Shown: positions 1 to 64,000 of the stretch, piece after piece
Layout of the letters: each line of letters begins with the position of its first letter
Numbering within the stretch: position 1 is the first letter of the stretch
NCBI GenBank assembly: GCA_017516485.1
Contig: JAFXCH010000062.1
Span: 62,001 to 126,000 of the forward strand
Reading direction: 5' to 3'
From: Clostridia bacterium
Lineage (GTDB): Bacteria; Bacillota; Clostridia; Oscillospirales; Acutalibacteraceae
DNA: 64,000 nucleotides
Made by a program: the position numbers and the translations under genes
The notes under the pieces: generated by a model
Seen by the model: only the letters and a program-made list of their open reading frames with translations
What the model was told of the DNA's origin: nothing
Databases searched by the model: none

Positions 1-20
1 TAATCATTATTTGTTATATT

Positions 21-1268
21 TTACTGCTTTGCACCTGCGTCGAACATTTCGAGCACTTTAATGCTTGCTGCATAGCAGTCTGCAAGACCCTTTTCGTTCA
101 TGTTGTCGTATGTATCGCGTCTTGTGTGGTAGTAGCTTTCAAGCTTGTGGTTAAGACCTGTGATACCGGTTGCTCTGAAGCCTGCCTGAGCAAATGCTGC
201 CGAGTCTGTAGCACCGCCGAGGGGGGGAACCATACCCTTTGTACAGTGGATGCCAAGCTCCTTGGTTGCTTCCATAAACAGATCGGAAACGTCCTTGTCA
301 GCCTTTACTGTACCGTTAAGGTCACGGTAGTTTACCATAAGGTATTTGGGGTCATAGATTGTATCGTATGAATAAATAAAGGTCGGTACGTCGTCAAATT
401 CGCCCTTGTGAGCTTCGCACCATGCCTTTGCACCGCGGAGACCTGCTTCTTCGGAGCCTGTAAGTACAACGGCGATTTCTGTGTTTTCAAGCTCAATGCC
501 TTCATCCTTGAGTGCTTTGAGTATTGCAATACCCATATAGCAACCGGAAAGGTTGTCGTTAGCACCGTCAACGGGACGCTTGTAGTTAACCATCCAGAAC
601 AGTCCGATCATAAACGGTACGAATACAAGACCACCGAGTGCACACTTGGTGAGTGTGCTGCCTAAATCAATTTCAGGTGTGAGACCGTTGGTTATGAGCT
701 GAATAACCGAAAGTACAAGGTAGTAAACGGCACCGAGAACGCAGATGATTGCGTGACCTTCAAAGCCAACACCGCCGAGTGCGTAGTTAACGGGCCATTC
801 CCATGCAGCGTCGGGGTGACCGTTGAATACGATTCTTCTCTTTGTTTCGCCTGTGCATTTTTTTATTGCCGTTACGTTGTGACCTGTCTTTTCGGGGAAA
901 AGAGGGTCAAGCAGCTTCTTGTAAACACCGAACTGTGCAAGTACAAGGAAGAATCCTACACCGATAAGTACGATACTTGCAAGCGGGAAGAAGAAGAAAA
1001 GAACGATTGCGAGCAGAACAAAGCTCATTGTAAAATAAATCCAGCCGTAGAATGAACGGGGATTTTCCTTGAAGGATTCAACCTGTACCTTTTCACAGCC
1101 GCAGTCGTTTTTGAGTACGTCTGCCATGTATTCGCAGGCCTGTTTTTCACCTTTGGAGCCGGGGTCACGCTTCTCAAATGTTTTGATGATGTGCGTGATT
1201 TCTGCGACCATATATTTGGCGGCGTCGTTTTTCTTGTCAATGAGCTTTTGCAGATTCAATTTTGCCAT
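21..1268 (-). CDS. M28-family zinc aminopeptidase with membrane helices
   Basis: Predicted membrane-bound exopeptidase, 415 codons. The di-zinc ligand set of family M28 can be read in order: His151 (GHPDAAW), Asp238 (DGANDNLSG), Glu273-Glu274 (GSEEAGLRG), Asp302 (YSYDTIY) and His381 (SYYHTRRDT). A hydrophobic stretch at about residues 75-113 should give two membrane helices, and another hydrophobic block (about 172-228) is inserted between the first and second metal ligands, which is unusual for M28. An AAGGAG sits directly against the ATG at 1268 with no spacer; a TTG three codons in (1259) is better spaced and may be the true start. Substrate unknown. The 92 bases upstream (1269-1360) are AT-rich with no clear promoter. 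Confidence 0.85.
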   Translation of the reverse strand: MAKLNLQKLIDKKNDAAKYMVAEITHIIKTFEKRDPGSKGEKQACEYMADVLKNDCGCEKVQVESFKENPRSFYGWIYFTMSFVLLAIVLFFFFPLASIVLIGVGFFLVLAQFGVYKKLLDPLFPEKTGHNVTAIKKCTGETKRRIVFNGHPDAAWEWPVNYALGGVGFEGHAIICVLGAVYYLVLSVIQLITNGLTPEIDLGSTLTKCALGGLVFVPFMIGLFWMVNYKRPVDGANDNLSGCYMGIAILKALKDEGIELENTEIAVVLTGSEEAGLRGAKAWCEAHKGEFDDVPTFIYSYDTIYDPKYLMVNYRDLNGTVKADKDVSDLFMEATKELGIHCTKGMVPPLGGATDSAAFAQAGFRATGITGLNHKLESYYHTRRDTYDNMNEKGLADCYAASIKVLEMFDAGAKQ

Positions 1269-1360
1269 CTCCTTAAGAATTGAGTTTTCTTCAGTGTAAC
1301 AAAAAAGTAAAAAATATTCTATTAATTTTTTATTAATTTTTCATTTTTTATAATAAATTT

Positions 1361-2227
1361 TTATTGTTTTTTACTATTTTTTGTAAAGACTTTCCTTTTT
1401 GTCGCCAATCGGCATGCACGTTTGTAACATTCAGCAACATATTCTTCAATGGTCATTTTGCAGTAAATATCATTTTCGTGCCTGTCAGGCTTTGAGTTGA
1501 TGTTCAGTTCAAATGTCAGAATACCGTCATATCCGCATTTGTCGAGTCGTTCGGCAACATTATCCCAGTCTGCAATTCCGTCAAAAGGTAACAGATGAAG
1601 GTCGTCGTGCCAGGTGATTCTGCCCTCAAAATCTCTCACTCCGAGGTTATCGTTGAGGTGAGTTGCAATCAGTCTGTCACCGTAAAGTGCAAGCAGATCC
1701 TTTGAGCTGTTGTAACACATCTCGTGGCCTGAGTCCCAGCAGAAACCGACAAAGGGGTTGTTTTTGAAATGCTCCATAAGTGCGGCAAGGTATTCCTCAC
1801 CCTCGGTGTTTTCGAACGCAATTTTTATGCCGAGCTTTTCGGCTTCACTTACAACTTTACCGAAGTTCTCAAGCCCTTGTCTGTTTGGTGCTTTTCCGTC
1901 ATAAAAGCCTATATATGTGTGTGCTATCATTATCGGTACACCATTGTCTGCACAAGCGTGAAGACATTCGATAAGCTCATCCACTGCGGCTTTTGTTTCT
2001 TCGTCGTCACCGTGCCACATATCAGCCGATTTGCCGAATGGTGCGTGAATTGACTGATACTCCATACCAAGTTCTTTTGCAAGTGCTGCGTATGCGGTAA
2101 TGTTTTTAGCAGATCTGTAATCTGTAAAAAAAGCTTCAAAACCGGTTTTGTGAAAAAGTCTTATCTGTTCTTCAACGCTGAGTTCACAGGTTAAGTTTGC
2201 GCTAAGGCACAATTTGTGATTCCACAT
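1361..2227 (-). CDS. Sugar phosphate isomerase/epimerase-like TIM barrel
   Basis: A xylose-isomerase-like (AP endonuclease family 2 fold) protein of 288 residues. Metal-site type motifs follow the usual order: SIHAPFG, FENTEGEE, CWDSGHEM, THLNDN and a C-terminal TFELN. Such enzymes isomerise or epimerise sugars and keto-sugars; the substrate cannot be read from sequence. I place the start at ATG 2227 because a GAGG lies 9 bases upstream; a TTG at 2236 is in frame but touches the SD. The gene is divergent from a Gfo/Idh/MocA oxidoreductase fusion, a pairing common in carbohydrate or inositol catabolism, so a shared pathway is plausible. Confidence 0.8.
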   Translation of the reverse strand: MWNHKLCLSANLTCELSVEEQIRLFHKTGFEAFFTDYRSAKNITAYAALAKELGMEYQSIHAPFGKSADMWHGDDEETKAAVDELIECLHACADNGVPIMIAHTYIGFYDGKAPNRQGLENFGKVVSEAEKLGIKIAFENTEGEEYLAALMEHFKNNPFVGFCWDSGHEMCYNSSKDLLALYGDRLIATHLNDNLGVRDFEGRITWHDDLHLLPFDGIADWDNVAERLDKCGYDGILTFELNINSKPDRHENDIYCKMTIEEYVAECYKRACRLATKRKVFTKNSKKQ

Positions 2228-2247
2228 AATAATCAACCTCGAAATAT

Positions 2248-2271
2248 AGTATATTAAAAGAATAATATACT
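2248..2271. repeat. Inverted repeat in divergent promoter region (possible operator)
   Basis: AGTATATTA (2248-2256) and its exact complement TAATATACT (2263-2271) are separated by six bases. The repeat sits between the divergent isomerase and oxidoreductase genes, close to the isomerase start, where a dimeric repressor could bind. It is AT-rich, so chance is possible. Confidence 0.4.
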
Positions 2272-2368
2272 TTTAAAATTTTTTCAATATATTTTCATAA
2301 TGGACTTGAAAATTGGTTTAAAAAGTGAGATACTAACAGCAAATATTTTGTTTTACGAGGTGTTCAAA

Positions 2369-4231
2369 ATGGCACAACTTAAAATGTACTGGACTGCAGG
2401 TACTCCGATTGAGGAGCTTGCACTTCCTGACGGTTATTCTTTTTCCAATTGCACAACAAGCGACGAGGATGTAAATGCCTGGCTTGAATGCTGCAAAAAC
2501 GGTCTTATCGGTGATGACTCCGACAGAGAGACATTTGATGACAGACTTACATATCACAAAGATATAAATATGGAAACCGATATTTTCTTCCTTGATTATG
2601 AGGGCAGACACGTTGGTACGTCTACCGCAATTTTTCACCCTGAAAAAAATTGCGGTGAGCTTCATATGGTTGGTATGATACCCGAATTCAGAGGTAAGGG
2701 TCTTGGCAAATACCTCAATAATGTTGCAATCAAAAAGCTTGCAGCGCAGGGTGTTAAATATATCTATCTCACAACCGATGAGTGGCGCAAGGGTGCGGTC
2801 AAGAGCTATCTTACTTCAGGCTTCCATCCTGTTGAGTATGATGAGGGTATGAAGGAGCGCTGGGAGGCTGTGCTTACCGAGTACGGTATTGATAAAGTTG
2901 ACGCTGTTGATGAAAACGGCGTTTATTGCTATCCCATTTATCGTGAGGGTTATACACCGCCCCGTAAGGTTAAAATCGGTGTTGTCGGTGCAGGCAGAGG
3001 CAAAACAATGATGGATTATTGCGTCAAGCAGGATAATGCCGAGCTTGTCGCAATCTGCGATAATCACGTGCCCACACTTGAAAAGGCAAAGAAATCCTAC
3101 GGTAACGATACAATAGTTTTTTATGACGATTTTGATAAATTCCTTGAGCACGATATGGATGCAGTTGTTCTTGCTAACTTTGCAACCGAGCACGCTCCTT
3201 TTGCCGTAAAGTGTATGGAAAAGGGCTTTGATGTTATTAGTGAAGTTCTTCCCGTACAGACCCTTAAGCAGGCTGTTGAGCTTGTTGAAGCTGTTGAGCG
3301 TACAGGCAGAACTTATGCGTATGCTGAAAACTACTGTTATATGGCCGCTCCCCGTAAAATGCGTCAGCTCTACCGTGCAGGTGTGCTCGGCGATTTTGAA
3401 TACGGCGAGGGTGAGTATATGCACAACTGTGAGGGTGGTTGGCATAACTGGACTCGTGGTTTGCCTGATCACTGGCGTAATCAGATGCACGCTTGCTACT
3501 ACTGCACACATTCTCTTGGCCCGCTTGTACATATCACAGGTATGCGTCCCGTCAAGGTAAGCGGATTTGAAGTTCCTTTTAACAAGAGAATGGAGCGTAT
3601 GGGTGCAAAAGCAGGTCCCATAGGTATCGAGATGGTAACACTTGAAAACGGTGCCGTTCTCAAGAGCATTCACGGCGTAGGCCCTGCAAAGGATTCAATC
3701 TGGTATTCAATTTACGGTTCAAAGGGCAGAATGGAAAGTGCCCGTGAGGATGACGAGGCAAAAGAATATGTGCATACTCTCTATGTCAACTGCGACAAGA
3801 ACGAGGGTGACAACGATTCTGAACCCGTACTCACTTCTACTGCCGACAATCTTGCATATAAGGCAGAGCCTTACGGTCACGGAGGATCTGACTTCTATGT
3901 AATGTATAACTTTATTGAGTATATCAACGGCAACAAGAGTGCCGATATTATTGACGTTTATGAGGCTCTTGATATGTTCCTGCCCGGTATGTTTGCGTAC
4001 TATTCGGTACTTGAAGGCGGTATGCCTATGGAGATTCCCAACTTCCGTAATAAGGAAGAGCGTAAAAAGTGGCGCAACGACACACGTTGTACAGACCCCA
4101 AGGTTGCGGGCGATATGCTTATTCCCGGCTACTCAAAGGGAAATCCCGAAATTCCTGCAGAAAACTATGCAAAGCTCGTAAAGAAACTCGAAGAGCAGGA
4201 AGCTGCTGAAAAAGAGCAGGAAAACAAATGA
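2369..4231 (+). CDS. GNAT acetyltransferase fused to Gfo/Idh/MocA oxidoreductase
   Basis: A two-domain protein of 620 residues. Residues about 1-195 form a GNAT N-acetyltransferase with the acetyl-CoA loop RGKGLGK and the adjoining GELHMVG strand. From about residue 200 a Rossmann-type NAD(P) domain begins (KIGVVGAGRG), followed by the alpha/beta C-terminal domain of the Gfo/Idh/MocA sugar dehydrogenases. The usual EKP motif reads EVLP here, so the conserved Lys is absent; ENYCYM follows. I choose ATG 2369 because ACGAGGTG lies 6 bases upstream; an in-frame ATG at 2300 has no SD. The stop overlaps the trmO start (ATGA), suggesting coupling. Likely role: oxidation or modification of an amino or acidic sugar; inference only. 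Confidence 0.85.
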   Translation: MAQLKMYWTAGTPIEELALPDGYSFSNCTTSDEDVNAWLECCKNGLIGDDSDRETFDDRLTYHKDINMETDIFFLDYEGRHVGTSTAIFHPEKNCGELHMVGMIPEFRGKGLGKYLNNVAIKKLAAQGVKYIYLTTDEWRKGAVKSYLTSGFHPVEYDEGMKERWEAVLTEYGIDKVDAVDENGVYCYPIYREGYTPPRKVKIGVVGAGRGKTMMDYCVKQDNAELVAICDNHVPTLEKAKKSYGNDTIVFYDDFDKFLEHDMDAVVLANFATEHAPFAVKCMEKGFDVISEVLPVQTLKQAVELVEAVERTGRTYAYAENYCYMAAPRKMRQLYRAGVLGDFEYGEGEYMHNCEGGWHNWTRGLPDHWRNQMHACYYCTHSLGPLVHITGMRPVKVSGFEVPFNKRMERMGAKAGPIGIEMVTLENGAVLKSIHGVGPAKDSIWYSIYGSKGRMESAREDDEAKEYVHTLYVNCDKNEGDNDSEPVLTSTADNLAYKAEPYGHGGSDFYVMYNFIEYINGNKSADIIDVYEALDMFLPGMFAYYSVLEGGMPMEIPNFRNKEERKKWRNDTRCTDPKVAGDMLIPGYSKGNPEIPAENYAKLVKKLEEQEAAEKEQENK

Positions 4232-4902
4232 AAGTAATTGGCCGTATTGTTACGGATTTTCCGTCTAAATTCGGTTTGCCGCGTCAAAGCGGACTGGTTG
4301 AAGGTATAACGGGTAAGATCGTTTTTGAAGAGGAATTCCGTGTGCCCGAAGCATTCAGAGGTCTTGAAGATTTTTCTCATATCTGGATTCTGTGGCAGTT
4401 TTCCGAAGCTGTGCGTGATAGTTGGTTACCTACGGTGCGTCCGCCGAAACTCGGCGGCAATAAGAGGGTAGGGGTTTTTGCGACACGCTCTCCTTTTCGT
4501 CCCAATTCAATAGGTCTTTCATCTGTTAAACTTGAGCGGATTGAGTATTCTGATACGGAAGGTCCGGTTCTTTATGTCAGCGGCTGTGACCTTATGGATG
4601 GTACACCTATATACGATATTAAGCCGTATCTGTCTTATACCGATTCTCATCCCAATGCATCAGGCGGATTTACCGATACTATTGTTAAAAGTGAGCTTGA
4701 GGTTGTAATTCCTGATGAAATCCTTGACACTATTACCGAAGATAAAAGAGATACCTTAACAGCAATTCTGGTACAGGATCCCAGACCGTCTTATCAGAAT
4801 GATGCTGAAAGGGTATATGGCTTTGGTTTTGCGGGCTATGAAATAAAATTTACGGTTTCGGACGGCGTGCTTACCGTTATTTCGGCAGAAAAACTTAAAT
4901 AA
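4228..4902 (+). CDS. trmO: tRNA (N6-threonylcarbamoyladenosine-37) methyltransferase TrmO
   Basis: A TsaA/YaeB/TrmO family protein of 224 residues that uses S-adenosylmethionine to methylate N6 of t6A37 in ANN-decoding tRNAs. Characteristic motifs are GLEDFSHIWILWQF, FATRSPFRPNSIGLS, and DLMDGTPIYDIKPY; the C-terminal DPRPSYQND segment is also typical. Its ATG overlaps the preceding stop by four bases, so translation is probably coupled with the oxidoreductase fusion even though the functions appear unrelated. A strong terminator hairpin follows at 4910. Confidence 0.92.
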   Translation: MKVIGRIVTDFPSKFGLPRQSGLVEGITGKIVFEEEFRVPEAFRGLEDFSHIWILWQFSEAVRDSWLPTVRPPKLGGNKRVGVFATRSPFRPNSIGLSSVKLERIEYSDTEGPVLYVSGCDLMDGTPIYDIKPYLSYTDSHPNASGGFTDTIVKSELEVVIPDEILDTITEDKRDTLTAILVQDPRPSYQNDAERVYGFGFAGYEIKFTVSDGVLTVISAEKLK

Positions 4903-4909
4903 TTTTATG

Positions 4910-4948
4910 CAGTGTGACTGATACAAACTCGGTCACACTGTTTTTCTT
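4910..4948 (+). terminator. Rho-independent terminator after trmO
   Basis: CAGTGTGAC (4910-4918) pairs with GTCACACTG (4932-4940), followed by a T-run. It closes the fusion-trmO transcript. The region 4949-5161 before spo0A contains no gene; it holds the spo0A leader and an AT-rich promoter region in which I could not assign boxes securely. Confidence 0.85.
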
Positions 4949-5161
4949 TTTATATTTTCCATTTTTCGTCAGCCGCTTTCAATGCTACAGTTTCCATTTT
5001 CATAGAATCTGTCTTTTTCTTCATTTTATCTGCTAAAATTTGCCGTAGTGTCAGGTGTGAAAAGTTATAAAATCGGAGGTGATCGGAATATTCTGAAAAC
5101 ATTTGTCATATAAAGTAATGATATTCAAAAAAAATCAAAGATAAAGGACGGATTTATACTT

Positions 5162-5920
5162 ATGGAGAAGAAACTGAGAGTTATTGTTGCTGATTCTACC
5201 GACAATTTCGGTAAACCATGTCGTAACGCATTGAGAAACCACGGAATAGATGCGGAGTGTATAGATAAAGACGGTAAAAGGCTTATAGATACTGTTATGA
5301 AGGTGAGACCCGATGTAGTTGTGATGGATGTATTCTTGCCCGGTGCAGATGCAATTTCTGTTATGAGCAGTTTGCGTTCGCAGTCTCCGATGCTTAATAC
5401 AAAATTTATTGTGGTTTTCGGATTTGACAATCCTACACTTGAAAGTGATATTATGAATGCAGGTGCGGATTACTTTTTCCTTCGCCCGTTTGATTATGAT
5501 GCTATGTCTCAGCGTATACTTACGATGTTTGCTTCAAATAAGCAGGCTGAACACGCAAACAGTAGCGATAGCCTTGAAATGCGTATTACCCAAACCTTGC
5601 ATCAGATAGGTGTGCCTGCACACATAAAGGGTTACCAGTATCTTCGTGAAGCAATACTTATGTCAATCGAAGACCCGGAGAGCATAAACGCAGTAACAAA
5701 GCTGCTGTATCCCGGTGTTGCAAAAAAGTATGCAACAACATCTTCGCGTGTTGAGCGTGCTATACGTCACGCGATTGAGGTTGCGTGGGATAGGGGAGAT
5801 GTTGAGGTGCTTAATTCATATTTTGGATATACTATCCAATCCCAACGCGGTAAACCGACTAATTCCGAATTTGTTGCAATGATTGCTGATAAATTCAGAC
5901 TGCAGCTTAAAGCCTGCTAA
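5162..5920 (+). CDS. spo0A: Sporulation master regulator Spo0A, atypical receiver
   Basis: Response regulator of 252 residues. The C-terminal DNA-binding domain (about 140-252) is unmistakably Spo0A, e.g. [33 protein letters not shown] and [14 protein letters not shown]. The receiver is diverged: the phospho-acceptor Asp56 (VMDVFLP) is kept, but the second acidic-pocket residue is Ser12 (ADST versus ADDN in Bacillus), the switch Thr is replaced (VVFGFD around Phe86) and the conserved Lys is Arg108 (LRPFD). Phosphotransfer may be altered. The gene is not next to spoIVB, its usual neighbour. SD (AAAGGA near 5140) is far from the ATG. It converges on the LytTR gene through a shared terminator. 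Confidence 0.95.
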
Positions 5921-5921
5921 T

Positions 5922-5965
5922 AAAAAATCGGTGGTAATTCAAAAAAGAATTACCACCGATTTTTA
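5922..5965. terminator. Bidirectional terminator between spo0A and LytTR gene
   Basis: AAAAATCGGTGGTAATTC (5923-5940) and its exact complement (5947-5964) flank a six-A loop. The long stem has A and T runs on both sides, so it can stop transcription from both directions. It overlaps the LytTR stop codon. Confidence 0.9.
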
Positions 5966-6667
5966 TCTTTTGTCATCTATGTATTCAATGTATACATTTC
6001 TTATTTCTTTAAGATTGCGTTGTCTTATCAATACCTTTTCTCCGCTTATCATTTCAAAGCATTTGTCAGCTTTTATTATGTGATTCATATTCACGATATA
6101 ACTCTGATGGCAGCGCAGAAAACGAGAATCATGAAGTTCTTCGGCGATTTTTCGCAGTTGATTGTAAACGGTATATTTTCTGCCGTTTATGCCGTGTACT
6201 ATGCATTTTGTGTTGCAGCTTTCAATATAGAGTATATCATTGAGCGGCAGTGCGGTTATATCGCCTCTGTGTCTTATGCAGTAAACATTGTCAGATAATC
6301 CGTCAGTAGCTCTGTCCATTGCTTTACCGAGTTTGGACATACTTAACGGCTTTATTATATATCCGCAGGCGTTTACTTCGTAACCTTCAACCGCGTATTC
6401 GTTTGTCTGTGCCGAAAAAATTATCTGCCCGGAATAGCGGCTGTTTCTCAGCTTTTTTGCGATATTTATTCCGTCTGGGTTATGCGGCAGATTTTCAATA
6501 AAGATTATATCAAAGCTTTTGCCGTCTTCAATTTCGTACATCAGGTCGGTTGATTTTATAAATGTCATTATTTCAAAAGATATTGATTTTTGTGAAAAAT
6601 ATTGTTTCAAATATTCTCCTAAAACTTTGCTTTCTTCGCTGTCTTCATCGCAAATTGCAATTTGCAT
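5963..6667 (-). CDS. LytTR response regulator with Glu at phospho-acceptor site
   Basis: AgrA/LytR-type regulator of 234 residues: a CheY-like receiver (1-120) and a LytTR DNA-binding domain (about 130-234; RCHQSYIVNMNHI is the typical core). The acidic pocket (CDED, residues 6-9) and Lys106 (YIIKPLS) are present, but the position normally held by the phospho-acceptor Asp is Glu58 (DIIFIENLP). I place the start at ATG 6667, 8 bases after a GGAG; a GTG at 6676 is in frame but sits on the SD. No partner kinase is adjacent. Two direct repeats upstream may be its binding sites. This may be a constitutively active or phosphorylation-independent regulator; inference. Confidence 0.9.
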   Translation of the reverse strand: MQIAICDEDSEESKVLGEYLKQYFSQKSISFEIMTFIKSTDLMYEIEDGKSFDIIFIENLPHNPDGINIAKKLRNSRYSGQIIFSAQTNEYAVEGYEVNACGYIIKPLSMSKLGKAMDRATDGLSDNVYCIRHRGDITALPLNDILYIESCNTKCIVHGINGRKYTVYNQLRKIAEELHDSRFLRCHQSYIVNMNHIIKADKCFEMISGEKVLIRQRNLKEIRNVYIEYIDDKR

Positions 6668-6763
6668 TTCACACACTCCGATTATATTTTGTCGTTTTTA
6701 GTATTATAGCGTTTGAATTTATTAATTCTGTCGATATTGTGAAATTAACACATATTGCACTGA

Positions 6764-6814
6764 ATGTGAAATAAATTCAAGTAAAATGTTACAATATATG
6801 TGAAATAAATTCAA
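6764..6814. repeat. Two 17-bp direct repeats upstream of LytTR gene
   Basis: ATGTGAAATAAATTCAA occurs exactly at 6764-6780 and 6798-6814, 34 bases apart (about three helical turns); a partial copy, TTGTGAAATTAA, lies at 6737-6748. The repeats fall in the 235-base region between the LytTR regulator and ybaK, and tandem spaced repeats are the way LytTR proteins bind DNA, so they are candidate operator sites. Confidence 0.55.
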
Positions 6815-6843
6815 TAAATAAATTGTAAATTTATCCGGTGTAC

Positions 6844-6871
6844 TTGCAAAAGATATGTAAAGTGTTATAAT
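6844..6871 (+). promoter_or_regulatory. Promoter for ybaK-birA
   Basis: TTGCAA (6844-6849), a 16-base spacer and a perfect TATAAT (6866-6871) match the housekeeping sigma-A consensus, about 30 bases before the ybaK start. Confidence 0.7.
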
Positions 6872-6902
6872 ATTCTGCAGAAAAATGACGGCGGTGAAAC
6901 CA

Positions 6903-7373
6903 ATGCTCGAAAAAACAAATGTAATGCGTATTCTTGACAGTAAAAAGGTGAATTATATTCCTCATACTTATGAGGCTGAAGAAGCGGCAAGCGGAACAGA
7001 AGTTGCCAAGATACTAAGCCTCGATCCGCAAAAAGTGTTTAAAACACTGGTAACAGCAGGCAAAAGCGGAGAGCATTACTGCTTTGTAGTGCCTGTTGAG
7101 AAAGAACTTAACCTCAAAAAAGCTGCAAAAGCTGTTGGTGAAAAATCAATAGAAATGATTAAATCCAAAGAGCTTCTGCCGCTTACCGGTTATATTCACG
7201 GCGGATGTTCACCCATAGGTATGAAGAAGTTTTTGCGTACAACATTTCACACAACCGCCGGGGATTTTGATACTATAGTTTTCAGTGGCGGTAAAATCGG
7301 CAGACATGTTGAGTTAAGCCTTGCAGATCTCAGCAAGGTAATACGCTATTCTGTTGCCGATATTGCGGACTGA
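6903..7373 (+). CDS. ybaK: Cys-tRNA(Pro) deacylase, YbaK/EbsC family
   Basis: A protein of 156 residues of the aminoacyl-tRNA editing family that hydrolyses misacylated Cys-tRNA(Pro) in trans. The motifs LDPQKVFKTLV, CFVVPVEKELNLKKAAKA and the GYIHGGCSPIGMKK loop are characteristic. I choose ATG 6903 since GGCGGTG lies 6 bases upstream; an ATG at 6885 in frame lacks an SD. The stop is ten bases before the birA start, so the two are probably co-transcribed from the TATAAT promoter at 6866. Confidence 0.9.
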   Translation: MLEKTNVMRILDSKKVNYIPHTYEAEEAASGTEVAKILSLDPQKVFKTLVTAGKSGEHYCFVVPVEKELNLKKAAKAVGEKSIEMIKSKELLPLTGYIHGGCSPIGMKKFLRTTFHTTAGDFDTIVFSGGKIGRHVELSLADLSKVIRYSVADIAD

Positions 7374-7383
7374 GAGGTTGTTT

Positions 7384-8145
7384 ATGCTGAATAAGGGTGA
7401 AGTATTATCTTATATTAAAACTGAGAATGTAAAGGTTTTTTGTTACGATGAAATTGACTCAACAAGCACACTTGCACGTCAGCTTGTAAACGGCGGCGAA
7501 AAAAATCTGTTAATTATTACATCGGATAAACAGACAGGCGGCAGAGGCAGAAACGGCAAGAGCTTTTATTCGCTCAATGACGGGTCTGTGTATATGTCTG
7601 TTGTGCTTCATCCTAATCTTGAGTTTGCCGATGCTGTAGGTATTACTACTGCGGCAGCTGTTGCAGTCAGCCGTGCAATAGAAAGTGTGACAGGCAGAGT
7701 TACCGACATAAAATGGGTCAATGACCTTTATTATTGCGAAAAAAAGGTTTGCGGAATTCTCTGCGAAGCTGTTGCCTCAAAGGGCATAGTGTCAAGCGTT
7801 ATTATCGGTGTCGGTATAAATCTTCCCGAGTGCAGTTTTCCTGATGAATTAAAGAACATTGCAGGTACTCTCGGCTGTGATTCTTCACTTCGTGCACAGC
7901 TTATTGCCGCTGTTGCCGATGAACTTTTTTCACTTGATTTTGGTAAATTAAGTGATGAAATTCTCGATGAATACCGCCGTAAAAGTATAGTTATAGGTAA
8001 AAAAATTGATTATTATATAAAAGGCAAAAAAAACACCGCCTCTGCCGTCGGAATCGACGCAAATGGCGGGTTGATAATTGAAATAAGTGACGGTAGTACA
8101 GATGTGCTCCGCAGCGGTGAAATCAGTTTGCGTTTAAGCGAGTGA
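7384..8145 (+). CDS. birA: Biotin--[acetyl-CoA-carboxylase] ligase, no DNA-binding domain
   Basis: Group I biotin protein ligase of 253 residues that activates biotin with ATP and attaches it to the carboxyl-carrier protein. The biotinyl-AMP loop GGRGRNGKSFYS, the KWVNDLYY motif (KWPND type) and the IIGVGINLP strand are visible, followed by the small C-terminal SH3-like domain. The protein starts right at the catalytic domain; the N-terminal winged helix of regulatory BirA is absent, so it should not act as a repressor. Start at ATG 7384 with GAGAGG upstream. The 3' end overlaps the convergent bioY gene by 23 bases, linking biotin use and uptake. Confidence 0.93.
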   Translation: MLNKGEVLSYIKTENVKVFCYDEIDSTSTLARQLVNGGEKNLLIITSDKQTGGRGRNGKSFYSLNDGSVYMSVVLHPNLEFADAVGITTAAAVAVSRAIESVTGRVTDIKWVNDLYYCEKKVCGILCEAVASKGIVSSVIIGVGINLPECSFPDELKNIAGTLGCDSSLRAQLIAAVADELFSLDFGKLSDEILDEYRRKSIVIGKKIDYYIKGKKNTASAVGIDANGGLIIEISDGSTDVLRSGEISLRLSE

Positions 8146-8659
8146 CCTCTGAAAGCCTTTTCGAAATAAAGTATGCGAGCAGAATTTTAACTGTATCGGG
8201 AATTATAAACGGTACAACGCAGGTAAGTAATGCTGTGCCGAAGCCTGCTCCTTGTGAAGCTGTTATTACAAACCACAGCGTACCGATTATATAGCATACA
8301 ACAAGACCTGCAAATGCTGAAATGAGCTTGAAAACGGGCTTTTTGTTTATTGGTTTTGTCATAAGCAGATATATAATTCCGCAAAAAACAAAGCCGAAAA
8401 TATATCCGCCTGTATTGCTCAAAAGTATGCCTATTCCGCCGGTGAAGCTGTGAAATACGGGTAGCCCCGTGATACCGAGCAGGACGTATACGGCAATACT
8501 TAGCGTGCCGTATTTGCCTCCCAACATAAACAGTGTAAAGAAAACGGCAAACGTCTGTAACGTGAATGGTATGGCGGCAGGAATACTCAGCATAGAGCAT
8601 ATGCATATTATAACGGCAAACAGTGCAGCCATTGTAAAATTAAGAGCTTTTGGTTTCAT
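8123..8659 (-). CDS. bioY: Biotin transporter substrate-binding subunit BioY
   Basis: Integral membrane S component of an ECF-type biotin transporter, 178 residues with about six hydrophobic segments. Typical BioY motifs are IPFTLQTFAVFF, the GGKYGTLSIAVYVLLG helix and the GGIGILLSNTGGYIFGF loop. No ECF ATPase or T-subunit genes are nearby, so it probably shares the general energising module. The gene is convergent with birA and has its own strong promoter. SD GGGAG is about ten bases before the ATG. No biotin synthesis genes are seen, consistent with scavenging. Confidence 0.93.
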   Translation of the reverse strand: MKPKALNFTMAALFAVIICICSMLSIPAAIPFTLQTFAVFFTLFMLGGKYGTLSIAVYVLLGITGLPVFHSFTGGIGILLSNTGGYIFGFVFCGIIYLLMTKPINKKPVFKLISAFAGLVVCYIIGTLWFVITASQGAGFGTALLTCVVPFIIPDTVKILLAYFISKRLSEVTRLNAN

Positions 8660-8688
8660 TCAGCTGTTTCTCCCATAGAATTAAAACA

Positions 8689-8717
8689 AGTATATATGAT
8701 TAAAAAGTTATTGTCAA
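8689..8717 (-). promoter_or_regulatory. Promoter for bioY
   Basis: Read on the minus strand: TTGACA (8717-8712), 17 bases, TATACT (8694-8689). This is near-consensus sigma-A, about 30 bases upstream of the bioY ATG. No BirA-type palindromic operator was seen, in line with the missing helix-turn-helix of BirA. Confidence 0.8.
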
Positions 8718-8730
8718 ACTTAATTAATCA

Positions 8731-8763
8731 GCCCCACGCATTGTTTTATGCGTGGGGCGTTTT
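8731..8763. terminator. Terminator hairpin downstream of SH3/C39 gene
   Basis: GCCCCACGCA (8731-8740) pairs exactly with TGCGTGGGGC (8749-8758). It lies just beyond the stop of the minus-strand SH3/C39 gene. The T-run (GTTTTTG) is on the + strand side, so orientation is uncertain; it also insulates the bioY promoter. Confidence 0.65.
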
Positions 8764-8765
8764 TG

Positions 8766-9725
8766 TCACTTATACCATGCTATTCTGTGGAGGTAGTGGT
8801 AGGTGCTGAAAAACTGACCGAGGTTTGTGCGTAATGAAGTGCCGGGGTCATTGATTATAAAGTCCGTAGGTTTGAGTGAATCGGTTTGTTTTACTCCCGT
8901 CACTACAACCCAGTGTTGACTTCCGTTGGCTTTTTTTGCTCCGACTATTACGGGCTTACCTTGCTCGAGAAGTGAATAGATTTTTGCAAGGTAGTTATTG
9001 AAATCCGTAGTGGTCGAGTAGTTTGAAGGCCAATAGAGCATACCTGTTGAATTGTAGGTTAATTTATCTTCCATTTTATGCGGATAAATCGTTGTGCCGG
9101 TGCGATAACTTTCAGTCATTGCAAGTGCGGTTGTTGTACATCCGATATCGCCGATTGTGTATTTTGTTGAGCCTATTCTGTGTTTTGCCCATCGGCTGTC
9201 ATTCTGCTTATAGTCGGGCACTTTAAGTGATATCGCACGGTATTTATTTGATGTTCCGCCGATACTCACCAGATAACTGCTGCTGACATAGCCCGTTGAG
9301 TTGCCGTTGTAAACAACCTTGCTCCAGCCGTTTGTTTCGCCGATTACGGCAACCTTTGCCCCGCTTGCAAGTGAATTTATTATGGTGCCTGCCGGGGTAC
9401 TTCGTACATACAGTCTGCCCGAGTTTGTTTTTACCTGCTTGTAAGTGCTGTTTTCAATAGGAGCAATATAATTCGCGTTGCTGTATCCGAAACTACCGGA
9501 TTTGTATTCAACCTTATACCATCCGTTTTCTTCAGAAATTATCGCAACATTACTGCCTCTTGAAAGGCTTGATACGATATTTCCGCCGGGTGAACTTCTG
9601 ACATAAAGATTACCCGAATTTGTTGTTACCGTGCCTGCCGCCGGGGCAGGTGAGGCACTTGCCGTAAACATACAGAATACCGTTACGGCTGCCGCAAACA
9701 GTGCGGCGGTGATACTTCGTCGCAT
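8766..9725 (-). CDS. Secreted protein with two SH3b repeats and C39-like peptidase domain
   Basis: An exported 319-residue protein. A signal peptide covers about residues 1-26 (ends ASASPAPA). Two bacterial SH3 repeats follow (about 32-92 and 95-157; NLYVRSSPGG and RLYVRSTPAG), which typically bind peptidoglycan. The C-terminal half is a papain-like C39_2 domain with the probable catalytic Cys in IGDIGCTTTALAM, His in QHWVVVTGV and NDPG. Likely a wall-associated cysteine peptidase or amidase. I place the start at ATG 9725, where the signal peptide begins; ATG 9737 abuts the AAAAGGA, and a GTG at 9797 has no SD. It is divergent from addB. Confidence 0.85.
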   Translation of the reverse strand: MRRSITAALFAAAVTVFCMFTASASPAPAAGTVTTNSGNLYVRSSPGGNIVSSLSRGSNVAIISEENGWYKVEYKSGSFGYSNANYIAPIENSTYKQVKTNSGRLYVRSTPAGTIINSLASGAKVAVIGETNGWSKVVYNGNSTGYVSSSYLVSIGGTSNKYRAISLKVPDYKQNDSRWAKHRIGSTKYTIGDIGCTTTALAMTESYRTGTTIYPHKMEDKLTYNSTGMLYWPSNYSTTTDFNNYLAKIYSLLEQGKPVIVGAKKANGSQHWVVVTGVKQTDSLKPTDFIINDPGTSLRTNLGQFFSTYHYLHRIAWYK

Positions 9726-9827
9726 TGTTGTTATCATTCCTTTTTGTTTTATTTGCCGAAAGAAAGAGTTGAGATAATTGTACCATTTTTTATACACTTA
9801 TTCATTACATAAATATTGGAAGTTTAG

Positions 9828-9856
9828 TTGATTGAAAGTACAAAATATGCTATTAT
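9828..9856 (+). promoter_or_regulatory. Promoter for addBA
   Basis: TTGATT (9828-9833), 17 bases, TATTAT (9851-9856), about 35 bases before the addB ATG. A reasonable sigma-A promoter. Confidence 0.65.
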
Positions 9857-9891
9857 ATACGCGTAATTATTAAACCAAAAGGTGAAAAGCG

Positions 9892-12800
9892 ATGCTTAAA
9901 ATTGTTACAGGCAGAATAAACAGCGGAAAAACCACATATATCCGCGGTGTTATCAAGGATAAGCTTGACTCGGGCGCAGATAAAGTATATCTCATCGTGC
10001 CTGAGCAGTTTTCGTTTGAGAGTGAACGCAGTATGCTTACTCTTCTCGGCGAAAAAGAGGCACTGAAGGTTGAAGTTTGCAGTTTTTCGCGTCTTGCACA
10101 GAATGTGCTCGGTGATATTCACGGTGTGCGCCGTCTTGATGAAGCCGGCAGAGTTGCACTTATGAGCACAGCACTTGAAGAAACATCGGATAAACTTACT
10201 GTTTACGGTCGTTTTTCACGCAGTATCGGTGTTGTGTCTGAGATGCTGAAAATATCCGACGAATTCAAAAAGTGTGCGGTTACACCTGTAATGCTTGAAG
10301 AAGCATCTCACAAGCTTCCTCAGGGTATACTTCGTAATAAACTCAATGATCTCTCTCTTGTTATTTCTGCTTTCGATGCTCTTGTTGCACAACGCTTTTC
10401 AGATTCCAGAGATGAACTTACTATCCTTACAGACAGATTGCTTGAAGATAAAATTTTTTCAGGTATCACTGTAGTAATTGACGGCTTTAAGGGCTTTACA
10501 AAGCAGGAGTTTGATGTTATATCCCGCATTATTGCACAGAGTGAAGACACCTATATTACTCTTTGCCTTGATGAAATCTTTGCCGGTGAGTACGATATCT
10601 CGCCGTTTGCGAGCGTACGCGAAACTGCAAGGACACTTATGAATCTTGCCAAGAAAAACAGTGTTGCTGTTTCTCAGGTGCGTGTGCCCGAGTACAGCGG
10701 TCGATATAATTCGGCTTGTATAGAAGCTCTTGAAAGCCAGCTTTATTCGATATCACCGATTCCTTATGAATGCGAATGTTCCGATGTATCGATATTTTCT
10801 GCAACTACTGCTTATGAAGAGTGTAACTATGTTGCTCTTGAGGTTAAGCGTTTGCTTCGTGAAGAAGGTTACCGCTGCCGTGAAATTGCTGTTATTTCCA
10901 GAAGTGAGGACGAATACTCAAAATCTCTGCGTGCAGCACTCAAAAGGCATGGCGTACCCGTGTTTGAAGATAAACGCAGACCGCTTATATCACAGCCGCC
11001 GGTTGTTATGGCGCGTGCCGCTATCGAGATTGCCGCAAGAGGTTATTCAACAGATGCTTTAATGCGTCTGCTCAAAACTCAGCTTACTGATCTGACTGTT
11101 GAAGAAATAAGTGAACTTGAAAACTATGTAAAAATGTGGAAGATTGACGGCAGAAAGTGGCTTGACACTTGGTGTAACCATCCTTCAGGTCTCGGTCAGT
11201 CTCTTGGTGGAAAAGATAAAGAGTATCTTACTCGTCTGAATACGTTGAGAGAAAAATGCATTTTACCGCTTGAAAAATTCCGTGCAGCTTTCAGAAAAAG
11301 TTATAAAGCAACCGATATGATGAAAGCGGTATATGTCTACCTTACAGATGTAAAAGCACCGGAAAATCTGAAAAAACTTGCAGTTGCACTTAACGCAAGC
11401 GGTGAGAAAGCTGAAGCGATTGAGCTTGGCAGAGTATGGGACAAGCTGATGCAGATTCTTGACCAGCTTGCAACTGCACTCGGTGAAAGTAACATTGATT
11501 ACGAGCGTATGCTTCAGCTGTTTTCACTTGTGCTCGGTGTGCAGGACATAGGTGTTATTTCTCACGGGCTTGATGAGATTACAATCGGCTCTGCGGAACG
11601 AATCCGTGTCAACCGTCCGCGTGCCGTATTTGTTGTCGGTGTGAATGACGGCGTGTTCCCGAAAAAGCCGTCATCGGGAAGAGTGCTCGGTGATGCTGAC
11701 AGGCAGACTCTTAACGATATGAGACTTACTGTTGCTGCGGCATCGCAGAATGATTTTATAGAAGAGCGTTATATCGCTTACAGTGCTCTCTGCTGTGCGA
11801 GTGAGCGGTTGTATGTTTCAACCTGCCGTACTGATTTTTCGGGCGGTGAAAAATCTCCGTCAGAGCTTATCGGTCAGATAAAACGAATATTACCTGAATG
11901 CCGAATGAGAGATGCGTCAGATTTTGATGATGTTGATATGATACAGAGTGAGGCTTCGGCATTTGAAGCGGCGGCAAAAAACTGGAAAACTGACAATGTG
12001 CTTTCAAGCACTCTGAAGGCTTGCTTTGCTGATATGCCTGAATATGCTTCGCGTATAAAAGCACTTGAGCGTGCTGGTGGCAAAATCAGTTTTAAGATTG
12101 ATGATGCTTCGACCGCTTTGTCACTCTTTGGTAACGATATTTACGTTTCCGCTACAAAGATTGAGGATTACGGCAAATGTCCGTTTTTATATTTCTGCCG
12201 TCACGGACTTAAGCTCAATGAACAGCGTACAGCCGAAATGGATGCGATGATAAGCGGTATAGTGGTTCATTTTGTGCTTGAAAATATAGTTTCAAAATTC
12301 GGCAAACAGCTTACCGAGTTTGACTCCGAGCGTGTAAAAAAAGAAGTTTTATTGCTCCTTGACGAATTTCTTGCCGTTAATCTCGGTGCGGAACAGCGTG
12401 ATGAGCGTTTTGATTTCTTGTACAGACGTCTGTGTGATTCGCTTTGCGTAGTTGTAACCAGACTCATCAATGAGATGAAACTCAGCGATTTTGAGCCTGT
12501 GGATTTTGAACTGCAGATAGGCGGTAAAGAGCCTGAAATCAAGCAGTTTGAAATTGAACTTGCGGATGGCGGCAAGGTTATACTAAGCGGTCAGGTAGAC
12601 CGTGTTGATGTGCTTAAAACCGAAAGTCAGACTTTTGTCCGTGTAATGGATTATAAAACGGGTACTAAAAAGTTTGACCTTAACGATGTAATGAACGGGC
12701 TCAATATGCAGATGCTTCTCTACCTGTTTGCAATCAAAGCAAACGGTAAAGAACGATACGGTAATGTTGTGCCTGCAGGTGTGCTGTATGTGCCTGCAAA

Positions 12801-13230
12801 AGGTGCTTCGGGCAGAATAGGCAGAGCGCTTGATGTCGAGAAACTCAAACAGACTGTTATAAACGAAGGCAGAATGTCCGGACTTATGCTCGATGATGAC
12901 CGCGTTACTCACGCAACCGATACCGCTCATACAGGCTCTGTTGTGGCGGTTAACCGAAGCGGACTTTACGAAAACCTTATTTCTCTTACTCAGCTTGCAA
13001 ATCTTGAAAAAACAGTAACAGATATTGTCAGAGAGATGGGAGAAAATCTTCATGCAGGCAGAATTGATGCCAAGCCTAAATACGGCGGCACATATAGTCT
13101 TCCTTGTGATTATTGCCTTTATTCCGATATATGTTTGCATGAAGGCGAAAGTAAAGAGAATGAATATGCAAAACTGAAATTCAGCGAATGCCTTGAATTG
13201 CTTAGTGAGGAGGGTGAGGAAAATGCCTGA
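9892..13230 (+). CDS. addB: ATP-dependent helicase/nuclease subunit B (AddB)
   Basis: The 1112-residue AddB subunit of the AddAB complex, which resects double-strand breaks to Chi and prepares them for RecA. The N terminus carries a Walker A motif (GRINSGKTTY); the middle is helicase-like but degenerate as in the family; the C terminus has the RecB-type nuclease domain (VDRVDVLK, VRVMDYKTG). Four cysteines expected to bind the Fe-S cluster are present: YGKCPFLYF and the C-terminal LPCDYCLYSDICLHE. It overlaps addA by eight bases, giving a tight addBA operon as in Bacillus. Confidence 0.95.
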   Translation: MLKIVTGRINSGKTTYIRGVIKDKLDSGADKVYLIVPEQFSFESERSMLTLLGEKEALKVEVCSFSRLAQNVLGDIHGVRRLDEAGRVALMSTALEETSDKLTVYGRFSRSIGVVSEMLKISDEFKKCAVTPVMLEEASHKLPQGILRNKLNDLSLVISAFDALVAQRFSDSRDELTILTDRLLEDKIFSGITVVIDGFKGFTKQEFDVISRIIAQSEDTYITLCLDEIFAGEYDISPFASVRETARTLMNLAKKNSVAVSQVRVPEYSGRYNSACIEALESQLYSISPIPYECECSDVSIFSATTAYEECNYVALEVKRLLREEGYRCREIAVISRSEDEYSKSLRAALKRHGVPVFEDKRRPLISQPPVVMARAAIEIAARGYSTDALMRLLKTQLTDLTVEEISELENYVKMWKIDGRKWLDTWCNHPSGLGQSLGGKDKEYLTRLNTLREKCILPLEKFRAAFRKSYKATDMMKAVYVYLTDVKAPENLKKLAVALNASGEKAEAIELGRVWDKLMQILDQLATALGESNIDYERMLQLFSLVLGVQDIGVISHGLDEITIGSAERIRVNRPRAVFVVGVNDGVFPKKPSSGRVLGDADRQTLNDMRLTVAAASQNDFIEERYIAYSALCCASERLYVSTCRTDFSGGEKSPSELIGQIKRILPECRMRDASDFDDVDMIQSEASAFEAAAKNWKTDNVLSSTLKACFADMPEYASRIKALERAGGKISFKIDDASTALSLFGNDIYVSATKIEDYGKCPFLYFCRHGLKLNEQRTAEMDAMISGIVVHFVLENIVSKFGKQLTEFDSERVKKEVLLLLDEFLAVNLGAEQRDERFDFLYRRLCDSLCVVVTRLINEMKLSDFEPVDFELQIGGKEPEIKQFEIELADGGKVILSGQVDRVDVLKTESQTFVRVMDYKTGTKKFDLNDVMNGLNMQMLLYLFAIKANGKERYGNVVPAGVLYVPAKGASGRIGRALDVEKLKQTVINEGRMSGLMLDDDRVTHATDTAHTGSVVAVNRSGLYENLISLTQLANLEKTVTDIVREMGENLHAGRIDAKPKYGGTYSLPCDYCLYSDICLHEGESKENEYAKLKFSECLELLSEEGEENA

Positions 13231-16200
13231 ATGGACCGCGGAACAAAAGCTTGCCATTGACGGCAGAGCAGGTACACTGCTTGTCAGTGCTGCTGCAGGC
13301 TCGGGTAAAACAACAGTGCTTGTTGAACGTGTAATACAGCGGCTGACCGACATTGCAAACCCTTGCCCTGCAGACCGACTTGTAATTGTTACCTTTACCA
13401 AGGCGGCAGCTGCACAGATGAAGGAACGTATTGATATAGCTCTTTCTAAGCAGATAGCGAAGACGGGTGACCCGTGGCTGATGAAGCAACAGCTTCTTCT
13501 GCAGTCGGCAAAAATTTGTACTATCGACAGCTTCTGCGGTGATATTGTGCGTGAAAACTTTCATATGCTCGGTATAAGTGCCGATTATCAGATTGCCGAT
13601 TCGGGTGAGCTCGCACGCTTTGAAGATACCGCAGTTAAAAAAGTGCTTGCCGATAAATATAATTCCGGTGATTCTGTATTTAAGGAGCTTTCCAATACCG
13701 TTTCGAGCGGCAGAAGTGATGCTGCACTCGAAGAAGTTATAAAAAATGTTTACAAATCTGTTTCAGCTTTCCCGTTTCCCGAGGATGAACTCGCAAAGTT
13801 TACTGAACCTTATAAGGGAAATGAGCCTGTAAACGAAAGTATATGGGGCAAGTACATTCTGACAGAGTCTTCGGCAAAGCTCAGATACTGCCAGGAGCTT
13901 ATGGAGCAGTGTTCCGAAATACTTTCTCAGCCTGATACCGCTGTACAGGAGGTTGCCGAGGCAATCGGCACACTTGTACCGGAGGAGATTGCTCATTATC
14001 GCAGCATGGCTGATATGGCTGAAAGCGGAAAATGGGACGAGCTTTATTATGCAATAAACTATCATATTTACCAGCCCTTTACCAGAAAACGCAAAATTGA
14101 TGCTGGGGTTAAAAACGCAGTAAAGCAAAGGCGTGACTGTGCAAAAGAAATTGCCGAAAAAGTAAAGGGGTATATCTGCGTTAATTCTGCGGATTTTGAA
14201 AAGGATCGTAAGACTTTGCTTCCGCTTGTCGAATGCCTGATTGACTGCGTTGTACAGTTTTCTCGCGAGCTTAACCAAATCAAGCGTCTTAATGAAAAAT
14301 TCGATTTCGGTGATATCGAGCATCTTGCTCTTGAGCTCCTCATAGAGCGAAATGGTGATACGGTCAGCAAAACTGCACTTGCAAAGTCACTTTCCGAGAC
14401 CTATGCTGAAATAATGGTTGACGAGTATCAAGATACAAATATGCTTCAGGATATGCTGTTTTCTGCAATATCCGATGATGAAAAGAATCTTTTCTTTGTA
14501 GGCGATGTCAAACAGAGCATTTACCGTTTTCGTCAGGCGATGCCGGAGATTTTTCTCGGCAGACGTGATTGTCTGGATATGTTTGACGGCAGCAATTATC
14601 CGGCAAGAGTTAATTTAAGCTCAAATTTCCGTAGCCGTAACGGTGTTACATCTGCAGTTAATTTTGTTTTTGAACAGTTAATGTCAAAAAAGCTCGGTGA
14701 GATAATATATGATGAAAACGAGCAGCTCAATCCGCTGGCAAACTATCCGACTAAGGATACGCCCGATGTTGAGCTGAAACTGCGTGAAAAGGATGAGTAT
14801 GAAACCGAGCCCGAATATATTGCGAAATACATTAAGGATTTAATTTCATCAGGAAAACTTATAAAAGACGGCGATATGCAAAGACCTGTTGTTGCAGGGG
14901 ATATCTGTATTCTTACGCGTGCCAAGTCGCATATGTTAAGTTATGCAGAAGCGTTGGAAGATATTGGTATACCTGCAGTGTGTGTTGTTGAAGGTGAATT
15001 GAGCGGCTCAGCAGAAGTCAGAATAATTCTTTCGCTTTTGCGTGTGCTTGATAATCCTTTGCAGGATATACAGCTTACTGCCGTCATGATGTCACCTTTG
15101 TTTGGCTTTACAGCCGGCGAGCTTGCCGAAATTCGTATGGGAGTTAAGAAAGGCGAGCCTGTTTACCGCAGTGTCGTTGCGGCAGCTGACAGCGGCAATA
15201 CAAGATGCCGTGAATTTCTTGACAGAATCGATGCTGTGCGTCGTATAAGTATCGGTATGGGTGCGGCAGAATTCCTGCGCCGTGTTTATGATGAAACCGA
15301 TATTATGTCTGTTGCCCGTGCTCTTGATGAGCACGACCAGCGTATTGCAAACCTCTGGTCACTTCTTGACCTTGCAGGAAGCTTCGATTCAACGGGTGCC
15401 TGCGGACTCAATGCGTTTCTGCGTTTTCTCGATACTGCAGAGCAGAAGGGTACGGAATTCAACGTCAGTGAAAACTCACACGCTGTTAAAATTATGACAA
15501 TTCACAAGAGTAAAGGTCTCGAATTCGGTGTGTGTATCCTTGCTGATATGTCGCGTAGTCTTATACACGCTGAAAAAGGCAGTGTTGTACTCAGCCGTAA
15601 TCTTGGTCTGGGTATGCTGCTTCGCGAGAGCTTCAGCGGCAAATCTCTCTTTACGCTTCCGTTTGTTGCCGCTGACCTGAGTTCAAGGTTGATGGATTTA
15701 TCCGAAGAAACCCGAGTGCTCTATGTTGCGATGACCAGAGCCAAAGAACAGCTTGTAATTGTAGCAACCTGTGATTTTGAAGAAAAACTGAAAACTGTTT
15801 CATCTGCCTTTGATAAAAGCGGAAAAGGGCTGTCTTACGGCTATGCGAGCACAGCTTCAAATTATATTGATTGGCTGTTGCCGATTTTTACACGGCATAT
15901 TGATGCTTGTGATTTGCGTATGTATAACGACGAAGGTGTCTCTTCACTTGTTGTATCGCCTGATTTCTCTTTGAGTGTGTCGGTGAATAAGGCAGGCAAT
16001 TTGCAGGATACAGAATATGTTGAAGACATAGAAAATGTTCAGTCTATGCAACCTGATACAGAACTTATGATGCTGATAAAAGAGCGTATGGAGTATGAAT
16101 ATCCTTATGCTTCTCTTACCGAAGCGGTTGCAAAAAAGCAGGCTTCAGGTTTTGCAGATGATATGTTTGAAGAAGAATTTTTTGCTTCTTCACGTCCCGG

Positions 16201-16726
16201 ATTTATGAACAGCGGCGGTCTTACTGCTGCACAGAAGGGTACGCTTACTCATAAATTCCTGCAGTATTGTGATTTCGGTAACAGCGATACCGAAACTCAG
16301 ATCCTTCGTATGGTTACCGACGGCATTTTCAGTGAGCAGGAAGCTAATGAGCTTAAGCGTGATGAGATTGAGGAATTTATGTCTTCTGACATCTGTGCAC
16401 GTATCAAAGCCTCCTGCGAGGTTATGCGTGAGAAGAAGTTTGCTATGCTTCTTCCGGTTTGCGAAGCTTATCCGAATTTGCCGGAAATAGTGTCCGATGA
16501 AAAGCTGGTTGTTCAGGGTATGCTCGACCTTGCTTTTGTTGAGGATGGCGAAATAGTAATAGTTGACTACAAAACCGACAGGGGAGTCACCGAGGCGGAA
16601 ATATGTGAAAGACACCGCGATCAGTTAACCCTGTATTCAAAAGCTATGGAAAAATGTACCGATTATAAAGTAAAAGCGGCATATATTTATTCGCTTTCAC
16701 TGAAAAAAGAGGTAAGAGTGCTGTAA
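13223..16726 (+). CDS. addA: ATP-dependent helicase/nuclease subunit A (AddA)
   Basis: UvrD/Rep-type (SF1A) helicase fused to a RecB-family nuclease, 1167 residues. Visible motifs: Q-motif WTAEQKLAI, Walker A AAAGSGKTTVLVER, motif Ia VTFTKAAAAQMKER, Walker B MVDEYQDTN, motif III GDVKQSIYRFRQA, motif V MTIHKSKGLEF, motif VI RVLYVAMTRAKE. The C-terminal nuclease has GTLTHKFLQY and IVIVDYKTDRG. I choose ATG 13223, preceded by GAGGGTGAGGA and overlapping the addB stop. With AddB it forms a dual-nuclease repair helicase. No obvious terminator follows; rpmE has its own promoter. Confidence 0.96.
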   Translation: MPEWTAEQKLAIDGRAGTLLVSAAAGSGKTTVLVERVIQRLTDIANPCPADRLVIVTFTKAAAAQMKERIDIALSKQIAKTGDPWLMKQQLLLQSAKICTIDSFCGDIVRENFHMLGISADYQIADSGELARFEDTAVKKVLADKYNSGDSVFKELSNTVSSGRSDAALEEVIKNVYKSVSAFPFPEDELAKFTEPYKGNEPVNESIWGKYILTESSAKLRYCQELMEQCSEILSQPDTAVQEVAEAIGTLVPEEIAHYRSMADMAESGKWDELYYAINYHIYQPFTRKRKIDAGVKNAVKQRRDCAKEIAEKVKGYICVNSADFEKDRKTLLPLVECLIDCVVQFSRELNQIKRLNEKFDFGDIEHLALELLIERNGDTVSKTALAKSLSETYAEIMVDEYQDTNMLQDMLFSAISDDEKNLFFVGDVKQSIYRFRQAMPEIFLGRRDCLDMFDGSNYPARVNLSSNFRSRNGVTSAVNFVFEQLMSKKLGEIIYDENEQLNPLANYPTKDTPDVELKLREKDEYETEPEYIAKYIKDLISSGKLIKDGDMQRPVVAGDICILTRAKSHMLSYAEALEDIGIPAVCVVEGELSGSAEVRIILSLLRVLDNPLQDIQLTAVMMSPLFGFTAGELAEIRMGVKKGEPVYRSVVAAADSGNTRCREFLDRIDAVRRISIGMGAAEFLRRVYDETDIMSVARALDEHDQRIANLWSLLDLAGSFDSTGACGLNAFLRFLDTAEQKGTEFNVSENSHAVKIMTIHKSKGLEFGVCILADMSRSLIHAEKGSVVLSRNLGLGMLLRESFSGKSLFTLPFVAADLSSRLMDLSEETRVLYVAMTRAKEQLVIVATCDFEEKLKTVSSAFDKSGKGLSYGYASTASNYIDWLLPIFTRHIDACDLRMYNDEGVSSLVVSPDFSLSVSVNKAGNLQDTEYVEDIENVQSMQPDTELMMLIKERMEYEYPYASLTEAVAKKQASGFADDMFEEEFFASSRPGFMNSGGLTAAQKGTLTHKFLQYCDFGNSDTETQILRMVTDGIFSEQEANELKRDEIEEFMSSDICARIKASCEVMREKKFAMLLPVCEAYPNLPEIVSDEKLVVQGMLDLAFVEDGEIVIVDYKTDRGVTEAEICERHRDQLTLYSKAMEKCTDYKVKAAYIYSLSLKKEVRVL

Positions 16727-16771
16727 AGCAGTATAAATTTACAAAAAATTGAAAAAACAATAAAATAATGC

Positions 16772-16800
16772 TTGCATTTTTCGGAATAGTGTGTTAAAAT
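16772..16800 (+). promoter_or_regulatory. Promoter for rpmE
   Basis: TTGCAT (16772-16777), 17 bases, TAAAAT (16795-16800), 44 bases before the rpmE start. Confidence 0.75.
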
Positions 16801-16844
16801 CCATTCGTTATGTATCCTAATGTACCAATGAGAGGTGAAATGAA

Positions 16845-17051
16845 ATGAAGCAGGGTATCCATCCCAAGTACGAGAAGACAGAAATCCGCTGTGCTTGCGG
16901 CGCTGTTCTTGAGACATCATCAACAAAGCCGAACATGCGTGTTGATATCTGTTCAAAGTGCCATCCGTTCTTTACAGGCAAGCAGAAGCTTGTTGATACA
17001 GGCGGACGTGTTGACAGATTCAAGAAGCGTTACAACCTCGAAAGCAAATAA
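16845..17051 (+). CDS. rpmE: 50S ribosomal protein L31, zinc-binding type
   Basis: A 68-residue L31. It begins MKQGIHPKY and has the zinc-ribbon cysteines in RCACG and CSKCHPF, so it is the C+ (zinc-containing) form rather than the zinc-independent paralogue used under zinc starvation. The C-terminal [11 protein letters not shown] is typical. It is a single-gene transcript with its own promoter and a strong hairpin terminator; SD is GAGAGGTGA. Confidence 0.96.
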
Positions 17052-17060
17052 GAAAGATAT

Positions 17061-17092
17061 AAGGCGGTGGGTTTACCACCGCCTTAACTTTT
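17061..17092 (+). terminator. Terminator after rpmE
   Basis: AAGGCGGTGG (17061-17070) pairs with CCACCGCCTT (17076-17085) around a five-base loop, followed by AACTTTT. Confidence 0.85.
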
Positions 17093-17094
17093 AG

Positions 17095-17266
17095 TACGGT
17101 AACCGCTGAATTAAATCTTGTTTACAATTCTCAGCGGCTATTTTTCCGTCATAATTATTCAAAAATGCTCGTTAATACACAAAGTATTGCCTGCGATTTT
17201 TGAATATTCTGACAAAAAACTATCTCGCTGATAATCACAAAACGATTTAATTCAGCAGTTACTGTA
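17095..17266. mobile_element. 168-bp near-palindromic, TA-flanked element (MITE-like)
   Basis: Positions 17097-17264 form one imperfect inverted repeat: the left arm, starting CGGTAACCGCTGAATTAAAT, matches the reverse complement of the right arm, starting CAGTAACTGCTGAATTAAAT, with blocks of identity continuing inward (TCAGCG, TATTCAAAAAT) down to a tip AATAC-ACAAA-GTATT at 17174-17188. The element is bounded on both sides by TA (17095-17096, 17265-17266), as expected for a TA target duplication of IS630/mariner-type miniature elements. No gene is inside. It could instead be a long structured RNA or leader for yigZ. Confidence 0.6.
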
Positions 17267-17280
17267 GGAATGAGATTTTT

Positions 17281-17904
17281 ATGACAGAATATCTTACACT
17301 TAAAACAGAAAATAATGATGAATTTACCGTTAAGCACTCGCGTTTTATCGGTTATGCAAAGCCTGTTACAACGCAGGATGAGGCGGTAGCTTTCATCAAT
17401 GAAATAAAATCAAAGCACTGGGATGCAAAGCATAATGTATATGCTTATATTCTTCGTGAAGGTCAGACAAGGCGTTATTCAGATGACGGAGAGCCTCAGG
17501 GTACGGCTGGTATTCCCGTGCTCGATGTGCTCCAGAAAGAAGGTTTGACCGATTGCTGTGTCGTGGTAACACGATATTTCGGAGGTATTCTTCTCGGTGG
17601 CGGTGGCCTTGTGCGTGCATATTCACACGCGGCGAAGCTTGCCGTTGACAGTGCAACCGTAATTAAAATGTCGATGTGCGTTCGTGCCGAGTGTGAGTGC
17701 GATTACGGCTTTTACGGCAGACTCGCTTCGCTTATACCCGAGTGCGGCGGTACGGTAGAAAACAGTGAATTTACCGATATTGTAAAGGTTGTTTTCACAA
17801 TTCCCGAATCTCTTTACGGCAGTTTTTGTGCTCAGCTTACCGAATGCAGCTTCGGAAAAGTCAGCTCAACTGTGTTGGAAAAAATCTTTCTTGAAATAAA
17901 ATAA
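17281..17904 (+). CDS. yigZ: YigZ/IMPACT family protein
   Basis: A 207-residue member of the UPF0029/IMPACT family, with an N-terminal domain carrying the signature motifs (SRFIGYAKPV, SDDGEPQGTAGIPVLDVL, VVTRYFGGILLGGGGLVRAY) and a shorter C-terminal ferredoxin-like domain. Eukaryotic IMPACT modulates GCN2; the bacterial role is unclear, though a link to ribosome or translation control has been proposed. The gene begins 15 bases after the palindromic element, so that element forms its leader or carries its promoter. SD is probably AGGAATGAG. Confidence 0.88.
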   Translation: MTEYLTLKTENNDEFTVKHSRFIGYAKPVTTQDEAVAFINEIKSKHWDAKHNVYAYILREGQTRRYSDDGEPQGTAGIPVLDVLQKEGLTDCCVVVTRYFGGILLGGGGLVRAYSHAAKLAVDSATVIKMSMCVRAECECDYGFYGRLASLIPECGGTVENSEFTDIVKVVFTIPESLYGSFCAQLTECSFGKVSSTVLEKIFLEIK

Positions 17905-17980
17905 AAAATAAAGAGGGTTTTAGTAAAAAAGCTACTACAACTTATATATATGAACGAAAAAAGGCAGGTGAGGTCAGGTT

Positions 17981-18976
17981 ATGCAGAGTATAAGAGAGTT
18001 AACGGAGAAGAATGAACATATTATTTTGTCGCCTTATGCCGCTTTTGCCGATGAGAGTGTCGGTAGAGAGCGTGATGAAGAGCCGTGTGATATCCGTACC
18101 TGCTTTCAGCGTGACCGTGACCGTATAATTCATTCTAATGCCTTCCGCAGGCTAAAGCACAAGTCACAGGTTTTCCTGTCACCAGAAGGTGACCATTACC
18201 GTACAAGACTTACACATACACTTGAGGTTTCGCAGATTGCCCGTACGATTGCCGTAGGTCTTCGTCTCAATGAAGATTTGACCGAGGCCATTGCCTTAGG
18301 TCACGATTTAGGTCATACTCCTTTCGGTCACGCAGGCGAGCGTGCACTCAACAGTGTGCATCCGGGCGGTTACCGCCACTATGAGCAAAGCGTGCGTGTT
18401 TGTGAACTTCTCGAAAAAAACGGACAAGGTCTCAATCTGAGTTATGAAGTAATCAACGGTATTGAGCGCCATACAAACGGTGAAAATGCAAAGACGCTTG
18501 AGGGTAGGATTGTACGGCTTGCAGACAGAATTGCTTATATCAATCACGATATTGACGATTCTATCCGTGCAGGTGTAATCACTGAAGACGATATATCTTT
18601 ATCTGTACGCAAGGTACTCGGCTTCTCGAAATCAGAGCGTATCAATACTCTTGTTCTCTCTGTAATTGAAAACAGTGAGGACGATATAACTCTCGATCCT
18701 GAGGTTGCAGAGGCTATGGATGAACTGCATACTTTTATGTTTGCAAATGTTTATACAAATCCTTACTGTAAGGGTGAAGAGGGCAAGGCTGATACTATGC
18801 TCAAACAGCTTTACCATTATTTTGCTGATAATCCTGCAGAATTACCTAACGCATACGAAGAGATATGTTTGCGTGAGGGCGCTGACAGAGCAGCGTGCGA
18901 TTACATATCCGGTATGACCGACAGATTTGCCGTGCGCAAGTTTGAAGAGCTGTTTATTCCGCTTTCCTGGTCATAA
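17981..18976 (+). CDS. dgt: Deoxyguanosinetriphosphate triphosphohydrolase (HD family)
   Basis: A 331-residue HD-domain dNTPase that cleaves dGTP (or other dNTPs) to the nucleoside and triphosphate. The metal ligands are visible: TRLTHTLEVSQIAR, ALGHDLGHTPFGHAGE and ADRIAYINHDIDD. The N-terminal motif NAFRRLKHKSQVF is characteristic of the short (about 330-residue) dGTPase-like branch. It lies directly upstream of dnaG-rpoD, a common arrangement in Clostridia, linking dNTP pools with replication initiation. SD is GTGAGGTC. Confidence 0.92.
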   Translation: MQSIRELTEKNEHIILSPYAAFADESVGRERDEEPCDIRTCFQRDRDRIIHSNAFRRLKHKSQVFLSPEGDHYRTRLTHTLEVSQIARTIAVGLRLNEDLTEAIALGHDLGHTPFGHAGERALNSVHPGGYRHYEQSVRVCELLEKNGQGLNLSYEVINGIERHTNGENAKTLEGRIVRLADRIAYINHDIDDSIRAGVITEDDISLSVRKVLGFSKSERINTLVLSVIENSEDDITLDPEVAEAMDELHTFMFANVYTNPYCKGEEGKADTMLKQLYHYFADNPAELPNAYEEICLREGADRAACDYISGMTDRFAVRKFEELFIPLSWS

Positions 18977-19042
18977 GTATATCGGGCTTTTTTGTGGTTA
19001 ATACATATATAAATACATTATATAGTTAATTTGGAGAGAGAA

Positions 19043-20791
19043 ATGGCAAATCGCTTGAATGAAGATTTTTTGCGTGAACTTCGGGAAAAGAACGAAATTT
19101 CCGAGGTTATCTCTCCTTATGTCAATTTGCGTCGAAGGGGTACCACTATGAACGGTCTTTGCCCATTTCATAACGAAAAAACTCCTTCGTTTACTGTTTA
19201 TCTTGATACACAGTCTTTTTACTGTTTCGGCTGCGGTGCAGGTGGTGACGTAATCACTTTTATACGCCGTATCGAAAATCTCGGCTATATTGATGCTGTC
19301 AAAAGTCTTGCTCAGCGTGCGGGAATGGCTTTGCCTGAAGACGGATTTGATGATGTTATCAGTAAACGCCGCCGCAGGATACTTGAAGCAAACCGTGAGG
19401 CTGCCAGATTTTTCCATTCATCGCTTATGAGCGAAAAAGGTAAAATCTGTCTTGATTATTATCTTTCGCGCGGTTACAGTATGGCAACTATACGTCGATT
19501 CGGTATGGGATATGCACCCGATGATTGGCGTGCACTTTATAATCATCTGCATTCACTCGGCTATACACCGGGCGAGCTTGTTGATGCAAACCTTGTGCGT
19601 AAGAGCGAAAAAAACGGTAAGGTGAATTATTACGATAATTTCCGTAACCGAGCTATAATACCTATTATTGATGTGCGCGGTAATGTTGTTGCTTTTGGCG
19701 GTCGCGTGCTTGATGACTCTAAGCCGAAATATATTAATACTTCTGATACTCTTGTTTATAAAAAAGGCTCAGGTGTGTTTGCACTTAATCTCGCAAAAGA
19801 CAGTGGTGAGCGCAGCCTGATTATAACTGAAGGCTATATGGATACAATAGCTCTTCACCAGGCAGGCTTCAAGAATACTATCGCTTGTTTGGGCACAGCT
19901 TTACCCGACGAGCAAGTTAATCTTATAAGTCGCTACGCCGATGAAGTGCTCCTTGCATACGATTCCGACGAAGCAGGGCAGAAAGCTGTTCGCAGAGCAA
20001 TACAAGCCTTTTCAAAAACAGGTGTCAAGGTGCGCGTGCTTGCACTTTCAGGCGGTAAAGATCCTGACGAAATAATCAAAAAATACGGTCCGGAGAGATT
20101 CCGCAGCATTGTAAATGGTGCGGCAAACGATGTTGAATATCGTTTGCAAAGCATCCGTTCCCGTTATAATATTATGACCGATGACGGTAAAGTCGGATTT
20201 ATGCGTGAGGCTGTTACAGTGCTTGCTGCGATAAGCTCTGAAATTGAGCGAGATGTTTATATTAACCGACTTTCAAGTGACTTAGGTATATCTAAGGATG
20301 CAATTACCGCTCAGGTCAAATCAGTGCGTAAGCGTTCCGTGCGTGCGAAAGAAGCTGAGGAAATGAGGCGTATTCAAGCTTCGTCTTTTGCACCGCAAGG
20401 TGCTGCTTCAGTTTCCGGCTCTGTAGGCGCAAGGCGTGCGGAAGAGGCACTGCTTGCCAATCTGATGCGTTCGCCGTCAAATTACCGTAAGTTTTCGGAC
20501 AAGCTTTCAGCTGATATATTTCTCACCGAATTCGGTAAAGCTGCTTTTGAGGCTTTGCTTCCGTATCTTGAAAGGGGAGAGTCACCCGAATACGGTCAGG
20601 TTATACAATCGCTCGACGGTGAGCAGGCGGCAATTCTTTCAAAGATTATCAATACCAAAATCAATACAGGCAACACCGCTGCTGAATGCAGTGATTGCAT
20701 AGATAAGCTTATTGAGGAAAAAGCTAAATCGGATGTGGCAGATCCCTCAGCATTAAGTGATGAAGATTTCAAAAAATTATTCAACTCATAA
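19043..20791 (+). CDS. dnaG: DNA primase DnaG
   Basis: A primase of 582 residues making RNA primers at the replication fork. The N-terminal zinc finger has GLCPFHNEKTPSF and FYCFGCGAGGDVITF; the TOPRIM catalytic core carries the acidic residues in ITEGYMDTIALHQAG and LLAYDSDEAGQKA. A poorly conserved DnaB-interacting C-terminal region follows (from about 440). I choose ATG 19043, with GGAGAG nine bases upstream; TTG 19031 is in frame but contains the SD. It is followed by rpoD after 13 bases, the classic macromolecular-synthesis operon without rpsU. Confidence 0.96.
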   Translation: MANRLNEDFLRELREKNEISEVISPYVNLRRRGTTMNGLCPFHNEKTPSFTVYLDTQSFYCFGCGAGGDVITFIRRIENLGYIDAVKSLAQRAGMALPEDGFDDVISKRRRRILEANREAARFFHSSLMSEKGKICLDYYLSRGYSMATIRRFGMGYAPDDWRALYNHLHSLGYTPGELVDANLVRKSEKNGKVNYYDNFRNRAIIPIIDVRGNVVAFGGRVLDDSKPKYINTSDTLVYKKGSGVFALNLAKDSGERSLIITEGYMDTIALHQAGFKNTIACLGTALPDEQVNLISRYADEVLLAYDSDEAGQKAVRRAIQAFSKTGVKVRVLALSGGKDPDEIIKKYGPERFRSIVNGAANDVEYRLQSIRSRYNIMTDDGKVGFMREAVTVLAAISSEIERDVYINRLSSDLGISKDAITAQVKSVRKRSVRAKEAEEMRRIQASSFAPQGAASVSGSVGARRAEEALLANLMRSPSNYRKFSDKLSADIFLTEFGKAAFEALLPYLERGESPEYGQVIQSLDGEQAAILSKIINTKINTGNTAAECSDCIDKLIEEKAKSDVADPSALSDEDFKKLFNS

Positions 20792-20804
20792 GGAGAGATA
20801 AAGA

Positions 20805-21905
20805 ATGGGAATTGAGACAACAGACAAGAAAAGTGCTTTTCGTGCGTTGGTTGAGCGCGGTAAACAGACCGGTAAGCTTTCAACACGCGAGATTGACGCT
20901 GCAATCGAAGAAATGAATCTTGAGCTCGAAGAACTTGACGAGCTCTATGATACTTTAGAAACGCACAATATAAAGATTATTGATGACCTTGGTGATGCAG
21001 CACTTGAGGAGCTTGCTTTCGATACCGATATCAAGGTTCCCGGTGATTCAGGCTCAGGTGATGCTAAAAACGCAGCAATGGATGACCCTGTTAAGGTTTA
21101 TCTCAAAGAGATTGGTCATGTTCCGCTTCTTACTGCTGAAGAGGAAATTGAGCTTGCTGTTAAAATTGCAAACAACGATGAGGCTGCAAAAAGCCGTCTC
21201 GCCGAAGCTAACCTGCGCCTTGTTGTCAGTATTGCAAAGCGCTATGTCGGCAGAGGTATGCAGTTCCTTGATCTTATTCAGGAAGGTAATCTCGGTCTTA
21301 TCAAAGCTGTTGATAAGTTTGATCATACCAAAGGCTTTAAGTTTTCAACCTATGCTACATGGTGGATCAGACAGGCTATTACCAGAGCTATTGCAGACCA
21401 GGCAAGAACTATCCGTATTCCGGTCCATATGGTTGAAACTATCAATAAAGTCAAGAAGACAAACAGCCAGCTTCTGCATAAAATCGGTCGCGATCCCAGT
21501 GCTGAAGAAATTGCACAGGAGCTCGATATGCCTGTAGATAAAGTTCGTGAGATTCTTCGCGTTGCTCAGGAGCCTGTTTCTCTTGAAACACCTATCGGTG
21601 AAGAGGAAGACAGCCATCTTGGTGACTTTATTCCCGATGATGATGCACTTGCACCGGCAGATGCAGCTTCAAACATTCTCCTAAAAGAGTCTCTTGATGA
21701 AGTACTTAACACTCTTACTCCCAGAGAAAAGAAGGTTATTGTACTTCGTTTCGGCCTTGCAGACGGTCATCCCCGTACACTTGAAGAGGTTGGTAAAGAG
21801 TTTAACGTTACACGTGAGCGTATCCGTCAGATTGAGGCGAAAGCTCTTCGTAAGCTCCGTCATCCCAGCAGAAGCAAGAAGCTCAGAGACTTCCTTGATT
21901 CATAA
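20805..21905 (+). CDS. rpoD: RNA polymerase primary sigma factor SigA
   Basis: Housekeeping sigma-70 of 366 residues, short as in Gram-positive bacteria (no large non-conserved insert). Region 1.1 is followed by 1.2 ([17 protein letters not shown]), 2 ([34 protein letters not shown]), 3 ([15 protein letters not shown]) and 4.2 ([19 protein letters not shown]). SD AAGGAG lies before the ATG. It is co-transcribed with dnaG. The -35/-10 boxes found elsewhere in this window fit this sigma factor. Confidence 0.97.
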
Positions 21906-21968
21906 TTTTGACGTGTTTTACTTTGGGTAAATGTTTTTAGCTACTGAAAATTTGTAGGGTGAGTTTAT

Positions 21969-22895
21969 TTGAAAATCAGTAGAATAATTGCTGTTGCTTT
22001 TGCGTTTATATTACTTGCGGCTAGTTTATCGTTTAACTCTTTTGCTCTTAATGTTGACGGTGCTCTTCTTGAAGCAGAGTGGAAAAGTGCCGATGAAACA
22101 GTGTTGGTTTCATCAACGGATAATGCTAATTGCGACATCAGTTACGGTATTGTTTACATTTTCTGTGATGAGTCTGCTTCGCGGATTTATATAGGATTCA
22201 AAGCAAAGCTTACTGAAAAAATTGATGAAAATTCTGCTTTTGGCGTAGCTTTTTCAGCAGATTCGGGTGAGTTTGTATATGTTACAACCGAAGGTGTTTC
22301 TGATTACAATTCCGATAAATATGAAGTAGAGGCTGAAACGTGCTGCTATTCCGATTCAGTTTATAGTGTTGAGGTTGCTTTAGGTATAAAATACGGTATG
22401 TCAACTGTTGATACACTGCGTGTTCGTTTCGTTGATTCGTCAGGCAGCCCGTCGAATATCTATACCGTTAATATTCCCGAAGCGAATTTGTTAGATGATA
22501 ACAACGTCACAAAACCTGTATACAACAACTCTGATATCGCAGATGCTCCTGCAGAAAAAACTACAAAAGTAAGAGCAACAAAGCCTAAAACATCCAAGCC
22601 CAAGACCACCAAACCGAAGAAAACACAGACAGATATTACGCGAACGCAAGCAGCAGATACAGCAAATATTAACGGTGCAATAAATACAACCGCAAATCCT
22701 TACAATGAAGATACAACGGTTTTGACTGTCAGCAAGGTTAAACTCTATAAGAATATTAACTATACAGTTGTATGTGTTCTGATAGTGACGGCTTTGGGAA
22801 TCTGTGTTGCTGTCAATCTTTCGCGTGATAAAGAAATGAGCAAAAAAGAAAAAGAACTTAAACGCGATAAAGACAAAGACGATAAATCGTTTTAA
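21969..22895 (+). CDS. Membrane-anchored extracellular protein with CBM9-like domain
   Basis: A 308-residue surface protein with no confident family. A signal peptide (about 1-26, ending NSFA) is followed by a beta-rich domain whose opening (DGALLEAEWKSADE) and IYIGFKAK strand resemble CBM9/DOMON-like sugar-binding modules. A Thr/Lys/Pro-rich linker (about 195-220, repeats of KPKT) leads to a transmembrane helix (about 260-283) and a highly charged Lys/Asp tail inside the cell. Starts at TTG 21969 with GGGTGAG upstream. It follows rpoD by 63 bases without a visible terminator. Possibly a wall- or glycan-sensing or tethering protein; function not known. Confidence 0.75.
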   Translation: MKISRIIAVAFAFILLAASLSFNSFALNVDGALLEAEWKSADETVLVSSTDNANCDISYGIVYIFCDESASRIYIGFKAKLTEKIDENSAFGVAFSADSGEFVYVTTEGVSDYNSDKYEVEAETCCYSDSVYSVEVALGIKYGMSTVDTLRVRFVDSSGSPSNIYTVNIPEANLLDDNNVTKPVYNNSDIADAPAEKTTKVRATKPKTSKPKTTKPKKTQTDITRTQAADTANINGAINTTANPYNEDTTVLTVSKVKLYKNINYTVVCVLIVTALGICVAVNLSRDKEMSKKEKELKRDKDKDDKSF

Positions 22896-22970
22896 ATGAT
22901 TGTTCGTTATCCCTATCTGTTCATTAATGATATAATATTAAGTATTAAAATACATAAGGAGAGTATGTTT

Positions 22971-23939
22971 ATGTCCTTGACGTCAACAATTATCCCGATA
23001 ATAGTATCTGCCCTTGTGGCGGCAATGTCTTCCTTTACTTCAATGGTTCCTGCCAGAATCGAGGCAAAAGAAGATGATGTTCTTCTCAACTTATCAGTAG
23101 TTTCCGATACTCATCTCGATGAGAAGTTTTCTCCGCTTGCATGGTTCCTTGGTATTGGCCTTAACGATATGAGCCGCGCAAAAACTCCTGTTGATGCAGT
23201 TCTTGTTACAGGTGACCTTACCAATTACGGTGATGAAGGTTCAATTGATGAATTCTTTGACACAATGGAAAAGCACTGGGACGGTAAGGCTATTATCGCA
23301 ATGGGTAACCACGATATAGGTCACGTTGAAGATAAAGAAGCTGAGGAAGCAAGACAGTATTTCGTAGAGAAATATAACGCTTATCAGGGTACGAATATTG
23401 AAAAATCTTACTACAGCACAGAAATTGACGGCTATAAGTTTATTGTTCTTACCGATCAGTCTGATGATTCATGGGATCATCCCGACCTTTTCCGGGATCA
23501 GCTTGATTTCCTTGATGCTGAGCTTGCAAGCAGCGGCTCCGACGATAAGCCCGTTTTTGTTATCTCTCACTGGCCGCTCGCCGGTACACACGGTGAAGAA
23601 ATTGCTTGGGACGACGGTGATATGGGTGAACCTTATACAACTCAAGTTCAGCAGATTCTTGAAAAATATGAAAACGTATTCTTTATCAGCGGTCATATCC
23701 ATATAGGTCTTAACGGCAATTTTACCAGCGAGAAATACGGCGTTTCTTATTACGACAGAATTAACGGTGTAAATTATCTCAATCTTCCTTCTTACGGTCT
23801 GTTCAGCCGTTTCGGTACAGTGCTTGGAGGTAAAGGATATCAGATTGAAGTATATGACGATGAAGTCGTTATCCGAGCCAGAAATTTTGTAACTCATAAA
23901 TGGTTCGGCAATTACGAAACAGTAGTTGAACTTGATTAA
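22971..23939 (+). CDS. Calcineurin-like metallophosphoesterase, membrane-anchored or exported
   Basis: A 322-residue protein with the full binuclear metallophosphoesterase signature: SDTHLDE, TGDLTNYGD, MGNHDIG, then ISHWPLAG and SGHIHIGLNG. The N terminus (STIIPIIVSALVAAMSSF) is a probable signal anchor, placing the enzyme outside. Substrate unknown (nucleotides, phospholipids and teichoic acid intermediates are all used by this fold). ATG 22971 is chosen because AAGGAG lies 9 bases upstream; 22965 is closer to the SD. A TATAAT at 22931 suggests its own promoter. A terminator follows at 23964. Confidence 0.85.
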   Translation: MSLTSTIIPIIVSALVAAMSSFTSMVPARIEAKEDDVLLNLSVVSDTHLDEKFSPLAWFLGIGLNDMSRAKTPVDAVLVTGDLTNYGDEGSIDEFFDTMEKHWDGKAIIAMGNHDIGHVEDKEAEEARQYFVEKYNAYQGTNIEKSYYSTEIDGYKFIVLTDQSDDSWDHPDLFRDQLDFLDAELASSGSDDKPVFVISHWPLAGTHGEEIAWDDGDMGEPYTTQVQQILEKYENVFFISGHIHIGLNGNFTSEKYGVSYYDRINGVNYLNLPSYGLFSRFGTVLGGKGYQIEVYDDEVVIRARNFVTHKWFGNYETVVELD

Positions 23940-23963
23940 TTTATTTATTTATTAAAATTATAT

Positions 23964-23998
23964 ACGGGGAGCAAGATGATTGCTCTCCGTAATTTTTG
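23964..23998 (+). terminator. Terminator after metallophosphoesterase gene
   Basis: ACGGGGAGCAA (23964-23974) pairs with TTGCTCTCCGT (23980-23990), one G-T pair, followed by AATTTTT. Confidence 0.85.
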
Positions 23999-24041
23999 TT
24001 AAAAATCAGCAAATTTTTTTGAAAATTCTTATAAAAAACAC

Positions 24042-24070
24042 TTGCAAAACCGTATATACTGTGATATAAT
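24042..24070 (+). promoter_or_regulatory. Promoter for rpsB-tsf
   Basis: TTGCAA (24042-24047), 17 bases, TATAAT (24065-24070). A strong sigma-A promoter about 105 bases before the rpsB ATG, leaving a long leader. Confidence 0.85.
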
Positions 24071-24074
24071 TGCT

Positions 24075-24166
24075 CGTGCATTTCGCACGCAGAGCGTTAT
24101 GCCTTGGTGCAGCCATAATGGCTGTTCGGTAAATTTCAAAGCTCTGCGGAGGAAAAACTAAGGAGG
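24075..24166 (+). promoter_or_regulatory. Structured leader of rpsB (candidate S2 autoregulatory element)
   Basis: The untranslated leader can fold as a short hairpin CGTGC-ATTTC-GCACG (24075-24089) followed by a closed domain in which GCAGAGC (24089-24095) pairs with GCTCTGC (24141-24147) and encloses CAGCC/GGCTG (24110-24114/24120-24124). The first and last helices share one base. Two SD-like segments follow, GCGGAGG and AAGGAGG. S2 is known to autoregulate rpsB-tsf in other bacteria; whether this leader does is inference. Confidence 0.5.
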
Positions 24167-24175
24167 AAAAAACAA

Positions 24176-24898
24176 ATGGCAACAGTATCAATGAAGCAGC
24201 TGCTCGAAGCAGGTGTGCACTTCGGTCACCAGACCAGAAGATGGAACCCCAAAATGGCTCCCTATATTTTTGCGGAGCGCAACGGTATCTACATCATCGA
24301 CCTTCAGAAGACAGTTAAGAAGCTCGATGAGGCTTACAAGTTCGTTACAGATATCGCAGCAGAAGGCGGCGAAATTCTTTTCGTCGGCACAAAGAAGCAG
24401 GCTCAGGATTCTATCCGTGAGGAAGCTATCCGTTGCGGTATGCCTTTCGTAAACGCACGTTGGCTCGGCGGTATGCTTACAAACTTCAAGACAATCCAGA
24501 AGAGAATCAAGAGACTTGCACAGCACAAGGCTATGGAAGCTGACGGTACATTCGATATGCTTCCCAAGAAGGAAGTTATCAAGCTCAACCTCGAGATCGA
24601 GAAGCTCGAGAAGTTTATGGGCGGTATCACAGGCATGAAGAAGCAGCCCTCTGCTATGTTTGTTGTTGATCCCCGCAAGGAGAAGAATGCTGTAGCAGAA
24701 GCAAAGAAGCTCGGTATTCCGGTCGTAGCTATTGTTGACACAAACTGTGATCCCGACGAGATCGATTACGTTATCCCCGGTAACGATGACGCTATCCGTG
24801 CTGTTAAGCTCATTGCTGCTGAGATGGCAAACGCTGTTCTCGAAGGCAAGCAGGGCGAGCAGGTTGCTGCAGAAGCAACAGAAGCTGCTGCTGAATAA
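24176..24898 (+). CDS. rpsB: 30S ribosomal protein S2
   Basis: Ribosomal protein S2 of 240 residues: [19 protein letters not shown] at the N terminus, then [21 protein letters not shown] and the [14 protein letters not shown] and [20 protein letters not shown] motifs. The tail is Ala/Glu-rich. It opens the rpsB-tsf operon behind a strong promoter and an ideal AAGGAGG SD. Codon choice is visibly biased compared with flanking genes (for example AAG, GAG, CTC and TTC preferred), as expected of a highly expressed gene. Confidence 0.97.
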
Positions 24899-24936
24899 TT
24901 AAAATACAACCATATTAATATAGGAGGACTAATACA

Positions 24937-26037
24937 ATGGCATTTACAGCTAAAGATGTCCAGGCTCTTCGCGAGAAGACAGGCGTTGGTATGATGGACT
25001 GCAAAAAGGCTCTCACCGAAACAGACGGTGATATGGAGAAGGCAATTGAATTCCTTAGAAAAAAGGGTCTTGCTGCTGCTGAGAAGAAGGCAAGCAGAAT
25101 TGCTGCTGAAGGTATGGTTTATCCCTACTACGATGCTGACAAGAATGTCGGTGTTGTTGTTGAAGTTAACGCAGAAACAGACTTCGTTGCTAAGAACGAT
25201 AAGTTCACAAGCTTCGTAAAGGCTGTTGCAAATACAGTTGTTACTGAGAATCCCGCTGATCTCGATGCTCTTCTTGCTTGCAAGCTTGACGGCAGCGACA
25301 GAACAGTTCAGGAGAACCTTCAGGACAACATCCTTTCAATCGGTGAGAACCAGAAGGTTCGCCGTTTTGAGAGAGTTGAGGGCGTTTGTGCAACTTACAT
25401 CCACGGCGGCGGTTCCGTTGGTGTTCTTGTTAACTTCGATACAAACGTTGCTGCTGACAATGCAGAGTTCGTTGCTATGGGTAAGAACATCGCAATGCAG
25501 ATTGCAGCTATGAACCCCGAGTATCTCAGCAAGGAAGATATGTCAGAGGCTGAGCTTGAGAACATAAAGTCAATCACAATTGACAGCTCACTCAACAAGC
25601 CCGAATCTCTTCCCAAGCCCATTCTTAACAAGCTCTTTGAAACAGCTGTTAACGATAAGCTTTTCAGCGATGCAGATATCGCTGCTTATGAGGCAGAGAA
25701 GAACAACAAGTTCCTCTTCAACTTCCTTTCCAAGGAAGCAGTTGCAACTCTTGCACAGCTTGCTGTTGCAGGTAAGGAAGAGTATGTCAACAACAAGATT
25801 TTTGCAGGTGCTGTTGACGGCCGTATCAAGAAGCAGCTTAAGGAAATCTGCCTTCTTGATCAGACATTCGTTCGTTCCGACCTCTTCGACGGTACAGTAG
25901 GCGGCTATATCGCTGATGTTGCTAAGAAGATGGGCGCTGAAATCAAGATCAAGGGCTTTGTCCGCTACGGCAAGGGCGAAGGTCTTGAGAAGCGTGAGGA
26001 CAACTTTGCTGACGAAATCGCAAAGATGGTTCAGTAA
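24937..26037 (+). CDS. tsf: Elongation factor Ts with an internal insertion
   Basis: Nucleotide exchange factor for EF-Tu. The N-terminal UBA-like domain (KDVQALREKTGVGMMDCKKA), the EF-Tu-contacting ETDFVAKND and the C-terminal CLLDQTFV and RYGKGEG motifs are conserved. At 366 residues it is longer than typical EF-Ts (about 280-300). The extra length sits mostly at residues about 205-290 (25549-25807), in the C-terminal core subdomain before DGRIKKQ, which is normally about 30 residues in this interval. The frame is intact and codon bias matches rpsB, so it appears genuine. SD AGGAGG. Confidence 0.95.
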   Translation: MAFTAKDVQALREKTGVGMMDCKKALTETDGDMEKAIEFLRKKGLAAAEKKASRIAAEGMVYPYYDADKNVGVVVEVNAETDFVAKNDKFTSFVKAVANTVVTENPADLDALLACKLDGSDRTVQENLQDNILSIGENQKVRRFERVEGVCATYIHGGGSVGVLVNFDTNVAADNAEFVAMGKNIAMQIAAMNPEYLSKEDMSEAELENIKSITIDSSLNKPESLPKPILNKLFETAVNDKLFSDADIAAYEAEKNNKFLFNFLSKEAVATLAQLAVAGKEEYVNNKIFAGAVDGRIKKQLKEICLLDQTFVRSDLFDGTVGGYIADVAKKMGAEIKIKGFVRYGKGEGLEKREDNFADEIAKMVQ

Positions 26038-26057
26038 TTAATCCTGATTGCTAATAT

Positions 26058-26094
26058 GGCAGAGAGCAGTAATATTCTGTTCTCTGCCTTTTTT
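26058..26094 (+). terminator. Terminator after rpsB-tsf
   Basis: GGCAGAGAGCAG (26058-26069) pairs with CTGTTCTCTGCC (ending 26088), with one internal mismatch, followed by TTTTTT. It ends the rpsB-tsf transcript, so the accessory block begins beyond it. Confidence 0.9.
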
Positions 26095-26132
26095 GAATTT
26101 TATATATAAACTATATTGTGGTGTGATTTGTT

Positions 26133-28583
26133 ATGAAATTAAGCGAGAAAATAATGCGAAAGCTTTATAATATAGCAGGTAAGTTTGTTAACTCTCTTTC
26201 TCAGGAGCAGGGTACAGGCGATAAAACCGATAAAACCGTTACTCCGGGTATGCCCGAGCTTATCAGAGCTGTTGCCGCAGAAGGCGCAGTTTTGATTAAA
26301 AACGACGGTGTTCTGCCATTCACAGCTGACGATAACGTTGCTCTTTTCGGCAGAACGCAGATTGAAACCTTCTTTGTGGGTTACGGCTCAGGCGGTGATG
26401 TTAACGAGCCTTATAAAATTAACTATCTTGACGGTATCAGGTCATCAGGTGTTTTAAATTTTAACAATGACCTTGCAGATAAATATGAATCATGGTGTGC
26501 GAAAAATCCCGTTGATGAGGGCGTATGGGGTCGTTGGCCACGTTATTTTCCTGAAATGCCGTTTGATGATAAACTGGTTGCAGATGCCGCGGACACAAGC
26601 AACCGTGCAGTCGTTTTCATCGGTCGCTCATCAGGTGAAGACCGTGAAAATGCACTCAGCGAAGGCAGCTATTATCTTACTTCTGAAGAGCTTTCTTTGC
26701 TCGATAAGGTTACTTCAAAATTTGAAAGCACTGTTGTTGTGCTTAATATTGGCAGCGTAATTGACTTTGCGTGGATTGATAAGTATGCAGATAAAATTGG
26801 TGCTGTACTTATTTCATGGCAGGGCGGTATGGAAAGCGGTAATGCTCTTGCCGATATTCTCAGCGGTAAGGTTTCTCCGAGCGGTAAGCTGACGGATACT
26901 GTTGCTGTTTCTTATGATGATTACCCGTCTTCAAATGACTTTGGCGCAAAAGAATATAACAACTATACTGAAGATATTTTTGTGGGTTACCGTTATTTTT
27001 CCACATTTGCTGTGGATAAGATACGTTATCCTTTCGGATTTGGTATGAGTTATGCAGATTTTTCTCTTGAGTTTATTTCTGCAGATGTTAAACAAGGCGA
27101 CGTTGCGGTTAAAGTTAAGGTTACGAATACATCCGATAAATTCAGCGGCAAAGAAACCGTACAGGTTTATTATTCAGCCGAAAATACTAAGATTCTCAAT
27201 CCGTCAAGACAGCTTGTGGGATTTGCTAAAACAAAGCTTTTGGCACCCGGTGAAAGCCAGGAACTTACCGTTAATTTTTCCGCTTCAGCATTCAATTCTT
27301 ACGATGATATCGGTGTTACCGGTTACAAGTATGCTTGGGTTTTTGAAAAAGGTGATTATATACTTTATCTCGGCACAGATTCGCTTAATGCTGCAGCTGT
27401 TAAAACATTTTCAAATCCCGAAACAAAGTGCGTTGAGCAGCTTACCCAGGTTTCTGCTGCTCAGTATCCGTTTGACAGAATTGATGCCGTGCAGACCGTA
27501 AACGGCAAAAAAATACCCTTGAAGCACAAGACTCCCGAATCTGAAACAAATCTTAAGGATATTATTCTTGATGATATGCCTGCAGATATACCTTTTACGG
27601 GTGATAAGGGGTATAAGCTTGATGATGTAAGAAACGGTAAGGTTTCACTTGATGACTTTGTTGCACAGCTTACTCCCGATGAGCTTGAGGCAATCAGCCG
27701 CGGCGATTACGTAATGGGCAGCTCTCTCGGTGCAAAAGGTAACGCGGGTACACTTGGTGGTGTGCTTAAATCATTGCGCGATAAAGGTATCCCTGCACTT
27801 ACTACTACTGACGGACCTTCCGGTATCAGACTCCGGGCAAGTTGCTCTTTGCTTCCTATCGGTGCAATTCTTGCTTGTACATGGAATGAAGAGCTTGTTG
27901 AGAGGCTTTATACTGCCGTTGGTGCCGAAATGAAAGTAAAAGGCTCCGATATCCTTCTTGCACCCGGTATGAATATTCACAGAAGCCCGCTTTGCGGCAG
28001 AAATTTTGAGTATTTCTCCGAAGACCCGTTGGTAAGCGGTAAAATTGCTGCTTGTGTTGTACGCGGTGTACAGTCAAGCGGACTCAGTGCTTGCCCTAAG
28101 CATTTTGCTTGCAATAATCAGGAAACCAACCGTTGTCATAACGATTCTCGTCTTTCCGAGCGTGCACTGCGCGAAATCTATCTCAAGGGTTTCGAAATAT
28201 GCGTAAAAGAGTCTGCTCCCAAGTGTATAATGACTTCTTATAATAAGATAAACGGTGTATGGGGGCACTATAATTACGAGCTTTGCACTACAGTGCTCCG
28301 TAAGGAATGGGGCTATAAGGGTATGGTTATGACTGACTGGTGGATGAGAAAGAGTAAAAGCCCCGAATTCCCGAATCTTTGTGATAACGCATACCGTGTA
28401 CGTGCTCAGGTAGACGTTCTTATGCCGGGCGGAGGACGTACAGGCAAGAAAAAGCCTGACGGCACTCTGCTCAAAACTTACGGTAAAGCAGACGGTATAA
28501 AGCTTGGCGAGATGCAGCGTGTAGCAAAAAACGTAATAGGTCTTGCTCTTGCTATGCCCGATAAAAGTACCGATAGTCATTGA
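26133..28583 (+). CDS. GH3 family beta-glycosidase with inverted domain order
   Basis: An 816-residue glycoside hydrolase whose domains run in reverse of canonical GH3: the alpha/beta sandwich comes first (about 40-300; EGAVLIKNDGVLPF, VGYRYFSTF, YPFGFGMSYA), then an FnIII-like domain (about 310-420; VKVTNTSDKFSGKETVQVYY), and the (beta/alpha)8 barrel last (about 500-800; TDGPSGIRL, GRNFEYFSEDP, CPKHFACNNQE). The probable nucleophile is Asp735 in VMTDWWM. No signal peptide, so cytoplasmic. Such inverted GH3 enzymes are known from rumen Clostridia and act as beta-glucosidases or related enzymes. Followed by a WYL regulator. Confidence 0.9.
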   Translation: MKLSEKIMRKLYNIAGKFVNSLSQEQGTGDKTDKTVTPGMPELIRAVAAEGAVLIKNDGVLPFTADDNVALFGRTQIETFFVGYGSGGDVNEPYKINYLDGIRSSGVLNFNNDLADKYESWCAKNPVDEGVWGRWPRYFPEMPFDDKLVADAADTSNRAVVFIGRSSGEDRENALSEGSYYLTSEELSLLDKVTSKFESTVVVLNIGSVIDFAWIDKYADKIGAVLISWQGGMESGNALADILSGKVSPSGKLTDTVAVSYDDYPSSNDFGAKEYNNYTEDIFVGYRYFSTFAVDKIRYPFGFGMSYADFSLEFISADVKQGDVAVKVKVTNTSDKFSGKETVQVYYSAENTKILNPSRQLVGFAKTKLLAPGESQELTVNFSASAFNSYDDIGVTGYKYAWVFEKGDYILYLGTDSLNAAAVKTFSNPETKCVEQLTQVSAAQYPFDRIDAVQTVNGKKIPLKHKTPESETNLKDIILDDMPADIPFTGDKGYKLDDVRNGKVSLDDFVAQLTPDELEAISRGDYVMGSSLGAKGNAGTLGGVLKSLRDKGIPALTTTDGPSGIRLRASCSLLPIGAILACTWNEELVERLYTAVGAEMKVKGSDILLAPGMNIHRSPLCGRNFEYFSEDPLVSGKIAACVVRGVQSSGLSACPKHFACNNQETNRCHNDSRLSERALREIYLKGFEICVKESAPKCIMTSYNKINGVWGHYNYELCTTVLRKEWGYKGMVMTDWWMRKSKSPEFPNLCDNAYRVRAQVDVLMPGGGRTGKKKPDGTLLKTYGKADGIKLGEMQRVAKNVIGLALAMPDKSTDSH

Positions 28584-28648
28584 CAATAGTATAAAGCCTT
28601 TGTATAATTAAAAAGTTATTAACAGTATATTTTTTATATGGTGAGTTT

Positions 28649-29644
28649 ATGAGTAACGGAAAACAAAGGCTTATTGCTTTGGCTGAGTTTTTTAAAAACA
28701 AAACAGATGAAGAGCATATATATTCTGCTTCTCAGATTATTGAGGAGCTTGCACAGCAGGGGATAGATGCTGAGCGAAAGGCATTGTATTCCGATATCGA
28801 TGCTCTGAAGCTTTCGGGTTACGATATAGTTTGCACACGCACGCCTAAAGCAGGTTTTTTTCTTGCTTCACGCGATTTTGAAGAGGCTGAAGTGCGCCTT
28901 ATGATTGATGCAGTGCAAGCAGCAAAGTTTATTACGGCCAAAAAGACCGATTCTCTTGTAAATAAAATCGGCAGCCTGCTCAGTGAACCTCAAGCATCTA
29001 AACTTAAATCTCAGGTTTATATCGATAAAAGCCATAAACGCAAAAATGAGGAGATTTATTATACTGTAGATGTGCTTCATAATGCTATTGCCAACAGACT
29101 TAAGGTCAGCTTTGTTTACTCGAATCTCAGTGTATCCGATGACCTTACGCCTACACTCAATGAACGTGAGTTTACGGTAAGTCCTTATGCTTTGATATGG
29201 TCAAATGACCACTACTATCTTGTTTGCAATAATTCAAATTACGATAATCTTATGCACGCTCGTATCGACAGAATGAAAAAAGTTGTCTGTACAAATGAGC
29301 CGTGGCGTCATTTCAGCGAAGTTTCCGAGTATAAGGATAAGTTTGACTCTGCCGATTATGCAGGTAAGCTTTTCAATATGTTTTCGGGTACCGAGCAAAC
29401 AGTTACACTCCGTTGTGCGAACAGATTTATTGAAGAGATAATTGACAGATTTGGTGAAAATGTGCGTTTTTCTGCACGTAATGCCGACAATTTTACGGCG
29501 GAAATAACCGCTGTTACCGGTGAAGGCTTTATCTCATGGCTTCTCCAATACGGCAATTCTGTCGAAGTAATACGCCCGGCTAAGCTTCGCACAGCAGTTG
29601 CACAGCGTGCGGCAGAGCTTGTCAAACTTTATACCGACAAATAA
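28649..29644 (+). CDS. WYL-domain transcriptional regulator
   Basis: A DeoR/YafY-like regulator of 331 residues. The N terminus has a winged helix (about 1-75; YSASQIIEELAQQGI, RKALYSDIDALKLSG), the middle a WYL domain (SPYALIWSNDHYYLVC), and the C terminus a WCX extension (about 240-331). WYL domains sense small ligands or nucleic acid ends. Its neighbours are the GH3 glycosidase upstream and a DnaQ-like exonuclease 27 bases downstream, so it could control either; the exonuclease fits a DNA-stress role for WYL proteins, but this is speculative. Confidence 0.88.
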   Translation: MSNGKQRLIALAEFFKNKTDEEHIYSASQIIEELAQQGIDAERKALYSDIDALKLSGYDIVCTRTPKAGFFLASRDFEEAEVRLMIDAVQAAKFITAKKTDSLVNKIGSLLSEPQASKLKSQVYIDKSHKRKNEEIYYTVDVLHNAIANRLKVSFVYSNLSVSDDLTPTLNEREFTVSPYALIWSNDHYYLVCNNSNYDNLMHARIDRMKKVVCTNEPWRHFSEVSEYKDKFDSADYAGKLFNMFSGTEQTVTLRCANRFIEEIIDRFGENVRFSARNADNFTAEITAVTGEGFISWLLQYGNSVEVIRPAKLRTAVAQRAAELVKLYTDK

Positions 29645-29671
29645 TTAGGGAAGGAGTGAGGTTGCTTCATA

Positions 29672-30538
29672 ATGCAGTATGTAATATTTGACCTTGAATG
29701 GAATAATGTTTACGGCAGAAAAATAAATGGCTTTATTAATGAAATTATTGAAATTGGTGCCGTAAAGCTTGATGAAGACCTCAACGAAATTTCAACTTTT
29801 TCATGCTTTGTAAAGCCCAGTATCGGTAAAAAACTCCGTGGTAGTGTTAAAAAGCTGACTAATATTACAAATGACGATGTGCTCGGTGGTGAGCCGTTTA
29901 CACAGGCTTTTTCTGATTTTCGCAAATGGATAGGCTCACAGCCTACGCTTATACTTACATGGGGCGACGGCGATATACGTGTGCTTATTGAAAATTATAA
30001 GTATCTTAACGGTATTGCTTTTATTCCTTTTCTTACCGACTATGTTGATTTGCAGAGCTTTGTACAACGCCGTGTCAAAACCGAAAAAGGCCAGCAGATA
30101 GGCCTCGGAAAGGCTGCGGAGTCGCTCGGTATTGATGATACTACTTTTTCTCATCACCGTGCACTTGACGACAGTAAGCTCAGTGCAGAGTGCTTCAAAA
30201 AGGTGTTTGACTTTAACGAGCTTCAGAATTATATAAGACCGTGCGGTACAGACTTCTACGCAAAGCTTGCATTTAAACCTTACCCTATAAGCAACCTGAA
30301 AAACCCGCTTGTTGACAAAAAGCAGCTTGTTTACACATGCCCGGATTGCCGTGTGAATGCACAGCGACTAAAAGAGTGGAAGTATTCAAACCGATTTTTC
30401 CGTACTATTTTCAAGTGCCCTTATTGCGGAAATATGACTAAGGTTTCGGTAAGGTTTATGAAAATGTACGATAGAGTAGATGTTAAAAAAACTGCCATAC
30501 CGTATATTCCGCCTGAAGAAAATACGGAAACTGAATAA
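29672..30538 (+). CDS. DEDDh 3'-5' exonuclease with C-terminal zinc ribbon
   Basis: A DnaQ-like exonuclease of 288 residues. Catalytic acidic motifs are visible: ExoI IFDLEWN (residues 5-11), ExoII in TWGDGDIRVL and ExoIII HHRALDDSKLSAE, i.e. the DEDDh type. A C-terminal zinc ribbon (about 218-260; two CxxC pairs, CPDC and CPYC) may bind nucleic acid. It resembles the KapD/ERI-1-like branch rather than epsilon. It lies 27 bases after the WYL gene. Because PolC in this window lacks its exonuclease, a trans proofreading role is worth testing, but nothing in the sequence proves it. Confidence 0.87.
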   Translation: MQYVIFDLEWNNVYGRKINGFINEIIEIGAVKLDEDLNEISTFSCFVKPSIGKKLRGSVKKLTNITNDDVLGGEPFTQAFSDFRKWIGSQPTLILTWGDGDIRVLIENYKYLNGIAFIPFLTDYVDLQSFVQRRVKTEKGQQIGLGKAAESLGIDDTTFSHHRALDDSKLSAECFKKVFDFNELQNYIRPCGTDFYAKLAFKPYPISNLKNPLVDKKQLVYTCPDCRVNAQRLKEWKYSNRFFRTIFKCPYCGNMTKVSVRFMKMYDRVDVKKTAIPYIPPEENTETE

Positions 30539-30543
30539 AAAAC

Positions 30544-30616
30544 AGCGGCTGTTTTATACACATAAGCAAATTCGGTACTTGTGTGCATAAAGCAGCCGCT
30601 TTTGGTTGGTTTTTAA
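30544..30616. terminator. Bidirectional terminator between exonuclease and DUF1294 genes
   Basis: AGCGGCTG (30544-30551) pairs with CAGCCGCT (30593-30600); inside, TTTAT/ATAAA and CACA/TGTG extend the stem with small bulges. A T-run follows on the + strand (TTTTGG) and a better one (GTTTTTTATT) on the minus strand, so it serves both convergent genes. Confidence 0.85.
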
Positions 30617-30931
30617 TCAGCAGTATTTGATGTACATCAGTGCGATTACACCTATCAGGTGAATAAGAATAATTGCAGGCAGGCCAAGCATAAATTTATT
30701 GTGCTGAGTTTTATGTCGGATTGATTTCATTGTAATAAGCATAGGAATTGCACCGCCGCAAAAGGCTGTAAGCAAAAGAAAATTTTCCGGTATTCTTTTC
30801 TTTCTTTTTTTTGCTGCAGATTTATCGTAAACCGTGATGATTACGGAAAATGCACCGATTACAATATAAATGCATAAAATGGGCAGTAACTGCTCAAGAG
30901 ATGAACTTAAAACGGAGATTAATTTATCCAT
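30617..30931 (-). CDS. DUF1294 family small membrane protein
   Basis: A 104-residue protein with two or three hydrophobic helices. The DUF1294 signature is clear: VYDKSAAKKRKKRIPE, FCGGAIPML and SIRHKTQHNKF. Function unknown; homologues are sometimes fused to cold-shock domains. I start at ATG 30931 (MDKLISVLS), since the upstream in-frame extension is not hydrophobic and does not resemble the family; the SD is weak. Divergent from the GHL10-type lipoprotein. Confidence 0.8.
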   Translation of the reverse strand: MDKLISVLSSSLEQLLPILCIYIVIGAFSVIITVYDKSAAKKRKKRIPENFLLLTAFCGGAIPMLITMKSIRHKTQHNKFMLGLPAIILIHLIGVIALMYIKYC

Positions 30932-31030
30932 AAAACTACCGTAGTGGTTTGAAACCAACCTTTCAATGAATATTATATCTATTCTAATATAATAAAGCTT
31001 TTGTGTCAACACAAAAAGATTGGAGAAATG

Positions 31031-32179
31031 ATGAAATTTAAAAGAATAACCTATATTATTTGTACTTTGCTGCTTTTGCTGTTGCCGTTGACAGCGTGTA
31101 CAAATCAACCTGAAATCATTGAGACACCTACACAGGTGCATAAAGCTGTTGCAACCGATTTCAGAGGTGTGTGGTTGAATTGCTACGAGCTTAGCGATAT
31201 GTTGTCTGAAGGCGATGAAGATGTATTCAGGGCTAAGGTTGAAAATATGCTATCAGTGTGTAAAAGCCAAAGCATAAACACCGTCTTTTTACAAGTCAGA
31301 CCTTTTGCTGACTCTGTATATCCGTCCGAAATATTTCCGTTTTCCGATTATGCTTTGTCTGATTCGGGTAATAAACCGGATTTTGATGTGCTGTCTGTTT
31401 TTATTGAACTGGCAGAAAAGGCAGGAATTGATGTCCATGCCTGGATTAATCCTTACCGCATTTCATATAAAACAAGTTTGTCGGAACTGAAAAAAGACAG
31501 TATAGCTTTTAAAGAGGATTATAAAGATTCGGTAGTGTGTACTGATGCAGGAATATATCTTAATCCTTGCTATGATAAAAGCCGCTCGCTTGTATTAAGC
31601 GGAGTAAGAGAAATTCTTGAGAATTATAATGTAAAAGGTATACATATCGACGATTATTTTTATCCGCTGACCGAAGAAAAATTTGATAAATCGCAATATG
31701 ATGAATATTGTAAGCAAGGCGGCAAGCTAACCTTCGCTCAGTGGCGCAGAGAGAATGTAAACAGTCTTGTCAGTTCGATTTATTCTCTGGTACATTCCTA
31801 TGGAGATGACCTTGTTTTCAGTATAAGCCCTGCAGGTGATATTGATAAAAATCTTTCCTCCTATTATGCAGATGTGAAGCTTTGGCTCAGGGAAAGCGGA
31901 TATGCAGATATAATAATTCCGCAGGTTTATTTTGGGTTTGAACACGAAAAAATGCCGTTTGAGCAAGTTGCGTATGAGTGGCTTATGCTTACACGTGCAG
32001 AGGATGTTGATATCTGGTGCGGTTTAGCTGCTTACAAACGAGGAACAACAGACGAATTTGCAGGTACAGGCAGTGAAGAGTGGAAAGAAGACAGCAATAT
32101 CATTGAGCGGCAGAAAGCGTATGTCGACAACAGTGCTTACAGTGGATATGTTCTGTACTCATATAAATATATTAGTTAA
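31031..32179 (+). CDS. GHL10/DUF187-type glycosidase-like lipoprotein
   Basis: A 382-residue surface lipoprotein. The signal peptide ends in the lipobox LPLTAC, so it is anchored by a diacylglyceryl-Cys. The rest is a TIM barrel of the GHL10 (former DUF187, YngK-like) family: RGVWLNCYEL, NTVFLQVRPFADSVYPSE, DVHAWINPYR, GIHIDDYFYP and IIPQVYFGFEH. The conserved acidic residues (HIDDY) suggest an active hydrolase on cell-wall or capsule glycans. Start at ATG 31031 or the adjacent 31028; GGAG is just upstream. It precedes a giant amidase whose N-terminal domain appears to be a diverged copy of this fold. Confidence 0.87.
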   Translation: MKFKRITYIICTLLLLLLPLTACTNQPEIIETPTQVHKAVATDFRGVWLNCYELSDMLSEGDEDVFRAKVENMLSVCKSQSINTVFLQVRPFADSVYPSEIFPFSDYALSDSGNKPDFDVLSVFIELAEKAGIDVHAWINPYRISYKTSLSELKKDSIAFKEDYKDSVVCTDAGIYLNPCYDKSRSLVLSGVREILENYNVKGIHIDDYFYPLTEEKFDKSQYDEYCKQGGKLTFAQWRRENVNSLVSSIYSLVHSYGDDLVFSISPAGDIDKNLSSYYADVKLWLRESGYADIIIPQVYFGFEHEKMPFEQVAYEWLMLTRAEDVDIWCGLAAYKRGTTDEFAGTGSEEWKEDSNIIERQKAYVDNSAYSGYVLYSYKYIS

Positions 32180-32253
32180 TAATTATATATTGTAAATAAT
32201 CTTTCTGTATGTTATACTTAATCTGTATAATTGTATGTTGGATGTGAAAGAAA

Positions 32254-35178
32254 ATGAAAAAACAAAATTCAAGAAAAATTGCTATTGCTGTTTGTATTGC
32301 CGTAATTGTTTTGGGCGTAGTGTCGCTTGTTTTTTATATAGGTGGTTTTGCACCAAAAATTGTCAGCTTGTTTAAAGATGAGCAAACAACGGCAGTTGAA
32401 GAAGAAACAACGCAACCGGTCATTGAGTTTGTGTCGGCTGTCAGCGGTCCGGCTGACGGTATGAGCGGTGTTATTCTCGAAAAAGGCTCTGATTTTACTG
32501 ATATCAATGCAGCCAATGAGGCTATCAAGCAAATATCGGATTGGGGTTTCAATACTGTAATTTTGAGTAAGTGCGATTATACAGAGGCTGCTCAGCTTGC
32601 AACGCAGGCAAAAAACAACGGCCTTTTTAGCGTGTATCGTATTGAATCAAACGATATTGTCAAATCCGGTATAGCTGATGAAAGTGCTGCCGCACCTATT
32701 GGCGGAATCGGTGTTGATTCTATACTTATCAGTGTGTCACAAGGTGCAACAAAAAGCGAAGCTGCTCTGGCGGCACAAACTTTACGAAAATTAGATAATA
32801 CGCTCTATATCGGCATTTTTGCTGCTACCGAAAGGAATTATACTCCTGTTTGCAGTGCCGATGTTTTCGATTACAAGTATATTGATATCACAATTCCGAC
32901 TTCGTCGGTTGCAGGTGAATTTTCAGATTTTCTTGCAAATTACTGTGACGGTACAACGAAAGATACTGTTTTTGGAATGCATACTGAACTGGTAGGTAAC
33001 CACGACAGCTATAAAACTCCCGAAGAAATATTAAAGCAGTTTGCCGCAACAACTCAGACCATAGGTTCAGGTTATGCTTTTTATCGTTATGATATTCTTG
33101 CAAAGAATGCCAACTCTTTGCGTGATGATATTGTCGACTATATGAAAAACGGAATTTTAAAGAACTATTTCAAAGAGCTTGTTATTTCTTCACCAAAGAA
33201 AACAGTCTTTGAAACCAATCAGTCAAAGGTTTCGTTTGTCGGCACAGGTGATATAACTAAGCCTCTTACTATAAACGGACAAGCAGTTAAAATGGTTGAA
33301 GACGGATATTTTTCAACCGAACAGCAGCTTAAGCCCGGTGAAAATATTTTTGAGTTTGAGCATAACGGTAAGAAATATACCTACAAAATAACTTACAAAA
33401 TCAAGCTCATAGATTCAGTTTCACCCAAAGGCACTGTCAATGCTCCGGGCGAAACACAGCTTGATATTGTAGCAGTAGCCAACAAATCAGCTGTTGTTAC
33501 CGCAACACTCAACGGTAAAACAATCACTCTTGTTAAGTCGCCCGATTACGGTGAGGATTTTGATGAAGGCTCGGATTATACTTATTTTGTCGGCAGTTAT
33601 ATGTTGCCGGAGTCCGGTGCAGCTGATAAGAATATCGGTAAAATCACAATAAAAGCGACCTATAACGGTATATCTGAATCTCAGGAAGGCGCAACGGTGA
33701 CGGTAAATGCCAAAGTAACTGCACCTCCGATAGTTGTTCCAGAACCTACAACTACTCCTTCAACAACTCCGAACACTACAGCTCCTGAAACAACCGTTCC
33801 GGATTCAACAGAATCTACAACCGACGAAAAAGAGAATACAACAGACGGTAATTCAACCGATAAACCTACAACTACTACACCGCCTGCAACGGTGCCTTCT
33901 ACAACACCTCCGACTACGGCGCCTACTTCCGGTACTATTTTTAAGCAACTTACACCTTATCAGTATAACGGTGTTTCCGGAAAATCAAAAATGATAGTTG
34001 TAAAAAAGAATTACGCTGAAACTCTGCCGTCTTCTACAACTAACGATGTTTCCGTGCCTTATTTTACCGCTCTTCCCAAAGGCACAATTGACTATGTAAC
34101 GGGTACAAGCTCATACAGCGGTATCAAGTATTATGTGCTCGCTTCAGGAAGACGAGTTTACCAGTCAGATGTAGAATATCTTGCCCAGGGCTACAATATG
34201 CCTGCAAACGAGCTTCGCACAGTCGGCGTTTCAAAGGGCAGTGATGAAACAAAAATCACTTTTACAATGAAGTGGAAAGTTCCTTTCAATGTCAGAGAAA
34301 AGCCGCAGTCATTCTATGAGCAAACTGCAGGCAGACCGTACAGCGTTAAAAGTTTTACCGCTGAATATGTTGATATTGTTTTCTACTATACTCCCACAAC
34401 CGATGCTGCACCTTCACTCAATACTTCCGTAATTTCAAAAACTCAGTGGATTAAGAATAGCGACGGTTCAAGCACACTGCGTATTTTCCTGAAGAAAAAA
34501 GGCGGATTCTACGGAATTAAGTATTATTACAACTCCGACGGTACGCTTACATTCTCAATTAAAGAGCGTCCGTCACAGTCACTCAGCGGCAAGGTTATAA
34601 TGCTTGACCCCGGCCACGGAGGTAATGACCCGGGTGCAATCGGTGCTGCAATTGTCGGCGGTAAGAATGTACACGAAGCAACTATCAATATGGCGCTTGC
34701 CAATAAGATTAAATCAAAGCTTGAGGCGCAGGGTGCTACGGTAATACTTACGCGTAATGCTGCCAGCCAGACTGTCAGCCTTGACCAGCGTCAGGCACTT
34801 TGCCGTTCGACAAATCCCGATATCTATATAGCAATTCACTGTGATGCATCAGAGGTTTCTTCTTCTCATTCAGGTACCACAGCGTATTACTACAAGAGTT
34901 ATTCTTATCCGTTGGCTCAATATCTGAGTAAAAATATTGTTTCTGCATATAAGAATAATATCTATGCTTCAAATTCTTCTATGGCATCCAAGGTGGACAG
35001 AGGAGCAAAATTCAAAGGTTTCCAGATTGCCAGGGTTGAGGAATGTCCGAGCGTGCTTATCGAATACGGTTTTGTAACAAATGTTACCGAGTGTAATGCG
35101 CTTGCAAATGACAAGAATCAGAATGTTCTTGCTCAGGCAACGGTTGACGGTATTGTTGAATACTTTAAAAACAGTTGA
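32254..35178 (+). CDS. N-acetylmuramoyl-L-alanine amidase, multidomain, membrane-anchored
   Basis: A 974-residue wall hydrolase. One N-terminal helix (about 8-30) anchors or exports it. Residues about 60-300 look like a diverged GHL10-type barrel (MSGVILEKG, FNTVILSKCDY, DYKYIDITIPTS, GYAFYRYDIL). Two beta-rich domains follow (about 305-490), then a Thr/Pro-rich linker (about 495-560), another beta region, and a C-terminal Amidase_3 domain (about 780-974) with zinc ligands in MLDPGHGGNDPG, NVHEATI and IAIHCDAS and the catalytic Glu in VLIEYGFVTN. It cleaves the amide between MurNAc and stem peptide. Possible TATAAT promoter at about 32223. Confidence 0.9.
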   Translation: MKKQNSRKIAIAVCIAVIVLGVVSLVFYIGGFAPKIVSLFKDEQTTAVEEETTQPVIEFVSAVSGPADGMSGVILEKGSDFTDINAANEAIKQISDWGFNTVILSKCDYTEAAQLATQAKNNGLFSVYRIESNDIVKSGIADESAAAPIGGIGVDSILISVSQGATKSEAALAAQTLRKLDNTLYIGIFAATERNYTPVCSADVFDYKYIDITIPTSSVAGEFSDFLANYCDGTTKDTVFGMHTELVGNHDSYKTPEEILKQFAATTQTIGSGYAFYRYDILAKNANSLRDDIVDYMKNGILKNYFKELVISSPKKTVFETNQSKVSFVGTGDITKPLTINGQAVKMVEDGYFSTEQQLKPGENIFEFEHNGKKYTYKITYKIKLIDSVSPKGTVNAPGETQLDIVAVANKSAVVTATLNGKTITLVKSPDYGEDFDEGSDYTYFVGSYMLPESGAADKNIGKITIKATYNGISESQEGATVTVNAKVTAPPIVVPEPTTTPSTTPNTTAPETTVPDSTESTTDEKENTTDGNSTDKPTTTTPPATVPSTTPPTTAPTSGTIFKQLTPYQYNGVSGKSKMIVVKKNYAETLPSSTTNDVSVPYFTALPKGTIDYVTGTSSYSGIKYYVLASGRRVYQSDVEYLAQGYNMPANELRTVGVSKGSDETKITFTMKWKVPFNVREKPQSFYEQTAGRPYSVKSFTAEYVDIVFYYTPTTDAAPSLNTSVISKTQWIKNSDGSSTLRIFLKKKGGFYGIKYYYNSDGTLTFSIKERPSQSLSGKVIMLDPGHGGNDPGAIGAAIVGGKNVHEATINMALANKIKSKLEAQGATVILTRNAASQTVSLDQRQALCRSTNPDIYIAIHCDASEVSSSHSGTTAYYYKSYSYPLAQYLSKNIVSAYKNNIYASNSSMASKVDRGAKFKGFQIARVEECPSVLIEYGFVTNVTECNALANDKNQNVLAQATVDGIVEYFKNS

Positions 35179-35191
35179 TTTCAACTGTTTT
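35168..35191. terminator. Bidirectional terminator overlapping two stop codons
   Basis: AAAACAGTTG (35168-35177) pairs with CAACTGTTTT (35182-35191) around a four-base loop. It lies across the stops of the amidase (+) and the small membrane protein (-), which end three bases apart. Confidence 0.7.
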
Positions 35192-35585
35192 CTCTGTCTG
35201 ATGAAAACAGCCTGCCTTTGATGAAAAACGAAAGTAACATGGCAGGAAAACTGATTAAAAACCATATAGCCGAAAACAGCGGGCATATCTGACCGAGGAT
35301 GTGCCCCGGCTGTTGAGAATAATCCCATACACCCATATTAAATCTTCTGTTTACTATACAGCCTACAATAAATTCCAGTGCAGTAATTATAATGCATCCG
35401 GACAGGCATCTCAGAGCGAGGCTTCTGGTTTTCATCTTTATGTTTGCTATATAAATCAGTAAATAGGCGAGTCCGCCCGTGAGTGCCATTGTCCAGTGTG
35501 TAAAACCGCGGAATGCAACTTCGATAAGGCTGTAAATAACAGCGCCAAGAAGATAGATAAATGAGTACTCTTTAAACTTTTTCAA
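35181..35585 (-). CDS. Small membrane protein, putative ABC_trans_CmpB-like
   Basis: A 134-residue protein with four predicted helices. The arrangement of a charged N terminus, GVWDYSQQPGHILGQICP and a tryptophan-rich last helix recalls the CmpB-like (PF06541) family of putative transporter components. No known substrate, and no ATPase partner adjacent. Convergent with the amidase through a shared terminator and divergent from the DUF2804 gene (56 bases). Confidence 0.65.
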   Translation of the reverse strand: MKKFKEYSFIYLLGAVIYSLIEVAFRGFTHWTMALTGGLAYLLIYIANIKMKTRSLALRCLSGCIIITALEFIVGCIVNRRFNMGVWDYSQQPGHILGQICPLFSAIWFLISFPAMLLSFFIKGRLFSSDRENS

Positions 35586-35641
35586 ATTAAATCACCACAA
35601 GTAGTATTATCAGATATTTTGCTTTTTCAGGAGGAAAAATT

Positions 35642-36670
35642 ATGCAGAATAAATTCAGCTCCGCTAATAAACTTCTCGATTCAGAGGGCAGACTTATTGA
35701 AGCAGGCTGGGCTGATACTGCCTTGCTTGAATATGAGCCTCGTAATATCAAGCTCAACCGTATGAATATGCGAGAGTGGGACAGATATATTATTATCAGC
35801 GCAAGCGGTGAATATGCGCTGTCAATGTGGCTTGCTGATAAAAGGTCAACAGGTGCCGTGTGTGCTTGTTTTTACGATATCAAGAATAATAAACAGTACG
35901 ATTGTTTCCATTCTGCAATCCTTCCTGCTGCACGAATTTGTATGTCAAATTCAATTGAAAAGGGAAGCGTAGTTTATAAGAATTTGTTCTGTGATTATAT
36001 GTATCTTATTACAGAAGGTGACAGACATCTTTACTGTAAATATACAAACATTTACGGTTGTGAACTTGAGGCAAATTTGCATCTCGGTTATATTAAAGGT
36101 GACAGTATGGTTGCTGTTGCAGCTCCGTTTAATAAAGATGCTTCAGAATTTTGTTATAATGTAAAAACAACATGTATGCCTGTCAGCGGATATGTTACAG
36201 TGGATTCGGTGCGCTATGAGTTTAATCCTGAAACTGATTACGCTGTGCTCGATTGGGGCAGAGGTGTCTGGACTGCTCAGGATGCAAAACGCTTCACTTG
36301 CACAGGTTGCGGTGATGTTGAAGGCAAAAAATTCGGTTTTAATATCGGATACGGCCTTGGTGATATGTCAAATGCAAGTGAAAATGCTGTTTTTGTTGAC
36401 GGTGTTTGCCATAAGTTAGGAAAAGTTTTCTTTGATATTCCTTTTGATGACAGAAATGAAAAGTGGACTGTTCGTTCAGACGATAAGCGGTTTGAAGTTG
36501 AAATTATACCTGAATATAACTGTAACAGTAAGCATACACTCGGCCTTAAAACTTACAGTGAAAAAGTTATGTTTGGCCGTATGAGCGGTAAAGCAGTGCT
36601 TGATAACGGTGATACCGTGATTATTAAAGATATGCCGTGTTTCTTTGAAGAGTCGAAAAATAAATATTAA
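35642..36670 (+). CDS. DUF2804 domain protein
   Basis: A 342-residue cytoplasmic protein matching the DUF2804 pattern: an N-terminal LLDSEGRLIEAGWA, then LDWGRGVWTAQDAKRF, FGFNIGYGLGD and ENAVFVDGVCHKLGKV. The family is thought to adopt a lipocalin/AttH-like fold and its function is unknown. SD AGGAGG. It sits three bases before a histidine kinase gene, so it is probably in one operon with the two-component system; a role as a lipid or ligand sensor is possible but unproven. Confidence 0.82.
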   Translation: MQNKFSSANKLLDSEGRLIEAGWADTALLEYEPRNIKLNRMNMREWDRYIIISASGEYALSMWLADKRSTGAVCACFYDIKNNKQYDCFHSAILPAARICMSNSIEKGSVVYKNLFCDYMYLITEGDRHLYCKYTNIYGCELEANLHLGYIKGDSMVAVAAPFNKDASEFCYNVKTTCMPVSGYVTVDSVRYEFNPETDYAVLDWGRGVWTAQDAKRFTCTGCGDVEGKKFGFNIGYGLGDMSNASENAVFVDGVCHKLGKVFFDIPFDDRNEKWTVRSDDKRFEVEIIPEYNCNSKHTLGLKTYSEKVMFGRMSGKAVLDNGDTVIIKDMPCFFEESKNKY

Positions 36671-36673
36671 ACT

Positions 36674-37822
36674 ATGAAAATTAAATTAAAACAACAAAAA
36701 CCAACTTTGTTAAAAAGCCCTGCATTTTCCGCTGCAATAGTTGCCGGAGGTGTGGTAATTGCTTGTAATATTCTGTATGTGTTCGGCTTGTATTTTGTTA
36801 TGACTTCTCCTAAATATAACATATACTCGCGAGTTACGATTATTTCTATGGCAGTTGTATGTGTGCTTAATGTAATTGTTCTGGCGTTGCTCATTATACT
36901 GCGTAAGTACTATGAGCGAAGAGCTCTGAACAGCATTATTGTTCCGCTTCAGCAAATTGAGGCGCATATAGAAAAACTTGTCGAAGGTGAGTATGATTTA
37001 CCTATCCGACACATCAGTAACGATGAAATCGGTGATCTTTTTCAGGCTGTTGAAGATGTGCGTATTAAGCTTAAAGATTACCATGCACAAGAATTAAAAA
37101 ATGTGGCGCTGAAGAGGGTACATATAAGTGGCCTTATGCATGATATAGCAACTCCGGTTACGCGAATCAACGGATTTGCTTCATTGGTAGCCGACGGAAT
37201 AGTAACTGACGTAGAAGAAATCAAGCGATTTGCATCTATGGTATTACAAAGTACAGAAGATATTAATATTATGCTTAAGAGTATTGCCGCAGCTGAACAG
37301 TACAATAAAACTGAGACAGCGACTAAGAGGCAGCCGGTAGACCTTGGTGAAGTGCTTGAAAAATATATTTTTGATTTGAGCCTTGAACTCAGTCTCCAGG
37401 ATGTGAGCATTTCTTTTGATAACTGCTGTAAAAATGCTGCTGTATGCAGTGTCGATATAAAACACTGCAAAAGAGTACTCCATAATCTTATCAATAATTC
37501 AATTAAATACAAAAAACCAGATGAGCGGTGTAAGATATTAATTAAGTTAGAGGATTATCCGGACGGTAGAATTTTGTGTTCGGTATCAGATAATGGCATA
37601 GGTGTTGAACCCGGTACTGAGGAAATGCTTTTTGAAATGTTTTATCGCGGTGACGGTGCAAGGAGAAATATTAACGAAGGTAACGGCCTTGGTTTGTTTC
37701 TTTGTAAACAGATATTGCTTGCGAACGATGCTGAAATAAGCGCTGAGAATAAAGACAACGGACTTACAATCAATATTTTGTTTCACCGTAGCGATGAGAT
37801 ACCTGTTCGGTGGTATAAATAG
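36674..37822 (+). CDS. Sensor histidine kinase with short extracytoplasmic loop
   Basis: A 382-residue kinase. Two helices (about 16-40 and 53-77) are separated by only about a dozen residues (a loop around MTSPKYNIYS), an architecture typical of intramembrane sensors. HAMP linker (about 78-132), HisKA with the phospho-His in LMHDIATPVTRI, N box LHNLINNSIKY, and G boxes DNGIGVEPG and GNGLGLFLCK. No SD is visible upstream; translation may depend on coupling to DUF2804. The partner regulator follows after 12 bases. The kinase-before-regulator order is less common. Confidence 0.9.
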   Translation: MKIKLKQQKPTLLKSPAFSAAIVAGGVVIACNILYVFGLYFVMTSPKYNIYSRVTIISMAVVCVLNVIVLALLIILRKYYERRALNSIIVPLQQIEAHIEKLVEGEYDLPIRHISNDEIGDLFQAVEDVRIKLKDYHAQELKNVALKRVHISGLMHDIATPVTRINGFASLVADGIVTDVEEIKRFASMVLQSTEDINIMLKSIAAAEQYNKTETATKRQPVDLGEVLEKYIFDLSLELSLQDVSISFDNCCKNAAVCSVDIKHCKRVLHNLINNSIKYKKPDERCKILIKLEDYPDGRILCSVSDNGIGVEPGTEEMLFEMFYRGDGARRNINEGNGLGLFLCKQILLANDAEISAENKDNGLTINILFHRSDEIPVRWYK

Positions 37823-37834
37823 GAGAGTTCAATT

Positions 37835-38527
37835 ATGGAAAAAAGATTACTTATCATTGAAGACGACAGTCTTATTGCACAACTTGAAAAGGAGTATCTG
37901 ACCGCTAACGGTTATAGTGTAGATGTGTGTGCTGACGGAATAAGCGGTTTGAATGTGGCGTTAAACGCAGATTATAACCTGATTATATTGGATGTTATGC
38001 TCCCGGGTATTGACGGCTTTGAAGTGTGCAGAAAATTGCGCGAAAAAAAGAATACACCGGTGCTTTTTGTTACCGCAAAACAAGAACCCGATGATGTTAT
38101 CGAAGGTCTGACACTTGGTGCTGATGATTACATTACAAAGCCTTTTAATTTCAGGGAACTGGTTGCCCGTGTTGATGCTCGTATTGCCAGATTTGACAGT
38201 ATTGTTTCTGACAAAATCGATGAACTTGAAACAATAGAACCCGGGTGTATAAAGCTTTGCAAAAGCTCACGCAGAGTTTTTGTTGAGGGTAAAGAGGTTT
38301 CTATGACAAACAAGGAATTTGACCTGCTGTGGTATCTTGCTTCAAATCCAAATACGGTTTTTAGCAAAGAAGAACTTTTTAACGAAATATGGGGTTATGA
38401 CTCGATGGGCGAAACATCAACCGTAACAGTTCATATTAACCGAATCCGTGATAAGATTGATAAGAATTCTGTAGGCATTCAGCATATTGAAACAATCTGG
38501 GGCACAGGTTACAGATTTATCGGCTGA
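37835..38527 (+). CDS. OmpR/PhoB-family response regulator
   Basis: A 230-residue regulator with an intact receiver: acidic pocket IEDD, phospho-acceptor Asp in LIILDVMLPGIDGFE, switch VTAKQ and Lys in YITKPFN. The C-terminal winged helix has EFDLLWYLASNPNTVFS and VHINRIRDKI. SD AGGAGA. It is paired with the upstream kinase, and a DUF5696-like lipoprotein gene 70 bases downstream could be a target or accessory. Confidence 0.93.
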   Translation: MEKRLLIIEDDSLIAQLEKEYLTANGYSVDVCADGISGLNVALNADYNLIILDVMLPGIDGFEVCRKLREKKNTPVLFVTAKQEPDDVIEGLTLGADDYITKPFNFRELVARVDARIARFDSIVSDKIDELETIEPGCIKLCKSSRRVFVEGKEVSMTNKEFDLLWYLASNPNTVFSKEELFNEIWGYDSMGETSTVTVHINRIRDKIDKNSVGIQHIETIWGTGYRFIG

Positions 38528-38597
38528 TTTGTTTTTACGGAATATATAGTCGGATTTTGTATCGTATAAATATACTTTTTTCAGGAGACTTGTAAAA

Positions 38598-40826
38598 GTG
38601 AAAAAGAAATTCAGAAATGTAGTTTCGATTGCAGTTTGTTTAGCTTTGCTTATAACATGCTTTGGTTGTTCCGGTAATTTGAAGATTGAAAAAATTACTT
38701 TGCCTAAAGATAAAATTTATCCCCAAAATGTTGATTCTTTAGTACATTATTGTAATCCGGACGGGCTTGAAGAGATTGATTCTTCAGGTCTTATAACACT
38801 GCTATACGATGAGTCCAGCAGTGCTGTCGGTGTGCGTGTAACAAACACTCAGGACAGTAAACTGTGGTCTGCCTTGCCTCAGACTTCAGCAAATTCAGAT
38901 AGTTCTGCAGAAGCTGATATTGTTTCGCTTGAGGTAATACATAACGAAAAAATTTACTGTCTCAATTCGCAGGATAACAGCGTATCCTTCGGCGGTGTTT
39001 ATACCAAAACTGCTGACGAAGGCTTTGTTGTTACTTACCTGATTACCGATAATGCTTCATGGCTTAACAATATCGATTTGGATGCAACTGACGAAGCTTA
39101 TTCAACGGCGGCTAAAGGGAATATCCTCTATAAAGTTACCGCTACATATTCGTTGCGTGATGGATGTTTTTATGCTGATATAGATTGGAAAAATCTTGGC
39201 GATTCGTCAGATGTGCTCCTTAATATCGGTTTCCTTGAATATTTCGGTGCTTCTGATATCGCATCAGACGGTGATTATATACTTGTGCCGGACGGCAGCG
39301 GTGCGATAATTAATACAGCTTCTTCCGAAGCCGTGGAACCTGTTGATATAGCTGTATATGGTAACGATATTTCGGGTAGTGCTGCAATGAGCGGTGTTGT
39401 TCCCGCTTATGGTATTAAGAGCGGTAACGATGCTTTTGCAGCTATAATTGAACACGGTGATGCTGTTTCAAGAATAACCGCAAATAAAGCGAAGAATTCA
39501 AGTGATTATAACCGTGTCGGTCCCGTGTTTACCGTTTCACAAAGCAAGGTTGATGGTGATAAGCTTTATTATTCTGAATTTGCATACAACGACGGTGCAA
39601 CTGTCTGTTTCAGATTCCTTAACGGTTCAAACGCAAACTATGCCGGTATGGCTGCTGCTTGCCGTGAGCAACTTATACGAGACCATACACTTTCAACTCG
39701 AAGTGTTGAGGTTACAGAATATCTGCCTATAGTTGTCAATGTTATAGGAGCTGCAGCGCATAATAAATTTCTGGCGTCTGACAAAAAGCTCACAAAGTTC
39801 TCTGAGGCTATAGATATTCTTGGTCGTATTAAGGCAAAAGGTATCAACAATGTGTATTTGAGATATACCGGTGCACTTGAAGGTGGCATAAATGAAAAAA
39901 ATGCGTCAAATGCCACTCCTCTTGGTTCGCTGGGCGGAATGTCGGGAGTAAGAGAACTTGATAATTATGCGGCAAGTCTGAATTTCAACGTTTTTTATGA
40001 CATCGCTCTTATCAGTGATACAAGTTCAGGTTCATCTGTTTTGTATTCTGTTAACGGTGATAAACTTAAAGTAAAAGCTACTGATATTTTAACTTCTTCG
40101 GGCTTTGCTGCTAAAAACAGTGAAAGATACATTTTGAATTTGTCGTTACTCGAAGATACGGTTCTTAATTTGTTGAAGCGTTTCAATAATCTAAAGTCAT
40201 CGGGATACTGTGTAACCGATGCCGGTGTGTACGCTTATACAGATCTTGCCGGTAAAATTGATCGTCAGTCATATGTAAATACAATTGCCGAAGAAATTGC
40301 TCCACTTTCAACAAACAGTAAAATAATGATTAAAGGGGGTAATTTCTACTCACTGAAAAATGCCGATATAATATCCGAGCTTCCTATGAGGTGCTCGCGT
40401 GAAGAAACCGAATCGTATGTTTCAGTTCCTTTTGTCCAGATAATCCTTCACGGTATTGTTGAGTTTTCGTATGACGGTATAAACCAGATGTCAGACAGTA
40501 AGACAGCAATTCTTCGCTGTGTAGAATACGGTGCAGTGCCGGGATATATTGTAACAAACAATGCTTTTGTCAAAAACGATAATTACACATCTGTTTTCGG
40601 TGTTGATAATTGGCTTAACACCTCATTGTTTGATACTTATTCTGAGATTAGCGGTGTGCTGAATGATCTGCGTGGATCACGAATCACAAATCATTATATG
40701 GTTTCTTCTGGTGTCTATTGTACGGAATATGAATCAACAACAAGAATTTATGTTAATTATACACAGGAGCCTGTAACAGTAAGCGGTATCACCGTTGAAC
40801 CGATGAGTTTCTTCCGTGTCAATTGA
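38598..40826 (+). CDS. Large lipoprotein, DUF5696-like
   Basis: A 742-residue surface lipoprotein. Signal peptide with lipobox TCFGC. The first half is beta-sandwich-like (galactose-mutarotase-like folds are plausible: DGCFYADIDWKNLGD, VPDGSGAIINTAS), and the second half a TIM-barrel-like part (ILGRIKAKGINNVYLRYTG, DNYAASLNFNVFYDIALI). This pattern resembles DUF5696 proteins, which are usually near sugar uptake or glycosidase genes. Function unknown; probably a glycan hydrolase or binding protein. SD AGGAGA; it follows the two-component system. Confidence 0.7.
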   Translation: MKKKFRNVVSIAVCLALLITCFGCSGNLKIEKITLPKDKIYPQNVDSLVHYCNPDGLEEIDSSGLITLLYDESSSAVGVRVTNTQDSKLWSALPQTSANSDSSAEADIVSLEVIHNEKIYCLNSQDNSVSFGGVYTKTADEGFVVTYLITDNASWLNNIDLDATDEAYSTAAKGNILYKVTATYSLRDGCFYADIDWKNLGDSSDVLLNIGFLEYFGASDIASDGDYILVPDGSGAIINTASSEAVEPVDIAVYGNDISGSAAMSGVVPAYGIKSGNDAFAAIIEHGDAVSRITANKAKNSSDYNRVGPVFTVSQSKVDGDKLYYSEFAYNDGATVCFRFLNGSNANYAGMAAACREQLIRDHTLSTRSVEVTEYLPIVVNVIGAAAHNKFLASDKKLTKFSEAIDILGRIKAKGINNVYLRYTGALEGGINEKNASNATPLGSLGGMSGVRELDNYAASLNFNVFYDIALISDTSSGSSVLYSVNGDKLKVKATDILTSSGFAAKNSERYILNLSLLEDTVLNLLKRFNNLKSSGYCVTDAGVYAYTDLAGKIDRQSYVNTIAEEIAPLSTNSKIMIKGGNFYSLKNADIISELPMRCSREETESYVSVPFVQIILHGIVEFSYDGINQMSDSKTAILRCVEYGAVPGYIVTNNAFVKNDNYTSVFGVDNWLNTSLFDTYSEISGVLNDLRGSRITNHYMVSSGVYCTEYESTTRIYVNYTQEPVTVSGITVEPMSFFRVN

Positions 40827-40873
40827 TATTTTGCTGTAATTTTTAAATTAATTTGAATTTTATCAAATTTCTA

Positions 40874-40902
40874 TTTACTTATAAGATTTTATAAAGTAGA
40901 AT
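40874..40902 (+). promoter_or_regulatory. Promoter for pyrH operon
   Basis: TTTACT (40874-40879), 17 bases, TAGAAT (40897-40902), 37 bases before pyrH. It lets the pyrH-polC operon be transcribed separately from rpsB-tsf. Confidence 0.55.
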
Positions 40903-40939
40903 AATTAAGATAAAGAGTAATTTGAAAGGGTGAGCAGAA

Positions 40940-41647
40940 ATGAGCACAGTGTATAAAAGAATTCTTCTTAAGGTAAGCGGCGAAGTGCTGGCAGGCGAAA
41001 AAGGTCACGGAATTGACAATGATATGACAATGTCCGTTTGCCGCGTTATCAAAGAATGCTGTGATCTTGGGGTTCAGGTTGGCGTTGTAGTTGGCGGCGG
41101 AAATTTCTGGCGTGGTCGCTCAAGTGAAAATATGGACAGAACAAGGGCAGACCACATTGGTATGCTTGCTACAATAATGAATTCACTTGCACTGGGTGAT
41201 GCTCTTTCTCAGCTTGGTGTTGACGCAAGAGTTCAGACATCTCTTCAGATTCCTCAGATTTGTGAAACATATTGCAAAGATGCAGCTGTCAGACATCTTG
41301 AAAAGGGCAGGGTAGTTATCTTTGGTGGCGGTACCGGTTGTCCGTTTTTCTCAACCGATACAACAGCAGCTCTCCGTGCAGCCGAAATCGGTGCAGAGGT
41401 TTATTTCAAGGCTACCAATGTTGATGGTGTCTACGATAAAGACCCCAATAAGTATGATGACGCTGTAAAATATGATGAGCTTACTCATACCGAGGTTCTT
41501 GCAAAAGGTCTCAAGGTAATGGACAGCACAGCTTCATCTCTCTGTCGTGAAAACGGTATAGCAATCCTCGTTTTCAATCTCAATGACCCTGAAAATGTAT
41601 TAAAAGCCGTTAAAGGCGAAAAAATAGGCACAATAGTCAAAGAATAA
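40940..41647 (+). CDS. pyrH: UMP kinase
   Basis: Hexameric bacterial UMP kinase of 235 residues, converting UMP to UDP. Motifs: [45 protein letters not shown] and [18 protein letters not shown], all of the amino-acid-kinase fold. SD AAGGGTGAG. First gene of the conserved pyrH-frr-uppS-cdsA-dxr-rseP-ispG-polC array; in many Firmicutes it directly follows tsf, but here 14.9 kb of other genes intervene. Confidence 0.97.
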
Positions 41648-41665
41648 GATAAAGGAGAATTTATC

Positions 41666-42220
41666 ATGAAAACAGTATACAGCTTCGCAGACGAAAAAAT
41701 GACCAAAACAATCAACGCACTCAAGAGCGAGTACGCATCAATCAGGGCAGGCAGAGCATCTGCTGCAGTTCTTGATAAAATCAGAGTAGATTATTACGGC
41801 ACTCCCACTCCCGTTAATCAGCTTGCTGCTATTTCAGTTGCTGAGGCAAGAATTCTTACAATTCAGCCCTGGGATAAGAGCTGTCTTTCAACTATCGAAA
41901 AGGCTATCCAGACTTCTGATCTTGGTATTAATCCTCAGAACGATGGCTCTGTTATCCGTCTTACATTCCCGCCTCTTACTGAAGACAGACGTAAGGAAAT
42001 TGTCAAGACAATCCGTGCAACTTCCGAAGACTCAAAGGTAGCTATCCGTTCAATCCGTCGTGATTGCATCGATAAGCTTAAGAAGATGGAGAAGGCTTCC
42101 GAAATCACTGAGGATGATCTCAAGGAAGGCGAGAAGCAGATACAGGATAAGACTGATAAGTATGTCAAGGAGATTGAGTCAATCGCATCCGATAAAGAAA
42201 AAGAAATTATGGAGATCTAA
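41666..42220 (+). CDS. frr: Ribosome recycling factor
   Basis: A 184-residue RRF that, with EF-G, splits post-termination ribosomes. Typical elements: SEYASIRAGRASAAVLDKI, YYGTPTPVNQLA, ILTIQPWDKS, NDGSVIRLTFPPLTEDRRKE and the helical C terminus. SD AAGGAGA. It is 18 bases from pyrH and three from uppS. Confidence 0.97.
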   Translation: MKTVYSFADEKMTKTINALKSEYASIRAGRASAAVLDKIRVDYYGTPTPVNQLAAISVAEARILTIQPWDKSCLSTIEKAIQTSDLGINPQNDGSVIRLTFPPLTEDRRKEIVKTIRATSEDSKVAIRSIRRDCIDKLKKMEKASEITEDDLKEGEKQIQDKTDKYVKEIESIASDKEKEIMEI

Positions 42221-42223
42221 AAT

Positions 42224-42937
42224 ATGAGTCTCGTGTTACCTGAACATATAGGCTTTATTATGGACGGTAACGGTCGTTGGGCTACATCAAGAGGGCTCTC
42301 TCGATCTGAAGGTCATATTGCAGGTGCCAACACATTCCGTGAGATATGCGAATACGGTTGTGACCTTGGAATAAAAAGTATGACCTTTTACGCTTTTTCG
42401 ACCGAAAACTGGAAGCGTCCGCCGGCAGAGGTTGCGGCACTTATGAACATATTCCGCGATTATTTGCTGGAAGCTCAGGAGCGTAAAGCAGAAAATGCCC
42501 GTAAGGGTATGCATATGCATTATATGGGTGAACGTGATGGTATGCCGCAGGATATTCTCGATTTGTTTGATACTGCCGAAATTGAATCGGCACATCAGAC
42601 GAGGACAACTGTTAATATTGCTGTTAACTACGGAGGCAGGGCGGAGATTCTTCACTCTGTCAAAGATATTGCAAAGCGCGTTCAGCAGGGTGAGTTGAAG
42701 CCGGAAGATATTACTGAAGATATGATATCAGCAGGTCTTTATACTGCAGGTCAGCCCGAACCTGATATAATAATACGTCCGAGCGGTGAGCAGCGTATTT
42801 CTAATTTTATGATATGGCAGTCAGCTTATTCGGAGTTTTGGTATACCGATAAGTTGTGGCCTGATTTCACCACTGAAGACCTGGATAAAGTTATTGAAGA
42901 TTATTCAAAGCGAAACAGACGTTTCGGCGGTGTGTAA
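42224..42937 (+). CDS. uppS: Isoprenyl (undecaprenyl) diphosphate synthase
   Basis: A cis-prenyltransferase of 237 residues making the C55 carrier for wall synthesis. Conserved regions: HIGFIMDGNGRWA with the catalytic Asp, FYAFSTENWKRP, NIAVNYGGRAEI, PDIIIRPSGEQRISNF and YSEFWYTDKLWPDF. It follows frr by three bases and precedes cdsA, as usual. Together with dxr and ispG the operon supplies isoprenoids. Confidence 0.97.
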   Translation: MSLVLPEHIGFIMDGNGRWATSRGLSRSEGHIAGANTFREICEYGCDLGIKSMTFYAFSTENWKRPPAEVAALMNIFRDYLLEAQERKAENARKGMHMHYMGERDGMPQDILDLFDTAEIESAHQTRTTVNIAVNYGGRAEILHSVKDIAKRVQQGELKPEDITEDMISAGLYTAGQPEPDIIIRPSGEQRISNFMIWQSAYSEFWYTDKLWPDFTTEDLDKVIEDYSKRNRRFGGV

Positions 42938-42956
42938 GAAATAAGGTGATTTGTTT

Positions 42957-43811
42957 ATGAAAAACAGAGTAATATTCGGCATATTGTTTGGCTTGGTAGG
43001 TATAGCATTAGTCATATTTCCGTTTTCGCCTCTGCCGGATGTAGTGGTTTTTATCCTTACTCTGATGGCTGTGTTTGAACTTGAGAAAAGTGTTGGTGTT
43101 AAAAATAAATTTGTTCATATAGTATCGTTGCTCTTTTCTGCTCTTACATTAGGCTATCACGGTTATTCCGGTATGATTGGTTTTGATATACCGATTCTTC
43201 CTATAGTAATTACTTACTGCATAATAATGCTTGTAACAATTGTTGCTGACTTTGGTAAAACTAAATTTGAGCATGCCGGTATGGCAATACTGTTTTCGTT
43301 GATTATGCCAACCGCTACGGGATGTTTCCTTCGTATGCGTAATATGTTGGATATTTACGATAACCTTACACGCGGTCATATCCGTTTCCTTGTTTGGTTT
43401 TGTCTTGCAGGTGCGGTATTTGCCGATACGTTCGCACTTTTTGCAGGTATAAAGCTTGGTAAGCATAAACTTTGTCCTCGCGTCAGTCCTAAAAAGACAG
43501 TAGAAGGTGCTGTTGGCGGAGTTATAGGTTCTGCTGTTATTAACATAATAGCTCTGTTTGTTTGTAATTGGCTTTGCTATAATCCGTTTCCGCTTCCCGT
43601 ATGGTTTATGATAATTCTTTCTTTTGTAGTACCTGTAGTTAGTATGTTTGGCGACCTTATCGCTTCTACTATCAAGAGGAACTACGGTATCAAGGATTTT
43701 GGTAACCTTATCCCAGGCCATGGCGGAATAATGGACAGACTTGACAGCATAAGCATTGTTGCACCGTTTATTTACTGTGTATTACTCTTTTCTCTCAAGT
43801 TATTTTCATAA
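42957..43811 (+). CDS. cdsA: Phosphatidate cytidylyltransferase
   Basis: An integral membrane enzyme of 284 residues forming CDP-diacylglycerol. About seven helices; signature CPRVSPKKTVEGAVGG and GDLIASTIKRNYGIKDFG followed by PGHGGIMDRLDS. Start at ATG 42957 with AAGGTGA upstream (TTG 42951 is in frame but less likely). A terminator-like hairpin lies between it and dxr. Confidence 0.95.
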   Translation: MKNRVIFGILFGLVGIALVIFPFSPLPDVVVFILTLMAVFELEKSVGVKNKFVHIVSLLFSALTLGYHGYSGMIGFDIPILPIVITYCIIMLVTIVADFGKTKFEHAGMAILFSLIMPTATGCFLRMRNMLDIYDNLTRGHIRFLVWFCLAGAVFADTFALFAGIKLGKHKLCPRVSPKKTVEGAVGGVIGSAVINIIALFVCNWLCYNPFPLPVWFMIILSFVVPVVSMFGDLIASTIKRNYGIKDFGNLIPGHGGIMDRLDSISIVAPFIYCVLLFSLKLFS

Positions 43812-43824
43812 GTGAATTTTTACG

Positions 43825-43863
43825 GCGAAGTTAGCTTTGAGAAAAGCGGCTTCGCCTTTTTGA
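43825..43863 (+). terminator. Terminator or attenuator between cdsA and dxr
   Basis: GGCGAAG (43825-43831) pairs with CTTCGCC (43851-43857), with an inner GCTTT/AAAGC helix, followed by TTTTT. It lies inside an otherwise compact operon; I see no new promoter between it and dxr, so it may cause partial termination. Confidence 0.7.
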
Positions 43864-43876
43864 AAGGATAATAAAA

Positions 43877-45025
43877 ATGTCCGAGAAAATAATAACTTTA
43901 CTTGGTTCAACAGGTTCAATAGGTGAACAAGCACTCGATGTAGCCCGTATGCACGGTTACAGAATAAATGCTCTTACAGCTTCAAAGAATACAGATATAA
44001 TTGAAAAACAGGCTCGTGAATTTAAGCCTGTAAAGGTTGCCATGGCCGACGAAGCTGCTGCGGCTGACCTCAAAATAAAGCTCGCCGATACCGATATTAA
44101 AGTGCTTTCGGGCGTAGACGGTGTCAGCGAATGTGCTGCAGATAATTCTCAGGCGATTGTTCTCAACAGTATTGTCGGTATGGCAGGTCTTGTGCCTACT
44201 CTCAGTGCTGTTGATGCAGGGTGTAAAATAGCTCTTGCCAATAAAGAGACACTTGTTGCAGGCGGTCAGCTTGTAATGAACAGGGCTAAAGAAAAGGGTG
44301 TAGACATTCTTCCTGTTGATAGTGAGCATTCTGCAATCTTCCAGGCTTTGCAAGGCATGAATGACAAGAAAGAGCTTAAAAGGCTTATTCTTACCGCTTC
44401 CGGCGGTCCTTTCTTCGGTAAAACAAAGGCAGAACTTGCTGATGTTACCGTAGCTCAGGCATTAAAGCATCCTAACTGGAGTATGGGTGCAAAAATAACC
44501 ATCGACTCTGCTTCAATGATGAATAAGGGACTTGAGCTTATTGAGGCTGTCTGGCTTTTTGATGTTAATCCTAAAAATGTTGATATTGTTGTACATCGTC
44601 AGAGCATTGTTCATTCACTTATTGAGTTTGTCGATAATTCTGTAATTGCACAGCTTGGTGTGCCTGATATGCGTATACCGATTCAGTATGCACTGACTTA
44701 TCCTCAGCGTTTTGAGTCACCTGTAAAACAGCTCAGGCTCGAGGAATGGCAGACTTTAACTTTTGATAAACCTGATTATGATACATTTGAGTGTATTAAT
44801 CTTTGCAGAAGTGCAATTGAACAAGGCGGACTTTGTACCGCTGCAGTAAATTCGGCAAATGAGATGGCTAATGAGCTTTTCCGTGAAGGAAAAATCGGTT
44901 TTCTCGATATTGCCCGACTTGTATCAGGCGCACTTGATAATTGCAAGCGTGTTGATACATATTCTCTTAATGATGTGCTTGAGACGGATATATGGGCAAG
45001 AGAATATGTGAGGTTGAGTATCTGA
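43877..45025 (+). CDS. dxr: 1-deoxy-D-xylulose 5-phosphate reductoisomerase
   Basis: A 382-residue enzyme of the non-mevalonate (MEP) pathway, converting DXP to MEP with NADPH. Motifs: LLGSTGSIGEQALDV (NADPH), ANKETLVAGG, VDSEHSAIFQAL, ASGGPFFG, HPNWSMGAKITIDSASMMNKG. SD GAAAGGA. IspG from the same pathway is encoded two genes downstream. Confidence 0.97.
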   Translation: MSEKIITLLGSTGSIGEQALDVARMHGYRINALTASKNTDIIEKQAREFKPVKVAMADEAAAADLKIKLADTDIKVLSGVDGVSECAADNSQAIVLNSIVGMAGLVPTLSAVDAGCKIALANKETLVAGGQLVMNRAKEKGVDILPVDSEHSAIFQALQGMNDKKELKRLILTASGGPFFGKTKAELADVTVAQALKHPNWSMGAKITIDSASMMNKGLELIEAVWLFDVNPKNVDIVVHRQSIVHSLIEFVDNSVIAQLGVPDMRIPIQYALTYPQRFESPVKQLRLEEWQTLTFDKPDYDTFECINLCRSAIEQGGLCTAAVNSANEMANELFREGKIGFLDIARLVSGALDNCKRVDTYSLNDVLETDIWAREYVRLSI

Positions 45026-45058
45026 GGAGGAGTAGTTATTTTACTTTCTGTTAGTAGT

Positions 45059-46117
45059 TTGGCAACTGTTTGGAGTAAAGTGTGGCCGATAATACTTGCA
45101 ATTTTGTTTTTCGGATTTATTATTACAATACATGAACTTGGTCACTTTACTGTTGCACGTGTTTTCAAGGTTAAAATTAACGAATTTGCAATAGGTATGG
45201 GTCCGGCAATATTTAAGCGTAAGCGTAAAGAAACTCAGTATTCACTACGTGCTTTTCCTATCGGCGGTTTTGTCAGTATGGAGGGCGAAGATGAAGAAAG
45301 TGTTGATGAGCGTGCTTTCTGTAAAAAAGCTCCGTGGAAACGTTTTCTTATTGTTTGCGCAGGTGCCGTTATAAATATACTTTTGGGTACGGTTTTGTTG
45401 TCAATTGTTATATGTCAGCAAAATCTCGTCGGTACCACAACTATCCATTCTTTTAAAGAGGGCTCTCAGCTTGAAATTGATGGCTTGAAACCCGGCGACG
45501 AGATTTATAAGATTAATGACAGACTGGTTTTATCAGATATGGATTTGCCGTATCTTATGCATATGGATGATGACGGTGCGTTTGATATTACTGTCAAGCG
45601 TGACGGTAATAAGGTTGCACTGACCAATGTTCATTTTACAACGTTAGAAAAAGACGGTGTAAAACAGACTGTTAATGATATGACAATTGTCGGTGTTGAG
45701 AAAAATATACTGACGGTTACTTCCAATGCCTTTAAGCAGACAGTTTCTGTTGCAAGACTTGTTTGGATAAGTCTGGGCGATCTTATCAGCGGTAAATACG
45801 GGTTTAATGATATTTCAGGTCCCGTAGGTACAGTTGGTGTAATAGCCGATGTTGCAGAAGAGTCTTCAAAAATGACTGACTATTCGGCTCTGTTAAACAT
45901 TATGGCATTTATCACTATAAATATCGGTGTATTTAATCTTTTGCCTATACCGGCTCTTGACGGCGGCAGGCTGGTGTTTATAGTTTTTGAGATGATATTC
46001 CGTAAACCCGTTCCCGCAAAATACGAGAATTGGTTACACGGTGCAGTACTTGTTTTGCTGCTTTTATTTATGGTTGTTATAACATTCAGTGATGTATTGA
46101 AACTTATCAGGGGGTGA
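45059..46117 (+). CDS. rseP: RIP metalloprotease RseP (site-2 protease, M50)
   Basis: An intramembrane zinc protease of about 352 residues: HELGHF in the first helix, a PDZ domain (about 115-190; LEIDGLKPGDEIYKIND), GPVGTVGVI, and the third ligand motif LLPIPALDGGRLVF. It cleaves anti-sigma factors and signal-peptide remnants. Start is uncertain: TTG 45059 has no SD. A perfect GAGGAGG (45024-45030) precedes, at 7 bases, an ATT codon at 45038 in the same frame, so translation may begin there and add seven residues. Confidence 0.94.
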   Translation: MATVWSKVWPIILAILFFGFIITIHELGHFTVARVFKVKINEFAIGMGPAIFKRKRKETQYSLRAFPIGGFVSMEGEDEESVDERAFCKKAPWKRFLIVCAGAVINILLGTVLLSIVICQQNLVGTTTIHSFKEGSQLEIDGLKPGDEIYKINDRLVLSDMDLPYLMHMDDDGAFDITVKRDGNKVALTNVHFTTLEKDGVKQTVNDMTIVGVEKNILTVTSNAFKQTVSVARLVWISLGDLISGKYGFNDISGPVGTVGVIADVAEESSKMTDYSALLNIMAFITINIGVFNLLPIPALDGGRLVFIVFEMIFRKPVPAKYENWLHGAVLVLLLLFMVVITFSDVLKLIRG

Positions 46118-47175
46118 GTGCGTTGTTCGAAAGACGCGCAGCACGAAAAGTTAAAATCGGCGATATTTTTATCGGCGGTAATGAGCCGATAGCTGTACAG
46201 TCAATGCTCAATAAACGTTCTGATGATTTTGTCGGCAGTGTTGCACAGGCAAAAGAGCTGGAGGCTGCAGGTTGCGATATAATACGTGCCGCAGTGCCCG
46301 ATATGGCGGCGGTAAAGCTTATAAATGAGCTGAAAAACGCTGTTTCATTGCCGATAGTTGCCGATATTCATTTTGACTATCGACTTGCGTTAGAGTGTGT
46401 GGTTGCAGGTGTCGATAAAATACGCATAAATCCCGGTAATATAGGCTCTGAGGATAGAGTTAAAGCTGTTGCTGATGCTTGTGCCAATGCCGGTGTACCT
46501 ATCCGAATCGGAGTTAATTCAGGTTCGGTTGAAAAAGAGATACTGGCAAAATACGGTTCTCCCACACCCGAAGCTATGGCAGAAAGTGCTATGTATCATG
46601 CATCACTTCTCGAAAAGTTTGATTTTAATAATATTGTTATTTCTATAAAATCTTCAAATGTACAGAATACCGTTGCAGCTTATGAAACAGTTGCCGCTAT
46701 GTGTGATTATCCGCTTCACCTCGGTGTTACGGAAGCGGGTACAAAACATATGGGTATTATCAAATCTGCTGCCGGTATCGGTTCTCTTCTTGCTCACGGA
46801 ATAGGTGATACAATACGTGTTTCACTGACTGATGAGCCGGTTGAAGAAATTAAGGCAGGAATTGATATTCTTAAGGCTCTTAATCTCAGACAGAACTGTG
46901 TTGAGATAGTTTCCTGTCCGACTTGCGGAAGAACAAGAATAAATATGATTGAGATTGCAGGTAAGGTGACGGAGCTGCTTGCCGACTGTAAAAAGCCGCT
47001 TAAGGTTGCAGTTATGGGCTGTGCGGTAAACGGACCCGGTGAAGCCAGAGAAGCTGATATCGGTATTGCGGGCGGAGACGGATGCGGACTTATATTCAAA
47101 AAAGGTGAGATTATCCGCAAAGTCAGCGAAGATAAATTAGTTGAAGAATTAATGAATGAAATTGAAAAAATGTAA
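46114..47175 (+). CDS. ispG: (E)-4-hydroxy-3-methylbut-2-enyl-diphosphate synthase
   Basis: A 353-residue Fe-S enzyme of the MEP pathway, without the middle domain of plant forms. N-terminal barrel: PIAVQSMLNKRSDD, ADIHFDYRLAL, KIRINPGNIG; C-terminal 4Fe-4S ligands in SCPTCGRT and VMGCAVNGPGEA. GTG 46114 overlaps the rseP stop (GTGA); TTG 46123 is better placed after GGGGGTGA and may be the real start. In this operon it occupies the place taken by proS in Bacillus. Confidence 0.96.
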   Translation: MSALFERRAARKVKIGDIFIGGNEPIAVQSMLNKRSDDFVGSVAQAKELEAAGCDIIRAAVPDMAAVKLINELKNAVSLPIVADIHFDYRLALECVVAGVDKIRINPGNIGSEDRVKAVADACANAGVPIRIGVNSGSVEKEILAKYGSPTPEAMAESAMYHASLLEKFDFNNIVISIKSSNVQNTVAAYETVAAMCDYPLHLGVTEAGTKHMGIIKSAAGIGSLLAHGIGDTIRVSLTDEPVEEIKAGIDILKALNLRQNCVEIVSCPTCGRTRINMIEIAGKVTELLADCKKPLKVAVMGCAVNGPGEAREADIGIAGGDGCGLIFKKGEIIRKVSEDKLVEELMNEIEKM

Positions 47176-47187
47176 CTGAAAGGAACT

Positions 47188-47205
47188 GCTGTACAAGCTG
47201 TACAG
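47188..47205. repeat. Short palindrome before polC
   Basis: CTGTAC (47189-47194) and GTACAG (47200-47205) form a small hairpin, and GCTGTACA occurs twice in tandem (47188, 47197). It lies 16 bases upstream of the polC start, where it could affect initiation; it does not match the known Gram-positive LexA box. Confidence 0.35.
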
Positions 47206-47220
47206 CTACGGATTTAGCGA

Positions 47221-50200
47221 ATGACAGGCAGACAGTTGGCAGAGCTTTTTGTACCTCTTGTTGGGTCTGAACTATGCCGTGAATATTTGGAGTATGACAA
47301 TATTGAAATAAACATAAATACAGTTGAGCGTGTTCTTGTAATGGATGTGTTCGACGCACCTTATGATGCTCCGCGTAAAAAATTAATGGAGCAGGAGCTG
47401 TGTCAGGCATTAAAGCTTGAGCGTGCAATTATAAATATCAATCTTTTGCCTACACGCAATCAATGTGCTCAGCCAAATGCTGAAATAGATTTAGTACGTG
47501 TCAGTGAAGCCCTTGCACAGCGTATAATTCCTGCAAGTTGTTTTATGGCTGACGCAACAGCTGAGCTTGTCGGAAATAAATATACTCTTACTGTTTCATC
47601 GGCAGGTGAGGCAGTGCTTAAAAGTATGGGAGCAGAAAAAGAGCTTGTTTCTATAATCAGTGAGCTTTACGGTATTACAGTTACTGCAAAGATAGAAGCA
47701 CGCGAAGAGGCTAATAAGATTTCAATAGAAGAAATGCAGCGTCAAGAAGATGAAAAAACAGCTGCAAAGCAACCTGTTGAAATAAAAAAGATTATCAAAC
47801 CTACTTTTGAAGGTTTACCGATTTGCACCGAATATGCCAAAATTATTTACGGTGAAAAAATTCCTTCAAAACAGCCGATGAGGATTGCGGATATATCGCA
47901 GGAAAGCGGTACTGTTATAGTCTGGGGCGATGTCTTTTCACTTGAAATCCGTACAACAAAAGATCAGAGGAACAGAATTATTACGTTTAATTTCTCCGAT
48001 GATTCCGGTTCGTACTCTGCAAAGATTTTCGGTCCTGTGTCTGAGACAAATTATCTTACCGAAAACCTTAAAGACGGTATGACTGTTCTCTTGCGCGGTG
48101 TAGTTATGTATGATAAATATGCGCGCGAAAACACAATTGATGTAAGAGCAATTGCTCAGATTGATAAGGTTTCAAAAACCGATGATGCACCTGAAAAGCG
48201 TGTCGAGCTTCATCTTCATACCCGTATGTCTGCTATGGACGGTATGACCGATGTTAAGGACCTTGTAAAGCGTGCAATCAAGTGGGGACATAAAGCTATT
48301 GCAATTACCGACCACGGTGTTGTGCAGGCGTTTCCCGATGCTGTTAAGGCGGCAAAGGGTAGCGATATTAAGTTGATTTTTGGTATTGAAGGTTATCTTG
48401 TCAATGATGTTGACGGTGAAGAAAAGGATTATAAAAAATTAGCATCGTATCACATAATAATACTTGCTAAAAATAATACAGGTCTTAAGAACCTTTATAA
48501 GCTTATTTCTATGTCTAATCTCGAGTATTTTCACAAACGCCCGAGAATTCCCAAAAGTCAGCTTATAAAGCACAGAGAAGGTCTTATTATCGGCAGTGCT
48601 TGTGAAGCTGGTGAGCTTTTCAGGTCAATGCTTCACGGCGAGCCTGATGAAAAGCTGCTTCAGATAGCCTCATTCTATGATTATATTGAGATTCAGCCGC
48701 TCGGAAATAACGATTTCCTTGTAAGGTCTGAAGAGTTTCCGCATATTCAGAGCTATTCTGATCTTGAAAACCTTAACAGGAAGCTCATTCATATTGCGGA
48801 CAAGGTGTCAAAGCCTGTTGTTGCTACCTGCGACGTTCATTTTATTGACCCCGAAGACAGTGTTTTCAGAGCAATTCTTATGGCAGGTCAAGGCTTTAAA
48901 GATGCAGACCAGCAGGCACCGCTTTACTTCAGAACTACTGATGAAATGCTTGCCGAGTTTGCTTATCTCGGTGAAGATACCGCAAGAGAAGTAGTTATAA
49001 CAAATACTAATAAAATTGCTGATGCAATTGACAGAATTATACCTATCCCCAACGGAAACTTCCCGCCTGATATTCCCGGTTCGGAAGAAGAGTTAACCAG
49101 AATCTGCTGGGAAAGAGCTAAAAATATGTTTGGTGACCCTGTGCCCGAATATGTTGCTCAGCGACTTGAAAAAGAGCTTACGTCAATTATCAAAAACGGT
49201 TTCGCAGTTCTTTATATGATTGCACAGAAGCTTGTTAAAAACTCTGAGGATAACGGCTATTATGTCGGTTCCCGAGGTTCAGTCGGTTCATCTTTTGTTG
49301 CGTCTATGGCAGGTATTTCCGAGGTTATGCCGCTTGCTCCTTTCTATCTTTGTAAGAAGTGTAAACACAGTGAATTTTTCCTCAAAGGTGAAGTGGGTTC
49401 AGGTTTTGACCTTCCGCCCAAGAACTGTCCGGTATGCGGCGAGCCGATGATTCGTGACGGTCACGATATTCCTTTTGAAACTTTCCTTGGTTTCAAGGGC
49501 GATAAATCTCCCGATATTGACCTTAACTTTTCAGGCGAATATCAGTTCTATGCTCACCGTTATACAGAAGAACTTTTCGGCAAAACGCACGTTTTCAAAG
49601 CAGGTACTGTTTCGACAGTTGCCGATAAAACAGCTTTTGGTTTTGTTAAAAAGTATTTTGAAGCAAAAGGTGTGTCAGTTCATAATGCTGAGCTTGACAG
49701 ACTTTGCAAAGGTTGCACAGGCATCAAGCGTACTACAGGTCAGCATCCCGGCGGTATGGTTATTGTTCCAAACAGATATGAAGCTGAAGATTTCACTGCT
49801 GTTCAACATCCTGCGGATGATGTTGATGCAGCATCTATCACAACTCACTTTGACTTCCATGCATTGCATGATACTATTCTTAAGCTTGATAATCTCGGCC
49901 ATGATGTTCCTACGCTTTATAAATACCTTGAAGATTTTACAGGCGTTTCTGTTCTTGATGCCGATGTTTGCGATAAAGAGCTTTACAGAATGATTGTCAG
50001 TCCGGAACCTCTTGGCGTAACTGCTGAAGATATCGACTGCGAAACCGGTACACTTTCTATTCCTGAAATGGGTACGGCATTTGTACGTCAGATGCTTCTT
50101 GAAGCACAGCCTAAGGGCTTTGCTGACCTTCTGCAGATTTCGGGTCTTTCGCATGGTACTGATGTTTGGCTCGGTAATGCTCAGGAACTTATTCATAACG

Positions 50201-50952
50201 GCACTTGTACAATTTCCGATGTTATCGGTACGCGTGATAATATTATGGTTTACCTTATGCACAAGGGTCTCGAGCCTGATATGTCATTTAAAATAATGGA
50301 AATTGTCCGTAAAGGTAACGCTACAAAGCTTCTCACTCCTGAGCATATGGCAGAGATGAGAAAACATAATGTTCCGGAATGGTACATTGATTCGTGTATG
50401 AAAATCAAGTACATGTTCCCGAAAGCTCATGCTGCGGCATATGTTATTGCTGCTTTGCGTCTTGGATGGTATAAGATTTACCATAAGGTTGCTTATTATG
50501 CGGCTTACCTCACTGTGCGAGGTGGCGACCTTACTGCGCCTTTGATTATGTCAACAATAGAGCAGGTGCGACGCAAAATGAGAGAGATAACGGACAAGGG
50601 AAAGGAAGCTACACCAAAGGAGCTTTCACAGTTTACTGCACTTCAGGTTTTGCTTGAGATGAAGGCAAGAGGTGTTGAATTCCTTCCGGTTGACCTATAT
50701 AAATCAGATGCTACGGTGTTTAAGATTGAAGACGGTAAAATCCGCCTTGCATTCTCATCACTCAACGGCACAGGAGAAAATGCTGCCAAATCGATCGCTG
50801 CGGCACGCGATGACGGTGAAGGCGAGTTTATGTGTGTTGATGAGCTTCAACGCCGTGCAGGTATTTCAAGCAGTGTTATTGCGGCACTTCGTGAAGCAGG
50901 TGCACTCGAAGGATTACCTGACAGTATGCAGATAAGTTTATTTGATTTTTAA
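47221..50952 (+). CDS. polC: DNA polymerase III PolC-type alpha subunit lacking the exonuclease domain
   Basis: Replicative polymerase of 1243 residues. N-terminal domain (1-215), OB fold (about 215-320; ISQESGTVIVWGDVF), PHP domain (from 327, RVELHLHTRMSAMDG), zinc-finger cysteines (CKKCKH, CPVCG), catalytic Asp765/Asp767 (PDIDLNFS) and Asp890 (ILKLDNLGHD), fingers and C-terminal HhH region. In Bacillus PolC (1437 residues) a DEDDh exonuclease interrupts the PHP domain after GLEANIVDD. Here the matching GIEGYLVND (388-396) runs within about 15 residues into YHIIILAKNNTGLKNL; no exonuclease motifs occur. All other domains align well, so the loss is clean. No strong SD. Confidence 0.95.
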   Translation: MTGRQLAELFVPLVGSELCREYLEYDNIEININTVERVLVMDVFDAPYDAPRKKLMEQELCQALKLERAIININLLPTRNQCAQPNAEIDLVRVSEALAQRIIPASCFMADATAELVGNKYTLTVSSAGEAVLKSMGAEKELVSIISELYGITVTAKIEAREEANKISIEEMQRQEDEKTAAKQPVEIKKIIKPTFEGLPICTEYAKIIYGEKIPSKQPMRIADISQESGTVIVWGDVFSLEIRTTKDQRNRIITFNFSDDSGSYSAKIFGPVSETNYLTENLKDGMTVLLRGVVMYDKYARENTIDVRAIAQIDKVSKTDDAPEKRVELHLHTRMSAMDGMTDVKDLVKRAIKWGHKAIAITDHGVVQAFPDAVKAAKGSDIKLIFGIEGYLVNDVDGEEKDYKKLASYHIIILAKNNTGLKNLYKLISMSNLEYFHKRPRIPKSQLIKHREGLIIGSACEAGELFRSMLHGEPDEKLLQIASFYDYIEIQPLGNNDFLVRSEEFPHIQSYSDLENLNRKLIHIADKVSKPVVATCDVHFIDPEDSVFRAILMAGQGFKDADQQAPLYFRTTDEMLAEFAYLGEDTAREVVITNTNKIADAIDRIIPIPNGNFPPDIPGSEEELTRICWERAKNMFGDPVPEYVAQRLEKELTSIIKNGFAVLYMIAQKLVKNSEDNGYYVGSRGSVGSSFVASMAGISEVMPLAPFYLCKKCKHSEFFLKGEVGSGFDLPPKNCPVCGEPMIRDGHDIPFETFLGFKGDKSPDIDLNFSGEYQFYAHRYTEELFGKTHVFKAGTVSTVADKTAFGFVKKYFEAKGVSVHNAELDRLCKGCTGIKRTTGQHPGGMVIVPNRYEAEDFTAVQHPADDVDAASITTHFDFHALHDTILKLDNLGHDVPTLYKYLEDFTGVSVLDADVCDKELYRMIVSPEPLGVTAEDIDCETGTLSIPEMGTAFVRQMLLEAQPKGFADLLQISGLSHGTDVWLGNAQELIHNGTCTISDVIGTRDNIMVYLMHKGLEPDMSFKIMEIVRKGNATKLLTPEHMAEMRKHNVPEWYIDSCMKIKYMFPKAHAAAYVIAALRLGWYKIYHKVAYYAAYLTVRGGDLTAPLIMSTIEQVRRKMREITDKGKEATPKELSQFTALQVLLEMKARGVEFLPVDLYKSDATVFKIEDGKIRLAFSSLNGTGENAAKSIAAARDDGEGEFMCVDELQRRAGISSSVIAALREAGALEGLPDSMQISLFDF

Positions 50953-50985
50953 TTTTTTGTTATATTTGTGGGGGTTAACAAAAAA
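50953..50985 (+). promoter_or_regulatory. A/T hairpin presenting the SD of the HisI-like gene
   Basis: TTTTTTGTTA (50953-50962) pairs with TAACAAAAAA (50976-50985), leaving the GGGGG SD in the loop and the A of the start codon at the base. Weak pairing; may tune translation. Confidence 0.3.
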
Positions 50986-51311
50986 TGGATACAACAAAAT
51001 ATTTTCAGCGTTATGAAGTTATTCCCGTTGTTGTAAAATGCAAAGAGACGGGTAGGGTGCTGAATTTATGTTATATGAATCAGAAGGCACTCGAAAAAAC
51101 ACTTGAAACAGGCTATGTCTGGTATTGTAGTCGTTCAAGTCAGAAATTATGGAAAAAAAGCAGTGAATCCGCTCAACGCGTTGCAAGCATTTATTCCGAT
51201 TGTGATAATAATTCTTTGCTTATAAAGGTTTATCAAAGCGGTTATGCTTGTCATACGGGACGAAGCAGCTGTTTTCATCACAGAATCTGGCCTGAGCACA
51301 GTGAAAAATAA
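50985..51311 (+). CDS. HisI-like (phosphoribosyl-AMP cyclohydrolase fold) protein, diverged
   Basis: A 108-residue protein homologous to PRA-CH of histidine synthesis: GRVLNLCYMNQKALEKTLET, WYCSRSSQKLWKK and YACHTGRSSCF. The three zinc cysteines are conserved (Cys73, Cys89, Cys96). The magnesium site is changed: DCDND of E. coli is DCDNN (Asn76), and the substrate motif KGETSG reads KSSESA (58-63). No other his gene is nearby. It may be a degenerate HisI or a protein with a new role. It follows polC by 32 bases. Confidence 0.8.
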   Translation: MDTTKYFQRYEVIPVVVKCKETGRVLNLCYMNQKALEKTLETGYVWYCSRSSQKLWKKSSESAQRVASIYSDCDNNSLLIKVYQSGYACHTGRSSCFHHRIWPEHSEK

Positions 51312-51332
51312 CATTGATATGAGGTGTTGACT

Positions 51333-52802
51333 ATGAAGTTAAAAACAAAAGCTATTTTAGGTGCTCTCGGTGCAGTTGCTGCAACTGATTTTATCCGAGC
51401 CGCAGAATATCAGCCTGATAAGCAGGAAAGCGTAAAATTACCTGCAGAAAATGTTGATGCCGATCGTGCAGCAGAGCATATAAGCAAGGCTATTCAGTAT
51501 AAAACAGTTTCATATCCTGATCCCGATGATATGGATTGGGCAGAGTTTGAGCGTTTTCATGCTTTCCTTGATGAAGCTTATCCGCTTACAGCAAAGAATC
51601 TTGAAAAAGAGATTGTTGACAGAGCAAGTCTGCTTTACCGTTGGAAGGGTACGGATTCGTCACTTGAGCCTATTGCACTTCTTGCTCACCAGGATGTTGT
51701 TCCGATTTCAAAAGGTACAGAGCAGGATTGGGAGCATGAGCCTTTCAGTGGTGATATAGCCGATGGCTTTATCTGGGGCAGAGGCGCAATGGATATGAAG
51801 AATCACCTTATATGTGTTATGGAAGCTGTTGAAACACTTCTTGAGGAAGGTTATCAGCCGGTGCGCGACGTTTATCTCTGTTTCGGTCATAATGAAGAAA
51901 TTGTTGCATCTAATCATTCGGGTGCCTGTGCTATTGCCGAACTTTTCAAGTCCAGAGGAATTCACCTTGACTGTGTTATTGATGAAGGCGGTGCAATTCT
52001 GCCGCTGAATATAAAAGGCATTATTAACGGATTTATCGCAGGTATAGGTATAGCAGAAAAGGGCTATGCTGACTTTGAGATTACTGTTGAGACTAAGGGT
52101 GGTCACTCTTCTCAGCCGCCTAAGCACAGCGGTCTGGGTCAGCTTGCAAATGTTATACGCGACCTTGAGAATAATCAGTTTAAGGCAGAGATGTTGCCTT
52201 TCCTTACCGAATTATTTGATAAAATCGGTCGCCGTGTAAGTTTGCCTGCGAAGCTGATTACCTGTAATCTTCCTTATCTTAATCCCATTATCAAAGAGAT
52301 TTTAAAGCTTATTCCTCCTGGAGCAAGCCTTATACGTACAACTACAGGTGTTACTATGGCACAGGGTAGCCCTGCAGCCAACGTTTTACCGCAGCGTTCA
52401 AGTATTGTTGTTAACTTCCGTGCAATGCCGGGTACAACTACCAAGGATATCGAAGAGCATATTCATAAGGTAGTAAAGAATAAGAAAATTAAGGTTGAAT
52501 GTCTCAAAGCTAAAGAAGCATCCAATTTCTCGCCGACCGATTCAAGAGCTTTCAAAGCTCTTGAAAAAATCACGGTTTCCGATTATCCCGAAGCAATTGT
52601 TGCACCTTACCTTGTAATGGGCGGTACGGATGCTTATTACTATGAGCGCGTATGTGAGAATGTATACAGATATTCGCCTTTTATTGCTGATACAAAGCTG
52701 CTTCTTTGTACTCACGGTACCAATGAGCGTCTGCCGCTTGATACTGTAGGTGAGGCGGTTGTCTTCTTCAAAAGATACATTAAAGAGCTTGCAGGTTGCT
52801 GA
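51333..52802 (+). CDS. M20 family metallopeptidase, carboxypeptidase S/PM20D1-like
   Basis: A 489-residue di-zinc peptidase. Zinc and catalytic motifs: LLAHQDVVP (His, Asp), WGRGAMDMKN (Asp), FGHNEEIV (Glu-Glu), DEGG, and a C-terminal LLCTHGTNERLPL (His). A dimerisation domain lies between (about 240-360; KGGHSSQPPKHSGLGQL). The YPDPDDMDWAEFERFHAFLD start is typical of the yeast Cps1/PM20D1 branch. A hydrophobic N terminus (ILGALGAVAATDF) may anchor it. ATG 51333 follows GAGGTG by 7 bases. Terminator at 52817. Confidence 0.9.
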   Translation: MKLKTKAILGALGAVAATDFIRAAEYQPDKQESVKLPAENVDADRAAEHISKAIQYKTVSYPDPDDMDWAEFERFHAFLDEAYPLTAKNLEKEIVDRASLLYRWKGTDSSLEPIALLAHQDVVPISKGTEQDWEHEPFSGDIADGFIWGRGAMDMKNHLICVMEAVETLLEEGYQPVRDVYLCFGHNEEIVASNHSGACAIAELFKSRGIHLDCVIDEGGAILPLNIKGIINGFIAGIGIAEKGYADFEITVETKGGHSSQPPKHSGLGQLANVIRDLENNQFKAEMLPFLTELFDKIGRRVSLPAKLITCNLPYLNPIIKEILKLIPPGASLIRTTTGVTMAQGSPAANVLPQRSSIVVNFRAMPGTTTKDIEEHIHKVVKNKKIKVECLKAKEASNFSPTDSRAFKALEKITVSDYPEAIVAPYLVMGGTDAYYYERVCENVYRYSPFIADTKLLLCTHGTNERLPLDTVGEAVVFFKRYIKELAGC

Positions 52803-52816
52803 CTTTATTAAATATT

Positions 52817-52853
52817 TAATCGGACAGAGTAAATTCTGTCCGATTTTTTTTCT
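52817..52853 (+). terminator. Terminator after M20 peptidase gene
   Basis: ATCGGACAGA (52819-52828) pairs with TCTGTCCGAT (52835-52844), flanked by A/T extension and a run of eight or more T. It ends the long pyrH-to-M20 gene array. Confidence 0.9.
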
Positions 52854-52870
52854 TTTTATTTAAAAATATC

Positions 52871-52899
52871 TTGTAATTAATAAAGATAACATATATAAT
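52871..52899 (+). promoter_or_regulatory. Promoter for Nudix fusion gene
   Basis: TTGTAA (52871-52876), 17 bases, TATAAT (52894-52899), about 57 bases before the start codon. Confidence 0.75.
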
Positions 52900-52955
52900 T
52901 AGTCTATATATGTGAAATTCTGGTTAGTATTAAGGAAGGGGGGGAAAGCTTTCGG

Positions 52956-53696
52956 ATGTTAGGTAAATACGTTAGGGTCAATGTTACAAGAGCGTATAAT
53001 TCTCAGGACAAAGAAACAGGTCTTATTTACGAGCTCAATTACGGTCGTGTGGAAAAATCTCATCAGCCCGGTACACAGTATGCATACATAATGGGCATCG
53101 ATCATCCCGTACATAATTTTGACGGCAGGGTTGTAGCTGTAATTCACCGTAAGAGCGGCGAAAAAATCTGGGTTGCTGCTCCTAAAAGCACTCGTTTTAT
53201 TGTTAATGATATTCGTCGCGCCGTAGCTTTTGCCGAGGGAAAAGAAAAAGAAGATTATACAATTGAGTGTTTATATGAAAGCAGTTGCGGTGCCGTTGTT
53301 TACCGAAGAATCGGCGGCGAGGTAAGATATTTGCTTATTAAGAATAAGCGCAGTGCAAACTGGGGTTTCCCCAAGGGACATATCGAAAACGGCGAAACCA
53401 AAGAAGACACCGCCAAGCGAGAAGTGCTTGAAGAAACAGGTATACACATCAATATAATTCCCGGATTTGTTTCAACATCCGAGTATACGATTCAGGGTAA
53501 AGTTGAAAAATCTGTTTCTATTTTTGTTGCATCTACAACAGATACACAAACTAAAATTCAGCAAGAAGAAATTGAAGATTATATATGGCTCAATTATACT
53601 AAAGCTATTAAAACGCTTAAATTTGAAAATGACCGTTCAATACTTGAAAGGGCGCATGAGTTTCTTGTCAGAACGGGTGTTATCGACGCTGATTAA
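52956..53696 (+). CDS. Nudix hydrolase with N-terminal pyrophosphatase-like domain
   Basis: A 246-residue two-domain protein. Residues 1-95 resemble the core of soluble inorganic pyrophosphatase (YELNYGRVE, IMGIDHPVHNFDGRVVAVIH, KIWVAAP), but the metal-binding Asp cluster (DGDPVD in E. coli) is replaced by GTQYAY, so it should be inactive. Residues about 105-240 are a Nudix domain with a full box starting Gly141 (GHIENGE) and the catalytic REVLEETG (155-162), of the Ap4A-hydrolase/MutT type. Proposed role: housecleaning of nucleotide diphosphate derivatives. A G-rich tract (GGGGGGG) 14 bases upstream may act as SD. Confidence 0.85.
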   Translation: MLGKYVRVNVTRAYNSQDKETGLIYELNYGRVEKSHQPGTQYAYIMGIDHPVHNFDGRVVAVIHRKSGEKIWVAAPKSTRFIVNDIRRAVAFAEGKEKEDYTIECLYESSCGAVVYRRIGGEVRYLLIKNKRSANWGFPKGHIENGETKEDTAKREVLEETGIHINIIPGFVSTSEYTIQGKVEKSVSIFVASTTDTQTKIQQEEIEDYIWLNYTKAIKTLKFENDRSILERAHEFLVRTGVIDAD

Positions 53697-53707
53697 CGGA
53701 GGAAAAA

Positions 53708-54208
53708 ATGGCAGAACAACTCGCGAATACGATTGTTGGATTTTTTCAGGACAGAATTCCTGAGGAACTTATAGTTTTTGCAATTTCGTTATTGCCTATT
53801 CTAGAATTAAGAGGCGGTTTGATCGCAGCAAGCCTATTAGGTGTTGATTTAAAGCTGGCTTTTGTTATTAGCTATGCTGCCAATATGTTGCCTATGCCTT
53901 TTATTCTGCTTTTTATACGCAAAGTTTTTAAATTTTTGCGTAACAAACGTTTCTTTGGTAAAATTATACGTAAGCTTGAAGAGCGTTCTGAAAGAAAAAG
54001 TGAAACTGTCAAAAAATACGGTAAATGGGGTTTGCTTATTTTTGTTGCAATTCCGCTTCCCGGTACCGGAGGATGGACAGGTGCTTTGGTTGCTGCGCTT
54101 ATGAATATGCGTATCAAACACGCCATAGGCCCTATAGCTGTAGGCGTACTTATTGCCGGTATCATTATGGCTATTATCTCTTATGGGATTCCGGCTTTAG
54201 TACAATAA
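53708..54208 (+). CDS. Small multidrug export protein-like membrane protein (COG2426)
   Basis: A 166-residue polytopic protein. The motifs SLLPILELRGGLIAASLLG near the N terminus and IPLPGTGGWTGALVAALM mark the COG2426/Sm_multidrug_ex family, related to the DedA/SNARE-associated fold (two re-entrant regions and four helices). True transport substrate unknown. GGAGG precedes the ATG; it is 11 bases after the Nudix gene and probably in its transcript. Confidence 0.85.
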   Translation: MAEQLANTIVGFFQDRIPEELIVFAISLLPILELRGGLIAASLLGVDLKLAFVISYAANMLPMPFILLFIRKVFKFLRNKRFFGKIIRKLEERSERKSETVKKYGKWGLLIFVAIPLPGTGGWTGALVAALMNMRIKHAIGPIAVGVLIAGIIMAIISYGIPALVQ

Positions 54209-54360
54209 TTTCGATACTGACAGTATAATATATATCTTCTGCGTTATATATAAAATTTATTCTGATTTGTCAACACATCTTGTGTCAGGCGTTTCAAAGT
54301 GAATTTGCGGGTTTTAAATAAACTAACAATATTACTATATGTATAAAGGAGAGCGATTTT

Positions 54361-55569
54361 ATGAACAAAGTTTATGGTGCGTATTGCCGTAGTTACCAGG
54401 CTGTTTTCAGGGTGGTAAGTAAGGCTCTTGACTGGACGGGTCCGCAGGTTCTCAAAGGCCCCGGAAGTGTTAAAAAGCTTCCTTCGGTTCTTAAGGGTAA
54501 CGGGATAAAAAATGTAATGATTGTTACAGACAAAGGTCTCCATAGTCTCGGCTTGCTTAACTCTCTTAAAGAGGGTCTTGAAGCAAAAGGGATTAATTAT
54601 GTTGTTTATGACGGCACTCAGCCCAATCCCACAATTCCCAATGTTGAAGAAGCACGCGAGCTTTATATCAACCATAACTGTGAGGCTGTAATTGCGTTTG
54701 GCGGCGGCTCTCCGATGGACTGTGCAAAGGTTGCTGCAGCACGTGTTGCTGCTCCCGGTAAAATGATTCCTTCAATGAGAGGCACACTCAAGGTTCTTGC
54801 TAAGTTGCCTCCGCTTTATGCTGTTCCCACGACAGCAGGCACAGGTTCCGAAACTACAATTGCCGCTGTTATTGTTAATCCTGAAACACACGAGAAGTTT
54901 GCAATTAACGATCCTTGCCTTCGTCCGAAAATGGCTGTTCTTGACCCTGAACTTACAGTCGGTTTGCCGCCTCATATTACTTCAACAACCGGTATGGACG
55001 CACTTACTCATGCTGTTGAGGCTTATATCGGACTGAGCAATACTCCTGCAACAAAAGTTGCTGCAGAAAAGGCTGTTAAGATGATTTTTGCAAATCTTGA
55101 AACAGCTTACAATGAGCCGAAGAACATTGAAGCAAGAGACAATATGCTCAACGCATCATTCTATGCAGGCATTGCTTTCACTCAGGCTTACGTCGGTTAT
55201 GTTCATGCTATTGCTCACAATCTTGGTGGCTTTTATAACATTCCTCACGGTCTTGCAAACGCAATAATTCTGCCTTATGTTCTTCGTTACTATGGTGAGG
55301 ATATTTATGATAAGCTTGCTGATCTTGCTGATATAGCTGGCCTTAAAACAGAAGGTATGTCTCGTGAGGAGAAGGCAAACTTCTTTATCGATGAAATTTG
55401 TGCAATGAATGCAAGAATGAAAATTCCGTCAAGTTTTGATTGCATTAAAGAAGAAGATATACCCACAATTGCTGAGCGTGCTATGTATGAAGCAAATCCG
55501 CTTTATCCTGTTCCGAAGCTTATGGATGAAGAACAGTGCCAGCAGATTATTCGTTCAATGATGTTCTGA
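54361..55569 (+). CDS. Iron-containing alcohol dehydrogenase
   Basis: A group III, Fe-dependent alcohol dehydrogenase of 402 residues. The dinucleotide motif FGGGSPMDCAK, the cofactor region VPTTAGTGSET and the metal ligands (Asp in TGMDALTHAVEAYI, His residues in YVHAIAHNLGGFY and NIPHGLANAIILP) are all present. Cytoplasmic, probably reducing aldehydes to regenerate NAD(P)+ during fermentation; could also be a butanol or lactaldehyde dehydrogenase. SD AAAGGAGAG. Transcribed alone: the 152 bases upstream contain a TATAAT near 54226 and no gene, and a terminator follows. Confidence 0.92.
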   Translation: MNKVYGAYCRSYQAVFRVVSKALDWTGPQVLKGPGSVKKLPSVLKGNGIKNVMIVTDKGLHSLGLLNSLKEGLEAKGINYVVYDGTQPNPTIPNVEEARELYINHNCEAVIAFGGGSPMDCAKVAAARVAAPGKMIPSMRGTLKVLAKLPPLYAVPTTAGTGSETTIAAVIVNPETHEKFAINDPCLRPKMAVLDPELTVGLPPHITSTTGMDALTHAVEAYIGLSNTPATKVAAEKAVKMIFANLETAYNEPKNIEARDNMLNASFYAGIAFTQAYVGYVHAIAHNLGGFYNIPHGLANAIILPYVLRYYGEDIYDKLADLADIAGLKTEGMSREEKANFFIDEICAMNARMKIPSSFDCIKEEDIPTIAERAMYEANPLYPVPKLMDEEQCQQIIRSMMF

Positions 55570-55590
55570 TATTGCTATAATAGAATTATA

Positions 55591-55634
55591 AACACATCCT
55601 GTATTTTCAATGCGATAACAGGATGTGTTTTTTA
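55591..55634 (+). terminator. Terminator after alcohol dehydrogenase gene
   Basis: AACACATCCTGT (55591-55602) pairs perfectly with ACAGGATGTGTT (55618-55629), followed by TTTTT. Confidence 0.9.
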
Positions 55635-55674
55635 TATTTTTTATAAAAATTTTAATTAAATATATATAATTTAT

Positions 55675-55703
55675 TTGCATTATAATATAGTGCGTGTTAT
55701 AAT
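55675..55703 (+). promoter_or_regulatory. Promoter for cdaA operon
   Basis: TTGCAT (55675-55680), 17 bases, TATAAT (55698-55703), 27 bases before the cdaA GTG. Confidence 0.8.
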
Positions 55704-55730
55704 ATATCACAAGAATGGAGTGATATTGCT

Positions 55731-56645
55731 GTGAAATTCATTGAAGATATTACAAAAATATTCGATCAGTTACAAGTACTATTGAGTTCCTTCCAATTTT
55801 CGGACTTTTTAGATATATGTCTTGTTGCTTTTGTTGTATATAACGTTGTAAAGTTTGTGCGCGGCAACAGAGCATTTCAGCTTTTTAAAGGAATATTGCT
55901 TTTTGCTGTTGCCTATGCGGTTATCACTTTTCTCGATATGCAGGCAAGTGAATTTATATTCAGTAATATTATTATTTCCAATGCAGTTGTTTTCCTGATT
56001 GTAATATTTGCTCCCGAAATTCGCCATGCTCTTGAGAGTATGGGCAGAAACGGCTTGTCAGGTATATCGTTTTTAAATTTCAGTAAAAGCTCCCGAGAGG
56101 TTGCGAATGAAAAGATAAACGCAATGATTACCGAGGTTTGCCGTTCTGTTTCCGCGATGAGTGAGAGCAAAACAGGTGCTCTGATTGTTTTTGAACGTCG
56201 GACGTTGCTCGGTTCCATTATCGAAACAGGTACTGCTGTTGATGCGCTTGCAACTGAGGAGCTTATCGGAACGATATTTTTTCCGAAAACTCCGTTACAC
56301 GATGGTGCAGCAATCATCCGAGCAGACAGAGTTGCAGCTGCAGGTTGTATTCTTCCTCTTACACACAATAATGAGCTCAGCAAGGAGCTCGGTACACGAC
56401 ACCGTGCAGCAATCGGTATGTCTGAAGAAAGTGATGCGATCATCGTTGTTGTTTCGGAGGAGACCGGTTCAATATCTTTTGTAAGAAAAGGTGCAATACT
56501 TCGCAGACTTACAGCATCAGAACTTCGTGAAAATTTGCAGAAATATCTTATTGAAAAAGATGATAGAAGAAAAAATAACATATTTGATAAGTACACTATC
56601 AAAGCCAGAAAAAAATTAAGAAGAAAATTCAGGAAAAAGAAATAA
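55731..56645 (+). CDS. cdaA: Diadenylate cyclase CdaA
   Basis: Makes cyclic di-AMP from two ATP, 304 residues. Three N-terminal helices (about 22-100) anchor a DAC domain with both signature motifs, LHDGAAII and GTRHRAAIGMSEE. c-di-AMP controls potassium and osmotic homeostasis and cell-wall integrity in Gram-positives. Starts at GTG 55731 with GGAGTG upstream. It is followed after 15 bases by the YbbR (CdaR) regulator as in Bacillus; glmM, the usual third gene, is not here. Confidence 0.96.
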   Translation: MKFIEDITKIFDQLQVLLSSFQFSDFLDICLVAFVVYNVVKFVRGNRAFQLFKGILLFAVAYAVITFLDMQASEFIFSNIIISNAVVFLIVIFAPEIRHALESMGRNGLSGISFLNFSKSSREVANEKINAMITEVCRSVSAMSESKTGALIVFERRTLLGSIIETGTAVDALATEELIGTIFFPKTPLHDGAAIIRADRVAAAGCILPLTHNNELSKELGTRHRAAIGMSEESDAIIVVVSEETGSISFVRKGAILRRLTASELRENLQKYLIEKDDRRKNNIFDKYTIKARKKLRRKFRKKK

Positions 56646-56660
56646 AGAAAGGAGATACAA

Positions 56661-57962
56661 ATGAACAAGATTAAAACTTTTAGTCATAAGGTTTTCTATG
56701 ATAATAAAGCTCTGTTAGTATTCTCCTTTGTGCTTGCTGTTATTATCTGGTTGGTTGTTATGCTGGGCTTTGCCCCGATTGATACCCGCAAAATTACTGA
56801 TATTGTTGTTGAAATTGATGCTGAAAGCAGCACGCTTTCGTCGTTAGATCTGATGCCTTTTGGTGTTGTTAACAATACTGTCGATATTACAATCGAGGGT
56901 AAACGCTATATCATCTACGATGATACGGTTGATAAAGATTCATTTAAAGCGGTTGCGAAGACTACATACGTGTCTTCACCGGGTAAATACGCTCTTCAGA
57001 TTGAAGTTTCGAAAAAGAACGAAAAAGGCGAATATGAAATAATCGAGCTTTCAAAAGAATATATTGAAGTTTATTTCGATGTATTGAAAGAAATTGATAT
57101 TCCGATTTCACCTAAAGTCCAGTACTCAAAATCGGGTCTGGTTAAGGAAGGATATGTGGAAGGTACTCCTTATCTTTCGTCAAAAAATGTTGCATTAAAC
57201 AAAATTACCGTTTCCGGTCCTGCAACTGAAGTTAATGCAATTAAAAACGTTTACGGTGAAGTTTCTCTGCTGAATCCGCTTGACAAAACTACTACGCAGA
57301 ATGCGGTTATCAATGCATATAACGATAAAGGCGGTTTGGTTCATAATCTTACTTTTGAAGATGCTGAGTTTATAACTGTAACACAGCCGGTTTACCAAAT
57401 AATTGATGAACCTGTTACACCAATTGTTGAATTCAGAAACATTCCGCAGGCATATTCACAGGAAAATATCAAGTGTGAATTTTCAGCAACTGGTCTTAAT
57501 GTTGCTGTAGAAAATCCGACCGATGTTAATAACAGTAAAGAATTGAGTATTAAAACAATTGATTTTGCCGAACTTAAACCGGGTAAAAATACAATGACCG
57601 TAAAAACCGAAAAATTGTCTTCAGTTTATTTCTATGATGATATTGAGGAAATAACAATCACTGTTACATTGGCTGATTTTTCAGAAAAGACCGTTGAGTT
57701 CGATGATAATCATATCAATTATGAAAATTTACCTGATGATTACATTATCGGTGATATCAAGAAGTCAATAGGTAATATCACGGTCTACGGTCCGGAAGAT
57801 TCCCTCAAAACATTACGAGCAGCCGATATTTATGCAGAAATTGATCTTTCGGAACTTGATGTAAATGCAAAAGAGCAAACATTTACAGCTACCATCAACA
57901 TCGAGAACAATAACGATTGCTGGGCTTACGGAACGTATACAATCACTTTGGTAAATCAATAA
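56661..57962 (+). CDS. cdaR: YbbR-domain protein (CdaR), regulator of CdaA
   Basis: A 433-residue membrane protein with one N-terminal helix (about 17-37; ALLVFSFVLAVIIWLVVML) and a series of extracellular YbbR repeats (about 45-430), each beginning with a strand such as KEIDIPISPKVQY or VTPIVEFRNIP and ending in a VTVYGP-like turn. In Bacillus, CdaR modulates CdaA activity from outside. SD AAAGGAGA. Confidence 0.9.
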   Translation: MNKIKTFSHKVFYDNKALLVFSFVLAVIIWLVVMLGFAPIDTRKITDIVVEIDAESSTLSSLDLMPFGVVNNTVDITIEGKRYIIYDDTVDKDSFKAVAKTTYVSSPGKYALQIEVSKKNEKGEYEIIELSKEYIEVYFDVLKEIDIPISPKVQYSKSGLVKEGYVEGTPYLSSKNVALNKITVSGPATEVNAIKNVYGEVSLLNPLDKTTTQNAVINAYNDKGGLVHNLTFEDAEFITVTQPVYQIIDEPVTPIVEFRNIPQAYSQENIKCEFSATGLNVAVENPTDVNNSKELSIKTIDFAELKPGKNTMTVKTEKLSSVYFYDDIEEITITVTLADFSEKTVEFDDNHINYENLPDDYIIGDIKKSIGNITVYGPEDSLKTLRAADIYAEIDLSELDVNAKEQTFTATINIENNNDCWAYGTYTITLVNQ

Positions 57963-57984
57963 TTATTAAACGGAGGTGTAAGAC

Positions 57985-59310
57985 ATGAAAAAAGCTTTTG
58001 CTGTCATTATTGCGTCGGCTTTAGCTTTGGGTGTTATGCTCAGCGGTTGTTCTGTTGAGATTCGCTCAATAGACAGTCTTATGCGTCCGCCTCATACCGC
58101 AATGGAAGCGGAATTGCAAAAATCAATCAGTGCTCTGATTGGCGACGAAATTTCTTATCGTTCACCGGAGTCAGGTGAGGATCATTCTGCAATCACCATA
58201 CGCGATATAAATCGTGACGGTGTTAACGAAGCTGTCGTTTTTTATGTGAAAAACGATGATGCTTCAACAGTGCGAATGTGTGTTCTTACACAGTCCGGTA
58301 AAGACTGGTTGCTGGTTTCTGATTTTACCGGTAACGGAAACGGCGTTCTCACAGTTAATTTTGAAGACCTCAACGATGATAACGATGAAGAGATACTTGT
58401 TACATGGTTTATTTTTAATGACAAGTCTCAGAAGAAATTGTCTATTTATGCAGCTGATACACAAAATAATTCACTTAAAGTTTCATCGTGTATAAGTGAA
58501 CCGTACAATCTTATGGCTGTTACGGATGCCTACGGTGACGGTGAAAAGCAGCTTCTGGTTGCCTATTCAAACATTACGAAAGAAATTGATAAAAATACGC
58601 TCAAACTTATAGGTGTCAGCAAAGATAATGAAATAAGTATATTGAATGAAATTATCCTTGATAACCGTATTATCAACCTGACATCAATTTCTACCGATTT
58701 GCCGCCAGGCGGCAATCCCAGACTTTATGTTGATGCACACGTATCAGACAAAAGCAGTATAACGCAGGTTATAGAGTGGAATGAAGAACAGCGTAATTTT
58801 GTCTCTTCAATCAACGATACAAATGCAGCTGATCTTACACTAAGGAGCAGTAATCTTATTTGTAAAGATATCGACAAAGACGGAATTATAGAAATTCCCA
58901 TACAAAAGCCGTTATCAGAAAGCATTAACAGCGATACATCACTTGCATATTTGCTTGAATGGTGTGAGATTAAGGATTCTGATCTTGTACCACAGGAATA
59001 TCATATTGTAAATATGCTCGAAAATTATACACTTTATTTTCCGAAAGAGTGGAAAAATAAAATCTTTGTAAAAAGTGATAATTCAGCACGTACCTGGCAT
59101 TTTGTCGATGCGGAAGAGAATGTGTTCTTTTCAATATCAGCATGTATGTTCGAAGAGTGGGATGAATCAAACTTCGATAATGCACAGATGCTTATGATTC
59201 AAGGTGAAACTGTATATTTCTGCACGGTAACAGATGTTGGAGCAGAAAACGGTATAGTTATTGCAGACTTGATGAATTATTTTACTGTAAACATAAATTC
59301 TCAGGGGTGA
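57985..59310 (+). CDS. Lipoprotein with VCBS/EF-hand-like Asp-rich repeats
   Basis: A 441-residue lipoprotein (signal peptide with lipobox MLSGC) without a confident family. Several segments have the calcium-loop look of FG-GAP/VCBS repeats: RDINRDGVNEAVVFYV, EDLNDDNDEEILVTWF and KDIDKDGIIEIPI, each followed by a beta strand, so a beta-propeller-like sensor is likely. The C-terminal third (YTLYFPKEWKNKIF onward) is a separate domain. It lies between ybbR (22 bases) and a PhoP/PhoR-type pair (4 bases), so it is probably an extracellular input to one of them; inference. Confidence 0.75.
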   Translation: MKKAFAVIIASALALGVMLSGCSVEIRSIDSLMRPPHTAMEAELQKSISALIGDEISYRSPESGEDHSAITIRDINRDGVNEAVVFYVKNDDASTVRMCVLTQSGKDWLLVSDFTGNGNGVLTVNFEDLNDDNDEEILVTWFIFNDKSQKKLSIYAADTQNNSLKVSSCISEPYNLMAVTDAYGDGEKQLLVAYSNITKEIDKNTLKLIGVSKDNEISILNEIILDNRIINLTSISTDLPPGGNPRLYVDAHVSDKSSITQVIEWNEEQRNFVSSINDTNAADLTLRSSNLICKDIDKDGIIEIPIQKPLSESINSDTSLAYLLEWCEIKDSDLVPQEYHIVNMLENYTLYFPKEWKNKIFVKSDNSARTWHFVDAEENVFFSISACMFEEWDESNFDNAQMLMIQGETVYFCTVTDVGAENGIVIADLMNYFTVNINSQG

Positions 59311-59314
59311 TAAT

Positions 59315-60022
59315 ATGAAACATGTACTTGTTGCCGAAGATGAATCCGCTATCCGCGAATTTATTGTCATTAACCTTAAGCGAAGTGGGTATAAAGTAAC
59401 GCAGGCTGAAAACGGTTTGCAAGCACTTGAGTTATTTAAAAATTCAGAAGAAGTAATTGATATCGCAATTCTTGATATAATGATGCCGGAAATGGATGGT
59501 CTTTCTGTGTGCAGAGAAATCCGTTCGCTTAACGATAATGTCGGTATAATTATGCTCACGGCAAAAACTCAGGAAATGGATAAAATTACAGGCCTTATGA
59601 TGGGTGCTGATGACTATGTTACAAAGCCGTTTTCTCCCTCTGAACTTATGGCTCGTGTCGATGCAATATACAGAAGGGTAAGTGTCAACAACAAGTCTGC
59701 CGAAAAATCAACCGAAAGTGAGTATCTGCTCAAGAGTGGTGAGTTTGTTCTTAATCTTCGTAACAGAACTCTTACCAAAAACGGAAAACTTATCGAGTTA
59801 ACTCAGGTTGAGTTTCAGATAATGGAGTATTTCCTTTCAAATCAGGGTGCAGCCCTTGACCGAAATGATATTCTTGCTCATGTATGGGGTGATAACTATT
59901 TCGGTGAAGACAAGGTTGTTGATGTAAACATAAGAAGACTCAGAATGAAGATTGAGGATGCACCTTCAAATCCGACACATCTAACAACCGTATGGGGTAT
60001 GGGTTATAAGTGGATTAATTAA
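59315..60022 (+). CDS. OmpR/PhoP-family response regulator
   Basis: A 235-residue regulator with an intact receiver (AEDE, Asp in DIAILDIMMPEMDG, LTAKT, YVTKPFS) and a winged helix (TQVEFQIMEYFLSNQG, VVDVNIRRLRMKIED, WGMGYKW). Four bases separate it from the lipoprotein, and 37 from its kinase. Similar to WalR/PhoP-type regulators of wall metabolism; exact target unknown. Confidence 0.94.
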   Translation: MKHVLVAEDESAIREFIVINLKRSGYKVTQAENGLQALELFKNSEEVIDIAILDIMMPEMDGLSVCREIRSLNDNVGIIMLTAKTQEMDKITGLMMGADDYVTKPFSPSELMARVDAIYRRVSVNNKSAEKSTESEYLLKSGEFVLNLRNRTLTKNGKLIELTQVEFQIMEYFLSNQGAALDRNDILAHVWGDNYFGEDKVVDVNIRRLRMKIEDAPSNPTHLTTVWGMGYKWIN

Positions 60023-60059
60023 AAATTCAGTTTGAATATAACTGAAAGGAGGAAAACAG

Positions 60060-61502
60060 TTGAAAAAGATCAGCGGTATATCAAAACGTTGGTTTTTCGG
60101 AACGTTTTGTGTTATTTCCGGTATAATTATCGCTTTTGCTGCAATAGCTGTTTTTCTGATTTTCGGTTATTACTATAACTATATTGAAATGACTCTTGAT
60201 TCAAGAGCGTCAGATTTGGTTAACACATATTTTTCACAGTATATTTCTACAAACGATGAAACCTTTGTTGTAGGTGCAATTAATTTTGTAGAAGATTTCT
60301 CCGATAAAGATATTATGGAAGTATGGGTTATAGATAAAAACGGTAAACCAATTGTTTCTTCATCAGGATTCGATATCGACTCCGAACCTGTAATGCCTGA
60401 TTATGAGCTTGCTAAAAGCTCTGAAACTAACAAAGCCAAATGGACTGGTAAGCTTTCAACGGGCGAAAAAGTTATGGCGATAACTGCTATGATACCAAGC
60501 GTTCAGGGTGAATATGCAGGAGCAGTCAGGTATATATGTTCACTTGAAGATGTTGACAATATGCTGCTTTTTATTTCACTTTTTATTTTTTTAATTGCAG
60601 GTATAGTACTTCTTCTTGTTTTCGCTTCTGGTCGATTCTTTATCCGCTCGATTGTGCGTCCGGTGCTGCAGGTCAACGCAACGGCAGAAAAAATAGCAAA
60701 AGGAGACCTTACCGCACGGGTTAATACGGGCGGTATGCATGATGAAATTGACCAGCTTTGCATTACATTTAACAATATGGCAGATGAGCTGAGTCAGACA
60801 GAGAGCTTGAAAAATGATTTCATTTCAACGATTTCTCATGAATTGCGTACACCGCTTACAGCTATTAAAGGTTGGGGTGAAACCATAGCACAGCTTGGCG
60901 ACAGTGACCCGGAAACAACGCAGAAGGGTATGTCTGTAATTATCAGTGAATCACAAAGACTGTCCGATATGGTTGAAGAGCTTCTTGATTTTTCACGTAT
61001 GCAAAACGGAAAGATGCAGCTTAATAAATCAAGAATTGATGTTCTTGCAGAGCTTGATGATGCTGTCTTCACTCTTAAAGATAGAGCTATGCGTGAGGGT
61101 CTGGAACTTATATACAATGTTCCGCATTTTCCGTTACCTATGTACGGCGATGCTGCACGAATCAGGCAGGTCTTTGTTAATCTGCTTGACAATGCAATAA
61201 AATACAACGAGCATGGCGGTAAAGTAATTGTTCTTGCTGAAATTAAAGATGATAAGCTGGTAATTTTCTTTACAGATACAGGTTGTGGTATTTCAAGCGA
61301 AAATATTCCGAGAGTTACGGCGAAGTTTTTCAGAGCTAATATGTCTGTGCACGGTACGGGTATCGGTCTTGCCGTTGCAGACGAAATTATAAAAATGCAT
61401 GATGGCGAGATGACAATTAACAGCGTTTTGGGTGAGGGTACAACCGTAACGGTTACTCTTCCCGTTGAAGCTTCCGAGGTCAATGAATCAGCTTCGGAAT
61501 AA
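60060..61502 (+). CDS. PhoR-type sensor histidine kinase
   Basis: A 480-residue kinase with two helices (about 12-38 and 168-192) around an extracellular sensing domain of about 130 residues, a HAMP domain (RPVLQVNATAEKIAKGDLTA), HisKA with the phospho-His in ISHELRTPLTAIKGW, N box VNLLDNAIKYNEHGG, and G boxes DTGCGISSENI and GTGIGLAVAD. Starts at TTG 60060 behind AGGAGG. Cognate to the regulator upstream. Confidence 0.93.
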   Translation: MKKISGISKRWFFGTFCVISGIIIAFAAIAVFLIFGYYYNYIEMTLDSRASDLVNTYFSQYISTNDETFVVGAINFVEDFSDKDIMEVWVIDKNGKPIVSSSGFDIDSEPVMPDYELAKSSETNKAKWTGKLSTGEKVMAITAMIPSVQGEYAGAVRYICSLEDVDNMLLFISLFIFLIAGIVLLLVFASGRFFIRSIVRPVLQVNATAEKIAKGDLTARVNTGGMHDEIDQLCITFNNMADELSQTESLKNDFISTISHELRTPLTAIKGWGETIAQLGDSDPETTQKGMSVIISESQRLSDMVEELLDFSRMQNGKMQLNKSRIDVLAELDDAVFTLKDRAMREGLELIYNVPHFPLPMYGDAARIRQVFVNLLDNAIKYNEHGGKVIVLAEIKDDKLVIFFTDTGCGISSENIPRVTAKFFRANMSVHGTGIGLAVADEIIKMHDGEMTINSVLGEGTTVTVTLPVEASEVNESASE

Positions 61503-61534
61503 ACAGCAAATTTTTTGAAAGGAAGTAAAGTAAA

Positions 61535-62599
61535 TTGAGTAAAGAAGGAAAGATAAAATATTCCGGTGTCGGCGGTGAAGCGCTGATTGAAGGTATTATG
61601 ATGAAAGGTCCGAAAGGTGCTGCAATAGCTTGCCGTATGCCTGACGGTACAATTGACATCACACGCAAAGAGGTACATTCTGTAACAGATAAATGTAAGC
61701 TTCTCAAAGCTCCGTTTATCAGAGGCCCTATCAGCTTTGTTGAACAGATGATCTTCGGTTACAAATGTATGATGGAGTCTGCTGAAAAAACTGCGTTTGA
61801 TACATCTGATACAAACGAAGAAGAAATGTCAAAGCTTGACAAATGGCTCAGCGACCATTTCGGCCCTAAGATGATGGCTGTTATTGGCGGTATAGCAATG
61901 GTACTCGGATTTGGCCTTGCTTTTTTGGTTTTCTTCTATTTGCCGACGTTTACGTCTGATTTGATCAATAAATATCTTGCACACGGTACACTTGACCGAT
62001 ACATCCCGATAATTGAAGGCTTAATGCGTATGATTATCTTTGTTCTGTATATGTGGGGCGTATCACTTATGAGTGATATCAAGCGTGTTTTTAAGTATCA
62101 CGGTGCAGAGCATAAGTCTATTTTCTGTGTAGAGCATGGTCTTGAGCTGACTGTTGAAAATGTCCGCAAACAGAGCAGATTTCATCCCCGTTGCGGTACA
62201 AGTTTCATTTTTATTACGCTTATACTCAGTATTATAATTTCGTCAGTTATCAATGTTCTTTTCCCTGAGCTTCGAGCAACAAGCCTTTGGTTGTGGATTG
62301 CTGTTAAAGTGCTGATGCTTCCGCTCATTATGAGTATTGGTTACGAATGTATCCGCCTTGCAGGTAAGCATGATAATGTCTTTACAAGATTTCTTTCTGC
62401 CCCCGGTCTGCTTATGCAGCGTATTACAACAAAAGAGCCTGAAGATGATATTATCGAGGTAGGTATTGCCGCTATCAAGGCTGTTATCGAATCGGATGAA
62501 AATGAAAAGGCAGAAGATAATGTCGAAACATCTGCAGAAGAAACTATCGAAGAGTCTGCTGAAGAAGAAAAGACTCAGGACGAATCGGATGAAGGTTAA
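61535..62599 (+). CDS. DUF1385 family membrane protein
   Basis: A 354-residue protein of the YqhQ/DUF1385 family: GGEALIEGIMMKGPKG at the start, the RGPISFVEQM motif, four hydrophobic helices, and KYHGAEHKSIFCVEHG and HPRCGTSFIF, which contain conserved His/Cys residues. Function unknown; often beside prmC and prfA. The last 45 residues are a Glu-rich tail (EETIEESAEEE) not typical of the family. TTG start 61535 after GAAAGGAAG. It overlaps prmC by 11 bases. Confidence 0.88.
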   Translation: MSKEGKIKYSGVGGEALIEGIMMKGPKGAAIACRMPDGTIDITRKEVHSVTDKCKLLKAPFIRGPISFVEQMIFGYKCMMESAEKTAFDTSDTNEEEMSKLDKWLSDHFGPKMMAVIGGIAMVLGFGLAFLVFFYLPTFTSDLINKYLAHGTLDRYIPIIEGLMRMIIFVLYMWGVSLMSDIKRVFKYHGAEHKSIFCVEHGLELTVENVRKQSRFHPRCGTSFIFITLILSIIISSVINVLFPELRATSLWLWIAVKVLMLPLIMSIGYECIRLAGKHDNVFTRFLSAPGLLMQRITTKEPEDDIIEVGIAAIKAVIESDENEKAEDNVETSAEETIEESAEEEKTQDESDEG

Positions 62600-63446
62600 A
62601 GATTTACGCAAGAAACTTGCTGATGAGCTTGCTTGCTGTGCTTTTGAAGAATCCGAGTTTGAATCCGATTGCATAGTTGCCGATTTGCTTGGTGTGAGCA
62701 ATTCTGTTCTCAGAGTTTTAGGCAAAACACAAGCAGATAATGAAATAATAAGCAAGGCTGATGAATTTGTAAGCCGCCGTTTAAACGGTGAGCCGCTTCA
62801 GTATATTCTTGGCAAATGGGAATTTTACGGACATGAGTTTTTTGTTGGTGAAGGCGTCTTGATACCAAGACCCGAAACTGAGCTTTTAGTTGATATTGCT
62901 TTGAAGTTTGCCGAAAATAAGAAGAAATTATCTGTGTTTGATTTGTGTTCCGGCAGCGGATGTATCGGTATTACTGTTGCTAAGCAGTTATCTGATTCAA
63001 AAGTTACCGTGCTTGAAAAATCAGACAAAGCACTTGCATATCTTTTAAAGAACAAAGATTTTAACTGTGCCGATAATGTAACGGTTGTTAAAGGTGATTT
63101 GTTTGAGGGATCGGGATTGTTTGATGGCAAAATGTGCGATATTCTGCTCTCAAATCCGCCTTATATCCGTAGTGATGTAATTCCATCTCTTCAGCGAGAA
63201 GTACTTTCTGAGCCTGAAATGGCGCTTGACGGCGGTGCTGACGGTCTTGACTTCTACCGTGCAATTGCAAAAAAATGGTCTTCCTGCGTTAAAGCTGATG
63301 GTATGGTTGCCGTAGAAATCGGCGAAGAGCAGGGGAATGATGTCAGTTCAATTTTTGCTGAATATTTCAGCGATGTGGATGTTATTAAAGACTTTTCAGG
63401 TAACGACCGCATTGTTATTGCAAAGAATAAAATTTTGGAGAAATGA
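62589..63446 (+). CDS. prmC: Peptide chain release factor N5-glutamine methyltransferase
   Basis: A 285-residue methyltransferase that modifies the GGQ glutamine of release factors. An N-terminal helical domain (1-75) precedes the SAM fold: GVLIPRPETELLVD, VFDLCSGSGCIGITVA and the catalytic LLSNPPYIRSD. I start at ATG 62589 (MKVKDLRKKLADEL), overlapping the DUF1385 gene by 11 bases; the upstream in-frame extension is basic, low-complexity shadow sequence of that gene's tail. Confidence 0.95.
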   Translation: MKVKDLRKKLADELACCAFEESEFESDCIVADLLGVSNSVLRVLGKTQADNEIISKADEFVSRRLNGEPLQYILGKWEFYGHEFFVGEGVLIPRPETELLVDIALKFAENKKKLSVFDLCSGSGCIGITVAKQLSDSKVTVLEKSDKALAYLLKNKDFNCADNVTVVKGDLFEGSGLFDGKMCDILLSNPPYIRSDVIPSLQREVLSEPEMALDGGADGLDFYRAIAKKWSSCVKADGMVAVEIGEEQGNDVSSIFAEYFSDVDVIKDFSGNDRIVIAKNKILEK

Positions 63447-63449
63447 AAA

Positions 63450-64000
63450 ATGCTTTTTGATTTACTTAGAATGGGCAGTATGAGCAGTGATGCCCGTGTG
63501 CAGCTTATTATGGGGCTGCTTGTCAGAGTTTTTGTTATTATATGCGTGTTGCCCGTCCACGAGTTTGCACATGCTTTTGTTGCAAATAAATTAGGCGACA
63601 ATACAGCCAGATTAAAGGGTCGGCTTACGCTTTCACCTTTTGCACATATTGATCCTATCGGTGCACTTATGACATTGCTTTGCGGTTTCGGTTATGCAAA
63701 GGCTGTACCCGTTAATATCCGTAACTTCCGTAAGAAGAAAAAAGAACCTACCGGTAATGTATATTATTTTGGTGACGGTACTGTTTTTGATGCAGGGTAT
63801 GCCAAAAGATGTATGGCAGCCGTTGCTGTTGCCGGTCCTGTTTCTAACCTCATAATGGCATTTGTTTCAATGCTTCTTATGAATATAGCTCGCTTTGCAT
63901 TCGGTTCTTATCTGATTTCTCATAATGATGCCACAGTTTCTCTTCTTGCATCAATTGTGGTTATATTTTTCCAAATATGCGCTTCAATCAATATTAATCT
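63450..64000 (+). CDS. M50 site-2 protease family protein, 5' part (runs off window)
   Basis: A new reading frame starts at ATG 63450, with GGAG nine bases upstream, and remains open to the window end (183 codons). It begins MLFDLLRMG, has a hydrophobic helix containing PVHEFAHAFVANKLGD, in which HEFAH is the HExxH zinc motif, then DPIGALMTLLCGFGYAKAV and VAGPVSNLIMAFVSM. This matches the rhomboid-unrelated, SpoIVFB/YwhC-like M50 group, a second site-2 protease besides RseP. The third ligand lies outside the window. It follows prmC by three bases. Confidence 0.88.
   Translation, partial: MLFDLLRMGSMSSDARVQLIMGLLVRVFVIICVLPVHEFAHAFVANKLGDNTARLKGRLTLSPFAHIDPIGALMTLLCGFGYAKAVPVNIRNFRKKKKEPTGNVYYFGDGTVFDAGYAKRCMAAVAVAGPVSNLIMAFVSMLLMNIARFAFGSYLISHNDATVSLLASIVVIFFQICASININ

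Follow-up and report, generated by a model that had tools for sequence, protein, structure and literature searches.

The polC gene of a member of the Acutalibacteraceae (Clostridia; assembly GCA_017516485.1) appears to encode a replicative polymerase that has lost its built-in DEDDh exonuclease (Exo), which raises the question of whether, and by what means, such an enzyme is proofread. The gene lies in a window of 64,000 nucleotides (contig JAFXCH010000062.1, positions 62,001 to 126,000), the whole stretch of DNA analysed here, to which all coordinates refer (Table 1). The genes just before polC (43877-47175), which we take to be dxr, rseP and ispG, presumably resemble the Bacillus neighbourhood. 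In the NCBIfam profile search, the protein scores 1463 bits against NF001688 (cut-off 873) and 1340 bits against TIGR01405 (cut-off 1043.45), and Pfam recognises PHP (residues 329-484), DNA_pol3_alpha, finger and HHH_6, with OB below threshold. The domain order is that of PolC, i.e., a putative N-domain outside the profile matches, OB (counting its sub-cut-off match) before PHP, then Pol, HHH and the C-terminal clamp motif. Asp765, Asp767 and Asp890, named in the original prediction as the polymerase active site, are invariant across a nine-row PolC alignment and presumably catalytic, and the four-cysteine motif is assumed to be a zinc motif. Among solved structures, the best match by sequence is Geobacillus kaustophilus PolC (3f2b), which aligns over residues 218-1242; both this protein and Enterococcus faecium PolC (9qpc) share fold and domain order with the window PolC. 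Unlike the latter, however, the natural enzymes of these two species carry Exo, which was removed by design for the crystallisation of 3f2b (PMC12592400). The motif QISLF at the C-terminus fits the clamp motif form QxxLF (PMC3919608).

Table 1. Coordinates of polC, of its parts and of the stand-alone exonuclease gene in the window
Feature	Position	Strand	Residues and remarks	Basis
polC, exo-less PolC-type DNA polymerase III alpha subunit	47221..50952	+	1243 aa	NF001688, TIGR01405
OB domain	47872..48174	+	~218-318	sub-cut-off Pfam match 244-301; alignment to 3f2b
PHP, first part	48199..48390	+	327-390; ligands H331, H333, D340, H365, E390	
20-residue loop at the DEDDh insertion site of other PolCs	48391..48450	+	391-410	
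PHP, second part	48451..48915	+	411-565; ligands H411, C461, D538, H540	
D538 codon	48832..48834	+	eighth PHP ligand; Asn in G. kaustophilus and E. faecium PolC	
Polymerase core with fingers	49090..50640	+	Asp765, Asp767, Asp890	Pfam, structure-sequence alignment, 9-row alignment
Four-cysteine motif	49351..49437	+	C711, C714, C736, C739	invariant alignment columns
Tandem helix-hairpin-helix (HHH_6)	50671..50916	+		Pfam
C-terminal clamp-binding motif QISLF	50929..50943	+	1237-1241	sequence reading
Stand-alone KapD-like DEDDh exonuclease	29672..30538	+	288 aa	sole RNase_T match (E <= 0.001) in genome

Where PolC carries Exo, the latter is inserted into a PHP loop that measures 18 residues in Taq (PMC5636811). 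In the window PolC, the sequence GYLVNDVDGEEKDYKKLASY makes up the entire stretch between the PHP ligands E390 and H411: 20 residues, compared with 211-214 in 31 family PolCs that have Exo and 211-219 over all exo-bearing relatives compared. Some 190-200 residues are thus missing, the upper end of the 170-200 originally proposed, and exo-less junctions range from 12 to 57 residues across the PolCs compared. Near the start of the insert, the exo-bearing family relatives carry a DxETTG-type DEDDh motif. No RNase_T match is found by Pfam in the window PolC; on it, the best-matching regions of the profiles NF001688 and TIGR01405 start at profile positions 605 and 370, and the DEDDh-matching parts of these profiles (424-585 and 190-351) lie before those starts. 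E. faecium PolC aligns to it as two pieces flanking its Exo. Pfam, profile ranges and family alignment therefore all confirm a PolC without internal exonuclease.

That this absence reflects an assembly error or a pseudogene could be suspected from the state of the assembly, which comprises 65 contigs, is 90.7% complete and contains no DnaE match. Yet the polC frame is intact, and the junction measures 20-22 residues in all 11 genomes of the genus, whose PolC frames are 1243-1272 aa long in eight cases and shorter in three. The exo-less architecture also recurs beyond the genus, both in genomes assembled as one contig (e.g., G377, G378 and G412) and in the records entitled Moorella thermoacetica DSM 21394, Desulfosporosinus fructosivorans 63.6F and Cuneatibacter sp. 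NSJ-177. In the record set that includes M. thermoacetica (80 loci, with two lacking a frame, two cut and two having inserts of 212-213 residues left unclassified), 27 of the 78 loci analysed are exo-less. Compared with the closest congener, polC has a dN/dS of 0.025 as a whole and of 0.025 in the PHP part, rough values with dS near or above 1; against four congeners dN/dS ranges over 0.025-0.086 for PolC, 0.025-0.067 for PHP and 0.008-0.039 for the polymerase part, ratios that are again rough because dS lies at 0.8-2.6. An artefact is in consequence barely conceivable, and the claim of a clean domain loss stands on the open frame, the low dN/dS and the shared junction. A search of the same assembly for a second, full-length polC found none, the gene being present once.

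The window PolC is a correctly observed case of a known variant, the exo-less PolC of Timinskas et al. (2013, PMC3919608), in which the Exo insertion is likewise missing from PHP and which occurs in a lineage with DnaE1. How widespread it is, on which the original prediction could say nothing definite, had therefore been addressed in print: the 2013 survey gives 6% of PolCs and 16% of those in PolC+DnaE1 systems, from Clostridia and Negativicutes (PMC3919608), while PMC3774996 treats PolC as exo-bearing. The variant is commoner in our phylum sample than the 2013 figures state. PolC matches were obtained in 131 of 150 genomes of the family, comprising 86 exo-bearing, 42 exo-less, two vestigial and one undecidable, and in 113 of 149 genomes of the phylum, the other 36 having none at E <= 1e-100. 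Exo-less PolC is found in the majority of these PolC-bearing phylum genomes (64/113, the window's included), the remainder being 46 exo-bearing (one in two pieces), one vestigial and two cut by contig ends. Exo status in both samples was called by frame length and matched range, for G032, G105 and G131 among the 42 exo-less family genomes by matched range alone (in G032, a contig end truncates the locus immediately upstream), and the sequences themselves were examined for 40 of the 64 exo-less or vestigial phylum-sample PolCs outside the window's genome. Both samples were drawn evenly over groups, so the figures are proportions of lineages, not of known isolates. The protein itself is no different from that of Timinskas et al. 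(PMC3919608); what is new is the scale of its occurrence, its recurrence through repeated changes of state, decayed intermediates, and near-complete genomes without any RNase_T-type exonuclease.

Repeated change of Exo status is apparent at every level of sampling. With the insert left out, a tree of 80 family PolCs requires seven changes between the exo and non-exo states, at least five of them forced by well supported branches; the corresponding figures are nine and at least seven in a class tree of 129 rows, and 15 and at least 12 in a phylum tree of 199 rows. These are quick gene trees built under one model, with some long branches and no outside root; their exo-bearing rows are mostly the 30 top-scoring loci of each search and were not drawn at random, and one cut locus (L164) was omitted. 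A model with a single gain of Exo implies 20 losses on the 199-row tree, or 15 and 13 once branches under 80 and 95, respectively, are collapsed, a count rooted on the four rows with Asn in the PHP motif, the PolC set containing no outgroup from outside. That the non-exo PolCs form one clade was rejected for the family (p-AU 7.75e-5).

The direction of change is indicated by the history of the Exo domain itself. Over the 91 exo-bearing rows, Exo distances and core distances are correlated (Pearson 0.83, Spearman 0.64; none of 500 permutations as high), and for 78 rows, though not for the other 13, the closest neighbour by core ranks among the five closest by Exo. Within this set there is no pair in which Exo domains more than 75% identical sit on cores less than 60% identical. 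Such agreement indicates that Exo and the PolC carrying it have mostly shared one history, which makes losses likelier than gains and, on trees that have no outside root, disfavours an exo-less ancestral state. In addition, seven PolC rows carry an insert that lacks the DxE motif, with lengths of 181 (L101), 185 (L102), 161 (L173), 150 (L180), 347 (L181), 327 (L182) and 198 residues (L339); the full PHP motif is retained in all seven. L101 and L102, from one genus of the window's family, match a profile of true Exo inserts with 65 and 53 bits, and their best identities to any Exo are 27% and 32%, whereas their cores share 75% and 79% identity with the closest exo-bearing PolC; L339 gives 30% and 63% in the same comparisons. 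The inserts of L173, L180, L181 and L182 reach at most 3.3 bits against this profile, so that their derivation from Exo would follow from position. In L181 and L182 (family code f40), whose PolC frames are 1705 and 1651 aa long, the non-exonuclease-like insert is a possible new domain. The congruence, the scattering of non-exo rows over more than one clade and the decayed inserts together favour loss over ancestral absence. According to a 2026 survey, the proofreader that has been inactivated in Pol III alpha subunits is PHP, not DnaQ (PMC12926913); the exo-less PolC findings temper this statement, to which the seven motif-less inserts look like counter-examples.

What, then, could proofread the remaining enzyme? 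The original prediction had left two choices, proofreading in trans or replication at lower fidelity, a dilemma that is not supported because the nine-residue metal site of PHP is intact in the same polypeptide. The residues HHDHEHCDH are complete in the window PolC and agree with the nine-ligand motif HHDHEH[C/H]DH defined in PMC12926913. Around D538 the window PolC reads VVATCDVHF, where the PolCs of G. kaustophilus and E. faecium have VVATGNVHY. Every one of the 108 non-exo rows in the 199-row phylum set has the complete motif, as do 87 of the 91 exo-bearing rows, the other four having Asn at position 8; these four rows with a broken PHP site, from three families only, have all kept Exo. 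Given those 87 exo-bearing rows, an intact site is no peculiarity of exo-less PolC and may have been kept for structural reasons.

The closest functional parallel is M. tuberculosis DnaE1 (5lew, 7pu7), likewise a C-family replicase with a nine-ligand PHP site and without the DEDDh insertion, in which that site is the proofreading exonuclease and the substitution D226N abolishes its activity (PMC5636811). By order in the motif, D538 of the window PolC would be the counterpart of D226. G. kaustophilus PolC, in which one PHP ligand is changed, is said to be without PHP-exonuclease activity (PMC5636811), and for Sporomusa ovata PolC1, whose PHP domain has all metal ligands, proofreading has been suggested by its authors (PMC4632017). 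The parallel has its limits: M. tuberculosis DnaE1 is of the DnaE type, with another domain order and a measured exonuclease, whereas a PHP activity of exo-less PolC is hypothetical. Nonetheless, proofreading by PHP in cis is a third option that, as judged from the sequence comparisons, would be preferred over the two original ones.

A separate DEDDh exonuclease acting in trans might be sought in the KapD-like protein of the window, whose best NCBIfam match is KapD with a sub-cut-off score of 89 bits (cut-off 169). It is the only RNase_T match of the genome, and it recurs in three of four congeners tested (G001, G007 and G003, with 82-95% identity to the protein of the window's genome, G000); moreover, 31 of the 42 exo-less family genomes have at least one RNase_T match (E <= 0.001). 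However, a direct search did not find it in the congener G010, which is 99% complete and has an exo-less PolC, nor was it found in nine of ten further exo-less genomes tested, the tenth (G101) giving a match of only 51 residues (E 0.005); a role as general Exo replacement was rejected. Stand-alone RNase_T proteins also accompany exo-bearing PolCs: among the matches listed, 78 of 86 exo-bearing family genomes have two or more and eight have one, so their presence is not tied to Exo loss. The search for separate exonucleases covered the RNase_T family, and at E <= 0.001 it gave no match in 11 of the 42 exo-less family genomes, nine of which are at least 93% complete (G010, G125, G140, G055, G050, G102, G095, G101 and G137). 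Proofreading in trans thus seems improbable. We would place slightly lower still the idea of a replicase without any proofreading, whose errors are tolerated or left to mismatch repair. It would suit the retention of MutS, matched in 37 of the 38 exo-less or vestigial genomes searched, and the small size, only ~1.0-1.4 Mb, of several exo-less genomes that have no RNase_T match, but the preservation of all nine ligands in every non-exo row would then be unexpected, unless they serve a structural purpose. Nor does Exo loss go together with a loss of mismatch repair, MutS being matched in 65 of 66 genomes, the window's included. The one genome without a match, G095 (1.0 Mb, 96% complete), has an exo-less PolC and no RNase_T match and is a candidate natural mutator.

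A more serious competitor, though still an unlikely one, follows from the question raised by Timinskas et al. of whether DnaE1 normally replicates DNA in exo-less PolC systems (PMC3919608). DnaE1 would then be the main replicase, proofread by its own PHP, and PolC synthesis would be so limited that Exo became dispensable. The DnaE1 of PolC+DnaE1 systems looks like a replicase that could work on its own, and there are clostridia with DnaE1 only (PMC3919608). In our phylum sample, 36 of 149 genomes gave no PolC match at E <= 1e-100. Of 40 exo-less or vestigial genomes searched, 38 have DnaE1, the exceptions being G000 and G050 (93% complete), and the PHP site is complete in each of the 38 DnaE1 proteins examined (28 from the 40 searched genomes and 10 from congeners, two of the congeners being also among the 40). 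DnaE1 is found in each of the ten remaining genomes of the genus, so the lack of a DnaE match in the window's assembly is taken to be an assembly gap, and replication by PolC alone, an arrangement that would be exceptional, was dropped as an explanation for this organism. A DNA probe taken from the dnaE block of the closest congener, where the neighbours look to us like murB, whiA and pfkA, found nothing in G000, a search that had no positive control and carries little weight. What speaks against a leading role of DnaE1 is purifying selection on the polymerase and PHP parts of PolC (dN/dS 0.008-0.067, rough since dS is high), which suggests a heavy-duty enzyme; a leading DnaE1 would also leave the perfect PHP site of exo-less PolC unexplained.

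The reading in which PolC proofreads itself through PHP is therefore preferred. The window encodes a genuine PolC, and we consider it probable that its DEDDh domain, normally inserted in the PHP loop, was lost in an ancestor of the genus or earlier, and that proofreading occurs in cis through a Zn-dependent PHP exonuclease, as in M. tuberculosis DnaE1. Mismatch repair, with MutS present, would be the remaining backstop. Clostridial replisomes have been described as typically equipped at the outset with redundant proofreaders, namely PHP in PolC, PHP in DnaE1 and DEDDh in PolC (PMC12926913); such redundancy could have made the DEDDh copy dispensable and would account for its being apparently lost many times. 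On the larger scale, we lean towards a dozen or more Exo losses within Clostridia sensu lato, some of them passing through catalytic decay before excision, after which nothing replaces Exo, PolC reverts to its cis PHP and some bacteria are left without any DnaQ-type exonuclease. If this is true, exo-less PolC is the commoner form across families of the phylum and not a 6% oddity.

Among titles and the beginnings of abstracts, with most subscription journals outside this scope, no paper was found on repeated loss of Exo from PolC or on a measured exonuclease of any exo-less PolC. The changes of Exo status numbering at least 12, the exo-less majority, the seven motif-less inserts, the intact PHP motif in all non-exo rows and the nine near-complete exo-less genomes without RNase_T match were likewise not found in print. 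The natural removals of Exo, some with exo-bearing close relatives, offer paired replicases for testing PHP proofreading in PolC. They also advise caution in transferring work on the PolC of Bacilli to clostridia, in which the enzyme is often built differently.

Some further loci were observed in the relatives. The dnaE1 gene of an exo-less relative (L340, G148:C24:19800-27000) is split by an insert of ~3.4 kb containing stops; it was at first taken for an intein, wrongly, since both ends of the insert give group II intron matches (RF02004 and RF00029, Rfam). Two loci encode second, short PolC-like proteins of 841 and 771 aa (L104:969-3494 and L341:730-3045, both on the minus strand), which have PHP and polymerase matches but carry no Exo. 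Visual inspection shows a decayed PHP motif in the former and loss of the catalytic DxD in the latter; both are possible pseudo-enzymes, and a frame similar to these short proteins is present in a further genome, G291.
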